From Polytrichum commune (taxonomy: Eukaryota > Streptophyta > Polytrichopsida > Polytrichales > Polytrichaceae), in the NCBI GenBank assembly GCA_950295325.1, contig OX485803.1, positions 67,535,554 to 67,599,553 on the forward strand: DNA of 64,000 nucleotides. The letters are read 5' to 3'. The notes below the pieces were generated by a model, which was not told where the DNA came from, ran no database searches, and saw nothing but the letters and a program-made list of their open reading frames with translations. The number at the start of each line of letters is the position of its first letter. The first letter of the stretch is position 1. Position numbers and translations under genes: made by a program. Shown in pieces: positions 1 through 64,000 of this stretch.

Positions 1-540
1 TGACATGGACTACAAACTGACACCTAATTCTTAGTCCTACACAAATAGGCATGTAAGTATAATTATAACTCTTGTGAAGAAACACACCAGACATATGGAG
101 TAGTTTATTTCTACACATAAACAAAGAACTTTAAGCATAACATAAATACAACCTGGGACTTCCACGGGCGAACGCCCGTGAGGGCTCCCAAGTAGTGGGC
201 GGAGTCACCCACTGTAACAAACCTCTCACAGGTTTGTCACCTACTTTCACAATCACAATTATCAATCCAAATGACAAGTTTAACACTCAGTTTATTTTCC
301 TTGTAACGTCAAATTACAATCCTAGGCCAAGTAGGTCTTGGTCTAAGCTCAACCACCCGACCATAGGAGAGAGACAAAAAAGATCCTCTCTCCTCCCCCG
401 AGCTTCCTCTTATGCCGAAGCACTACATTCACTTTCTATTTTTTCATATAGTAAAAGTATTCTATTTATAGCTCTATCTTCTAGTTCTACTATGAATCTG
501 TTATCTTTGGTTCTTCTAGAACCTTCTCCCATCTCTTATC
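1..540. other. Non-coding flank with a GC-rich palindrome
   Basis: No gene is seen; the open frame at 195-572 shows no family resemblance. At 163-180 there is a palindrome CACGGGCG-AA-CGCCCGTG followed by a GTGGGCGGAGTC motif. A related block recurs at 17,794-17,840, on the other side of the CACTA element, so this is probably part of a dispersed repeat. Confidence 0.5.
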
Positions 541-660
541 TCAATCTCACTCTTCCAATTGGAATTGTCTAATACCAATTGGATTCATCTATCCTTCTTT
601 CTAGTTGGAACTATCTAATTCCAACTTGGTTCATTCAACCATTCTTCTAGTTGGAACGGT
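540..660. repeat. Left half of a short-palindrome array
   Basis: Units such as TTGGAATTGTCTAATACCAA, GTTGGAACTATCTAATTCCAAC and GTTGGAACGGT follow each other at intervals of about 50 bases. Each is a small inverted repeat around a TCTAAT core. The series continues at 16,921-17,183, so the CACTA element inserted into one continuous array. Confidence 0.7.
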
Positions 661-690
661 CACTATGCCAAATACAGGCTTTTTTGACTG
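661..690 (+). repeat. CACTA left terminal inverted repeat
   Basis: The first 18 bases match the right end exactly. The similarity continues imperfectly through the following T-rich stretch, to roughly 28-30 bases. Confidence 0.93.
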
Positions 691-699
691 GGGTTTTCG

Positions 700-1400
700 A
701 CTAAAAATGGTATAAAACCAGGTACTTGACTAGGACTACTGTAGTGGCAAAGTGAGTCAAATGCTTGTCAGGTCGGACCAGTCGCTTGCAACAAGTTGAC
801 TATGGTTTATTATGTGGGCATTTCGTTCCCTATGCACGTTCCCAATGACCTTTTGGGACCTCGATTGGCACCGCCCTTGGGACCTCCTGTGTCTCGACTA
901 CATATAGTCAAGTATTGTTGACTACCAGTAGTAAACATGTAGTGCCCACTCTAGTAAAGATAGTTATAATATCTTGACTATACCTAGTAAAAGCTTAGTC
1001 ATGTCAATAATTATGTCGCTTCACTAAGTCTAGTCATAATGATTTGTGTATAATCCAAATAAAACATAGTCATCTTTGCTACAACGTTCCACTATATTTA
1101 GTCACATTGGTGTGACTAAGATTAGTCAAGGGATTGTTCATGGTGGACACTCCTGGGTTTACCTTGACTAAAACTAGTCACACAATTGGCATTCAGCTGG
1201 CCTTAAAGATTGTCTTCTTCACTACTTGCAATCGTTTTAGTAATTGTTGTCAATTGGAAACTACTACGCATAGTCAACTCTCCTCATTCACTTTAGTCTT
1301 GCATTCTAGATTCATGACTGACTCTAGTCAGCCCATGTAAATTGTTCTGGTCTTCATTTTTAGCATTGCTATCACAAGTAGTCAAATTAATACGACTAGT
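700..1400. promoter_or_regulatory. Left subterminal TGACTA/TAGTCA motif array
   Basis: I count about 16 exact TGACTA or TAGTCA hexamers in both orientations between 721 and 1,385. In En/Spm elements the subterminal 200-700 bases carry many copies of a short motif bound by the TnpA protein, and this array fits that role. Binding itself is inferred. Confidence 0.75.
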
Positions 1401-1603
1401 GATAGAATTAGATGCATATCCATGTATGTGCAATCTGTACTACATGTATAACAAGCTCAGCTGCGACATGCGCAAACATTCTATAGAAACATTCACTTCT
1501 GGCAATCCATACACTGGTTCAAAAAGCATTTTATATTCAAAATAATCGTTCCTGGGTGTAGTCCTCCCATAAGCACATGCGGGTTCCTAGAACTAGTTCA
1601 AAA

Positions 1604-4600
1604 CTAAACTGGTGGAGGCCGGCGCAAACATTCTGTGGGCCACAAAATAAACTGACCAACGGCATCACCGATTTTCGAGACCGGTGGATCATCTAGCATT
1701 AAGGGTTTATATAGCACATATCCGTCATCGTAGCTCTGCAGCACTGCCAAGGACACAGTTCCTTCAGCAATTACTACTCCGTGCAAAGTCCCCCCCGGAA
1801 GAGTCGTGACCCTCCCTTCCCCTACTAGAAGAGATTCCTCATCAACTCCTATTCCCATGATCTGTACTACGTCTCCTGCTACAAAGGGTAGCATTGCTTC
1901 AACCTCCTTCAATGTTTCTTTCTCCTACAAAGAAATTGACATGCTTCGGAGTTAGTATGAGCTACAACCATGGATACATGACTTGTCATTTGATTAATAA
2001 TAGGGGTGACATTCAGAAAGTCAAGCATTGTCAACTACCAGTAGTAAACATGTAGTGCCCACTCTGCTAAATATATTTACGACATGTTGACTAGACCTAG
2101 TCAAGCATTAGTCTAGAGCTAGTCACGGGTTAGTCAATCATTAGTCACTGGTTAGTAAAGTATTAGTCTGGTTAGTCAACCATTAGTCACTGGTTAGTCA
2201 AGCATTAGTCAATGGCTAGTCAAGCATTGGTCAAACATTAGTCACGAGTTAGTAAAGCATTGGACAAGGATTGGACAAGGATTAGACAAGCATTAGACAA
2301 GCATGTATCAAGCATAAGTCAAGCATAAGTCATTGTCCTACCTTTGAGATTTTTGATGCACCTTTCTTGGGGAGCCGCTTCTTGCCAATCTTCTCCGATT
2401 CCTTTTCCACTACATGCTTGGCTCGTAATTTCCAGGGCATTTGCGGTGACTGCATTCCAACCTGTAGCTTCTGCAACTCCGTGGCCCGCGCCCTCTTCTT
2501 CGGAGTGAATGCAACATCGCTAGCCACCTTCTCCCTCGAGCCGGAGCTTACCTCCTGATCGTTCTGAGTCTCCAACTCTGCAACCTCCTGCTGAGTGGGA
2601 CCTTCGTCTTCTGCCTTCCGTTTCTTTCCCTGTTCAAAGTATCCACCCCAGTAGCATTTAGTCTAGCAAATTCATATCACTCCAAAGCTAGCCAACTTTG
2701 CGCTAAGAATGAACTTCACATTTCATACTCGAGTGCTCAACAACATTAGCTACTACTACTCACGACATGATCTCTACTTTACTATGTTGTCGTCACAAAC
2801 TCTATGTTTAAAATGTCTTTGTAGTCACCTCTTGCTCATGTGTAGTGTGTGCGTGTACCACATGAGCTTCGTCAATGTGAGGAGTATCTTCTCTTGAATG
2901 TCCCTTGGATTTTGGTGAGGCCAAATTCTGGTTTCGGAACTACACAACATGGGCAACAATACGACCTTAATGTTTAGGATTTAGCAGTCATAGCACGTGA
3001 ACTCTACCAATGCATTGAAACCAGTTTGAGGGCTGGAATTAAAAACGTACCGAATTGGGCAAGCACTCGGTGCTACACGTGTTCGGAGTTGACTGCAGAT
3101 GCTCGAAAGACGAAGGCTTCTGCACATTGGATGTAGTAGGGTCTGGAACAGCTGGTATATTTAGTGCTGTCATGATTGCCTTCATACTGGCCTCCATCCC
3201 AACCATTCGGGTATAGAAGTCGCGTTTCATCGACTTGAATTCCATTGCCAGGGACGACGATGGCTCCCGCACTCCGCTTCCACTACCCGACATGTGGGAC
3301 ACATTTGGCGTGCCTGCCGGCTGCTTCTTGCGAGATTTTTGGCGTAGCATCTCCAACTCTATCTCCTCGCGGCTTGGATCCCGTTGCAACTCTGCTGCCT
3401 GCACCAAGACCCTCTTGCATTGCATTCCATTAATCAGACATAAATATAGTTACAGAGTTTCATATATACGCATAAACAAGTTCTGAAGTGCTGAGGAACT
3501 TCAGAACTAGTTGACTACCACTACACCAATGGTTGACTAGAACATTACTACTAGTTCTGTGAATGTTGACTAAATTCTTACTAGGTATGACTAAAATATG
3601 ACTAAAGCATGACAAGAGTAGAAACTTGGGAGAGTTACTTACCAGATTTGCCGTTACCTCCCCCTCGGACCTGCCTGCATGGGAAAGTCGCTTCAGTTGA
3701 GCGCGATTTAGAGTGAGTGTCTCCGCTTGCTTTACCTTCTTCTCGTCTGCGATTAGTGCTGAGAGGTTGACCCAATGGTCTTGCCTGATGTGCTTTGGTT
3801 TCTCTCTGCTAGCGACCATTAATTTTTTCATGGCATACCTCTTCATCTTCAACTGTGATTTCATATTTGCATGGAAGGACCACTCTGTGACGTGCCCAAT
3901 GCCGCCTTCATACTCAAAGGTATTATCCACCCTCTTCTTGACGTTCAACAACGTCATTGCATTGTGGTCGTTGTAGTTGTCCACACTGAAGTCCAAGTCA
4001 ACTGCATGGCCTCGTAGGCATTTCAGCCATAAGTGACGGTTTCCCCCGCATGGATTTCCCTTCGTATCCACTTCCACTGTGTATCGTTTTCTTCCATGTT
4101 GCTCTCGAACCGGTGCTTCCTGTTGCAATCGTCGTGTATGTAGTCGCCTCCGGTGGCGTTTGTCAGCTTCCGAGCTGCGTGGAAGATCATCGAACTCTCC
4201 CCCCGCAACTACCTCTGGACTGAGCTTAGCCGCAAGATGTTGCTTTTGAGCCCTCTGTACCTTCAACATCTCCAACTCCTTGCTCATAATCTTTAGGTCC
4301 ATGCTTGCATAGTCGTCCAGCCCAAGCTCAGAGGTCCTACCAGAAGAACGTGAACCATCGAACCTCCTTGCTGGCGGTGGTGCAAAATCCTCCAGTAGGC
4401 TTTCCTCCTCCAGAAAGTCATGCTCGTCCCCATCGTTAGATGACCACGTCACACTAGTCGACATGTTACGTGCTTCCTTTCGTATTGCGGAGTCTTGTTG
4501 ACTAATTGCGCGTGGCACCGCAAATTTAGCACCTGAAGGTTGTGAAGGCGGAGAACGTGCTGAAGCGGGTGTGTTGTTCACACTATAGGGCCTTCTGGTT

Positions 4601-7600
4601 TCCCACTTCGTCGGCTCGGACAATTCAGATTTCCCCTGCACATGTGGATTCATTGACTTATTCCAGGTTCTATGCACATAACTCAAGCCTTGCCATAAAA
4701 ATATAGGGAGATGACCCTGGACTCCTAGTTCTCAAATTGCTAAGCTTACTAACAGTTGAGATAATGCATAAGCTGAACCAACACCTGACATTGTTTGCAA
4801 CATTAGAACTGGAGTACATACACGCACCTTTGCAGGAGCTTTAGGAGCTGGAGAAGTTCGCAACACTGCTTCCGAGTTCCTTCTGGTCCTCCTCCCCTCT
4901 TCGTCTAATGCCTGTAGTTCCTATGCAATAGTTAGTACTTCCATACTTTACTAGTACCAATTTAAAATGTTCAATGATCATACTAGTGTTTGTCACCTTC
5001 TGCACACATTGTGACAAAAAATAGTCAAGTTATGCAGTTGAATGACTAACATCAGAAGTCTAGAAGCTAAGAAATCTAGAGAGGTATGTTGTTGCTCTCC
5101 GGGAAATCTAGAGAGGGATGTTGTTGTTTCTACATGCCAGAAAATGTGCAAGGTCACTGAATGGAAGTTGTACCAAAGCAAAAGTGTAATCTGCTCATGC
5201 CCTTCTCAGAAATGCCTACTCACATATCATGATGTCGACTTGAGCATATCAAATCAAAGTACCAATACAAATGATTGACTTCAGAGTCCCCATTTGCAAA
5301 CCTACACATAATAATCTAACTTGCTAATCATTTAACAGATTAACATGCCAACTATCTGGATTATAGGGAAAGACACCAACAAGTAACCTTTTACTTATGT
5401 TGATCGATTACAAAGTTGCTTCTTCACAGGTTGCCAAGCTAGCCAAAACAGGCAAATCAAACATCCTCAAGTTCCATCACAGAAGTCCAAGCTGAACTTG
5501 AAGCTTCTTCACCTCGGGCATTGAGAAATTTCAACACACTTGAACCCCGACTAACTTATTATTGATCTCCTTAAACTCGAGTTAGACATAGCCCTCATTA
5601 ACATACCTCCATCAACACAGCCATCCTTCGAAGTTGGAGCTAACTTGAAGTCCCATGACCTTCAAAACTAACAAAGTCCGAGCTTCACGAAGCTTCACGA
5701 CCCTGCTGCTGCTGGACCTCAATCAAGTTTTCCACAAAACAACAAATGCACAGAAACAGTTCATGCACAAGTTTTCGGAGTGACTGGCAGGGGAAACAGG
5801 TGAGAGACAGGGGTATTGGTGTGGATGGTGGTTGATCTCCTTAAACTCGAGTTAGACATAGCCCTCATTAACATACCTCCATCAACACAGCCATCCTTCG
5901 AAGTTGGAGCTAACTTGAAGTCCCATGACCTTCAAAACTAACAAAGTCCGAGCTTCACGAAGCTTCACGACCCTGCTGCTGCAGGACCTCAATCAAGTTT
6001 TCCACAAAACAACAAATGCACAGAAACAGTTCATGCACAAGTTTTCGGAGTGACTGGCAGGGGAAACAGGTGAGAGACAGGGGTATTGGTGTGGATGGTG
6101 GTTGTAACTTGTGTAAGTGGTGGTGCAATGTTTTTTTGCATACACCAACGCTCACTGCCTGGATGAGGCGATGATGAAAGTAAATGTATCCATCACATGA
6201 AAACTACAGTTACTCATCAGGTTAGTTTCCATGTGGAATCTGCATTTCCACTAGAATCTGGTGGCCACTATATTTGAGTGGCATGTGGTTTGGTGTTTAC
6301 CCAAGAACAGATACCAAAAAAATAAGTGTTTAAAAGAGATTGGACTGTGTACTTAAAATATGATAACCATTCTGTTTTCATTATCAAAGTGAAGAGTCTC
6401 ATGCTCAGAGGATAATATGTAGGTGTTGGGGAACTATATGCAAACTATAGATGCAAAGCACCCATGATTTCTACACTCTGGTGATATTATACTCTGGTCC
6501 ATTCCATCCAACATTTCTCAAATTAAAGGATCAAAACTATAAGCTACCACGCAAAAGAGTGAATCAAACATATTAGGTTACCAGAGCTCTCTGACAACTT
6601 TCTTGCTCCTGGCCCTCACATGCACAACCTATTACGACATTCACAAACATTTTATTAGCCAAGGCTGTTATAGGATCAATCTCCTGGTTGAAAGCAGAAT
6701 TGGAATAAAAGAAAGAGCAAAAGTAAATGAGCATTATATCCCCATTGCATCCAAAACCCATTGCACATCAAAGCCAGAGAGTAGACAAAGCAACACCACA
6801 ATGCAACATCTGCCAGCAAACCAGAATGGCAAAGAAAGGCACTGCAGAAAGATAACCATTTAGTTCGTGAAATAACTGAATGCGTGCTGAGAAGGAATGG
6901 TGAGAACTTGTAGCATCTTCTTGAGTACTCACAGTGTCAATCAGAATACTCAGAATGTTCCAAAAAGTGCTCAAAAGGCAGAGCACGTGAAAGGGGGGAA
7001 AAACTACAATGCTTGCACCCGTTAATTAACAGCTAACTTTACAGAAACCCATACATATGGAGAACCCCACGCAAGTCAAAGCTTGGGGGAACCTTCATTA
7101 TGCTGGACACAGTTGATTCCACTGTCACCTGATTCCATACGGTTCACTATGTGGTTTCAAAATTTTCATCCACGTAATCATTGACCTTCCTTGACATGCT
7201 GCCTGCGAAGCCCTATCTGCACATTTTGGACCTCAAGTGAACTTCACTCTCCAGGTGCTGTTTCACGATCGATTAGTCTCTGCGGATGGGGTGCGGAGTA
7301 GGGAGGAGCAGCAGCAGGAGGTGGAGGCAATGTGGCAGGCCTTATGGATCTCATAGCCGACGACCTCAATTTCACCATGGATCGCAACTGTTGTACACAG
7401 TGGATTCAGAAGAAACTAAATCTCTCAACCCTAGACCCTAAAGCCTGGAAATGTTGAGGCTGGAGACTTTAGGGTTGCAAGAGAAAACAGCCTTTGAGTA
7501 AAGATGAAGATGAATACTTACCTGGATACGAGCTTGATCCAACAGGGACGTCGGAGATGGTGCTCTCCGTGACCTCGTGATCCTCGAAAACTCCCCCACC

Positions 7601-7932
7601 TGGTGTGATACCTGCGGACGACCAGCTCCTTGTTTTTTGGGATGCCTGCCTTTCTCCGCCTTCAGTACTCCGACTTCATTTGCAAGCGCATGTAACCCTA
7701 ACGCCTCAAGCTTCTTGTTGTTGCTCTCTATCCTCTTCAAGCGAGCAGCCTCGTATGCCGTTAGGGGAACCTGTGTTTCTTGCAAGGCCTTGCTTGGTGA
7801 TTCGCCGGCCTCACTGTCGCTGCTACTTTCGGCGCCCTCACTCTTGCTCCATGGTCCGCTCTCACTACCGCTTATTGTGTCGCCCTCACTAGTCTCATAG
7901 CTAGCATTCTCAAACCCATCTTCCGTGTCCAT
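1604..7932 (-). CDS. TnpA-like CACTA accessory transposase (multi-exon)
   Basis: By family analogy the product binds the subterminal motifs and assists transposition. Reading on the minus strand, exons with canonical GT/AG sites are 7932-7522 (ATG start, acidic Ser/Glu-rich, then a TAYEAARLKRIE helix), 4920-4828, 4635-3643, 3398-3051, 2629-2342 and 1924-1604 (stop). Every exon is a multiple of three and all introns are phase 0, giving about 817 residues. The 4635-3643 exon carries the conserved block with GHAVDLDF and DHWVNLSALI, typical of plant Ptta/En/Spm proteins. The 3398-3051 exon (SREEIELEMLRQ) looks coiled-coil. The last exon ends with IGDAVGQFILWPTECL, matching the C-terminal TNP1/EN/SPM domain. 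The 2.6-kb first intron may hide another exon: 7379-7235 is open after an AG, but its donor phase does not fit. The promoter would lie just above 7,932, so the gene diverges from tnp2. Confidence 0.85.
2085..2330. repeat. Dense TAGTCA cluster in the last TnpA intron
   Basis: Tandem units of the type (A/G)TTAGTCA(A/C) repeat every 10-14 bases; 11 exact TGACTA/TAGTCA hexamers fall in 2,090-2,250. The cluster lies in the intron between exons 2629-2342 and 1924-1604 and decays into GGACAAG/TAGACAAGCAT units toward 2,330. It is the densest copy of the subterminal motif in the element. Confidence 0.8.
5562..6104. repeat. Two-copy tandem repeat, 270-bp unit
   Basis: Positions 5,562-5,831 are repeated head to tail at 5,832-6,104. 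The only difference I noticed is CTGCTGCTGCTGG against CTGCTGCTGCAGG near 5,714/5,984. The array sits in the first TnpA-like intron and has no recognisable product. Near-identity means the duplication is younger than most of the surrounding sequence. Confidence 0.93.
6105..7520. other. Rest of the long first TnpA-like intron
   Basis: No transposase similarity is visible. A minus-strand stretch at 7379-7235 follows an AG, is open for about 47 codons and is proline/alanine-rich (RPATLPPPPAAAPPYSA). It could be a further exon or a captured piece, but its donor phase does not fit the next exon. Confidence 0.4.
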
Positions 7933-8139
7933 GACTCAACAACCCGAAGCTCCAGAGGAAGGGATGGGTGGTGTCAGTTGGTATGTAAATTATCCACGCC
8001 ATTGTTGCAGGCTTGGTTTTTCTACTCCAACCAATTATCAGGTTGTTGAACGCTACACCTACACTGGATGCGCAAGCACTACAGTAGTTCACTTAGGTGG
8101 CAGTCGGGGATCGTTTGGAATGTCGAGGCAGTACCGAAC

Positions 8140-8240
8140 GGTGGATGGCGGGGAAGGAAGGGAGGGAGGTTAGGGTGCGGTGAATGGCGGGGAGGGAGGG
8201 AGGGAGGCTAGGGTGCTCTCGATGGCGGGTAGGGTTAAGG
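8140..8240 (+). repeat. G-rich duplicated segment with a G-quadruplex motif
   Basis: An ATGGCGGGGAGGGAGGGAGG-type unit occurs twice (about 8,146-8,175 and 8,184-8,215) and a third, shortened ATGGCGGGTAGGG follows. Positions 8,189-8,204 read GGGG-A-GGG-A-GGG-A-GGG, a textbook four-run G-quadruplex pattern. It lies about 210-310 bases upstream of the TnpA-like start codon, in the probable promoter. Confidence 0.75.
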
Positions 8241-8567
8241 CCAGTTTAGGGTCATTGACCGTTAGTCTTCACTTTATTTTAAATTTGAATCAAACATATT
8301 TTCAGACTGCACTCATTTCTTATCTTCTTTAGTGTGCCCTTTATAAATAAATTTTTTTTTCATTAGATTCATGTAGATTCCGAGCCGAGCCGTTGAATAT
8401 AAATGTGTCCACCAAGTTATGCCTGATTAATAGACTTTCGGTGGGTTTCTGGAGACTTCGCCCGTCATTGCTATGTGGGATAGAAAATCGAAATTGAGAT
8501 AAATCATCTAATGGAAGATTCTTGTGGGTTTTGGATGGCAGGTCTTGTTATTATGTGGGGTTCATCG

Positions 8568-9190
8568 ATGATTCCTAACAATGTACCACTGATGACTCCC
8601 AGCAAGAGCTGGCCTTACTTTGACCCTGAGTACGACACTATGAGCTCTCTCATAGATCCCCCTGAGTAAGTATATCTGTGGTTTCTCTTTCAGTTGGAGC
8701 ACCTCTTCAAATGAAATACAACTTGATTTTTAGAATGGAATGGTCAATGTCATGTTCAAGTTAGTTCAATTGCTTGCTCTCACCTGTGCAGGGTCGTGAT
8801 TGACAATGATTAAGACAAAGACGCCACACTTGTAAAGGTATATTTCTCATCAATCCTTATTGTTTTCTAAGGATTATATATGCCCTATTGTTCAATTTTC
8901 AGACTGCACTCTGCCTGTCAGTGCTTTTCTCCTGACTGAGAATTTCAACAAAACTTAACTCATATCAGGAGGCTCTCAGTAATGAGCCAATTTATGAAAT
9001 AGTTGTGCTGACTCTTGCCAGGTGGATAGAGTGATACCTGGTAATTGTAGAGGTCGTTACAGCTCAAAAGACAAAGCGATTTCTCCTTTGTGCTGCGAGC
9101 TCAAAGACAATAAAGGGATGTCTGTCGATAGGTTGGGTGGACACATTCTGCAAAGTGCTCGGGAAGAGTTTGGGACGAATTCTTCATGAA
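8568..9190 (+). pseudogene. Captured fragment of an ACT-domain-repeat (ACR) gene
   Basis: An exon-like segment 8568-8665 starts with ATG and reads through SWPYFDPEYDTMSSLIDPPE to a GTAAGT donor. A second, 8792-8837, joins in phase and reads VVIDND-stop-DKDATLVK. Plant ACR proteins begin with exactly this pattern: an EYE/EYD segment, then PPRVVIDN...ATLVKVDS. A third segment after an AG at 9,021 begins with VDRV and ends with a DNKGMSV...HILQSAR...FGTNSS stretch resembling the end of the first ACT domain, apparently with the middle deleted. ACR proteins are plant ACT-repeat proteins, probably amino-acid sensors. The in-frame TAA at 8810-8812 and the deletion make this a non-functional piece carried by the transposon. 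Confidence 0.7.
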
Positions 9191-9750
9191 GAACCAAGGG
9201 CCAGCATAGGTTTTGCATCAGTGGTGATTTCCTGAATTCGTTATGGGAAGAGATAATGCTCTCCATCTGAAGTTTCTAGGATGAATCACATATTCAACCC
9301 ACTCAGAAAATGTCATGATGGTCGTACAAGTTGTTTACAAAATTCTAAATGATGTGCGTAATTTCTTCCTGATTGAATCTGGCTTGCCAGTTGGCTGGGT
9401 CAACCTTAATGATCATAATCGTTAATTTGCCAGGTGGATAGAGTGATTTGCCATAGCTGTAGATGAAATATTGCCATTCAAACCTCCTGCTCTACTTTCA
9501 CTCGGATTTTATCGTCATGTTTCTCATGGGCGTTATGGTCAGCTTTAAGAGTCATCAATAATCACAATGTAGGCGGCTTTTAGTGCGAAAAATATGAAAC
9601 GGATGTGCAGACTCGTGGGTTGATTGTCGGATATTTCTTTCTGTAGATTCTCAATTGACAACATTATCACGCATCAGCTGACCTGAGATATGGCTTACTG
9701 ACTCTCCTGTGAAAGACTGTTTGTTAACATTTTGATTTTTGTGTGGCCAG

Positions 9751-10641
9751 GCTACAAAGGTCTACTGTTTTGTGCACAAGGCGCCAGTATGTGCAGATTG
9801 TATATGCTTTCCAGAGCACCACCTTTGTGTGGTATTGCCCACTACCATTCTGATTAGATTTTAGCTTCACACTTATTTTTTGATCTTTTAAAAGAGATAA
9901 CATACCAGTCAAGTTTGTTCCAATGAGAATCACAACCATATGTTTTCCAATGTCCTGGTGGTGACATGTGAGCTAATTATCAGTACTCAGAAGTTCAAGC
10001 AACTAAGTCGTCAGAGTGTCTAGCACATTGTTACCTGACGAAAAAGTTTATTTGTATTACTCGGTGAATGTTGGAGATTTCCCTATAACCGTGTATTTTG
10101 ATGAAGAGTCAATGTCCAAGATCAAAATTTTGTCAACTGGTTCCTTGTGTAGGTCAGAACATATTCAGACTGGGTGATAGACAGCGACTATGACTGGCCA
10201 CCAAAATGCTGCGCATGCCAGGCTGTTCTGGTAGAGGAGGATGCAAATGTAACTCGCCTTGGGTGTCTACGTAAGTTTCAAAGGGTTTATCTTCCAGTCG
10301 ACTTTATCCAATGCCTACAACAAAATATCTTCCATGGCTTTGAGAATATCAACTAAATAAGTGGAACAATTTAACTACTATATCCATTTGATTATTTTGT
10401 ATGACTTGAAACCATTCAACTGTACAATACTATTATAAACATGTAAGCCATCTGATCTGATCTAATTCCAGTGCCATGTGCTATGTTTATATGTATCTAT
10501 GCCTGTGATGAAACTGAGGCTAACAACATTGCTTCCTGGACTTTAGACAATCTGCACACAACCTGCTTGGAGTCTCATTTGGAAAAGTTTCCTCCACATA
10601 CAGCGCCTGCTGGCTATGTTTGCCCAATCTGCCCTACTGCT
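9751..10641 (+). CDS. Captured ZFPL1-type zinc-finger exons inside the CACTA element
   Basis: Three exons with canonical splice sites and matching phases remain open: 9751-9831 (27 codons, ATKVYCFVHKAPVCADCICF...), 10153-10270 and 10547-10641. Joined they give 98 residues without a stop. They match the N-terminal half of ZFPL1, a conserved cis-Golgi protein: VRTYSDWVID, YDWPPKCCACQAVL, VTRLGCLH, then FPPHTAPAGYVCPIC. Both Cys/His zinc-binding clusters are covered. The first coding exon (MVVCKCRK in the family) and everything after the second finger, including the membrane anchor, are absent. No start codon precedes exon 1 in frame, so any product would need a chimeric transcript. This is a transduplicated host fragment; whether it is expressed or selected is unknown. 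Confidence 0.85.
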
Positions 10642-12373
10642 GTAAGTCCTGTTGCAAATCCTTCCCAAATCTCCTTCAATTCAGAAGGAACTCAAAAGTG
10701 ACCATAGAAAGTGCATCATTTTAAGGAAGCGACCATCCATTCAGTCTGTTCAAGAGTGCAGCTTTTTGACAGAAAAAAGCTTTTGGTATAATTTGTTATA
10801 AATTGATCAATGGTTATAATAATAATACTTTGACAAATGTTTTACTGCTATTAAAGGTATTCCAAATGCTGGAATGATTGTTTTATGGATGCCTATCTGG
10901 AAGTCTTGAACATTGATCTCTTTAGACGTTGGAATCAAGATTCTTAGTTTTGCTCATTGTATTGTTGCAATCAGACTCCTCACATTTGCATTACAAGATG
11001 CTAACAATGTGCGTCTTTACAAGCAATAAGGGTTTGCTGTTGTGTCAAAGAAGAAAGGTCTGACGATTCCTAATGGGGAAGACAAAGATTTTGAATTCTC
11101 ATATTCTAGCCATAAAGAGGAGTTAACGAGGATCAATTGTGGGTAAGTTGTTCTGTCACCCAGATGAGGAGTTTGACATGGATGTTGGAGGTGGTCCACT
11201 AGCATCTGCAAGTCATGGATATCATGGATATCATGTCTTCATGAGATGAATTGATGTCAAGAAGACACCTTATTGGTGATATTAGCAGGTCATCTCACTC
11301 CTGTCTTGCACAATATATAGTTCTATAGAGAGAAGTGCGGAGTTAGGAGGTTGGTTGCAAGGCTTTGGTATTCCTAAGAGGGGTACATATAATCATTTTT
11401 CTGCCTTGAAAAACCATTTTACATGATATGACAACAATCTGATTACTTTGCTGCAATTAGGTTGAAGAATGAAAATTTCTTCCAGAACCATTGCAAAAGA
11501 GCTCACTGCATTGGATGTGTTCATGCAGTGGCTGCGGAGGCAAAGCATCCAATGTTTTAGTTTCTCAAATAGTTCACATGGTGCAAGTGAATTCGTTGAT
11601 ATTTTGAGAAGGAGGGCTCTTGTATCTTCCTCTGGCAGAGGTGATGTTCGAGTGAGAATACTTGTCTGCTTCATTCAAGGGTTTGGTGAGGTGCAGTTTT
11701 TTGGAATACCAGAATGTACTTGTGTCTTGTTGATTTAAAACCTTAGTTATCTCACATGTTTTCTCGATCTTTATAAACAGAAAGTTAGCATTCTACCTTA
11801 AGCCATTGTTACAGATTTGGCAGTACATGTTCTGATGTGTCTGGTAGGACATACTTGTTGCTGTAAGAATGTTTAGATATTCACTGGATATGTGTAGGCT
11901 ACATCACTTACATCAGGCCCTAGAATGAAAGAGGTGAACATTCGTATATATGAAGAGGAAGCAGCAAAAATTTTCAAATGCGTTTCTGTTGGATCAGCAA
12001 TTACTTGTGTCAAATGCTCTGGTAGAGAATACAATACTGATGTCATGGTTACCTCCTTATCAATGTGGTTGGTACTTTTGTGTGCTAAGGTAAGTGAGCC
12101 ACAAAGTGACACTTTCAGGAAGTTATGCTATTCTGACAGGTTAAATAGCGGGTTAGTCAATTCAAAAAAATTCCTATTTATTTATTTATTTATTCAAACA
12201 TGTGGCTTGGACACGTTGTGCCTTGGCCTTCTCAATTAGCCATTGTGATTGGCCAAATTTGGTTGTACATCTTGAAATGTTCTTGCATCCTTCTTACATT
12301 CTTGATAACACAATGTTGGGGCTAATGAATGCTGGTAGGAAAACTGGCCTCCCACTGAATTGGAGTGTGACAG
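10642..12373 (+). other. Internal CACTA region with unassigned exon-like pieces
   Basis: At 11898-12089 there are 64 open codons (KEVNIRIYEEEAAKIFKC...) between TGTGTAG and AAG-GTAAGTG, which look like an acceptor and a donor. A second open stretch lies near 11,038-11,138 (GEDKDFEFSYSSHKEEL...) and ends at a GGGTAAGTT donor-like site. A third is at 11,469-11,738. I do not recognise a family for any of them. Given the ACR and ZFPL1 pieces next door, further captured exons are the simplest reading. Confidence 0.4.
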
Positions 12374-15300
12374 ATGGACAAGAATTCAAGAGATGAACTA
12401 TTGCACCTACAACTCTGGGACCTAGAGGAGAAGGAGGCAAATGGACTGCACCTCTCATCATATCCTTGTCCCTGTAAAAAGTGCATGGGTGGGACGGTTC
12501 TATCAAGAGAAACCATTCGCAAGCATTTGAGGCATTACAAACGCGACCCACAGTTCCAAACATCAATACTGGTATTTGTTGGTATTTCTGAAACTTGACT
12601 GAAATAATGTGCGTTGTTGACTACCCATGATGTGCTATGTTGACTAGCCATAGTCACATATGTTAATGTCGTGACTACGAGTAGTCATAGATGTAGATAT
12701 GTGGGAGTACAAGCAGCTAGAGCCACTGAAACCATATTGCCTTGACCATGGCGGGATAGCATAACTTCCACTGAATATGTGCTACTTCTCATTTACCCCG
12801 ACCAACTGAATTATAACAGTCTACGAATACATGTCCTCCAACTTGTGTGGTCGTTTGCTACAGAGTAGGTGTTAATAGGTCTAGCTTCTGGTAGAAGTCG
12901 GCACTAACCTCACTGATTCTGTGGGACTATATATCTTGGCACGTGCATATGCAGTCTGGTCTTAGTGCCCAATCAAGTACAGTACTAAATACTGATGAGG
13001 TTCCTCCAAACGCTGTGGATGCCGAACCCGAGGAAGGCAGCGACGTATATCAGGATGCGAATGAGGAAGGCGATTTTGAAGTGCAGCAGATGATAACAGA
13101 GTGCTTTGGCCGGTTTGAGAACGACATTGGTGATAGCCAGGAGGATGAAGTACTTGAAGCTGAACGGGAGTTTATGGCCGATGAAGGAATGGATCTACTG
13201 GAAGAATCTTCCATACCACTGTACGAGGGAAGCAAAACAAGCTGAGTAGTTGCAGTCATTCTCCTTCTCAATTGCTTTGCCGTTTTTGGAGTATCCAATG
13301 CATGCGCTACAGAATTGCTGAAGTTGATTTCGGAGCTACTACCTGTCAAAAACACTCTTCCGAAGTCTTACTATGAAGCTCGCAAGTATCTAAGACAACT
13401 CGGATTATCATTTGTCTCTATACATGCCTGTGTAAATGGGTGTTGTTTATTCCGAAAGGAGCTAGAAGGCGCAATGAATTGTCCAAAGTGTGGACAATTG
13501 AGGTACAAATCGGAGTCAAGCAGGACACCAATGAAAGTTTTGCGGCATTTTCCACTTATACCACGGCTGCGAAGGATGTATCGGTGTACATCTCTTGCAA
13601 AATTAAATAAGTGGCATACCGAACGGAAGGACCGTTGTGGCAATGTGGAGTGCGTTCCGGACTCGAAGGCATGGAAACACATTGACTCCGTATATCCAGG
13701 GTTTGCGTTGGAAGAAAGGAACATACGACTCGGACTTGCCCTAGACGGTGTGAATCCGTTCTCCAACCAATCCCTAAGCCACTCCACTTGGCCAGTTGTG
13801 CTACTGAACTACAATCTGCCACCATGGTTGGTGACAAAGCGGTTTTTCTTAATGTTGGCCCTTCTCATTCCTGGGAAAGAGAGCGTGACATCTGAAAATG
13901 TGGACGTGTACCTTGCTCCTTTGATTGAGGAATTGAAGCAACTTTGGGAAGGCATTGATGCAGTAGACGCATCTGCGGAGAGGGTGAATAGGAATTTCAC
14001 GTTGAAGGCCATCCTCATGTGGTGCATTCATGACTTCCCGGCATATGGATTAGTGTCAGGGCAAGTGACAAAGGGGTACAAAGGGTGCACCGAATGCGGT
14101 CCTAGTGTAACAACCCGACGTTCAGCTGCATTAACGAAGAATGTATATTTAGGACATCGTCGCTTCTTGAACCGAACCCATCCATATCGAAGATTGCAGA
14201 GAGCTTTTGATGGATCACAGGAGACCCGTCCACCACCAAGACAGCTAAGTGGCCGTGACGTAGTCCGGTATGCGATGAGGAGGGAAAACTGGTTGGCTGA
14301 CTCCCCACGAAACAGACCAGGAGGTGTTAACGATCCAGTACATGACACAGGCGTGAAGAGATTGTCTGCATTTTTTGCACTGCCATACTGGCAGGTGAGT
14401 GTATAGATTCAATTTCTGTGTGAAACCCTCACGACTTAACATAACATTAGTAATAGTCAAAGGAAAACTGAGAGCTTTGCAGCTTGGTTTGGAGGACTAC
14501 TGGCAGTCAAATTACAGTCACATCCATGCAAAGTTGAATACAGTCAAATATGATTGACTACACATAGTGCTCGCTAATATAATAGTGTATACGATATGAT
14601 GAGGAAGAGTACATATATATTTCCACTAATGGGAGCCATTGTTTGTATGCAGTCTCTTGCGATAAGGCATGTGCTTGATGCAATGCATTGTGAAAAGAAC
14701 TTATGTGAGAACATCATGAAGACAATTTGGGGTTTAAAGGATAACCTCAAAGTACGGATGGATCTAGCGGAAGCAAACATAAGGCCGGAATTGCACGCAA
14801 TTTCTGGTGGTGCTGAGGGAACGTTGTTGATACCAAGAGCTCCGTATATTCTATCAAGAGCAGAGAAGGTTGTGTTTACAAATATCATCCGTGGATTGAA
14901 GACTCCTAGCAATTACGTGGGCCAACTGTCTCAAAGAATCACAGGAGATGGAGAGTTAAGAGGAATGAAGAGTCACGACTACCACATTCTAATGCAACAA
15001 ATCTTGCCATTGTGCTTACGAACGATCTTACCAAAGGATGTCCGAATTGCCATTATTCGGATATGCCGCGTCTTTGCCCGTTTGTGCGTGAAGTCGGTGG
15101 ACCCTTCAAGCATGACTGATTTGTTCAATGAGACAGCCGTGACTATGTGTATGTTGGAAAGGGTCTTCCCACCAGCATTCTTCGATGTCATGTCCCACTT
15201 GCCTATTCATTTGGTACAACAGTTAGACATTTGCGGACCAGTGCACACCCGGTGGATGTACCCGATGGAACGGTACCTGAAAACTCTGAAAGGATATGTG

Positions 15301-16670
15301 CGTCTTCGAAGCAATCCTGAAGGCTCTATGGCACAAGGCTACATCATGGATGAAGCAGTGGGGTTTTGTACTGAATATATGCAACATTGTTGTGAAAGTG
15401 AGCGTCGTGTGTGGGACGACAAAGAAGAACCTGCAATGAATAGCGAGGTCATGGAAGGAAATGGGCGGCACAGGTTGTTGCCAGACGAATTACGGTTTTG
15501 GATCCATGAGTTTGTGCTGAACAATGCGGAGCCATTGCAAGTTTACAGAGAGTAAATCCACGCACTTTGTGTTGTTGCTCCTGTGACTACATTGTTAACT
15601 AGTAACGATAGTCATAAGCATTCATAATCTGACTAAATGCAGTACCAGATATGCTTCATATGACTAAATGCAGTACAAGAATATGCTTCATTTGACTAAA
15701 TGGAGTCATCATAGCTATTTGGATGACTATTTTCAGTCATTGCATCATTAAGCTTTAATCACAATGTCGTGGGATTTGAAGTAATTAACGACTACAAAAT
15801 GTGAGTGTCTGGTGCAGACGGCACGCTACAGAAATGACCCGAAGGAAGAGGTCAAGGGAAGACATGCGACGTCAACAGCGGGGTAGGAGATTGGAGTACC
15901 CAAGCAACATGGAAGAGGAGGCCTTTACAACATGGTTTCCTGTTGTAGTGCAAGATGAGATCAACCAAGGGACTGATGTATCCATGGACGTTCAAGCATT
16001 GCTAATGCCGCCCTCAAGGAACGCCAAGTCCTACAAGTCAATGTATGCATATGGCAACCACATAAGGGTTCGTAGCATAGAATCAAACATGAATACATGT
16101 GATAGTGGTGTGGCTACGACCTTTTTGCAAGCATGTCGTGCGAGCAGCAGTTCTAGAAATGTACGGACAACAAATTTAGAATACATAGGATGGGTGGAAG
16201 AAATAATAGGGGTAGACTATGGAGAGTTTGAGTTGATAGTTTTGTATTGCACATGGGTGAGAGCCAACCTCCGTGGCGTCGGAGCAACAATGAAACGTGA
16301 CGACTACGGCTTCACATTGATCAAATTCGATCGTGTCATACCGTATTCAACAGACTCATTTGCATTTCCCCTCCATGTGCAACAAGTCTTTTTTGTGGAC
16401 GATGTGGAGAATCCCGAATGGAAAGTTGTGCTGAGGAAAGAAGCTCGAGGTGCAAGAGTGGCGTCTACATCTGAGAGAAGACCCGAACCACTTAGTTTAC
16501 ATGTAGGCAGCGATGAAGACCACCGAGGATTGAGATCTGATATTTTAAACGAAGATGTGGAACCTGGCGCACCGGTGCTAGAAGGCTGCGCAGTACTAGA
16601 AGCTGAGGACGTTCATGCAGCACTACAAGAAAGAGAGGTAGAGCCAGATAACAATGAAGAGAGATTATAG
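12374..16670 (+). CDS. tnp2/TnpD-type CACTA transposase, with one premature stop
   Basis: This is the catalytic transposase of the element. Exons are 12374-12571, 12955-14394, 14653-15551 and 15818-16670, with GT/AG sites and phases 0, 0 and 2; the total is 1,130 codons. Exon 1 holds the transposase-associated Cys motif (YPCPCKKC...RKHLRHYKRDP). Exon 2 carries the tnp2 core: CPKCGQLRY, LALDGVNPF and HDFPAYGL with GCTECG. Exon 3 opens with IRHVLDAMHCEKN and continues into the DUF4218-type region (SHLPIHLVQQL...RWMYPMERYLKTLKGYV). Exon 4 has the DUF4216-type strand YGEFELIVLYCTWV. The Asp residues in LDG, HDF and LDAMH fit the expected DDE/D triad. A TGA at 13243-13245 interrupts exon 2 between EGSKTS and VVAVILLLNCF, where the family reads through. 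The frame is otherwise open, so this is a nonsense mutation or a readthrough site. Confidence 0.92.
12600..12690. promoter_or_regulatory. TGACTA/TAGTCA cluster in tnp2 intron 1
   Basis: Five exact hexamers (three TGACTA, two TAGTCA) lie within about 80 bases of intron 1. They use the same core as the subterminal repeats. Confidence 0.65.
15580..15765. promoter_or_regulatory. TGACTA/TAGTCA cluster in tnp2 intron 3
   Basis: Six exact hexamers occur, plus a CATATGACTAAATGCAGTAC-type unit repeated about three times at 35-base spacing. Intron 2 (14395-14652) has two further hexamers and four CAGTCA variants. Confidence 0.65.
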
Positions 16671-16679
16671 TCTGGCCTT

Positions 16680-16902
16680 TTGAGACGTCGCCTGATGTAG
16701 TCAAATTGGACTAAAACTAGTCAAATTGGTCACCATGGTCGTACCCAATGAGTAAAATTTTGTTCCCGAAGTTCGCCCCCTCGAGGTCCTCTTATTTTTT
16801 ACTACAACTTGACTGGGAATCTTCTTGGAATCTATTTTTACTAGTTGTAGTCATCATGTGACTAGTTAGTCGAGTTTGGTCAACTTGCTCTAGTAAAAAA
16901 AA
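16680..16902. promoter_or_regulatory. Right subterminal motif region
   Basis: At least four TGACTA/TAGTCA hexamers lie between the tnp2 stop codon and the right terminal inverted repeat, together with near matches (GGACTA, TAGTCG, TGACTG). It is shorter and sparser than the left array. Confidence 0.65.
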
Positions 16903-16920
16903 CCTGTATTTGGCATAGTG
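16890..16920 (-). repeat. CACTA right terminal inverted repeat
   Basis: CCTGTATTTGGCATAGTG at 16,903-16,920 is the reverse complement of the left end. The GGT target duplication follows immediately. Confidence 0.93.
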
Positions 16921-17183
16921 GGTCTAATTCCAACTAGATCTATCTATTCATTAAGAGTTGTCTAACTCCAATGAATAACATTCATCTTTCCAATTCTGGA
17001 GTGGTCTAACTCCAGTGCACCTCATCGAGAGTTGTCAACCTCATGTACACATGTTTTCAATATGGAATGGTCTAATTCCAATGCACTATATGCAGAGCTG
17101 TCTAAACCCAGTGCACATGTTGTCAATCTTGAGTTGTCTAACTCCAATTCATCCATCTTCAACTAAGAGTTGTCTAGCTCCCA
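16921..17183. repeat. Right half of the short-palindrome array
   Basis: Repeating GAGTTGTCTAACTCCAAT-like units about 45-60 bases apart continue the array at 540-660. The last unit is cut by the MITE at 17,184. Confidence 0.7.
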
Positions 17184-17709
17184 CACGGGTAGATCACTTA
17201 GTGCATTTTAAAAACGACGTGCGGCATAATATAGAGATGATTAAAATCATTTGAAATAAAAATTATAAAGGAATTCTAAATAATGAAGGGGCCATTAAAT
17301 GTAGAAAATCCCATTATAAGTAAGTTAGATGAACATAAAACGTGGGCCATTATTTTTTGTAATATTAATATATAGGCTGAAGATAAGGATCCTAGAAGGT
17401 ATTTTTAGTATGGCATGTAAGTGGGTTTAGGACTCACGGGGATGATTTGTTTTCATGTTTTCCCTCAACATTCGTCAATTGCGTTAGGAAGTAGATTAGG
17501 TTTTATTACTTAAAAAGAATATAGAGTACAAAAAATTGCAGTGACTTGGACAATATAAGTAATGGAAGGGTGCAAACAAATGGGCAATTTTTGAAATTTA
17601 AGTAATTATATGGAGGCTTTAATTCAGCCCTTGAAGGTAAATAGCCCCAAAACAAAAAAACCCCAGCCACACGTGATGCACAAAAATGCCTTAGAGTGAT
17701 CTACCCGTG
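17184..17709 (+). mobile_element. hAT-like MITE, copy A (526 bp)
   Basis: The ends are CACGGGTAGATCACT and its reverse complement AGTGATCTACCCGTG. They are flanked by the 8-bp duplication AGCTCCCA (17,176-17,183 and 17,710-17,717). Eight-base duplications are typical of hAT elements. No coding capacity is seen. A second copy lies in opposite orientation at 53,444-54,026. Confidence 0.9.
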
Positions 17710-17789
17710 AGCTCCCATCATTCTCTGCTTACACACTGGCACATGTGATTAGAATACTCAATCATTCATCAATATTTGTAGTTACTTTA

Positions 17790-17965
17790 CACCCACGGGC
17801 GATCGCCTGTGGGAGCTCCCACCTGGTGGGCGGAGTCTCTCACAGGCACACGCTTGAGATGCATCTACTACTCTTGGAAATTTGGGGACACCACGGGCGC
17901 ACCCGTGAGATGCACCTACTATTGTGCTGAGTGCGTTTTGAGGCATCCACGGATGCACCCGTGGG
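17790..17965. repeat. Cluster of CACGGG..CCCGTG palindromes
   Basis: CACGGGCGATCGCCTGTG (17,794-17,811), CACGGGCGCACCCGTG (17,892-17,907) and a looser CCACGGATGCACCCGTGG near 17,947 follow each other. Each is followed by a GAGATGCA or GGAGCTCCC-type motif. The first, with its GTGGGCGGAGTC tail, also occurs at 163-215. Confidence 0.6.
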
Positions 17966-18144
17966 GGGCCCCACGAGCTCACTAGCACGCTACAGTGCAT
18001 TATAGACACTAACCTCTTCATCCAAGTGTGGCACGCTCTCCATGGTAAGTTCCTCAAGAGTCAAGGGGATGGGCTTCAATGATAAGAATGAAATGAACAT
18101 CTAAATGGTTGCCTTATATACAATGTGAGCATTCTCTCCAATTT

Positions 18145-18420
18145 TAAAGGTACATAACATGCATTCCTTCCAATTCCTAACACCACAAGGTCATCACGTA
18201 CTAATCCTCTACCATATATAGTAATCATGATCGATGGTAGTGGAGGTCTATGTCGTATGTCCATGAAGTACGAATAGATTACTAGGCAAGATGATTCTTC
18301 CTTGGTACTAATTTGGCTCAAGTTTTTCACCACCATCACTAATGATTGTTCCTCATGCATGTAAACTAATATGACCTTTATAATTTCGCCATTCATAGCC
18401 TATAGTCAAGCTAATTCATA
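18145..18420. repeat. Dispersed repeat S, intact copy
   Basis: This segment (AATTCCTAACACCACA ... CGTACTAAT ... ACCATATATAGTAA ... CTCATGCATGTAAACTAATA) recurs at 19,805-19,862 plus 23,166-23,370. There it is split by a 3.3-kb insertion. No gene is seen in either copy. Confidence 0.75.
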
Positions 18421-18599
18421 TTGATACCCTATTAAGCTTAGAAATCCACTTAGGCATGTCTCCCATAACAAAACATAGGCATGTTTAATTCCAACACATT
18501 ATTGAACTTATGGACGCCTTCATTTGACGTTCAACTTCACATCTAAAGTGACACGTGACGTTATAGGTGACAAAAATGAAAGTCAATTGACATAGTATA

Positions 18600-19800
18600 C
18601 CTTTATTAAAAAAAACATTTGAATATGACTTCCACAAAACACACATTATGACACACAATTATCGAACCTAGATTATGCGACGATTCTTATGCACATTACA
18701 TGATCATATGGGTAACTCCCAATGATGGACATGTTTACGTGGGTTACTTGTTTTAATGATTATACCTTTAAGGTATTCTAATTGTATGAATTCCATACAA
18801 TTGCCCTCCATACATATATATAAACATTAATATAGTATTCATACGGGGCATATCTTATATACATCCCACATGGACATATCCACGTGGGTTATTTACCAAA
18901 TAAATTATACATCCAATATATTTTGAAGGTGAACATATCAAACAACAAACACCAAACATACCCAATCTTATAGTAGATAGTGAGTTTTTACATCTCTTAT
19001 TTGTACCCACTATTTATAACATTTGAATATGACTTCCACAACACACACATTATGACACAAAATTATCGAACCTAGATTATGCGATGATTCTTGGCCACAA
19101 ACAAGATTTGGACCGCTAATAATTGTGCGCTTCGTACACTGAACATGATATTTAGTCTTGGAACATATTTAATGTTAATACCACCCTACCATGCTCAACA
19201 ATACTTTCCAATTCTTTGATATTTAGTATTAGATATAAATGTGCCGCTACCTTCCATATCATCACTTCCCTTCTTGTTTGCGTTGACATTTCATTTATAT
19301 TTAATATTATTTATTTTCAAATGATTATTGACATGTAGTGTGTGCGTTCATATTTGTTGTATCAAACATCATATATGATCTTTGATGCAGTGCATATAGA
19401 TATTTAATGATAATGCAATTGACCTTACCAACCAAAGTAGATTATGTTTTATAATGTCGAAACAACCTATAGAATGTCCGGGTAGGCTATCTATGAAGAT
19501 CAATATATTTAACCCGTCCATATGAAATGGTTGGATGGGAGCGTATCTTAGAGGGCAAATGTTGGTTAATTAAGGAAGGAATTGTAATATATGTATACAT
19601 ATCATACAAATAAATATGCAATATTATTCCGATATCATATCATATTAAATGTTCACAGGTGGACTTGCAACGGACCAACTACACATTCAGTGTTCGGAGA
19701 GGGTGTTTGAAATCCCAAACCCTAAATCATTTTTAGATCGGCACTTCTTAGTTTGGAAGGTGAGGAGGTTAATATTAACGGAATATTTATTTGCATAAAT
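18600..19800. repeat. Dispersed repeat family R, locus 1
   Basis: It contains the block ACACATTATGACACACAATT (18,646 on, and again near 19,040), the block CATCCCACATGGACAT...CCACGTGGG (18,860-18,950) and the block TGACATGTAGTGTGTGCGTT (from 19,329) through to about 19,760. The same blocks recur in order at 33,480-34,320. Blocks two and three also flank the decayed gene at 28.2-33.3 kb. No coding sequence is present here and the element class is unclear. Confidence 0.7.
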
Positions 19801-19969
19801 ATATCAAAGGTATATAATAAGCATTCCCTCCAATTCCTAACACCACATGTTCATTATGTTATCGTGATGTGAGCCGGCTACTAGTTAAAACCTAGGCATT
19901 TATGTATGTTATTGTAATTTTTAAAATATAGATTAATATGATGTTCTAGTTAGTTGTTTAAGTTGAGAC

Positions 19970-19995
19970 CCGGTCTTGAGATCAAGACCGGGATA
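19970..19995. other. Perfect hairpin CCCGGTCTTGA-TCAAGACCGGG
   Basis: An 11-bp perfect inverted repeat with almost no loop lies about 110 bases inside the 3.3-kb insertion. Its role is unknown. Confidence 0.6.
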
Positions 19996-20059
19996 ATTTG
20001 GTAAAAATAAGTTGGTAGGTAGCACTTGGTAAATACGACTCGGGGAGGATAGGATTTAC

Positions 20060-20335
20060 CGGCAGTGGCCATCACCTAGCCACTTAGGGTTTCTAAAAGC
20101 CCTAACCCCAAGGGATTTTTATTGGCTAACCGCTTAAGGGTTGTAGAAGCCCTAAACCCAAAGGCTTTCTATTGATTAGCTGCTCAGGGATTTCAGAAGC
20201 CCTAACCCCAAATGTTTCATATTCACTAGCCGGTCGGGGGTTCTAGAAGCCTTTACTCCAATGATTTTCTATTAATTATCCGCTTAAGGGTTCTAAAAGT
20301 TTTTTTTCCCAATTATTTTCTATTGGCTGAAGGAG
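20060..20335. repeat. Minisatellite, about five units of about 60 bp
   Basis: Units share the pattern TAGCC(A/G)CTTAGGG-TTCTAGAAGCCCTAACCCCAA-GGATTTTCTATTGGC and degrade toward the right end. It lies inside the 3.3-kb insertion. Confidence 0.8.
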
Positions 20336-23165
20336 CAAGAAGGAAGAAGATTTAAAGAATAGAAGAAAGGTGTTAAAGAGGGGAGTTGACATTTTAGAAT
20401 TGTTACTTGTCTAGAATTTGAAAGATGATTGAACATTTGATAGAGAGAAATGTTTAAGAAGCTATACTATACTTGAGGGTATGAGAATAAATTTTTTTAA
20501 GTGGATAGGTTGCACTAAGTGTATTATTTATACCATTTCGTTAATTATAAAGTGAGTAAAACTTTGGAGTGAAGAATTTTATGTATTATGGATTATTGAA
20601 GTCTTCAATTGATATGAAATTTTGAGAGGATCTTTGTTTAAAAAAATGTGTAAAATATTAAAGTGAAGGATGTCTATAAATAAAAGCAGCTAGAATGCCG
20701 AAGTTAGAAAATATAAATATTGTAGAATATAATGGCTATGGCCATTAGAATTTGAGAGTACATTCTGATCTTATTTATTTATTTTATATCAAAATTTGAG
20801 GTTCATTGGACTTAAATGTTAGATGTTATGAGAGTTTTAGTAACTGGATGTTATAAGATAATGTTCATGTGTTGAATTACAACACTACCAAGAGAAGAAG
20901 ACAACAATTTCAAGAGAAGGAAGTGCCCAACGGCACTTAATCACCAAGCATGCAAACTAGCCCAAGGAAGATTCACGAAGAAGAACGCCGAAGAGGAGTC
21001 GGGAACTCTCGGCCACGACTTTAAGAGCTCGGCCACGGTTTTAGGCCCCCTTTCCACGGAGATACAAGGAAGTCGCGCGATTATAGATCCCCTTACCCAC
21101 GGCAATGGGTCCCCAACGGCCTAGTGAAGGAAACTTAGAACTTAGAGATAAATGATCACTATATGAGGAATATATAGGAGTATATAGGGATATTAGAAAG
21201 TATATAGGACTAGGATTACATTCCATTAGTATGAGTATACGAGATTTTGTTCAAGGACAATTATGAAAGAAGAATATGTAAGCAATTACGAGGAGTATAT
21301 AAATATTAAGGAGAATATAGGAATATGATACATTCTACTAGTATGATCATTAGAATTTAAATCAATCAAATTGAAGATTTGAGGGATTCTAAAAAATGAT
21401 TTGGAATGTAGCCACGACAAAGATATAGTGGAATCTTAGAAAAACGAACATTAGAGTGGTAAAACGGTTATAACCGTTTATGATAGATATCATCTACCTA
21501 TGTCGGAGATAGGTAATTATCTAGGAAAGTGAAGTTAACAACCACTTTAAATATAGATTTTGGATTAGGAAGAAAAGACTATATAAAGGGAGCAATTTTA
21601 GGAGACTTTACCTCATTTTCTACACAACGAAGTTATCTTAAATTTAAGTGTCAAGAATCACTTTTGCAATACACTTATCTTTTCTACAATATGAGTGATC
21701 TCTCTTACCTCTCCCTCTCAATTTGAACTACGAGTCGTCAATGGTACTTTGTAGCTTAAGTGATTGAGCAACCGAGAGTAGAGTAGATTGAGTAGACTCT
21801 TTTGAGAAAAAACTCAAAAGATAGTGTGAGGGTGAGAACAAAGCACTCAAGACATCTTGGAGAATCAATGGAACTTTGAGAGAGATCGATATGAAAAAAC
21901 AATTATCAATTTATACAACTTGAGTGAAGGAAGCAAGATTATCTCTCAAAGCGGAACTTATCATTGAACTCCTCAAAAGGGAATTATAAATATTCATGTG
22001 ATTGAATGCTTGAAGAATTATAATGCATGAATGATTAAAGTGAAACCTCTTAACGAATACAAACTCCTTCAAAAGAGGAAGAGCTTATTATTATAACTAC
22101 ATAATCGACTTATAAGTATTACACATATTATACTACATATTGATTGTTGAACTTATGATTGACAAGAATGATGAAGACATTAATTCACATCAAAGTTTGA
22201 ATACATATGAATGAAGTAATATTGATATAAGATAATCTACTTACTACAATTGTTATTGAACCTCTTTCTATACTTTGTGAGTTGTTGGATGTCATTAATA
22301 ATTGAAGAAGAGTTCTTTTCTCTTGAGTAAACCTCAAGATAATTATAATTATTCTTGTCATCAAAACACTTTGAAGTTAAACGTGACATTGCAAAACAAT
22401 TAATGAAGTGTTCATGAACTTATAACTACTATATGCATATTTGTCAAGTTACAATATTATAAGTAGTAACACTTGAGCTTAGAAAAGAAGACTCAAGAAT
22501 ATGAGATCTTCTTCGTCATTATAATATTACTATCATTTATGTGAATGATGTTATGAACTACGAATCTTAGGATTCATACAACTTATTGAAACTATATTGT
22601 TATCACGCATATTGTATACCTCTTGAAACCTTCTATAATCTAGTGGTTCTTATTGTCAATGATGCCTTACATTGAGAGTGAGAATTAAGATAATGAGATT
22701 GTGTTCACTCCAATAATATATTCATATCATAAGGAGAAGAGAAGGATTGTTAATTCGGGATCCGAACATATTAATGAGGCACAGTAGTTCTCAAGCGAAT
22801 ATAAATTTACGTGATGTTTCACCGTGAGTCTTCTTGAGCTAAATTGCAAGGGAACGACCCACAGGGTGCATCATTATGCTATAAAGTTAGAATTAGTAAA
22901 TCATGCATAACATCTTGGTTTGAGCTTTATTAGTGTGCTAATTTTTGGTGTATAAACTTTTACTAAGATATTCTATGAGTCTATCAAGTTTCATATAAAG
23001 GGAGTGAGCTAGTTGAGAGTTATGTGTATCTAAAGTATAGTAGGTCAGCATTAAGAGAAATCTAAAACTAGGGTATAAGAGAAGGGAAAGGTATAAAAGA
23101 GGAAAATTAAATAGTACCATAAAGATAAAATTCCGTGTTTGCCGGATAGTCCACAATCTTCTTGA

Positions 23166-23400
23166 CAACGTACTAATTATCTACCATATATAGTAACCAT
23201 GACTGATGGTAGTGGAATTCCATGTCGTATTCTATGAAGTACGAATAAATTACTAGGGCAAGAAGATTCTTCCGTAATACTAATTTGGCTCAAGTTTTTC
23301 ATCACCACCACTAATGATTGCTCCTCATGCATATAAACTAATATGATCTTTATAAGTTTCTCGTTTATAGGGACTACGATTCTAGGAGTTGTTTTGCGCA
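23166..23400. repeat. Dispersed repeat S, right part of the split copy
   Basis: CGTACTAATTATCTACCATATATAGTAA and the following 200 bases match 18,195-18,420 with scattered differences. Similarity ends near the GTTTTGCGCAAGGGACG junction. Confidence 0.75.
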
Positions 23401-23547
23401 AGGGACGACTCTCGCACGTGGCTGGCTATGGACGCGCTTGCCTACCGAGTTTGGTGTCGTGTTGAGCGGACTAAGTGTGCAGTTGCACGGAGCATCACCT
23501 GTTGACTTGGTGTCTTCACTTTGGCTAGACCCATTATCTCCGTCCAC

Positions 23548-24883
23548 TTAAATGGGATGGCCTAGCTCCGTACCCGGAGGCGCGTTTGGTTGCCGACCCA
23601 CTTGTGGTTGAGGGCACGAAGGGGTCTGGGGCTGGGGTTGCCCAACAGTATCATCCACGTTATTCTTCGTTGCGCATTGTTGCCATCCGGATGGGGAGTC
23701 TGTGGGCACATCCACATGTGCTTTATTGTTGTCAACGGTACCCTTATTGGTGTGGCCTCTTGCATCCTTGCTAACATGATGGTTCCCATGGTGAGGCAAT
23801 TCTCCCCTAAGGTTTGCAATGCCGCCAACTACATTGTGAAGGATGTCTTCAACACCAGCGACACGTGTTAGTAGCATGTTCAACATTCGGTGTATTTCAG
23901 TTCGCCATCCCGATTCATGGTCTATTCCACATGCACGACATTTCTCGCTTTGTTCACACACCCCCGGGAATTCCAATGCCAATCGCACTCTGGGACTTGG
24001 AGTTCGCATGCTAGTGCCACATGTTGAAGGCTGGCATGCGCATGGTAGTTAGTTAGTGGTTGACATAAAACACAACATGCAACATATATGGACACATGGC
24101 CCAATAAAGAGCAAAATAATGATATGGACTGGGATAAAAATTCACATTTTGACTCGGACGCTCGTGCGATGCCGCATTACGAAACACCTGCGAAAGAGGC
24201 ACGTCATCCTCTTCGGCATGTGCATTGATAATCGGAGTTGGCGCCGTTGACATGGGCGCATGTGGGCTCAGCGCCGGGCTAGTGGATGTCGGCGCCACAG
24301 TCCCTGCCACAGTCCCCGTGTGCGCTATGGGTGCATATTGATCGACCGGCACAACAGCCGCTGCGGCATTTTCGATGTTGCGCTCACATTGGGCCCCCAT
24401 ACCATTGCTGGAGTAGCTGCGGCCACTAAAGGGTGAAGTCGACCGGGCTCGACGTGCACGGCTCGATAATGCATGATACTTAGGGGCATACCCGCCATAC
24501 GGATATGCATGCGGTCCTTAATATCCGGATGAGGGATGTGGCGGGTAGTACGCACATGGTGGGAATGGATAAGGGCATACCATTCGCCGGAAAACGGGTA
24601 ATGCGTAGTAGGCGCATCCCTCTGCATGCGGGAAGACGGATGCATTAGCAACTGATAGGGGATAAGCCAGGAAAAAATAAACAAAGGCAATGCGCGGGGG
24701 GGGGGGGGGGGGACATGCCTTGGGCGGGCATGGTCGTTTACGTGGTTGACGCCGATCCGATCCAGCATGTGCACGATGAGCTATGTTCCGGCGATTACGC
24801 GTACCGTGTGCGCTCCCCACATCCTCACCCACCGGCTGGGCACTAGGAATGCTTCGAAGGGCATTGGGCTGGGAGTTGGTCAT
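23548..24883 (-). CDS. Unrecognised GC-rich coding-like region
   Basis: Three open segments lie on the minus strand. 24883-about 24718 starts with ATG, encodes MTNSQPNALRSIPSAQ and turns basic (RQPRKRPCPPK). About 24,480-24,176 is Ala/Pro/Thr-rich and ends DDVPLSQ at a CAG-GTGTTTC donor-like site. About 24009-23548 has a CEQSEKCRAC motif, then a helical stretch (RTEIHRMLNMLLTRV), and ends QPQPQTPSCPQPQ. The phases I tried did not join into a single clean model. Base composition is clearly more GC-rich than the flanks. I do not recognise the family. Low-complexity, multi-exon genes of this kind are often the accessory ORF of a DNA transposon, but that is inference. Confidence 0.4.
24696..24712 (+). 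repeat. 17-base poly-G run
   Basis: An uninterrupted G17 tract lies between two segments of the coding-like region. It is a likely site of sequencing or assembly length error. Confidence 0.8.
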
Positions 24884-24929
24884 CTTCTGGTTATCCTTAT
24901 ACTACTGTTGCTATGCTTCTACTACTAAT

Positions 24930-26090
24930 GATACTAGTGCTATCCTACTACTACTGGGGCTATCCTTCTAGTACTAGTGCTATCCTGGTGTTGCTGTTTG
25001 GTTTCCCTATACACGTATCTGCCATGAACATGTGTAAAATCAGATATTCCATACAACCACAGCGGGTATAGACAAACACCTGAAACTTACCAAGATACCA
25101 TGAAAAACCCACATGAGTCTAGTGGGATTGAAATAAATCAGCTCCATGTATGAGGGTTTTGTTTTCACTAAATAGACTTCATAAAGCACAAGAAGCAACC
25201 TACATCACTGCAAATCAAATGGAAAGATCTGCTAAGCAAGATACAAAGTAATTGAAAGTTTTCTTAGAGGCATGAGTAAGGACATGTAAGAGATGACCAT
25301 GAAGCTCCAGCCTTCATGACTTCAGGCCTCCCATTTACACATCAGAGGCTGGGCCATTGTCTTTCTGCAGTGCACAATCCCCTAGTTTGCAATCCCCACT
25401 ACATGGATCTAACATTGCAGCTCAAACATATAATTCTTACTCAAATAGCAATGTTTGCTGTGCTCAGTGAAGATGGGAGGATAATGTGAAGGCTGATGCA
25501 TGTAAATTGCATCAAGTCTTACGTGGCAGAAGATTTCGCGTATTTGTGGTGCCAGTCTTCTTGGTTTCTTGATGAAAATGTGATTCAAAACCACTGCAAG
25601 GCATTTGATACACCACACCAATATCTTAAGCGAGTTGTAAGCAGGGCAATGTTTGCATAGGCATACCAAAACATGTAATTCTAACTGCTACACACAAAGC
25701 TACCAAGATACCATTTCAGAAACTTGGTAGCGATCACCTATGAGATCTTCAAAGGCAAAATTACATCGAAACGCCAGAAGCTTCCTTACCTTCCCAATCA
25801 TAATCCAAAATTAGGTCTCTCCACCCTCACACCTGAGGTCCAGAAAATATAAGCCAGATAATTTATACCCTCTGTTCTTTACATATAGGTCTAGAAAGAC
25901 TACTGGAGTACTTGTGAAAGGTACAAACATGTTCCAGTATGGATACAAAATACTTCTTAATCCCAATAAATGTCACATTTAATATTACCATGCTTGATTA
26001 TGAGATTGATTCAATCTGATCTAGTGCAAATGGTCACACCAACTATCTCTAAGAGAGCATGAGAAATGAAAAATTTGAACTTGAAAGAAT
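24930..26090. other. No gene recognised
   Basis: Mixed-composition intergenic DNA. Further downstream exons of the glucose transporter copy (SPTEIRGALGS and onward) were looked for on the minus strand and not found, so that copy is 3'-truncated. Confidence 0.5.
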
Positions 26091-26093
26091 TAC

Positions 26094-27090
26094 CTCTGAA
26101 ATGTAGAGGGGCACAACACCAGAAGAAACACCAATTCCAACACCAACCCGAATTCTTCCAAGGACCATAGCCTGAAAGTTGGTTGTTTTTGTACTGTTCC
26201 AACCCAAAATTCAACAAGGGGGCATCAGTTGCTGAGAACGAGATGCACAAGAAGGCACATTGATAGGGGGAATTCCCATCCCAGAATTGTATTCAGCTGG
26301 AAAGTATCGGATCATGATAGGAAAAAATGGGAAAGATCAGGTCAGAGAACAGATTGCCAAAAATTTGGAAAAACACCTTCTCACCTATGATTTTTCTAAA
26401 GACACAATGAGGGACAAGGGATCTCTGATGTGCAGAATAGTGGTAAGAGCTACACAAGAAACATTTTCTTAAACAAAAACCTCTTTAAAAACTCATGAAC
26501 CTGTCAGCTCAAAATATTGTCAAGTGCCGCACCTGAGAAGGGTACCAATAATGAGAGGGATAGCATTCAACTGAAATGTGCGTCTACGGCCTAACTTGTC
26601 TGCTAGTGCGCTTCCAGTGAAGGATCCCACTGTAGCACCAACTAGGGTTGAGCTCACCACCCATCCTGGAAAAAACCGCACAAAACTAGGTCAAGTCACT
26701 ACAAAAAGGTTGCTATCGAGTGAGAGGACCTAGATGTTAAATTAGTGGAAACAATTGACCTTGGGCTCAGGAACAAACTTTTCCTTGAATTGTAGAAATG
26801 TATGAAGTCAACTATTTTGCGAAGACAGTAGCAGAGATTGTGATATTAAAAGGATGTTGTCAAAAAAAAAGGGTACCTTGCTTGACGACATCAGTAGCAA
26901 AACCTAAGTCAGTTGAAATGTACTCCAAAGCACCATTGACCACACTGCCAGAACAGGTGGATCATCCTTTCTAAAAATCTTCCAATCCCTCCACGATGCG
27001 TGATTCGTCCACAACCCACAAGATCCCCAACATCACATTCGCACAGGCATACATCACCACAAAATTGAAGAGTAGCGTTCCACTTACTTT
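26094..27090 (-). pseudogene. Fragment of a plastid glucose transporter (pGlcT-like) gene
   Basis: Exon-like pieces in minus-strand order are: about 26955-26877 (VVNGALEYIS...), 26665-26533 (GWVVSSTLVGATVGSF then LADKLGRRRTFQLNAIPLI) and 26171-26094 (AMVLGRIRVGVGIGVSSGVV then PLYISE). Order and content match the first transmembrane helices of plastidic glucose translocators of the major facilitator family, including the LADKLGRRR loop between helices 2 and 3. The first two pieces join in phase 1 through GTACCC and TTTCCAG sites. The link to the third is broken (CGT-stop after the LLR). Upstream, 27090-26985 resembles SGTVLP...ACLGAILFGY but is frameshifted. Downstream exons are absent. It retains introns, so it is a genomic duplicate or captured fragment, not a processed copy. 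Confidence 0.8.
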
Positions 27091-27099
27091 GGCAACTGC

Positions 27100-28080
27100 G
27101 AATAAATAAGCGAGCAAGATCTTCACAGCCAGAGAATCAGAGCTTGTTGTTGCTGCTGCAAACCCAGGTTAGATCTTCGTCTCCAATCCCAAGGCGAGTC
27201 GCTATGCTTCAAGCCAGTAACTTAACCCTTCATGCGCACAAGAACATCAGAAATCGTTCTGTCAACACACTTGACCATGCCTACATGCCTCTCAGAAATC
27301 CCTCCCCCTCAGAAAGAAATGGGAACCCAAATCTCCTTCAAATTTATAACTCAAAGCCAGGCACCATCGACCTACAAAACAATTTTTCATTTGACTGAAA
27401 GTAGGCCCTATCATACCTGTGAATGGGCACACTCACGGACTGACACAATGCGATCTTGCTCATCATCATGCCCACTTTTCCCATGGGTTGTGGATCAGTA
27501 ACTGAAGTAGGGAAGTTACCCTCCCAGTCCAGCCGACCAAACAATCCCTTGCACAGGTTATGGTGTTCGGTTGTGTTTGATCAAGGGATCAAATCAACCG
27601 ATTGACATGTTCATAGTTTTATCTGCACCAACAAAAAATACATGTTGTGAATCCAAGCCATGCATTCCAAGAGTAGAAACAAAGATCATATCATGACATA
27701 TCATGACATGAAGCGAGGTGATGTATACCCGCGACCCAAGACATCGCGTCAAGCCATAGTATGAGCCAAATCGGAGCTTCATCATATTCCGGCCGCTTCT
27801 CTATCCTCATCGCCATTGAGTGCATGAAAAATTGAACTCACATCATGGGATTGTGTGGTTGATGCGACTTGAAATCGAACTCACATCATGAGTACCACAT
27901 ATGAAGCCCTTGAGTTTGATTAGATAAATGAGTTTGTCTGTGTGTGTGGCGATAAAATATGGCCGCCACATCGTGAAATATCGTGCATTTGGCCCTTGAG
28001 GTTGACAACATCAATTCATGGTGTACTCATTTGTAGTGATGCCATTTGAAATCAGGACCCTGACTTCCAATTCTAAATTT
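27100..28080. other. No gene recognised
   Basis: A few short open frames (such as 27,232-27,501 on plus and 27,344-27,544 on minus) lack family features. Confidence 0.5.
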
Positions 28081-28085
28081 TTCCC

Positions 28086-28225
28086 GGGCAGGCTTGGCTG
28101 CCCAGGCGCCATCAGGTCCCGAAAAGGGCTACCGGTTGCCCCGGTAGCGGCCCGTCAACGGGGACGGGCCTACCCCTAAACCCCCTAAAGCAGCCAGCGC
28201 GAGGCTGCAACCGCGAGGGCGGTAC
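28086..28225. repeat. Tight cluster of GC-rich hairpins
   Basis: Within 140 bases there are consecutive perfect stems: GGGCAG/CTGCCC (28086-28103), CTACCGG/CCGGTAG (28129-28147), GGCCCGTC/GACGGGCC (28149-28170), CAGCC/GGCTG (28191-28207) and a short CCGC...GCGG. The block is strongly GC-rich in an AT-rich neighbourhood and abuts repeat family R. The equivalent place at locus 3 (about 33,650-33,740) lacks these stems. Confidence 0.75.
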
Positions 28226-28229
28226 TGCA

Positions 28230-28530
28230 CTACGTTTCCAATCAAGTTCACCGTCGAACTTGCAGTGGTTGTTATTTTTTGAGTGGCTAGACCAATGAAT
28301 TTAAATTTTATATCATTTATTTTAAAGTGGCCACCTTATTAACCGCACACATCTAACTGTATAGCATTAATAGGTAACCATATATATATACAATATACAT
28401 TAGTATCGTATTTATATCGGGGCATATCCTATATACATCCCACATGGACATGGCCACGTGGGCTATTTACCAAACGAATCATACATGCAATATATTTTGA
28501 AGGTGAGCATATCAAATAAAAAATACCAAA
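28230..28530. repeat. Repeat family R, locus 2, left block
   Basis: GTGGTTGTTATTTTTTGAGTG through CATCCCACATGGACATGGCC and CAATATATTTTGAAGGTGAG matches 33,770-34,030 and 18,780-18,960. It leads directly into the decayed gene. Confidence 0.75.
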
Positions 28531-29726
28531 CATATTGTACTCCGGATACGGACGTCTTCAATAAGCCCAGGGCGTACAATGAGTTGAAGTATATGATACA
28601 GAACACGGAACTAAGGATGGAGTTCTATTTGAATATACTAGGAAGATTTTGCATTGGCGGGATGGGTGTTATGTCGTTGTTTGCTGGAGGGAAGTTCACA
28701 TGCGCCGCAATGGTATTAGTTGTTTAGGTTGACTCAACCTTATCTTACATTTGTCATTTCTTTAGTGACCTAATTTGATTCCTTATTATCATTCGCTTCG
28801 ACAAATGTGAGCTTTCAAAAAGTTCTTGTTGTGATTCATCTGCAGATGTTTGGTCTCAACGTCTTCGCTGTAGGGACCTCGGACGAGTCTCAGCAGTGGG
28901 CTGATATTACACATCTATCCAATTCCTTGGACAAGAATAATTTCTTGCCAAAGGGATACTTTGTGGATGAGAAAAAAACGTAGTAGATTGCTTGCTGGAT
29001 CATCTACACCTTTGTCATCAAAAAAGAAATCCAAGTCAAAATATGAACGGGATTTGTCTCCACTGGGTTAAATAAAAAGATCTCGTTGTGAGAGCATGGA
29101 TTTATCATCGGAAGAGGAAGAAGACAATATGAAGTTTGATAAAGATCATGAGGAGCAATGTACGCCGCCTGTGAATCTCTCTTAAAGTGTACGTGGATCG
29201 TCCGCGTCGTCGTTTCAGCCCGTTGATATGCAACCATTGAGCACATCACCGCCACTTACAACAGAGAAGAACCGGAAGAGGGCCATAAATGACCGGGACG
29301 ACATGCATGCTCAAATTGAGATCTTGAGAGAGGAGAGACTACACGACCGGGCACAGAGTCTTGCAATGTATGCCCAAACCTACAAGTGAATGGATGAACT
29401 TCAACAATTCATGATGACAACCTTTGTGAAGTCAGATAACTATCATGATGCCATAATGAACCAGTTAAAATGTATATTTTCACTTGCTTCTTTGTTTCTG
29501 AGTGCAATCTCCAACCCATTGATGATCCAAGGTCAAACCTCAAAATCTATGCATAGTGGGGATACAAGCTTGGCCGAATCTGGCCAAGCTCCTCCTTCTC
29601 CAATGGTTCCAGCTCCTGCTCCTTATGTCATAGAACTTTCTTCTCCAATTCTTCATCCCATGGTTGCACCTGTGCCTATGGATACAATTGTGGTGCCTCC
29701 TTCTATTCTTCCGTCGGAGAGCTTCC

Positions 29727-30135
29727 CACGGGGAGGTCACTCCATTGTCAAGTTGAAAACCACGTGCGAACAAAGTTTGCTACCCCTATATTATATGCCA
29801 TAGATAATTTTAAAAATTATGATATTTTTTCCATATATACATATCCATTGATAAGATCTTTTGTATATTTTTTTAAAATTTTAGTCATCTCCATTTTTTC
29901 TAGTAATTGTTTTAGTTCAATTCTGCGTCATTCTAGTTAGAAACGGTATGTTTTCTAGAAGAAAAAAATTATCAAAATTGGTTATCAAATTTTACTATGT
30001 AATAGATATCATGTATATGTACTCATAATTTTTTTTTAATAAACGTTTGACCCATTTTGTTGATGCAACTTAAAAAAAAAAAAAAAATTTGTTCGCACGT
30101 GGTTTTCAACTTGACAATGGAGTGACCTCCCCGTG
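29727..30135. mobile_element. hAT-like MITE inside an exon (409 bp)
   Basis: It begins CACGGGGAGGTCACTCC and ends with the exact inverse; the terminal inverted repeats are perfect for about 49 bases. The 8-bp target duplication GAGCTTCC lies at 29,719-29,726 and 30,136-30,143. Removing the element restores an open reading frame across SES-FLETYASP. The interior is AT-rich and non-coding. Perfect ends indicate a recent insertion. Confidence 0.93.
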
Positions 30136-30808
30136 GAGCTTCCTCGAGACTTATGCCTCACCAGCCATTGCTGAAGTCCAGGCAGTTGATGGGGCGATAC
30201 TTGGTGCTCAGTCCGCAACGATAGCAACTCCACCCGATGAGGACATCCGCCTAATGAATGTAGAGTCCGTTGAGTTAGTCACGCACAATTCTCCTTCACC
30301 CGGCACACACACCTCTAGAAGTTGTCCTATATGATATCTCAGTCTCATTGCATATATTCTAAAACCAGCTCAACCTGATTTGTATTATAGCTTGAACATA
30401 GTTGTAGATTCCGGTAGGCAAGATACATTTTGTGTTGAAATAGAACCTCAAGTGGATCAAACCATGGAGTTTTCAATTTTCAAAATCAATTTTGTATTTT
30501 AATTCTCAATACTTCATGACCAAATGTATGATGTTCTCACAAATGTCTTCATAATTTTTTCAAATTGCAGGCCATGTCAATTATTTGAATGATCCTAGTA
30601 CATCTTTCCCTTCTCCGGCTCCCGAAATTCTTCTTACACCACCATCCACTAGTATAAATGTGCCGATTGTACCTTCTATTCTAAACGATGACACGTCAAT
30701 TCAAGATGTCGGGCTTCTAGAAGTGACGATTCCTTGTCCGTCAAACCTTTTGAAGAAAGGGACAAAAGTGAATGATGTGCCCTCGCAACTGCAGGTATGA
30801 GATGAGAG

Positions 30809-31143
30809 CGGGGGGGGGTAGTCATTGGTTGGAGTAGCAATATACGTGCGAACAAATGATAGGGTATTTTAAAAACATGGGGACAAAAAATTATAAATGG
30901 ACTTAAGAATAATATAGGGTATCAAAAATGGCACTGGACATCTTTAAAGTATTGTAGGGTACGGAATAATAGGTAATTTGGAATTATAAGTAATGCAAGC
31001 CATTTTTCTATTAACCCAAAGTAGAAATTTTTGTAATGATAGCATGTGAAAAAAACAAAAAAAAATTGAAAGTAATACCCCCCTATAAAATAGTGGTTGT
31101 TCGCACCTATATCCTTAACTTTTTAACACACTGCCCCCCCGAG
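30809..31143 (+). mobile_element. G-terminal MITE, copy 1 (335 bp)
   Basis: It starts CGGGGGGGGG-TAGTCATTGG and ends CACTGCCCCCCCGAG. The 8-bp duplication GATGAGAG flanks it at 30,801-30,808 and 31,144-31,151. It sits 14 bases after the donor of the exon ending at 30,794, in the intron of the decayed gene. Confidence 0.85.
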
Positions 31144-32370
31144 GATGAGAGTTGTTAGACTCCCTACAAGCTTAGGATAGGCCCTCGCTTATATAGCTGT
31201 CGTGATATCATTTTCCATCATGTGTAAATTTGTAATTCATGTAATATTCAAACTCAATGCATTATGATTTCAAAAATTATGTTGTTGATTAGGTTGGCTC
31301 AATCTAATATTGTGGATATTTTTTGTTTGTGTATAGTCAGTACTTGATGTGTGATATTACTTTGATATTTGTTTGAATTTGATGTAAATGTATTATTTTT
31401 CCAGAATTTTCTTCCATCGACCTTGGTTCCCCAGAGGGCTATCCTTCCATGTGTAGCATCGGATGATTCCTTCTTGGAGTATGGTCAAAATGCAATTCTC
31501 AGTACCGGTAACTTTCTTTGTTCCGCAACAACTGCCAATTCTACAATGGATTTTTCTACCAAATCCGTGGAAGATGGTGTGGTGGATAGTCCACCAAATG
31601 GGGCTCATCATTTGCGTAAATCTTGTTCTCCTTCGCCTCTCCGGTCTAGGGATCCTACTACCTCCCGTATGTCGCCTTCTGCTTCTAAGAGAGTACCGCA
31701 GAGGAAATTATACGAGGATTTTGGAAAGTTGATTTCTGTGGCGGGGATGGGAACTGTCGTGCCCGAAGCGTCACATGAAGAGACAGTCCAAGTCCCTTCT
31801 CAAGCACCGGCATTTCCACGTCCACGTGTCCAATCCTTAGGTGTACGGAAGACAAAGACCCACGACGGTGGACCACCGACCCGATGCGATCCTCTATGTC
31901 ATGATGCATGGGACCGAAAGTTCATACAAATGCAGAAGCTACAACAGCTACGCCAATACAAGAAAGTTGATAATGGCTACAGTAGAGGGCCAGAGATTAT
32001 GAAGGCAATGGGGATGCTCAAGAATAAATCACACATGTAGTTTTTGTTCACATTGAAGATTCTAAGTATATTCTACATAGATAATAGCATTTTGCGGATA
32101 CTATATAGGACACAATGCTGCCATGAATCGTACTCATGGCAACTATAACACACCCGTCATGGTATTATGTAAGCTTTGGAACTAATCGATGTAGATTATA
32201 AATAAAATTTGGTCATTGTGATCTTTCCAGTTGATATTTCTTGATCAAATGTTATGTTTTTACTTGACCTCTACAACTTTCCAGTGGTTTTTACATCATT
32301 CTTAGATTAATAGTTTGCTTTACAAACTCCCAATTCACTGGAAACCTCTCATTTTAATGAATATTGGGTG

Positions 32371-32703
32371 CTCGGGGGGGGGGGGCAGTGTGTTAAAAAG
32401 TTAAGGATATAGGTGCGAACAACCACTATTTTATAGGGGGGTATTACTTTCAATTCTCTTCTTTTTTCCACATGCTATCATTATGTAATTTTCTACTTTG
32501 GGTTAATAGAAAAATGGCTTGCATTACTTATAATTCCAAATTACCTATTATTTTATACCCTATAGTACTTTAAAGATATCCCGTGCCATTTTTGATACCC
32601 TATATTACTCTTAAGTCCATTTATAGCCTCCATGTTTTTAAAATACCCTATCATTTGTTTGCACGTATATTGCTACTCCAACCAATGACTACCCCCCCCT
32701 GTG
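32371..32703 (-). mobile_element. G-terminal MITE, copy 2, inverted (333 bp)
   Basis: It is the reverse complement of copy 1 with few differences (CTCGGGG...CAGTGTGTTAAAAAG to GACTACCCCCCCCTGTG). The flanks ATTGGGTG and ATTGGATG match 7 of 8 bases, consistent with an aged 8-bp duplication. It lies about 330 bases after the stop codon of the decayed gene. Confidence 0.83.
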
Positions 32704-32849
32704 ATTGGATGGCAATCTTATAGTGCATAGTATCATTTTGCATTTGTTAGTTGTGCTAACTATTTGAAGTGCATATTGTAATCATATACTTTAAGCACAT
32801 AAAGTATGATATGCTATTGTGGCTACACCAAATAGTCCACTTGAATTGG

Positions 32850-33330
32850 GGGCCCCACATGACCATTAAGAGGGTTGTTGACATGTAGTGTGTGCGTTTG
32901 TATTTGTTGTATCAAACATTATATATGATCTTTGGTGCAATGCATATAGCTATTTAATGAGAATGCAATTGACCTTACCTTCCAAACTAGATTATGTTCT
33001 ATAATGTTGAAACAACCTATGGAATGTCCGGGTAGGCTATCTGTGGTACTAAATATATTTGACCCGTCCATATGAAATGTTTGGATGAGAGGGTATCTTC
33101 GAGGGCAAATGTTGGTTAATTATGGAGGGAATTGTAATATTTGTGTGCATATGATACGAATAAACATGCAATACCATCCGGAGACCATACCATATTGAAT
33201 GTTCGTTGGTAGACTTGCAACAAAACAACTACACATTTAGTGTCCGATGAGGGTCTCTGTAAATCCTACATCCTAAACCCTTTTAGATAGGCACTTCTTA
33301 GTTTGGAAGGTGAAGATGTCAATACTAACA
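32850..33330. repeat. Repeat family R, locus 2, right block
   Basis: CCCACATGACCATTAAGAGG and TGACATGTAGTGTGTGCGTT, through GGGTAGGCTATCTGTGGTAC, match 34,027-34,320 and 19,329-19,760. Confidence 0.75.
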
Positions 33331-33479
33331 TGAACTTATCATTTCTTACTTTGGGAGGGATATTCAAGGCCGTCAATATGAAGATGAAGAAGTGACATAC
33401 CCAAATTAAGGTTAAGTACGAGTACATCATACATCAATGAGAAGATGACAATCTCATACACAATAATTGGGGGTTATAC

Positions 33480-34320
33480 ATTACAACACACACATTATGA
33501 CACACAATTATGAAACCTAGATCATGTTACGATTATTGTGGACATTAAATGATTATATGGGCAACTCCTAATGATAGACATGCCTACGGGAAAAACTTGT
33601 TTTAATCATTATACGTGTAAGATATTCTAATTGTATGAATTCCAAAACGAGCGTCTCCTATGACAACCATTGCGAGCATAATATGGAACCACTCTCGCAA
33701 CCATAAACCGAGCACAAGAATCTTTAGCAAGTGCTCGTAATAGGACTACGTATCCAATCAAATTGACCATCGAGCTTATAGTGGTTGTTATTTTTTGAGT
33801 GTCTAGTCCAATGAATTTAAATTTCATGTCATATATTTTAAAGTGGCCACCTTATGAGCCGCACACGTCTAACCGTATAGCATTAATAGGTGTCCATACA
33901 TATATATAATATACATTACTATGGTATTCATATCGGGGCAGATCCTATATACACCCCACATGGACATGCCCACGTGGGCTATTTACGAAATGAATCATAC
34001 ATTTAATATATTTTAAAGGTGAACATATCCCACATGACCATTTAGAGGGTTGTTGACATGTAGTGTGTGCGTTCGTATTTGTTGTATCAAACATTATATA
34101 TGATCTTTGGTGCAATGCATATAGCTATTTAATGATAATGCAGTTGACCTTACCTTCTAAAGTAAATTATGTTCTATAATATCGAAACAACATATGGAAT
34201 ATCCAGGTAGGCTATTTGTGGTACTAAATATATTTAATCCGTCCATAGGAATTGTTTGGATGGGAGGGTATCTTAGAGGGCAAATGTTGGTTAATTATGG
34301 AGGGAATTGTAATATAGGCT
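33480..34320. repeat. Repeat family R, locus 3 (short form)
   Basis: All three R blocks are present in order, but left and right blocks abut at about 34,025 (GTGAACATATCC|CACATGACCA). The roughly 4.3 kb of gene-containing sequence that separates them at locus 2 is absent. This looks like an internally deleted, non-autonomous form. Confidence 0.65.
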
Positions 34321-34330
34321 TGATTAGACT

Positions 34331-36534
34331 AAATTAGCTTGATGGCCTTATGAACTAAAATTATGTTTGGTTACATTGGTGATTAACAATTCCAACATAC
34401 TTGTCTTCACATGACATATCTAACTCGAACATTGGCACGCAAGTTGTAATGATGATACATGAAGTGATCTTATAGGCCATCTTCTAATGATGATCACTTT
34501 TAAAGGTGTAGTCCTCATGTGCCCTCATACTATTTCCATCTCCGATCCGTTCTTTCGTAATTAGTTATGAATTTGCAAAGATGGAATAGAAAGACATGGT
34601 GTTCCTTTGAGTAGCGGCTGCTAGATCAGACTTGCTAGTCCAATAGAAATTTATATTTTGAAAATTTATATTTTTTCTAAATACATATGTTGTCTAGCTT
34701 TTCAAGGTTTTTTTTAGAAAGTTTGATTTGAGTAAGACATGAATTACATATGAAAATTTGAAAGCATGATCCATAATTTGACATTTCATGGTTGACTGCT
34801 GCATTACAGGGAATCTTCTGGATTCATTTTTACTTAACTTGCTAATAACATTTTTTTTTTCAAATAGAGCTTCTTAATATATTTCCAATATTATTTAGAA
34901 CGTTTGATTTGGCTAAGAAATAAATTAAATACGAATTTCTAAAGACGGAATACGTACTTTTAGATTTCCTAGTTGACTGTTGCATTACAGGAAGTCTGTT
35001 GGCTGACTTGTTTAACTTGCTTAACTTGCTTAACTTGTTGATAAAGTATTTTTCTCAATTAGACCTTATTAATAGCTTTCCAATGGTGTAAGGAAAGCCC
35101 ATATTAAAGTAGTAATGAATTTACTATGAATTCTTGAAGTTGGAAGTTGGATAGGTGGGTTGGAAGGATCGGTTGAATCGACCTCACACTTCCAAGTCTC
35201 ATAATTTTTGCAGTTTTTATCCAATTAAAGTGATTTTTAGATCGTTGGAAAGATAATTACATGTATTAAGTAAATCTATTATGATTAGGCCTAAATTACA
35301 GTGCAAAATAAACAATTGATGTTTTAATTGCTAACTAATATAAACTTTACAATCAAACTAGTTATAAGGAAGGAGACAAGGTCGACGTCCGGGAAGTGGG
35401 GCAAGGAAAAATATAGCGACTCGGCATACATCGAGCCCAATTAACTGAGGAGAATTGAGATAAACTAACTAACCATAGCCTTCCATTTAAGGTTGGAGGG
35501 AGCGCGGCCAAGGTATGTATCTCTAAACTCATTCATCTATTTCGTAAAGTCAAGACCGCCAAGGGAATATCCAACTTCATTGTTCTCGGGCCCCTTTGTA
35601 TGTTTTATGGTAGTAGTTTTATTTATTAGCAAATTTCGTATATGATAAGTCGGATTAATCACCGATGGAACCACTCTGAATGTCGTTGGTGGAAAGGTGG
35701 GATTAATGACCCGCGAATCCATTATTATGTTGTTGGCCCCGTGAATTGGGAGTAATGACCCCAATTTATGAAGATTGTGCAACATGTTGAACCTACAAGT
35801 TGTCAATCATACTAGTCGCATTAAGTTATTTTTCATGGTCTATTCAGTGTAAACACACTTAACAATTAAAACATACAAAACAAATCGTCAACCCTTGCTG
35901 GCAAGAGACCCGAATCGGAAACTTAATTCGGTAGGGTGACACCACCCTTTGGACCGTTGAAGTCCGAAGGGTTTGAGATGTCATTCAACCTTCAAAAGAC
36001 CTATATGAGGCCTTAGAAGGTTCTGAGCTAAGAAATGCACCAACTATGTAAGGGGTAATGCTTAATATATGAATGTAGTAAGGTAAGATGTGTAAACAAA
36101 ATTAACTAAATAAAAAGGAATTTGTGTAAAGGGTGGAGCTTAGGCCAAATCCCCCATTTTAGAAAATTAAATATAAGTAAGTAAAAAAATAGGAAAGAAT
36201 TGAATGGTCCATCAAATCGTCGTTATTCCGTTCATTGAGTTAGGGGTGGTATGAGTCATACCCAGTTGGTGTGTATCAGAGCCATCTCAATTCACAAGTA
36301 AGGATTGTCTTGGTTCCAAGGCCGGTACGTCTGCGTTTAGAATAGGTTGTAGGTGAAGGTTAGAACTAGATATGAAATTGATTAGTGGAGTTTAGAGCCA
36401 GAATAGTAAAAAACTAAGGTCCAACCTCCGGAGGTACTACAACGTATATTTAATTTCCCTCCAAAAATCTAAATACTCACGTTTTACACCTATCATCCGG
36501 GTTCGGCTTGGGCACCTACAAATGCAGGCCATCT
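34331..36534. repeat. AT-rich intergenic DNA with degenerate tandem repeats
   Basis: At about 34,680-35,150 three diverged units of about 190-200 bases share a TTGACTG(C/T)TGCATTACAGG motif and an AGAAAGTTTGATTT...AAG motif. No gene is recognised in the rest. Confidence 0.5.
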
Positions 36535-36785
36535 TCACCGAAGAGCTTGTGTAATACTTTTAGGCTCCCTCGGAAGGGGGTGGCCCAAAAGCACCACACC
36601 AGTCCCGGTTGAATTAACAACAAAAGCAATTGTTGCATTCTCCTTCTTTAACTTCCGACCCTTCACCTTCCCTTGTGCTAATGTTTTATAATTACGATGT
36701 GCTCTAAAATACAATTCAGTCTCATTCATGTTGTAAACATCTTCAGGGTCATAATTCGACAAAAGAATGGAAAGAAATCACTCTA
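36535..36785 (-). pseudogene. Tigger/pogo-like DDE transposase remnant
   Basis: The frame reads SNYDPEDVYNMNETELYFRA, LAQGKVKGRKLKKENATIAF, then VVNSTGT. This matches the first catalytic-Asp block of the DDE_1 (Tigger/pogo/jerky) family, which typically has YN-DETGLF followed by K--K-R-T-----N--G. The usual Asp becomes Asn in MNET, and the frame is lost after about 75 codons. No terminal repeats were found, so this is a dead fragment. Confidence 0.75.
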
Positions 36786-37195
36786 ACCCTAACCAGGTCC
36801 ATTCTACACTAGTAACCCTAATTATCACTAAGTTCCCAATGATAAGTGAAGTTCCCAAGTAGTTTCCAAGTGAAAATGGATGTATTTTAGATGTACATAA
36901 TATAGATGAAAGGAATTTTAGCATTAATTACCTCTTTAATATGACAAAACGGAGATTCTAAATGTCTTATCATCGAGTGTGGTAGTTATATTAAAAAAAG
37001 GTTTTGAAATAAAACATTTAGCTGCAAAAAATGTGTCATAATATCGAGGGTGTCATATAAACAAATGTCATACCAATGAGGTTAGACTATAGCATTTTTA
37101 AAGATTTTAATTAAGTATTTTATAGAAATATTAAGCGAAGCGCAATTGATTTGGTCACCTATATTTGAGTGTTGAATGTTGGAATTTGGATCTAA

Positions 37196-37693
37196 GGGCC
37201 ACTTCACACACGAGCCAAGAGCCGTGACCATGAAATTGTGAGAGCCCAAAAGAAAGTGTCCAAAGGCCGTCCCAACACACCTCCAAAATCGTGTGGTTCG
37301 GTCATGGACTCTCAAGTGTAGTGTGAAGTCATATGTGACCGGACCCTCAACCAAATGCTATTTCAATGAATGTTTATTGATGCGGGTCCTCACACATGAT
37401 ACAATAAAGTAAATCAACGGTTGTGAGCAATTGGAGTGCCATAGTCTCCTGGTTTTGTGTTAGGCCTACCTCCAAGAGGTGGTTTTGAAAATAGTCCAAG
37501 TGACCATGAATCATGATCTACTGGATGCCATATAGGAATCCATGTAGACTTTACATCCATCGTGCATTCACATACTCCGTTGGTCCCTCAAGCGTAGTGT
37601 GAAGTGAACTTGGACCGGCTCTACCTTTTCCACCAATGAGAGTGCTTGAAGTGTAATGGTCGCGGGCTCTCAATCTCGTGTGTGAAGTGGCCC
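37196..37693. mobile_element. Harbinger-like MITE (498 bp)
   Basis: The ends are GGGCCACTTCACACACGAG and its exact inverse CTCGTGTGTGAAGTGGCCC. TAA direct repeats lie at 37,193-37,195 and 37,694-37,696. A 3-bp TAA/TTA duplication next to G-rich ends is the PIF/Harbinger signature. Internal sequence is non-coding. Confidence 0.88.
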
Positions 37694-37988
37694 TAAGAGT
37701 GGCCATCGAACGTGATAAGTGGTGTGTGTGTAGTCCTCAAAGTTCTTTCCAAGAAAATAGAGAAAAAAATATCTTAAAGAGAAAAACATCCCAATAATAG
37801 TTTGAAAAACCATGAAACAAAGAATCCAAAATCTAAAACCATCATCTATGACAAAATAAGAGAGGTGAGCAAGTGTAATGAAGGCATCCTACAGGGTTGT
37901 AACCACCGATCATGAACTTTTGACTTAGGCAAACTTCTTGTCAAGAAGGCAAGCGGGACTAATTCTTGGTGTATTGGATTTCTACTTA

Positions 37989-38245
37989 GGGCCGGGCCAG
38001 TTTACACCGTGGGTCATGAAGCCGGACCACGGAAGATGGCCTTTTTCCATGGTTCGACATGATGGTCCAACTTTCATGGTCCGATTTCTTTAAAAAAATC
38101 AATTTATAAAGTCTTTGGACTCCTCACTAGGTGTAAACCAAATGTGAACCAAGAGGAATGATCATGCACCAAAAAATGAATGTGCTTCTTTTTTTAACAT
38201 GTTCCCAAAAAGGATAATTTTGGACCATGTGGGTGCTTAATTATT
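37989..38245. mobile_element. Truncated Harbinger-like MITE
   Basis: GGGCCGGGCCAGTTTACACC after TTA, then ATGGTCCAACTTTCATGGTC and CACTAGGTGTAAA, parallels 49,255-49,460. The right end could not be located; similarity fades near 38,245. Confidence 0.6.
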
Positions 38246-39519
38246 ATGGACTAGCACAATATTAAGAAGCTTGGTGTCATGCCTATGAATGTCGGTAAAT
38301 GATCTCAAGAATCTATGTATTCCTCACATATATCTTGCATGCCATGCGTGGTAATTAAGGACAAAAGAGTAAAGTGGAACCTATAGGAATCAAGGAGGAC
38401 AATCTATGCCACTTGGTTCACTTTTTATTAATTGAAGGTCTCTATTGGTCTAACTTCATAATGCCTTGCATTGCAAATTCCAAGCTACCGCGTGAGAAGG
38501 CTGAAGCTAGTACAAATTCCAAGCTAACAAGTCAATGAGTTCACATATCAAACAAGCCATTTGGGTTCTCTACCTAAATTCTAGAGTCTTGTCAATTGCC
38601 TATTAATGTTGTATAGAGGAGGACCTTTTTGCATTCCCTCCAAACCTCAACTCTTGTTCTTGCATTTTCAACACCACACATTTGATACATGAAAACAATG
38701 AAACCCGTAGGCATGTCCCTTGCACAATATTGATTCCATCACACATGTTTAGCATCCTTCATGACATGAAATCTCTTGAGTATGCCAGGAGATGCTAAAA
38801 TGACTTGGGCCCTCCTTGAACCGCTTTGGAATGTTCTTCGTTCAAACCCCTAAACTGACTTCAAAAAAGCATTCAAAGCTTACCAACTAAGGAAAGTGTT
38901 GTATGCAAAACAACCAACTCCAAACCCAAACGCCAGTTTATTGCCCAAAAATATAAAGACCTATAACCTAATCATGTCATCAACAAATCAAGATTGATGA
39001 TTATGAATCAAGACAATATTAGGTTTAAAATTGGACTTAAAATTGTAAAATTTTAGCAAGTCTGCACTCACTTGTCCTATGATGTCAAACACACGATCCA
39101 TCCGAGATGATTAGCAAATCCAAATTGAAGCCATAATCATACACCTCAAAAGAAACTCGAAGTCAGATAAAAAGTGCAAAGATTCTCTTTGCTTCTTAGA
39201 TGATCATATAGGTCCCCCAATCGTGTTGTCTATTGAACCTTGAAAGTTAATGCATGCTGAGCACAAAGTCCAATCTTATGCACGATTGCGAGATAGTGGG
39301 AACGAATCGTTTGGCATCCTTGTCAGCAATTCCAAAGTAATTTCAGTGGTCAGAAAGGAAAGTAGCACGAGACCTTATGGCCAACAGTACAAAGGGGGTC
39401 CACCAGTCAACTGGTGGGGAAAGAAAATAATGCAAACTCCAAGCTACCCATCCTCCGAAACTGTCCTAGAAGTTGACTCCCCTATGAGAGCAGTTTGTCG
39501 GACCCCATAGAAGTCTGTG
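38246..39519. other. No gene recognised
   Basis: AT-rich intergenic DNA. The 86-codon open frame at 39,250-39,510 has no recognisable feature. Confidence 0.5.
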
Positions 39520-39660
39520 GCCATAACATTATTCAGATCCATAACAGTGTTCTGTGCGACTGACAGTATTATGTGGAATATTCTTCATATTCTTCATATT
39601 CCGCAGAATACTATCAGTCCCACATAACACTGTTATGGATCTCAATAATGTTACGGGACT
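39520..39660. repeat. Long imperfect hairpin, MITE-like
   Basis: Arms of about 60 bases (TAACATTATTCAGATCCATAA on the left; the inverse of TTATGGATCTCAATAATGTTA on the right) pair with roughly 85-90% identity around an ATATTCTTCATATTCTTCATAT centre. No clear target duplication was found. It is a small foldback element; a small-RNA precursor is also possible. It lies about 1.1 kb upstream of the receptor-like gene. Confidence 0.7.
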
Positions 39661-40771
39661 AGAGTCTCTATGGTGATGGGTTTTAAATGGTTTTTTCAAA
39701 CCCAACGTCTAGGCCGCTTCTCCTGAGATATAAAACAAGCGATGAGATGGTATGAGATGGTATGAGATGGTTAGCGAGGTATGAGATGGTTAGCGGATCG
39801 CAATCGAGGCTGTAGCCACTTTCTCCATAATGCTTCATAGAATTAGAGTTGCACGCACTTGATGTCCTGCAGCTGCCTCATCGTGCATACAAAGGTGCTA
39901 CTTGAATTCCAAAGACAATGATAACTTCTGAGCCCTACTACCAAATTACTCTATGTGTTGGGTTTTGTCAGTTTTGTGCACATGCGAATCTAGTGAGATA
40001 TTCCAAATAGCTGCAGTGTATATATACACATGAGCCACATATGCCTAATAAGTTCACCCTTGAGTATATCCACTTCGAAGCACAAGCCTGATGTCGAGTT
40101 ACCTTTGACTGGCCCTCATTGAGCGTTTGATCCGGAGGTGGACGTGTCCTCAAAATTTGGTACCGACAACGAAGAATGTATGTGAGAGTGGAGGTCGCAG
40201 GAGGACCGGTGATGCACATCCGGGCTGCATAAGGTATAGCTTCAGCTCTAACCTTGATCTGTTCTGATTTTTAATTTAAAAAAATTCAGTCATGGCAGGA
40301 ACCTTGATTCGTGATATATCGAGGGCTGTTGAAGGTTTTTTTAAAGATCTCATAGGTTCACCAAGCACCCACTTACCTTGGTCAGGATAGTCAATCACTT
40401 TGACTATTCTGTTACTTCCTCTGTGTTAGGCCAACACTAGACTCATGTGGTGAAGCTCTCTACGATAGAATAAGAGGATCAATTCACTCTCTGGTAGATC
40501 ATGTTGACAGTGATACAATGTACCAAAGAGTTCCAGCTTGATAGTGTATAATTTGGTGCGGTAAGCCCTTTTGCAGGACTTCAGATCTCGAATACTTGGT
40601 CCTCTGAATTTGCGTACTTCAAGCAATGAATGTTTATGGATGGTCCTGCATAGGTGTCCAGATCAACCTCATCACTAAATCAGACTCGATCAACTCCCCC
40701 AAGAACTACGCTCAAAGTCTGCACCTGGAGTCAATCATAATTCACCGCAGATGCCATAGGGGTGAGCAAGC
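39661..40771. other. Upstream region of the receptor-like gene
   Basis: No other gene is seen. A GGTATGAGAT microsatellite-like stretch (GAGATGGTATGAGATGG repeats) lies at 39,745-39,795. A transcription start was not identified. Confidence 0.4.
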
Positions 40772-43594
40772 ATGTCGAGATGCATGATCAGCAGGTTGAA
40801 GCCGGTGATGATGAGTTGCTCATGCCATCTACGAGTGTCAGGTTCGGTAGCAATCGCTGTAATTGTGGTGTTGCTTCTACCAGCCATGGCTTCTGGTACC
40901 GTCAGCTCAATTCAGCAGGAATCCACAACCGAGCTGGACCTCATCACCACCTCGGACGAGAAATCTATGCTGGAAATTCGGCAGGCCATTGGACTGGGAC
41001 CGTTGCAGAGGAACAGCACGTTGATGAATTGGCACAACACAAGCAACATTTGCCAGTGGATTGGAGTTACATGCAGCAATGCAAAGACAAGAACAAAAAC
41101 AAGAACACGAGGGGTGGTGGCGCTGAATCTGACGAGTGCTCAGTTGATCAATGGCGGGTTTCTGAGCCCGGCAATTGGGAATTTGAGCTTCCTCGAGAAT
41201 CTCACGTTGCAGGACACTGGTCTAGTTGGAAGCATCCCCGGGGAGCTTGGAAAATTGTCGAAGCTCAAGGTGCTAGACCTGGGGGGCAACAACTTCACTG
41301 GATCCATTCCCAAATCTCTGGCCGACTGCACAAATCTCACTCTTTTGAATGTTTCCTACAACCATCTCACCGGCAGCATCCCACCGGAGTTGGGTCGTCT
41401 CCGACAGCTTCAAGAATTGAACTTCGAGTACAACAACCTCACCGGATCCATCCCTGCCACCCTTGGAGACTCCTGTGAGAGTTTGCAGCGCCTCGTGGGA
41501 AGGGTTAACAAATTGAGCGGATCGATTCCTGCGTCGTTGGGCAATTGTTCTCATCTGCAGGATTTCGACTTTGAAGCTAACTCTTTGACCGGGAGCATCC
41601 CAGAGACGTTCGGGCGTCTACAGGAGCTCAGCAGAATCATGGCCAGATTTAACGAGCTCAATGGCAGCATTGGGATGCTCGGCAATTGTAGCAAGATGCA
41701 ATTCTTGTATCTGTCTTATAACGACCTCGAGGGGAGCCTGCCGCCTGCTCCGGGTCAGTCTTGGCCGCACCTCGAGAATTTTGAAGCTCAAGACAACCGA
41801 TTAACTGGGATCATTCCGGAGCAGCTTGCGGCGTCTGGATGCATCGGGCTGAAGAATCTTGTGTTTGGGAACAACAATCTGTCTGGTAGCATCACACCCT
41901 TGTTCGGCCGATGCCCACTTCTGGAAAGCCTGCAGTTCTGGAACAACAGCTTGACTGGACATATACCTTCCGAGCTCCGAGGGTTACAGAAATTTCGCCT
42001 TCTGTATCTGACAAACAACAATCTCGAGGGGCCAATCCCTGGGTCGCTGGCAACTTGCCCAGCGTTAGGGGAAATTCAGGTTGGGGGTAATTCACGCATT
42101 AATGGAAGCATACCACCTGAACTCGGCATGATGAAAACACTTGGAAATCTAATCATTACAAAGACGAGCGTGAGTGGTGTGATACCTGAGTCCCTGGGAA
42201 ACGCTTCGTCGCTCAAAACCCTCATGCTCAATGACAACAAACTTTCAGGCACCATCCCCGCTACTCTTTCCCAGTGCCAGAATCTCACCACATTGTTTCT
42301 GCACAACAACCAAATTAGCGGTGTCATTCCTGCAGAGATTGGGAACCTCCCCTTGCTCCAAAGGCTGTGGCTGTCCAACAATGACCTTGCTGGTCCGATT
42401 CCTGAGAGCATCGGCCGATGCTCTCAGCTGAAAGATCTGGAACTCGCAGGCAACAGAATAAATGGCACATTTCCAACATCATTCGGTGATTGCACGAAGC
42501 TGGAGCGAATCATGATGGCAAACAACCTGCTCAGTGGAGAACTGGAGAGTGTAAAATTTGAGCAACTTCGGTCTCTCACAGTGTTGTCCGTCGCAAACAA
42601 CTCCCTCATTGGGCCTATCCCAGAATCTCTGCGTCACTGTGTCAACCTAACAATTGCAGACTTCAGCAATAACCATCTGACCGGACATCTGCCTGAATTT
42701 ATGGAGAACTCGACGTTTCCAGATGTCTTTCCAAAGTTGCGTGTGCTGTCCATAGATAGCAACCAGATGACAGGTGTGATTCCAGAATGGATCTGGAGCC
42801 TCGGAGCGGTGAGCATCCTCGCTTTGTCAAATAACGGCTTCTCGGGGGAGATATCAAAGAACTTGAGCAAATTGTTGGGATTCATAGAATTCAATAATGA
42901 CAGCAGTACAGATCAAATGACAACACTGAGTGACCGTATTCAGCTCTTCACAACCGTCTTCGATGTGGAGCTTAACCTTACATTCGAGAATAACAAGTAC
43001 ATTTTTTCAGGGCAGTCACTCTCCACAACCACAGCTCTGAACCTGGAAAACAACAATCTTAGTGGCAGCATTCCTGGGGACATTGTGAACCTGCGGCAAC
43101 TAAGGCAGCTATATCTTGCAGGCAATGCCTTGAGTGGGGACATTCCAGATGCCCCTTCGGCCCTGCCAAATCTCGAGTCCTTGGATTTATCCGACAACCA
43201 GCTGGTGGGTAACGTTCCGTCCATGCTGGCGACGTCGTCAAACTTGGCAGTTCTGAAACTAAAGGGCAATAACCTGTCTGGAGAGATTCCCCAAGTCAAC
43301 AACTTCTATACTCGATTTGACGATAACTCCTACTTGCCAGGAAACGCAGGCCTATGTGGATGGTACACACATCGGTGCTCCGTCACTGTACCTTCTTCAA
43401 GCAATCCATCCGGCCTTGCATCGAAGGAGTCGTGGGTGAAAAACCATGTTTCAATCCCCGGCTTTGTGTTGGGCATGTTCACCGGTTTCTTGGGTGTCAT
43501 CGTCTTCATCCAGTCAATCGAGCAGATCAGGAATTTTGTACTTAAGCCTCGTGGACATCCTACCAGTCAGAAATCAGCACGTAGTAGATACTAA
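40772..43594 (+). CDS. LRR receptor-like protein without kinase (940 aa)
   Basis: An intron-less gene for a plasma-membrane receptor-like protein. Residues about 20-43 form a signal peptide (IAVIVVLLLPAMASG). An LRR N-terminal cap follows with WHNTSNICQWIGVTC. Then come some two dozen plant-type LRRs (LxxLxLxxNxLxGxIP). An island region at about 690-755 (IQLFTTVFDVELNLTFENNK) interrupts the repeats before four more LRRs, as in RLP and PSKR/BRI1-type ectodomains. After LPGNAGLCG...C, one transmembrane helix (about 896-914) contains a GxxxGxxxG pattern (G897, G901, G905) and the protein ends in a short basic tail. Many NxS/T sites fit a glycosylated ectodomain. No kinase follows for 780 bp, so signalling would need a partner; in flowering plants the GxxxG helix of RLPs binds SOBIR1-type kinases. 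The ATG is the first in frame and gives a proper signal peptide. The ligand cannot be inferred. Confidence 0.93.
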   Translation: MSRCMISRLKPVMMSCSCHLRVSGSVAIAVIVVLLLPAMASGTVSSIQQESTTELDLITTSDEKSMLEIRQAIGLGPLQRNSTLMNWHNTSNICQWIGVTCSNAKTRTKTRTRGVVALNLTSAQLINGGFLSPAIGNLSFLENLTLQDTGLVGSIPGELGKLSKLKVLDLGGNNFTGSIPKSLADCTNLTLLNVSYNHLTGSIPPELGRLRQLQELNFEYNNLTGSIPATLGDSCESLQRLVGRVNKLSGSIPASLGNCSHLQDFDFEANSLTGSIPETFGRLQELSRIMARFNELNGSIGMLGNCSKMQFLYLSYNDLEGSLPPAPGQSWPHLENFEAQDNRLTGIIPEQLAASGCIGLKNLVFGNNNLSGSITPLFGRCPLLESLQFWNNSLTGHIPSELRGLQKFRLLYLTNNNLEGPIPGSLATCPALGEIQVGGNSRINGSIPPELGMMKTLGNLIITKTSVSGVIPESLGNASSLKTLMLNDNKLSGTIPATLSQCQNLTTLFLHNNQISGVIPAEIGNLPLLQRLWLSNNDLAGPIPESIGRCSQLKDLELAGNRINGTFPTSFGDCTKLERIMMANNLLSGELESVKFEQLRSLTVLSVANNSLIGPIPESLRHCVNLTIADFSNNHLTGHLPEFMENSTFPDVFPKLRVLSIDSNQMTGVIPEWIWSLGAVSILALSNNGFSGEISKNLSKLLGFIEFNNDSSTDQMTTLSDRIQLFTTVFDVELNLTFENNKYIFSGQSLSTTTALNLENNNLSGSIPGDIVNLRQLRQLYLAGNALSGDIPDAPSALPNLESLDLSDNQLVGNVPSMLATSSNLAVLKLKGNNLSGEIPQVNNFYTRFDDNSYLPGNAGLCGWYTHRCSVTVPSSSNPSGLASKESWVKNHVSIPGFVLGMFTGFLGVIVFIQSIEQIRNFVLKPRGHPTSQKSARSRY

Positions 43595-44379
43595 TGACAT
43601 GTATGACGAGTTGGACTTTGGACACTGAAGCTGACACACAATCAGACTCCTTGTGATTTTTACTCCTCGTGCTAACACAACTCTTCAATCAAACCCCACC
43701 AACAATTACACGAGAACTTCTAGAAGATGAGGAATGCACACACCCTATGGTGTCATGTGTCTGATACTTTGAATCTGCAAGGAGACCACGATTCGTCACA
43801 TCGTTGCATACCTTGCTAGATGATGGTTTGGCTTGTAACTGTCAAATTATTTAATAATAGTGAAATGTCCAAGTTTTCACATTTGCCTGCAAGTCGCTAT
43901 GAAAGTTGGCCACAAAAAAAGGGAGTTGATTAATTACATGAATTGCTTGCTTAATCTGCGGCTTAACAATCTAAGATTAACAAACTGCTTTAACTCCAAG
44001 CTGTCAAGGACAGTGGTGCACATCAAGCAACATGGATCGACAATGGGGAAATCTTGGTAGCTACAAACTTGGAATTCCTCAAAGCAGCAGCTGACATGAA
44101 TGTGGCAGGTTGAAGTCCATTTTTCTAAACGACTGCATTGGTCACATCACATTTTGTTGACAAAAACTCGCACAATGTGCAGATGCAAGTGGAAACAAAT
44201 GACCTCTGTATTGGAACAAAAGCTTTACAGATCTTTTTGCAATTATAGACATTGATGAGTAATGTAACTCTCCATCTTATAACAGTCTTTGCACTATGGA
44301 CACTACGTTGAGATTCTACCTACATTGTTGGTGATGCCAAAAGAGACATTGAGGAACCTGGAACTTGAATTACTGGTCT
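43595..44379. other. Convergent intergenic region
   Basis: It lies between the stop codons of the receptor-like gene (plus) and the SDR gene (minus) and should contain both 3' UTRs. No gene is seen. Confidence 0.5.
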
Positions 44380-45246
44380 TCAGTGATCCCCAAGCCGCAT
44401 GATGCCCCACACATCCATCACCCCGGGAGGAACAGCATTTTCAGTCGCTGCCCTAACGGCGGCCTTGGCAACAGTGGTGGCTTTCACCGGAGGCAGAAGC
44501 AGATTTCCTAAGACAGGAACCCGAGATACTGACTTGGTATGCTTCAAGAGCATCTCGAGTGGAGCCCCTATGATATTGAGTGGTATTTTCACACTGCCCA
44601 CTTGCCGAACACCATGAATGAAGCCAGGGCGTAATATAACACCACTATATGGAAACTTGCGCAAAAGTTCATCTTCTGCAGACCTCTTCCCTTCGTAGTA
44701 TCCTCGCATTACGAATGAGGGCAAACCGAAATTGTGAGCTGAAATGTATACAAACCTCTTCACCCCTGACTCTGCAGCCACATTGATGGCTTCAATGTTG
44801 GCTTTGCCATTGATTTTCCTCATTTGGTCATTGGATCCAAACCCACCCACACATGAAATCACAGCCGACACATCGTCCAATTCATTCTCCCATTTTGCAG
44901 GCTCAAATAAGTCTCCCCTGACCCATATGACATTGTCGGCCCATGGCTCATGAACTCCAGGTCTCCCTGACCTGCTGAGACTCATCACAGGAAACCCCTT
45001 CCCAAGAGCTTCCTTGCATACGTGGCTGCCCACATAGCCATTTCCACCGAGGACCAAAACCTTTGTTCGATCCGTAGATTGATTCTCCACAGGCTCAGCT
45101 TCCACTGTTTCCGCTGGATGAATGCCACCTGCTGTGGAAACAGAATAACATGCTTGCGATGCTCTGCCCAAGCCCCCTCCGAAGCTGGCTAACCCTTGAA
45201 TGTGATATAGATGCTGAAGAGCTTGTTTACTACCCCGAGCCGCCAT
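44380..45246 (-). CDS. Atypical SDR, NAD(P)-binding Rossmann protein, probably mitochondrial
   Basis: A single-exon, 288-residue protein. The first about 45 residues are rich in Ala, Ser, Arg and Gln with few acids, like a mitochondrial presequence. The dinucleotide-binding loop is VLVLGGNGYVGS (residues 64-74). ARG-type contacts follow (SLSRSGRP, 89-96), then GDLF at 111 and SAVISCVGGFG at 127-137. FVYISAHNFG (166-174) precedes Y183-x3-K187, which occupies the place of the SDR YxxxK pair, and ILRPGFIHG follows. The layout and length match the plant atypical (NmrA/NDUFA9-like) SDRs related to Arabidopsis At1g32220 and At5g10730. Members act as oxidoreductases or cofactor-binding scaffolds; the substrate is unknown. 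I start at ATG 45246; a GTG five codons upstream is also open but is not a plausible start. Confidence 0.9.
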   Translation of the reverse strand: MAARGSKQALQHLYHIQGLASFGGGLGRASQACYSVSTAGGIHPAETVEAEPVENQSTDRTKVLVLGGNGYVGSHVCKEALGKGFPVMSLSRSGRPGVHEPWADNVIWVRGDLFEPAKWENELDDVSAVISCVGGFGSNDQMRKINGKANIEAINVAAESGVKRFVYISAHNFGLPSFVMRGYYEGKRSAEDELLRKFPYSGVILRPGFIHGVRQVGSVKIPLNIIGAPLEMLLKHTKSVSRVPVLGNLLLPPVKATTVAKAAVRAATENAVPPGVMDVWGIMRLGDH

Positions 45247-45267
45247 TTGCAAAAGACCCACCGTAGC

Positions 45268-45645
45268 CCTGCCTACAAATACACTTCACCAAAGACCTAA
45301 ATTGTAAACGGCCTCAAAACAGAGCAGACAATGCTATGAGAAATTCAAGATTGACGTCTGTGTGAATCCCCTCCCGCCATAGCCAGCACAATCTTACCCA
45401 ACAAATTGCCGTTCCAAGCATTTCATGATAGACAAAAGGGTCAGGGTACCAAGCCTGCCTGCAAATATCCTTCAACAATGACCTAAATTCCAAAAGACAC
45501 CAAAACTGAGCAGACAATGCTATGATAAATCCAAGATTGGCGTCCGGATAATTCCCCTCACGCCAATGCTAGCACAATCTTACTTAACGAAATGCCGATC
45601 CAAGCATTTGAAGACAGAAAAAAGGGTTAGGGTAATGGTAAAACC
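45268..45645. repeat. Two-copy degenerate tandem repeat upstream of the SDR gene
   Basis: 45,268-about 45,452 and about 45,455-45,645 share GCCTGCAAATA(C/T), GACCTAAATT, CAAAACTGAGCAGACAATGCTATGA, AAGATTG(A/G)CGTC, AGCACAATCTTAC and CCAAGCATTT, with perhaps 80% identity. The pair lies immediately upstream of the SDR start codon, in its 5' UTR or promoter. Confidence 0.75.
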
Positions 45646-46128
45646 AGAACCCTGAGGTGACATTTCTATGAAAAGCCTTGAAGGAATACAGAGAGAATGA
45701 GCACACTGATGTGGGCAATTGATCAATCTGAAACCCCACATCTACTCGACCATCATCCCAAAGAACAACCAAATCACCAACCCCATGTCATGCAACATCC
45801 CCCCAATTCTTTACAATTTGAATGCGACCAGAGACTTGCCACACAAGCGATACCCAATACCCACGAGTACCTTGAAACTTCCCACTACACCCACTCCCCT
45901 GCAAGAATGAATGCCCCCAAACTTTTCGATTGTGGCCGTGCTTCACGAGCTCCATTCTTTAACGACGGAGAACTTCATCGTCAGATAGGTGATCAAGTTG
46001 CAATTTCTCAAGAAACTCCCGAATTGAGACACCCTCACTGTTTGTTGGTGATGATGAGGCACGGTGGGAATGATTTGAGGGAGGGGTGCTGGTGTTGTGG
46101 CACAGTGTGCACCATCGCCTGGCTCCCC
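45646..46128. other. Probable promoter region of the SDR gene
   Basis: An open frame at 45,697-46,146 (149 codons, plus strand) has no family features and is probably chance. No other gene is seen. Confidence 0.4.
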
Positions 46129-46148
46129 TTAAACCCTAAACCCTAACG
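46129..46148 (-). promoter_or_regulatory. Telo-box-like CCCTAAA repeat
   Basis: AAACCCTAAACCCTAACGG contains nearly three CCCTAAA units. Short telomere-type motifs occur in promoters of housekeeping plant genes. It lies about 880 bp upstream of the SDR start codon, so function here is only a suggestion. Confidence 0.45.
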
Positions 46149-46149
46149 G

Positions 46150-49100
46150 GTGTCTTGCTTTATGTTTTGCAATATAATATTCAAAAACGAAAAATGAGTG
46201 ATTATCAAATTCATAGATGGACAACTTCATTCACAAACAGTGCATGGACTTTACCAAAAACGAGTGATTAGCAAGGCATGCGAAGAAATAAATATGTCGC
46301 CACAACATAATGTTGAGGTTGCATGTGTTTGGAAGCAAACAACACACTACTTATTTTCATAAGCTTTTGAGTGGTGTATTCTTTGGTTCAATTCGTAAGT
46401 GTCCGTAAGATATGCAACTAGATAAGAGATCAATGTCCATAATTCTCACATTTTGGGACACATCATCACTTATTTATCATAATATTTCACATGGAAATAC
46501 TTGGACGAATGAAGTGTTAGAGATACAAGTCACCTATTTATAGTAGAAGCACCTAATCCCAATCAAGACCCCATCGACAATCTATAGGGTACTGAAATTT
46601 CAATCAGACTAGGATTGAACTTCGATCAGGCCGAAACCAATGATGTCATGACACGTGTCCTAGTTTTGAGTGCTAAAGTGAGGAGGAATGAACGGTTAAC
46701 ATGAGCAGGGCATGGCATCCTCTAGACATTGGTAATACATTTGGCCCAACTTTTGGCTTCAAAAATTCACAATAATTTCAATCTAAAGAATAAAATTACC
46801 AAAGAAAATACAATCCTCAAGTGATTGGTTATGGGTGCCTCTAATCTAACATGCCTACAAATGGAGTTGACATTCAATGAACGGATTTGCGTATACAAAT
46901 AATTAAAGTTTGCGTATTGACAATAAGGCATTCAAGATCATTTAGGGGAGGTCAATGAGTGGGCAGTTTGGGGTTAAGGCCTGGATGGGACCCATAGCAT
47001 CGGTGTTGATCATCACTTACTCAAAATTGGATTGTTTATTACTTATAATCTTACACCTCATTTGTTTTGAGTAAATTTTAACCAATTATGTTATAAAAAG
47101 TTCTTCTTGCACAACTTCCCCTCAAAAAAACAGTTAATTGTCTCAAAAGCACACAATTGCCCCACAATTCTCATGCACGCTTCAAGTATGATCACAACCG
47201 GAGATGGAAAATCAAGGAAAGAAGTGGAATACACAATGGACTTACAACGGTTGGTGGATTCGTGGTTGCAAAGGGTTGACATTCAACATAGCAACATGAG
47301 TCGTGGAGTGCAAATACTATTTTGTGCAATTAGGTTGACCCATCGCTAATTTATCAAATTCCACACTATTTTAATCTTCACTATCATAGTAACAAACTAT
47401 AGTAATTGTGCTCTAACTGTGATTGTCATATGGATAAAAGAAATACAAATTATAGGTTTTGTGATACGGATCCAAGGTGATTTCATAACATTAAGTAGCA
47501 TTGCTAGCAAGGTACCCTTCAAGTACCTGCAATATTACCTCAACAAGAAGGGAAAAGCTTGCAAAGCAAGGGTGAATGAATGGAGAAATCATCAAAAATA
47601 GTAGCTTCACAAAAGGTATCGAAGAGGTTTTCAGTGCGGGTATCGAGAGACTTTTCCAAAAAGTGCAACAACCTTTTTGACCTCGCCAACTTTTCATGTT
47701 GCTTTATAGCTATTTAGATTTGTTTAGATCATAATTTAGCCTAGATTTAAAATAGCCTAAGAAAAAATCAAAGGTAGCGCCACCTTTGCTCTTGAAAGAG
47801 CATCAAACTGGCACAATCCCACATAATTGTGTTTCTAATTCCATGCAATCAAAAATTTTGGACTAGAAAAAAATTCATGGGGTGTGGGTAGGGGTCCATT
47901 TAATTTTTATTTGATTCTAAAATATGCATTTAATTTTTCATTTATAAATACTCGGAAAATTTTGAGGCATTTTCAATGTTTTTTTATTATAAATTCACTA
48001 CTGTAGTTAGTCCAAGTTAGTAGGGTGAATATAGACACGCGCAACTTCGCCAATTGTTTTACATTACCAAATAACTTTATTATATTCAAACTCAATGAAA
48101 GTGCATGAGCCCTAAACCCTGCCGCATAAACTGACGTATACCAAAATACAGATCTTGCGCCAATACTTGGGCAGAGAAGACCTCGAATGATTGATCTTAG
48201 AAGAGGGGAGTGTTTTCGACCATGATTTGCCACAAAGGACCTCACGGATTAGTGTCTTTGATGATTTTCAATGGAAAAAAAATCGTTAATTTCTTTTTGA
48301 AATATCTTTAAATGTATATTATAATGTTGCCTCCAACCTCTAGAATTTAAAATGCAACACTAGGTGTGGGGATAATGAAGTTCAAAATCCCATTATGTGG
48401 TAGGAGGCAGGATCAAACCATGAGTATTAGGAGTTTCTTGCCACAATTGTGAGTTTGTGTCAATATATCACCTTTTTTTTCTTTTTTAGCAAGGATCATG
48501 AGCTTACACCACCCTCTCCATTAGCCTGAATAATTGATGTGACCTTTTAGAAGGCCTTGTACGATTTAAAGTGCACATGCTATTACATAAATACATACAC
48601 ATACATACTAAAAAACATATATTATTATTATTATTTATATATACAAAATATCATAAAGTACATTAAAAAATCTTATTATTGTGGGTTATAGTACTTTTTA
48701 TGGAGCCCACACTAATTCTCATAATGAGAATTAATGTGGGCCACTAATTTTCAACCTACGCTAAAGGTGGACCACGTTGATTGTTGTTCTAGAAAACAAA
48801 TGTGGGTGATTATTTAATTTTGTGCTATTTTAGTTCGACAAAAACAATCAATGTGTTGGTCGGAAGTCTTCGTGAAGACTTAGGACGAAGACATGGGGTC
48901 TTGGACCCATGTTAATTCCACCTTGACTAGAAAATCGGCGTGGCACACACTAATTTCCCATCAACACTAATACGACTTTTTAGTGTACCCTCACTTTCTA
49001 GATCAACGAATTCTCACCACTAACATCCACTTTGAGGGTTCAAGTCCCCTTAAGTTATAGAGTTCCTAAATAAAACTACGTTGGATGAGTTTATGCATCA

Positions 49101-49251
49101 ATAATCTACCGATCATGTTGCAAAAGTTAAGGTCCCATGGATGTCCCAAAGAGCCGTCAAAATCAATTTAAACCCTGGTTGTCGGTGCATTCAATAAGAA
49201 GGGGTCAAAGAGGAAGTGATTGTCTCATGACATAGACTATTGCCCGTTGTA
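46150..49251. other. Gene-free AT-rich stretch
   Basis: No ORF with family similarity, RNA gene or clear element was recognised in about 3.1 kb. A (CATA)/(ATT) microsatellite lies at 48,595-48,650. Confidence 0.5.
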
Positions 49252-49254
49252 TAA

Positions 49255-49834
49255 GGGCCGGTTCACACCATGGATCATGGAAGATGGCCTTTTTTCCATG
49301 GTCTAACTTGATGGTCCAACTTTCATGGTCCAATTTCTTAAAACATCAATTAACAAAGCCTTTGGGCCTCCCACTAGGTGTAAATTGAATGTGGACCAAG
49401 AGGAACGACCATGCACCCAAAAGTGTATGTGCTTGATTTTTTTAATATATGCTCAAAAAGGGTAGTTTTGAAAGAAAAAAGAAAAAAGAACGTAGTTTGA
49501 CCATTCTCTTGTCTTGTCTTGTCTTGTCTTCATCTTCTCTCCCACAAAATAAAAAATAAAAAATAAAAAAATCATAAATCATTCTTTTTTTTACTATAAC
49601 AACATTTCTCTACCATGAGAACCTCTTTTACTTCTCCCACCACAAAACCCATTGGACCATGTCGGTGGATAATGTAAGCCTTAAAATATGTCTTTTGGGG
49701 ACCTCAAACCCCATGGTCATTATGACATTTTTTTCCTTGGTGTAAACCAAAGTGATCCAAGGATGAGTTCAAAACCAATCACAAATCTTGCAGGGCCTTG
49801 GGACAACTTCATGGGTTATGGTGTAAACAACCCC
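49255..49834. mobile_element. Harbinger-like MITE (580 bp)
   Basis: The left end GGGCCGGTTCACACCATGG pairs imperfectly with the right end CCATAACCC...GTGTAAACAACCCC inverted. TAA direct repeats lie at 49,252-49,254 and 49,835-49,837. The left part matches the truncated copy at 37,989. It contains a TCTTG microsatellite (49,503-49,530) and AAAATAA runs. Confidence 0.82.
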
Positions 49835-49861
49835 TAAGTTCAACAACCAAGTTGATTGTTA

Positions 49862-50362
49862 GGGGCGGTTTACATTATGGACCAAGAGCCATGACCATGA
49901 AATTCTAAAATCTGTGATTGGAGAGTAAAGTGCTCTTGGTCCCATTTGGCTTTACACTACCTTGAAAAAAGGAGAATGACCACTAACTTTGAGGTCCCCA
50001 AAAACTACTAAAATCTGCCATTTGGATAATGTGCCATGGTCCAACGGATTTTCCGTTGAGGCGAGGCAAAATGCTCGACTCAACGGAAATCAAGGGAGCC
50101 GTAAGGCTGAAAATCAGCCATTGGCCGAATTTTTTTTTTAATATTTTTTTTCCCGAATTTTTTTGACGTTACTGTATTTATATTAAAAAAATCAGCCCAA
50201 AGTTGTCCCGGTCCAAATCCACTTTACACTACAAGAGTGACCAAGCCACTCAAAAATCCAATTTTGATTTTTCATGGTCATGGCTCTTGGCCAAGAGCTA
50301 TGACCATGAAAATGATTTAATTCTCTTGGTCATGGCTCTTGGTCCATAGTGTAAACCGCCCC
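49862..50362. mobile_element. Harbinger-like MITE (501 bp)
   Basis: The left end GGGGCGGTTTACATTATGG and right end CCATAGTGTAAACCGCCCC are inverted repeats extending through GACCAAGAGCCATGACC. TTA direct repeats lie at 49,859-49,861 and 50,363-50,365. Only 24 bases of unique DNA separate it from the previous element's TAA. Confidence 0.9.
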
Positions 50363-50365
50363 TTA

Positions 50366-52266
50366 GAAGCTCCATATTTTTGCTCGGTTGTTGAAACATG
50401 AAGTAGGTAAGAGCTAGGAGGCTTGAGCATGGGATTTAGACACAACCATTTGGACGACCTCTTGTCTAGGTCCTTTGATAATGGAGATTTGCAGTCTAAA
50501 TTGTGGGTTAGAGAGGGCAAGGGTTATGCTCTTAGAAAGTGATCTTCTTCCCCTAAGGGGTGCACCCTTTATCACAACTTAAAAGCACGTACGGCACGTG
50601 TGTATGCAACTTTCAAATTAATACTCCATAATTAAAAAATTGGGTGGACAAAAAAGGAGAATATTAGACACAAATTTATAGCTAAGAAATAGAAAAAAGT
50701 ACATAATATACCACAAAAATCAAAATTAAAAGGTAACACCATATCATATGTGTACAATTTTATTTTTATTATTTTTAGTTTATAAATTTTTTGGAAAATA
50801 ATAGGTCACCTCAAGGTGGTGACGATTTTGTTACGTATGATGGCCTCTGATGTCTGCAATGTCATTTTATCTGCTTGGTCTTCCAAGAAATCTTTGTAGG
50901 CAAAATGGCTTCAACAATTAATCTTAAGTTCTCATAATTTCCTATATATGCATGCATTTGTTGTAAATTTATGTATGGGTTTTAGTGTTGGACCATAGGG
51001 CGTTATGTATTATTCACATTGGCAAGAAAAATATTACCTAAGCCTCATGTACATTTTGTAACCCATGGTGGTCACAATATCCCTTTTGTGCACCCACATG
51101 CTACAAGTATGGAAGTCCAATGCACCCACATGTCTCTTCCCCAATCCAAAAATGCCACCTTAGGCACCTAGTGATTAGGAAGACCAATTGAGTGCGAAGG
51201 AAATTGACAAAAAAAAAAAAAAAAAAAAAAAACTCAAACATTAAGTGCTAATAGACACACTAGAAGAAAATGGATGGTGGATAGATGATTCATCACCCTC
51301 ACTATTCATATTGCTATAATTGGAGGAAAAATACATACATACACCATCACCAAAATATTTGAACAGTACTACATCCCCCTCATGCCCACACACACATGCA
51401 TGCAACAAGTCCACTTAATCGCCATCAAATGCCTCACCCAATACTCATGCTCAATAGACTAAGATCTGTAAACCACCAACTCCCTAGTATACTCCCCAAC
51501 TAGATATACCCACATACCCAAAACCCCAAGGCCGGACCCTACATCAAGATGTCTACACTTACACAACTAGCTCAATTATAGGGATAGACAATGGGAGTTG
51601 AATTGGCCACCACATGTTGTAAATTTGATTGAAGCCACCTTGCCAACATAATAACCCACAAGGTGATCACACAAACACATAACCCACTAATATGACACCC
51701 CCTTCCCATACATGGAAACCTATAGGGACCACCTTTGACAAGAGGTAGTAGCACTTGACATCCCATAGCCCTGCTCAATGAACCTGCTTTGGGTTCACAT
51801 ACGAGTTTGCAGCTATGATCAAGGTGAAGTTTCCCTCATTCACACAAGGTTGAAATTGTCTCTTTCTACCTAATTTGGTTACTTATCTTCAACATACACT
51901 ACATTTAAGTGGGGTGTGTGGTTAGGTGTGGATCTTTATATCCAACACCAAAAGACTTGTGTTCAAACATAACATTGCTAAGCCTCATGCTCTCTCACCC
52001 TTTTCAAACAAAAACGATTCCAAATTTCAGGGGGACCTTGCTGCAGGGTCAAGACTTAGGCCGTTGGCTTTTGAGAATCACAACATGTTTATTTGTAGCC
52101 CTTGGCTGCATTATTCTCATGCCAATGGTGAGGGGGAATTAGACTTAGTGCTAAAAGGTTATGACAAAGATTGGACAAAGTGTTCCAAAAATGTTAACTA
52201 TTCTACATTCACAATTTATCCACATAATTAGAAAGACCTATGTGCTAATAAAGAAGAAAAAACAAA
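50366..52266. other. Gene-free intergenic DNA
   Basis: No gene recognised. A poly-A run of about 22 bases lies at 51,210-51,231. The open frames at 51,572-51,778 and 51,909-52,231 have no supporting features. Confidence 0.5.
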
Positions 52267-53223
52267 GGGGATCGCTATTTCCACACCTTTTTTGGCTAGA
52301 TTCACACCTTTTTGCCGGTTCGGTTGCCGTGTCACTGAGGCGCTATATATGAGATTCTTCATGGTGCATCCGGACCGTTGATCCATCAAGGCCCATCCAA
52401 GGGCCTCAATGATCCTAGGTGGCGGTGGGGTGGGGGGCGGGGGTGGGGCCGTGGGCCTCATGTCTTTTTTGGGGACGCCGGATATAGGGTGGTGTCGGGC
52501 CTAGTGGCTAGGCGGGCCCAGTGGCTAGGCCTACTTATTATATAACTAGTTGGTTACCCTTACTCTACTTACTAAATGACTAGTTGGTTACCCTTCCTCT
52601 ACTTACTAAATGACTAGTTGGTTAGCCTTACTCTACTTACAAAATAACTAGTTGGTTAGCCTTACTCTACTTACTAAATAACTACACTAAATATGATATT
52701 TAGTGTTAGATACACTAAATACGAACACTACACTAAATCTCACTAACCCTATGAAAGTAAGTAACATTAAATGTAAATTCAAATTGGAGTTAAGCTTTGA
52801 TGCGTTAAAGTATTGGAGAGGCTAACCAACTAGTTATTTAGTAAGTAGAGTAAGGCTAACCAACTAGTCATTTAGTAAGTAGAGTAAGGCTAACCAACTA
52901 GTCATTTAGTAAGTAGAGTAAAGCTAACCAACTAGTTATATAATAAGTAGGCCTAGCCACTGGGCCCGACACCACCCTAAATACGGCCTCCCCAAAAAAG
53001 ACATGAGGCCCACGGCCCCACCCCGCCTTGGTGGCAAGCACCACCCCCCCCCCACCCCACCCCACCGCCACCTAGGATCATTGAGGCCCTTGGATGGGCA
53101 TTGGTGGATAAACGGTCCGGATGCACCATGAAGAATCTCATGTATAGCGCCTCAGTGACACGGCAACCGAACCGGCAAAAAGGTGTGAATCTAGCCAAAA
53201 AAGGTGTGGAAATAGCGATCCCC
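52267..53223. mobile_element. Foldback element with long inverted arms (957 bp)
   Basis: The ends GGGGATCGCTATTTCCACACC and the inverse continue as one inverted repeat for roughly 400 bases on each side around a loop near 52,700-52,810. The 8-bp direct repeat AAAACAAA flanks it (52,259-52,266 and 53,224-53,231). Each arm has a GC-rich outer part with G/C runs (near 52,430 and 53,050) and an inner tandem array. No coding capacity is seen. Long arms and G-starting ends suggest a MULE-type or foldback non-autonomous element. Confidence 0.87.
52535..52690. repeat. Tandem 34-bp units in the left arm
   Basis: About four copies of ACTAGTTGGTTA(C/G)CCTTACT plus CTACTTA(C/T)(T/A)AAATA spaced 34 bases apart. 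The inverse series lies at about 52,830-52,950 in the right arm. Confidence 0.85.
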
Positions 53224-53443
53224 AAAACAAACCTTCATTTCGATAATGAATATAGTCATCCCTATGGGCTCCAAAAAGTATGAGGAAAATGGCTATGGGC
53301 TAGTAATTGTAAATTTTTTATTTTTTAGTTCAAATATGAATTATGTGGAAATAGGGTCTCAAATGAACCAAACATTTCCCAACAGTCTAGTGAGAAAAGG
53401 CGACAATCCCGAGATATCAAAAAGTGAATATTAGGTAGGAAGA

Positions 53444-54026
53444 CACGGGTAGATCACTCTAAGGCATTTTTGTGCACCACGTGCGGCTGGGGTTTTTTTT
53501 GTTTTGGGGCTACTTACCTTCAAGGTCTGAATTAATCCTCCCTATAATTACTTAAATTTCAAAAATGGCCCATTTGTTTGCACCCTTCCATTACTTATAT
53601 TGTCCAAGTCACTGCAATTTTTTGTACTTTATATTCCTTTTAAGTAATAAAAGCTAATCTACTTCCTAACGCAATTGACAAGTGTTGAGGGAAAGCATGG
53701 AAACAAAGAAGGGTGCAAACATTAATACCATTGCAAACATAGTTATGAAGAAAACACATAGGAGATGCCAACACAAATACCATAGCGGTCATTACCATAC
53801 TAAACATACTTTCTAATATCCTTACCTTCAACCTCTATATTAATTTTACAAAAAAAATAATGGCCCACGTTTTATGTCCATCTAACTTACTTATAATGGG
53901 ATTGTCTACATTTAATGGCCCCTTCATTATTTGGAATTCCTTTATAATTTTTATTTCAAATGATTTTAATCCTCTCTATATTATGCCGCACGTTGTTTTT
54001 AAAATGCACTAAGTGATCTACCCGTG
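53444..54026 (-). mobile_element. hAT-like MITE, copy B (583 bp)
   Basis: It has the same ends as the copy at 17,184 (CACGGGTAGATCACT and inverse) but reversed orientation. The 8-bp duplication TAGGAAGA lies at 53,436-53,443 and 54,027-54,034. Outer parts match copy A closely. The middle differs: this copy has an extra stretch around 53,705-53,810 that reads GGGTGCAAACATTAATACC onward. Confidence 0.9.
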
Positions 54027-54703
54027 TAGGAAGATAGCTTGATACAAACCACTGTGATCATTGATATACGAGAGACTCTCAATTGGGTATATAGAAGTCG
54101 GAAAGCATAAAGAAAAAAGAGGAGAAACTCTCAGGAGAGAGAGAGAGAGAGATAGAGGCTGAGAGAGCCCATACTTTTTAGATATTCTTTTTTGGAATCA
54201 GTACCATAACATTTTGGAGCTAAATATATTTACCTTTTGTGAAAATGTAATTGCTGGAATTGTGAAGTAATTGGAATAATTTCAGGGTGGATGTATTGGA
54301 GTATATTCCAATTTTTGAGATAATTTTGTGTATCATTTTTTAATGAGAACTAACTCGTAAAGCAAAGGAAGCAACAAGTGGTAACTTTGATGAGGAGAAG
54401 ATAAATCAAGATCCTTATATTAAGTCCATAGCCTCATGTTTGTATGTTGTTGGAGTTAGCAAGCTCCGTATAAATCAAAGTTTGAATTTACTTGAGCCTT
54501 GAGAGAATTGTGGTCTCGTTGATTAGCTTGGTACACCTTGTTGGAAATATTGATAATTGTTGAAAAAATTGATTAGTTAATCCAGGGAGCTCATGTTTGT
54601 TTATGTGACTATGATTTGGTCTGACTATGGACTACCAAGTGTAATTAATTTGGTAACAAATATAATCCTTGAATTAACATTGCTGCATACTATAGCTGTA
54701 TAC
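54027..54703. other. No gene recognised
   Basis: AT-rich. A GA microsatellite (GAGAGAGAGAGAGA) lies near 54,137-54,152. Confidence 0.5.
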
Positions 54704-54716
54704 TATAGCGTGAGTA

Positions 54717-55127
54717 GCACTAAATACAACCCACTAGTAAACACCATACAAAACAATGGATGGAAAACTAACCCACTCATCACCATCACAGCCGGAGTCA
54801 GAGGAGCCATACACGAACACTCCATCAACAAACTCACCAACCTTAAAATCTCAAAACAAGCCATCAAAACCCTCATAAAAAATGTCCACCAAAATGCCAT
54901 CAAATATCTCACATACATTATTCTTAACAAAAGAAAGCTAGAAAACAAACAAACACCTGTCCCCCTTCCCTAAGGGAAAGAAACTTTTTTAGATATAACA
55001 AACCAGCCCTCCTCGTAAGAGGCGTCACGCTTATTACTGCATCACGGAAAACCGCGATCAACAATAAGCTAACGGGCTCTCAGTCACGCTGGTACCTGGC
55101 TACGGGCGTCATATTTATTTATTTATT
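54717..55127 (+). mobile_element. 5'-truncated LINE: 3' end of ORF2 plus 3' UTR
   Basis: The insert is bounded by a 13-bp direct repeat TATAGCGTGAGTA (54,704-54,716 and 55,128-55,140) and ends in ATTT repeats, the hallmarks of target-primed reverse transcription. The first 255 bases are open in one frame: TKYNPLVNTIQNNGWKTNPL, ITAGVRGAIHEHSI, then IKYLTYIILNKRKLENKQ to a stop at 54,971-54,973. This looks like the C-terminal tail of a non-LTR retrotransposon reverse transcriptase; the exact clade is not certain. A GC-richer 3' UTR follows. Composition differs sharply from the flanks. Confidence 0.82.
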
Positions 55128-55140
55128 TATAGCGTGAGTA

Positions 55141-56512
55141 AACTATGAAATTACGTTGTTAGGCTAATGTGAATGGTTTGCATGACCATTGTCTATGAGA
55201 GATTTGGTCTGAGAAAAGAGGCTCAAATTGTTGTGATTATTATTGAGAATTAAACCAAAGCGACAGGGTTGGTAAGTCTATTGTCTTGTGAGTAGTGTGA
55301 GTGATTCACAAATATAGATAGCACGCTTGGGAAGCCGAAAGACTTTGTGAGAGGGTTGGAAATTTCGTGGTGTGAATAAACTTGAGAGAATGTGTGCGAA
55401 TGAAATTACATACAATCAACTCAGTTGCTCAAATATGAAATGCGATTAATCAAAATGATTCATTTGATAAAATGCCTTCGAGTGTGTAAGTAGGCAAATT
55501 ATTAGTGCACTTTGTGCTCTGACTTATACTACTAAAAAGCAGACAAGGCCATAGTCTCCATTGTATTATATTACTTATATTCCATTATCTTAACTCTTGG
55601 TAGGAGAGGAAAGGGCTCATTTACCAAGACCATTGACTATGAAGAGGTTGGAGAAGATCAACAACTTTACTAGTGGGAACCTTGGTAATGTACTGAAATT
55701 TTGTAATGAACTTACACAATTCCATTTTGAATTACTGAGATGGTAATCTCGAGCTATGAAATGGCTGGGTATCAATAGTCTCGAATCATAATCAACCCCT
55801 TGAACCTTCAAAGGATGACTTGACAAGGACGTAAAATTGAACATTAAATTCATCATGATAAATTAAAAGAACCATGCCATAATTTCATAACTAGTATATG
55901 TGGTTTGATTTATGATTGCAATTAAGAAACATTATGATTATCTTGGCCAAGACAAAGTAAAAGATTATAGTCGGACGGTGTAATTAAAATCATATTTAAT
56001 CAAAGAAGACTGAAAATCTTGTAAAGACAATTGCACTACAATTTCAAGTTACAATGAAAATGATTAATTAATACAAGACTATTGACCACACCAAAGTGCC
56101 CTCAGCTTTGGTATAGAGACAAAAATGGGATACTCATGCAAGACAATTGACTATGACTGTGCCTATACTTGAGCACCGCACAAGGTCCAATTAAAATGGA
56201 CTATTGCTTGGGTAGATAGAGTGAGATTGAGTGACTGTCACAATTGTATGCACTAATATTGAGAGATTTTGAAGTCTTTACTCATAAATCATCACCTAAT
56301 TGTCCATTCAAACTTGAAATAATATGAGATAACCATGTGTTTGCCTTTAGTAAAACTTACTTGAGACACCTAGTTGATACAAAAATCACCCTTTAAGTCT
56401 TCCCTTAATGTTTTGCTAGGTATGTTTTCAACCAAAATCCAAACTACAAGGCTTAATTTGAATTTGACAACCCTTACGTCCTAATCATGCCCTAATTATG
56501 CATTGAATATCC
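55141..56512. other. Gene-free AT-rich DNA
   Basis: No gene or element recognised in about 1.4 kb. Confidence 0.5.
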
Positions 56513-56515
56513 TAA

Positions 56516-57515
56516 GGGCATGTTTACACCAAAGGCATTAGGCCATGGCTCTTAATATAGTACCCTACTTTTTGGATGAGAGAATAGAGAAGTTTATAAA
56601 TTATAGCCCAAAGTGTTTTGGAGGGCACAAGGCCTTAGTGTAAACCCAAATTCCCACCGCAAATTCATGTCCACCTTCAAGCGATGTCCTACAGTCTCAA
56701 CCAACATTCTCTACATGTACCATTTGGGATCCATATAAAATATTCATCCACTAAAGATGTTATGGGTTATGGTCCAAAACTGTCCTCATGTAAACCTAAA
56801 TTGAGGCTCGGGGGGGGGGGGGGGTGGTCACTGGCAAAAATCGTAAAAACAATGTGCGATAAAGAGAAGGGTCTAATATATTCATTGTAGATAAATTTTG
56901 CAAAAAACGTACATATAATATAGGGTTTTTTAAAATAAAGAAACATGTATACATGTAAAATACCATCACATATAATGGCATGTTTTATCTAGTCAGTTTA
57001 TGGAAGATAACGTGGAAACAATTACTAGGGGTAGTGGGTCTAGGGTAAGGTTTGTGCTAGTGGATGAAAACAAACAATTTTTTGTTTTAAAAACTTGGAT
57101 GGATGACTTCGCAGGCTGGCTGGCTTGAACGTTACTAAACCAACATATCCAATGCGGAGTTAATGTTTTCTACTTACGTGCCGGGAGGGAAAACTCTAGC
57201 GCATTGATTGAATTGCAATCTTCTTTCCAATTTTTTTTGGTAATATAAGTAAAATAAGGTATTTTTGAGTGATTCCCCCCCAAAATTATAATTACTGATA
57301 AGGTGTATTAAAATACAAGCATATACCTTTATTTTGAAAAATACCATACCTTATGATTTTTTTTTGCAAGGTAAATAGCCCCCAATAAATAAGTCATGAG
57401 CGCCCCCCCCCCCCCCTGAGAATTGGGAGGGGGAATGACATGTCACACTCTGAACCAATTAGAATTCAAGCATTCTCAAAACCCATGGTCTAATGGCTTT
57501 CATGTAAACATGTCC
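56516..57515. mobile_element. Harbinger-like MITE carrying a nested MITE
   Basis: The ends GGGCATGTTTACACCAAAGG and the inverse of CTTTCATGTAAACATGTCC pair with some mismatches. TAA direct repeats lie at 56,513-56,515 and 57,516-57,518. About 614 bases in the middle (56,807-57,420) are a second element, leaving about 386 bases of host MITE. Confidence 0.82.
56807..57420. mobile_element. G-terminal element nested in a Harbinger-like MITE
   Basis: It starts CTCGGGGG (15 G) TGGTCACTGG and ends with a 14-base C run and TGAG. Ends resemble the G-terminal MITEs at 30,809 and 32,371 (G-run then TAGTCATTGG). The flanks AATTGAGG and AATTGGGA agree at most positions, consistent with a decayed duplication. 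The interior is AT-rich and non-coding. Confidence 0.6.
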
Positions 57516-57518
57516 TAA

Positions 57519-59387
57519 GAAAAGTAGAATCTTTGGAAAGAAGAACATGCCTAAGAGAAGTGGGCTCATTGGGAAGAAGAAGAAGATTTATTTTTATTTT
57601 TGGTTTAAAAAAAAAAACCATTTAAAGAAGACCCGTCTACCTTCCATCACACCATTCATGGTATTTAGTATAACTTCCTATTCGGAATTATGCAATGCAA
57701 CAACCTCTTACTATAGACTCCAATGTTTACTTTCAAAGATTGTATAGGCTGTTCATATATTATAGAACACAAACGACTTTACTTTGTAAAATATTGCATT
57801 CTCAATAAATAGTTAAAGCACTCTGTAGCTTTGAATAGTAAGTGACACTAAAAACTATAAACGGTGTACTCCATTATCCAGAGTAAGTTTGCACTCTAAG
57901 GAACGTCGATGTGATGCGAAGGGAAGGCAAGGATATGCGGAGGTGTCTCCCGCTAGATGCGATGCGATGCGGGGACGATGCGTGTACACATCTAACTTAC
58001 AGACAGACAGCCATGTCCGACGGCTAAAATCGGGACAACAAAGTGCTAAAGTTGGGCCAGGTGAAAATTCTAGTGGTTTCTTGAAGGCATCGACAGGGAT
58101 TCCGAAGGATCATCCGAATCCCAACTCGCGACGCTTGCTTGCAAGGTAATAGCTTACTGGGACGCAACCAGTCAGTGATCATTCCTGGTCGGTGCTATAC
58201 TACGTTTATTACACGCTGTAGTAACTTTAAGGTGCTTTTACACAAAATCAACGCTGGTGGTTGAGTTGAGGTTCGGGCCCACTTTCAACTACAACCATGG
58301 AGTTTTTGGTTTACACACAAATACTTACTCTTGTAGTTGAACACTGGATTTGACCTCAACGATCATCAATTATATGTTTGCAATCCGTGGAGTGGAGTGG
58401 AGTGGAGACAAGCAATTTTTGGATTCTAGTGGAAAAATTTCTTTAAAAAAATACTGGCAGACTCCTACAAATAATCTTGCATCCTCGGCGCCCTTGACAT
58501 TCTTTCCCGGGTGTCACATAGAAAATGCAAACAAATGGAGCTAGAGAAAGTTACAAACTACACTCATCGAAACTATTCCCAACAATTACATCTTTGTAAG
58601 CTCTCGTAGTTGGACAAGTAAGGGTGGATTTGGTTGTAATTGTGATTATGGATGTGGTTTTCATCGATGCACCTTTAGCTTCCATGTATCTCAGAAATTG
58701 CACCCAAGAATATAAACTACAACCATTGACCACCAAAATGGTGCAACAGTGGTTGTTTGTAAACGCACCCTCGGTAACTTGATGATGTGTGTGGAAGATG
58801 TGTTGGCAAAGTTACCCTAACTTAATGTAGCTTTGGTGGACTGGATGTGAAGTGACAATAAACTTGTTAGCGACAGCCAGATGTGGGGACGACACGGATT
58901 GAGTACTTTGATCGCTTTCGGAGTCGTACTATCGTAGACGTCGCTCCAGGAAGAGCATGCAAGGAGCTCATGGGTCCATCGCACCTTGCTTGTATGAGTG
59001 GCTACGCTATGCCTGCATTTCATTTATCTGGCCAGACGAAGAAGACTTAGAGAAGTTTGATCAATTCCTAATTGTGACTCGTAACAGGCGCCAGGTTGCA
59101 TCGGTACAACTTTTCAGGAGGATACGGTCGACTCATGTTGCCTTATTGCGTGTCGATTTATCGATCTCAAGCCCTTAATCTCGAGCACCGAACCTTGTGC
59201 GCTACTCTGCCGCTCCCATTAATCCACCCTCCGGAGCACTCATGTATATATCGCATCGGTTGCGGATGAAGGCAATTATTCCCACCCCTACTAGGCATGG
59301 TTCCTGCACAGCAAGCTATAACCTCTACAGTCGGCCCCTCTTACAAGAATTGAGGAGCATCGGTTGGGAGTATTGGAGAGGGTCGAA
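57519..59387. other. Intergenic DNA upstream of the phosphatase gene
   Basis: No gene recognised. At 58,233-58,790 the outer sequences GGTGCTTTTACACAAA and TTTGTAAACGCACC are imperfect inverses, as in the Harbinger-like MITEs, but no clean target duplication is seen. Open frames at 57,889-58,149 and 58,957-59,178 lack supporting features. Confidence 0.4.
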
Positions 59388-59918
59388 ATGGCGACAATAC
59401 TTAGTCACAAGAGAGGGAATACGATGAGCCCGGGATGCATCATCATCATCGCAGTACTCTTGGTGGCGTTGTGCATAGTGTGTGCTGATGCTCATGGTGG
59501 CGAATGTGGCGTAGCTACTGATGAGCAGCATTACGTTCGCCCCCCTGCGGGACGGCCACTGCCGATGTCCGTGCTTGCGACGAGAAAGAGCCTGACTGAT
59601 CCTGACCAGGTACGTCTACATGAGCATGTGCAGGGCATGCGCATAGTTCTGCCAACCTTGACTTCTTTGCAGCTCATATGCACTGGCAGTCCTACTTTTG
59701 GAGCCTGCAGTTGAGGACATCTGATCCCGTCGTCCTTATCCAATCACATTGGGATCAGGAGGAAGGACAGTTAGGGCAATGTATCATAGAAATCTCAAGT
59801 TACATGCAGTAGGATAAGTTTGTACGATACGGTAAAGAAAGTTGATTGGAGGTGTTCACATTAGTTCCAATTTGATTTCAGTGCTACTCTTGAGATATTC
59901 CCCACAGATCTGTGTGCA

Positions 59919-59955
<37 letters not shown>

Positions 59956-62900
59956 ATATATATGTATCAGAGCTAGTTAGAGGGCGTGTGGTTAACGGGT
60001 TGGCGTAGATAGTCCAGTTCCAGATGCCAAGCCAGTTGGTAGACATGATTCAGCAACGCAGTGAAGGTTCACAAAATTTGTTTTGAATGAAAATAAAGCG
60101 GTATTGAATTTGGGGACGTGATGTCTGACTTTGCAAAAAAAACATTCATCATTTACGTGATAGCTGAATCTAAAGTTTTACATTTTACAATTGGATCGAT
60201 AGTGCATTCAATGCACTGAAGAGCGCAGGAGGTTCATCGAAATTAAATCCCTGAAAGTTAATTGCAGCTGTCAACATGGTTCCATGAAATTCCTACAGTG
60301 CTCGAGATTTTTGCTACAAATCTATCTGCACACACATGAGCAACATGGATTTAGGAGGCGTTTAGTGCGGCAGCAGTTGGCGTGCAATCCGTAGATGATC
60401 CAATTCCAGATTCCAAGCCAGGTGGTAGAACTTATAAATGACAACGCAGCTAGAAAGGTTGAAAGAGTAATTACTTATAACTTTTTGAATGATCATCAAC
60501 CGTTGCTGTTAACTGTTGCTGAGACGCTACTGAATTCGAAAAAAGAAGTTATAATTACGTGATAGCTTCAAATTCTTACCTCCTACAACTGGATCGCCAG
60601 TGCACTCTTAAGACATAGCGGCCGAGGTTCATTGAATCTTTATATTAAAGATTTTCCGCCGGAGCTTCCATCCAAATACACAGACAGCTTTGTAACAAAA
60701 ATTTACAGACTTGCGAACACGACTCGTGACCGAATCGTTTTTGGGGAATTGGGAGAGAATCCATACATACTGCTTAATAATTGCCACAAATAGAAAAATT
60801 ACTATACATTTAATCCTTAAAAGTGTGCTGAATTGATGTACCCTGGAAGATAGCATCAATTCCTCATGAAACTTTAGACTTTGATCAGTTTCGTATGAAC
60901 AGCTTATATATAATCCTTGATGATGTCATTCACTACATTGATGATGGGCCGCCACATGTCAGATGCACGTTTCATTGGCAGGGCCGAACCACATGAAAGT
61001 GTCGTGGATGACCTCCGACGATGCTGCCGTCCCCGCAACGGTGCAGTATGGTCTGCAATCCGGTAATTTGTTGCAGAGCGCCACCGGTGTGACCAAGAGG
61101 TACGATTATCTGACTTACGATTCCGACATGGTGCACCACGTTGTGGTGGGTCCTCTCCTGGATGCCACCACCTACTTCTACCGATGCGGCGGGTTCGGCC
61201 CTGAGTACAACTTCACCACTCCACCTCCTGCGGGACCAAATGTGCCCATCAAGTTCGCCATTGTTGGTAGGTCACTCACCATCATGCCTTCAGCTTCACA
61301 TCTACTCCATGAATGATCTGCACGACAATGTTTTACTTCTGAAATTACATTTGGTGATTACCTTCTCCACAATTCTGGCACAATGTCTGTAAATAACTTT
61401 TGGATGTCCAGAACCTTTATGAGTTTGATGCTCATAGTGTCATTGGATTCTTCTTCTCTGCAATGTCCTCTTTCTACAGATATTGAAGAGGGTAGATAAT
61501 AACAAATCATGTACTATTAGATAATAATCATCACCACTCCACCGCCCTATTGTCCATCAATTTTGCCATTGTTGGTGGGTCACTCACTATGCATGATCAT
61601 GCCTTCAGCTTCAGAGCTACTCTTTGAGTGATCTGCATGCGAATTCTATAATTTTGTAATTACATTTGGTGGAAATTCTTCTGATTTCTAGACATGTCAA
61701 CATTTGTAAACAACCTTCGGAAGTCTAATTAAACATTTTATTCTTCAAACAAAGATACTCATGGTGTTATTGGGCTCCTCTGAGTGTCTTCTTTCTATAT
61801 ATATTATTGAAAGTCTTTCCATAAATATGTATCCTAAACTCTTAGACACATTAGAAGGGAAGAATAAAGAGCTGTTTCTAGAGTTGCCATCCGAACGTAT
61901 ATACCTAATTGGTCTACAAGCATCTGTCCATATGTCGGTTCAAGGTCACCTATAACTCGCGGTTCCTTCAGATGACAACCAACAGGCCGAGATTGTTTGT
62001 TTCGTCTAGTGCCCTCATTCTATAGTTGTGTGATTACATTTGATGAAATTTCCTTCCGAGTCCTGCCACAAAAATTCAACATGACACAAAAAAAAAATCG
62101 CATGGAGCTGCAGGTGATTTGGGACAAACAGACTGGACCGCGTCCACGCTGCGACATGTTGCGGCATACGACTACGACGTCCTGATGTTCGCGGGAGACT
62201 TGTCGTACGCGGACTACTTGCAGCCCCGGTGGGACTCGTTCGGCCAGATGATGTCACCGTACGCGAATTACAAGCCCTGGATGGTGACGGAGGGAAACCA
62301 CGACGAGGAGGCAATCCCTCTCATCGAGGAAGGCTTCAAAGCCTACAACACGCGGTGGGAAATGCCATACCTCGAGAGTGGCTCCACGTCCAACCTCTAC
62401 TACTCCTTCGAAGTGGCCGGCGTCCATGTCCTCATGCTTGGCTCCTACACCAACTACGCCAACACTTCGGCTCAATACAAGTGGCTTCAGGTTACTGCAC
62501 ACATTCCCCCCTCATACTCTCTCATCTCTGTAAGTAAGTAGGTGTATTTCTGTGTCCATAATACGAATATGTCGAACCCTTGGTTGACACATGTTTGTAT
62601 AGATACACACAAATTCATAAATATTATCACGGCGTGGAACGAGCAGTGACGTAAACCTTCTCAGCACAAGTTACTGGCTTCAGGTGAACACAGACATGCT
62701 TTCCTCATACTCTCTCCTCGGTCTAGGTGTATCTAAGTGTCCATATATAATCTGAATATGTCAAATCTTTGTATAGCAATGTATATATACCAAGCATAGT
62801 CAAAGTGGTGCAAAATACACACAAATTCTTACATAAGTATCATGGCGTGGAACGAGCAGTGAACGTCTACCTTTCAATAGAAGTGGCTTCAGGTTAATAC

Positions 62901-62965
62901 ACATGCTCTCCTAATACTCTCATCACTGTAAGGAGGTGTATTTCAGTGTCCGTAGTATGAGTGTG

Positions 62966-62997
<32 letters not shown>

Positions 62998-63623
62998 TGT
63001 CACATCATTGGTTGACACATGTTTGTATAGCAATGTCTATATGCCAAGCATACTCAAAGCGGTGCAAAATACACACAATTTCATAAATGCTATCGTGGGG
63101 GTGGAACGAGCAGTGAGCTCAAAATAGCCAGTGATGTCAAAGAAATCCAGTGAGCTCTAGGAAATGTGGCAGAATTGGGTTCACCTCCCAAAACTGAGGT
63201 TGACTGGTACCACTTTCACCATGTTGCACGCTTACCTGGTTTATTGCAATTTCGGTGACTGACTTTTTTGGGGGGTGGGGGGTGAAAACTTGCTTTCCCC
63301 CACAGGATAATATGTTCTACAGAAGTTTGACATCAAGGGGTTTATGCTGTGAATTACTGTGGGTCATAGAATCTAGTAATTTACACATGAAGGAATAACA
63401 AAATGTGGGGGTGTTTGTTCGTTGGAGAAAACAGGCAGATTTGAAGAAAGTCGACAGAGCCAAGACGCCATGGCTGCTGGCCATGCTTCATGCTCCTTGG
63501 TATAACAGCAACTCTGCGCATCAAGGAGAAGGTGACAAGATGATGGCCTCTATGGAGACCCTGCTTTACCAAGCGAATGTGGACATTTTGTTCGCCGGCC
63601 ACATACACGCCTACGAACGTTCG
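59388..63623 (+). CDS. Purple acid phosphatase, PAP18-22 type, 3' end outside window
   Basis: A secreted or vacuolar binuclear metallophosphatase that releases phosphate from organic esters. Visible exons are 59388-59609, 60963-61266, 62114-62490 and 63435-63623 (phases 0, 1, 0, 0), giving 364 residues. Exon 1 starts at ATG 59388 (an alternative ATG is 59424), with a signal peptide (GCIIIIAVLLVALCIVCADA) and the family's YVRPPAGRPL. Exon 2 is the N-terminal beta domain (VSWMTSDD...YFYRCGGFG). Exons 3-4 hold the metal ligand blocks: GDLGQTDW, GDLSYADY, GNHDEE, LHAPWY and GHIHAYER, so all five PAP motifs are present and the site looks intact. Exon 4 ends at a GTATAA donor after ERS. The final exon(s) (VRVY... 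IGDGGN) are not found before 64,000. All introns contain degenerate tandem duplications. Low-phosphate regulation is usual for the family but no motif was confirmed here. Confidence 0.9.
59920..59952. repeat. (CA)n microsatellite in PAP intron 1
   Basis: About 16 CA units follow TGTGTGCAGA. Confidence 0.9.
59970..60640. repeat. Diverged tandem duplication in PAP intron 1
   Basis: 59,970-60,250 and 60,340-60,640 share (G)TTGGCGT, GATAGTCCA or GATGATCCAATTCCAGAT, CCAAGCCAG(T/G)TGGTAGA, CAACGCAG, TTACGTGATAGCT, ACAA(T/C)TGGATCG and AGTGCA(T/C)TC, then GAGGTTCAT. The copies are clearly homologous but considerably diverged. Confidence 0.7.
61200..62111. repeat. Duplication of exon 2 end plus intron in PAP intron 2
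   Basis: The segment 61,215-61,500, which spans the last part of exon 2 and its donor, is repeated at about 61,528-61,830: CACCACTCCACC, CCATCAA, TTTGCCATTGTTGGTGGGTC, ACTCACTAT, CATGCCTTCAGCTTC, GATCTGCA, TTACATTTGGTG. A shorter third echo (GATTACATTTGATGAAATT) lies near 62,031-62,060. The copied exon end keeps a GTTG-GTGGGT donor-like site but has lost the reading frame. Confidence 0.75.
62475..63120. repeat. Three-copy duplication of exon 3 end plus donor in PAP intron 3
   Basis: Units starting near 62,477, 62,668 and 62,878 each contain (A/C)TGGCTTCAGGT, ACACAT/ACATGC, TCATACTCTCTC, GTGTAT(T)TC(T/A)GTGTCC, TATGTC, TTTGTATAG, ACACACAA(A/T)TTC and GGCGTGGAACGAGCAGTGA. The first includes the real exon 3 donor; the next two carry intact-looking copies of it. 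A (TA)n microsatellite (62,966-62,999) interrupts the third. Confidence 0.82.
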
Positions 63624-64000
63624 GTATAAAAAACGCCGAGGCCTAAATATCTGTTTTAATCCCAACTTTCAATCTATTTATCTTCTGGGGTCCTGGAAAT
63701 CCAGGGATAAGTACTATACTATGGGCCACTGTTTTGGACACATTTGGCGCACTGTCGAATGATGTAAGTAAGGGCACGCCCACCAGACCGGGCCCAAATT
63801 TCTGCTACCATTGCGTGTCGAGGCTTTTTAAGGCACGATGGCATGCTTATCCCTCCGATTATAACCAAATTTGCTCAATGTCCACCTATTATGTTATAGA
63901 CGGCTTCTCTTTGCCAGCAAAATGTCCTCATATTTGTCCGGCCAGTGCCTCCAAAGAGAGGCCGTCTGAGCCATAAGAGTGGACAATGGGGAAATTGGCT
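63624..64000. other. PAP intron 4, truncated by the window edge
   Basis: The sequence following the GTATAA donor shows no match to the last PAP exon. A short palindrome ATGGCATGCTTAT and GCGTGTCGAGGC occur, but no feature could be assigned. Confidence 0.4.

Follow-up and report, generated by a model that had tools for sequence, protein, structure and literature searches.

How do exons of a host gene come to lie within a transposon with their splice sites and reading frame intact, and why have they stayed so? The question is raised by a stretch of 64,000 nucleotides from Polytrichum commune (GenBank assembly GCA_950295325.1, contig OX485803.1, positions 67,535,554 to 67,599,553; hereafter the window), in which a preliminary description, made from the sequence alone, had recognized a transposon with three exons of a ZFPL1-type zinc-finger gene and, beside them, an ACR (ACT-domain repeat) gene fragment that has gained a stop. 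Two explanations had been offered: either the capture is recent or selection retains the zinc-finger segment as a component of a chimeric transcript of the element. In our opinion the locus is very probably a young mosaic of host gene pieces, put together by template switching within a large CACTA transposon, in which the ZFPL1 piece is intact through its youth. Positions without a prefix refer to the window, those with the prefix C1, C2, C3, or C6 to contigs of the assembly.

The CACTA element and its sister copies

The exons are indeed carried by a transposon, since CACTA ends, a target-site duplication, and transposase frames are found around them (Table 1). The ends at 661 and 16920 (CACTATGCC..., 27 of 29 bp complementary) both start with CACTATGCCAAATACAGG, as do the inverted repeats of the CACTA superfamily, and are flanked by GGT (658–660 and 16921–16923), a target-site duplication of 3 bp being a trait of this superfamily. 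In the right part of the element Pfam models for Transposase_21 (E = 1.3e-74), DUF4218 (1.3e-36), and DUF4216 (9.9e-8) are matched by successive frames, a tnp2-type transposase being a trait of the CACTA superfamily, and Transpos_assoc is matched below the Pfam cut-off by the frame from 12371. In the left half, the minus-strand frame at 7438–7935 matches no Pfam family at the cut-off and that at 3460–4731 (423 codons) none at E up to 10. The element also contains a perfect 270-bp tandem duplication (5562–6101). Outside the element the window has a long open frame with leucine-rich repeats (40766–43594, 942 aa) and, on the minus strand, one with an NAD(P)-binding domain (44380–45285, E = 7.4e-17).

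Table 1. Positions in the window of the CACTA element, its frames, the captured pieces, and the joints between them
Feature	Position	Strand	Remarks
CACTA element	661–16920	+	16,260 bp; basis: terminal inverted repeats, GGT duplication, shared ends
Terminal inverted repeats	661–689 and 16892–16920		
Open frame, left half	7438–7935	−	points away from cargo
Junction 1	8286–8314	+	two chained fillers
ACR gene fragment	8313–9132	+	matches C3:19241445-19242466
Segment between ACR and ZFPL1 pieces	9134–9419	+	91% identical to C1:77413110-77413399 (−)
Junction 3	9427–9447	+	filler of 21 bp, identical to ACR sequence (9015–9035)
ZFPL1-type gene piece	9444–11039	+	part of intron 1, exons 2–4 with introns, part of intron 4
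ZFPL1 exon 2	9751–9831	+	81 bp
ZFPL1 exon 3	10153–10270	+	118 bp; holds the sole exonic change from the parent, at 10183
ZFPL1 exon 4	10547–10641	+	95 bp
Junction 4	11035–11056	+	22 bp, similar to the C1:77.41-Mb locus with one mismatch
Element sequence common to the C6 and C2 sister copies	11055–13245	+	
Transposase_21/tnp2 open frame	13246–14406	+	Pfam
DUF4218 open frame	14578–15555	+	Pfam
DUF4216 open frame	15789–16670	+	Pfam

The element belongs to a family. When the genome was searched with the first 1,340 bases of the element, at least 64 matches were obtained, at least 12 of which (that in the window and at least 11 others) begin at base 1 and reach at least base 1,285. Two sister copies were compared, one at C6:28.16-28.18 Mb and one at C2:11.67-11.69 Mb. 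Both agree with the element to about 96–99% in the left part, of which the fetched stretch matches up to 8289, and in the right part, which matches from 11055 and includes the right end. The ACR and ZFPL1 pieces were absent from both sisters in blastn comparisons of the fetched parts, which start after the first 4–6 kb, and genome searches with these pieces list neither sister. Copies at C1:68.58 Mb and C3:28.01 Mb likewise match the left part as far as 8289, and neither piece is present in the 10 kb seen; the stretches fetched near C1:20.23 Mb and C3:14.09 Mb showed no match to the window. We infer that the sisters without ACR and ZFPL1 sequence represent the older state.

The relatives have some peculiarities of their own. 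In both sister copies a single stretch matches the two window copies of the 270-bp duplication. The copy in C3:28002001-28012000 is a deletion derivative, its match up to 8289 being followed within about 30 bp by a match to 16056–16920. The C6 sister contains frames which by eye resemble a Copia-type polyprotein (C6:28171245-28172041) and 60 bp (C6:28172075-28172134) that repeat the sequence of window positions 7457–7516.

The captured exons and their parent gene

The three exons have exactly the coordinates first given for them and when joined provide 98 codons without a stop. Their predicted splice sites are canonical, as had been stated, the two introns starting with GTATTG and GTAAGT and both ending with TAG, and their phases (0, 0, and 1) are compatible, the exon boundaries being identical to those of the parent gene. 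This parent, for which a search had been proposed, was located at C2:30079185-30083403: an intact gene of nine exons (built by hand) and 378 codons, in which all introns are GT-AG. Positions 9444–11039 match C2:30079634-30081231 with 99.4% identity over 1598 columns, the match stopping abruptly at both sides, and the exon set is therefore not a product of chance. A DNA search of the whole genome with 9600–10760 listed three places, namely the window, the parent, and a 70-bp fragment of exon 2, and in a protein search of the 408-Mb assembly there were six matches, which correspond to the two exon sets of the window and C2:30.08 Mb. The 70-bp fragment (C2:29974321-29974390, minus strand, 89% identical) covers the end of ZFPL1 intron 1 and the start of exon 2; it is located about 105 kb from the parent gene and is perhaps an older capture.

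ZFPL1 proteins have N-terminal paired zinc-binding Cys/His clusters, one of them RING-like, and a C-terminal membrane segment. We take the parent and the captured exons to be of this type on the basis of sequence and architecture. A plant ZFPL1-like query matched the window exons at 50–72% and with E up to 10 found seven matches in all: the three window exons, three exons of the parent, and one other at E = 0.54. No Pfam model reached its cut-off (zf-RING_2, 20.4 bits versus the required 27.3; zf-RING_Vps41, 20.6 versus 30.3), and among solved chains the 98 residues gave 13 weak matches up to E = 1, the best being to a RING protein (E = 0.0018). The start exon of the parent reads MVVCRCRK, and near its C-terminus there is a hydrophobic segment (residues 343–361 of 378, mean hydropathy 2.12). 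Both are missing from the captured piece, which comprises three of the nine parent exons.

The remaining cargo and its joints

The cargo as a whole is a mosaic matching three other loci, on contigs C3, C1, and C2. The ACR fragment is 97.8% identical to its parent locus at C3:19.24 Mb, where a frame with ACT domains is found (E = 1.5e-16), and has a 201-bp internal deletion; the stop reported for it is real, its second exon having TAA where the parent has TCA. The C1:77.41-Mb locus, from which the segment between the ACR and ZFPL1 pieces is matched, shows no Pfam family at E up to 1 in three frames; its next part also resembles 11055–12298 and the sister elements.

At three of the four joints there are overlaps of 2–5 bp together with fillers of 15–22 bp. 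At junction 1 the first filler (8286–8300, 15 bp) is identical to element sequence at 6560–6574 and the second (8298–8314, 17 bp) to ACR sequence at 8895–8911, the fillers being linked by overlaps of 4, 3, and 2 bp. The filler of junction 3 has TGAT in common with the beginning of the ZFPL1 piece; for the seven bases before it (9420–9426) no source was found. The 22 bp at junction 4 share TGCTG with the end of the ZFPL1 piece and have a 2-bp overlap with the element sequence that comes next. Junction 2 (9132/9134) has no filler apart from a 10-bp match, which is possibly due to chance. In the element from about 2300 to 15600, the only 15-mers occurring twice are those of the three filler pairs, besides the 270-bp duplication and a TATT run. 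A self-repeated 15-mer is present at two of the four joints versus 184 of 9375 random 30-bp intervals, the length of 15 having been picked after the fillers had been seen. Because of these short overlaps and fillers, the joints point to template-switching repair as the probable route.

Age and coding potential of the ZFPL1 piece

The ZFPL1 piece differs from its parent, introns included, by seven substitutions and two one-base gaps in 1598 columns; five of the seven substitutions are C-to-T or G-to-A if the parent keeps the old state. One substitution falls in 294 exonic positions and six in 1302 non-exonic ones (Fisher p = 1). The exonic one (10183, G in the parent and A in the window) changes Gly to Ser and affects neither a Cys nor a His. 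With one nonsynonymous and no synonymous change in about 228 nonsynonymous and 66 synonymous sites, dN/dS is next to uninformative, there being only one change in the exons. The ACR piece is more diverged, with 16 substitutions in 823 positions versus seven in 1596 (p = 5.7e-4). It should be noted, however, that without the first 120 bp of the ACR piece the count is eight in 703 and the difference is not significant (p = 0.086). The 21-bp filler at junction 3 cannot by itself order the captures because it is identical in the C3 parent and in the element. The ZFPL1 piece is very young and probably the last arrival in the cargo. Of the two explanations offered at the outset, recent capture is supported by this small number of differences in 1.6 kb and suffices to explain the intact splice sites and open frame; of selection the comparison, which has very low power, gives no sign.

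Can the exons be translated? The 98-codon frame contains no Met, and an unspliced reading from upstream meets an in-frame TGA at 9733. Since ACR exon 2 ends and ZFPL1 exon 2 starts in phase 0, splicing one to the other would preserve the frame. A route through ACR exons 1 and 2 onto ZFPL1 exon 2 is, however, closed by the TAA, and one leading from ACR exon 1 directly onto ZFPL1 exon 2 is shifted into stops. With neither a start codon nor an open coding route through the ACR exons, the captured piece most likely yields no protein. Should the element be transcribed, the ZFPL1 exons could be present in the leader RNA as cassette exons or serve as a source of small RNA.

How the cargo may have been assembled

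What can be read directly from the DNA are the element, the parents of the ACR and ZFPL1 pieces, their divergences, the joints, and the lack of both pieces in two sisters; the following course of events would account for these observations. In the interval between the left-half frame on the minus strand and the transposase on the plus strand, the sequence found in the sister copies would have been replaced by a mosaic of host gene pieces, copied as genomic DNA with their introns. The repair would have switched from one template to the next at 2–5 bp common to both, short stretches copied from a template remaining as fillers. One may go further and propose that an element of this kind, equipped with transposase frames, renews the region between its two opposed sets of genes again and again in this manner, copying host exons in the direction of the transposase so that they become cassette exons of a leader RNA or a source of small RNA aimed at the parent; this extension we consider speculative and rather unlikely.

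A different route to internal host DNA has been described for Pack-type elements of Arabidopsis and rice (PMC13317346 and PMC8903248): two neighboring insertions flank host sequence and lose their facing ends, whereby the flanked DNA becomes internal. For the present cargo, which matches loci on C3, C1, and C2, several rounds of this process would be needed, and at the joints there are fillers identical to element and ACR sequence. In addition, no match to the element ends was found by blastn at the parents (25 kb around ZFPL1 and 8.5 kb around ACR). We therefore regard such an origin as improbable. The 99.4% identity of the two copies might suggest an assembly error that placed sequence of the ZFPL1 gene inside the element. 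But the captured copy has its own substitutions and gaps, there are fillers at both of its ends, and no long repeat is found there, which makes an artefact exceedingly improbable.

That selection retains the zinc-finger segment within a chimeric protein encoded by a transcript of the element would agree with the intact splice sites and frame and with six of the seven substitutions lying outside the exons; ACR exon 2 and ZFPL1 exon 2 would also join in frame, were it not for the stop. However, the rates in exons and non-exonic sequence are equal and the single exonic change alters the protein; the 98 codons have no Met, the TAA lies in ACR exon 2, and joining ACR exon 1 shifts the frame. Moreover, the three exons comprise neither the start exon of the parent nor its hydrophobic C-terminus. 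Selection of this kind is, in our view, very improbable. A young mosaic generated by template switching is thus the reading we prefer. As a new functional gene the ZFPL1 piece matters little, since its intactness is explained by its youth.

Comparison with known systems

Gene capture by CACTA elements is already known; the element described here adds an informative set of joints. It is a clean and young case of exon capture, with two parent genes, sisters without the ACR and ZFPL1 pieces, and joints that are all visible in one genome. The closest precedent among the systems compared is Tgm-Express1 of soybean, a CACTA element of 5.7 kb with five gene pieces that are spliced as cassette exons; it is inserted in intron 2 of an F3H gene, and its chimeric RNAs start from the promoter of this gene (PMC1947982). 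In both elements CACTA ends enclose pieces of several unrelated host genes, whose exons and introns are usable. The present element differs in being larger (16.3 kb) and in retaining transposase frames, and is described here at the level of DNA.

Pack-CACTA elements, too, have host coding sequence enclosed by CACTA ends and are flanked by a target-site duplication (PMC8903248 and PMC13317346). Pack-TYPE elements are, however, non-autonomous by definition (as given in PMC8903248), whereas the present element has predicted tnp2-type transposase frames. If its transposase works, it is therefore not a Pack-TYPE element in the sense of that definition.

The fillers bear on the mechanism of capture, for which the review PMC13317346 puts forward a tandem-insertion model in the case of Pack-CACTA. 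In this model the facing ends of tandem insertions are deleted, whereas the joints described here suggest template switching. For the gap-filling Pack-TIRs of animals, PMC8277862 reports gap filling with microhomology: there, too, internal element sequence is replaced by other DNA and microhomology is found at the breakpoints. It should be noted, however, that 56.9% of the animal Pack-TIRs are found at a distance of no more than 15 kb from their parental copy (PMC8277862); the loci matched by the present cargo are separated from it by about 10 Mb or belong to different contigs. At a maize locus, filler DNA templated by nearby sites has been described (PMC2686159).
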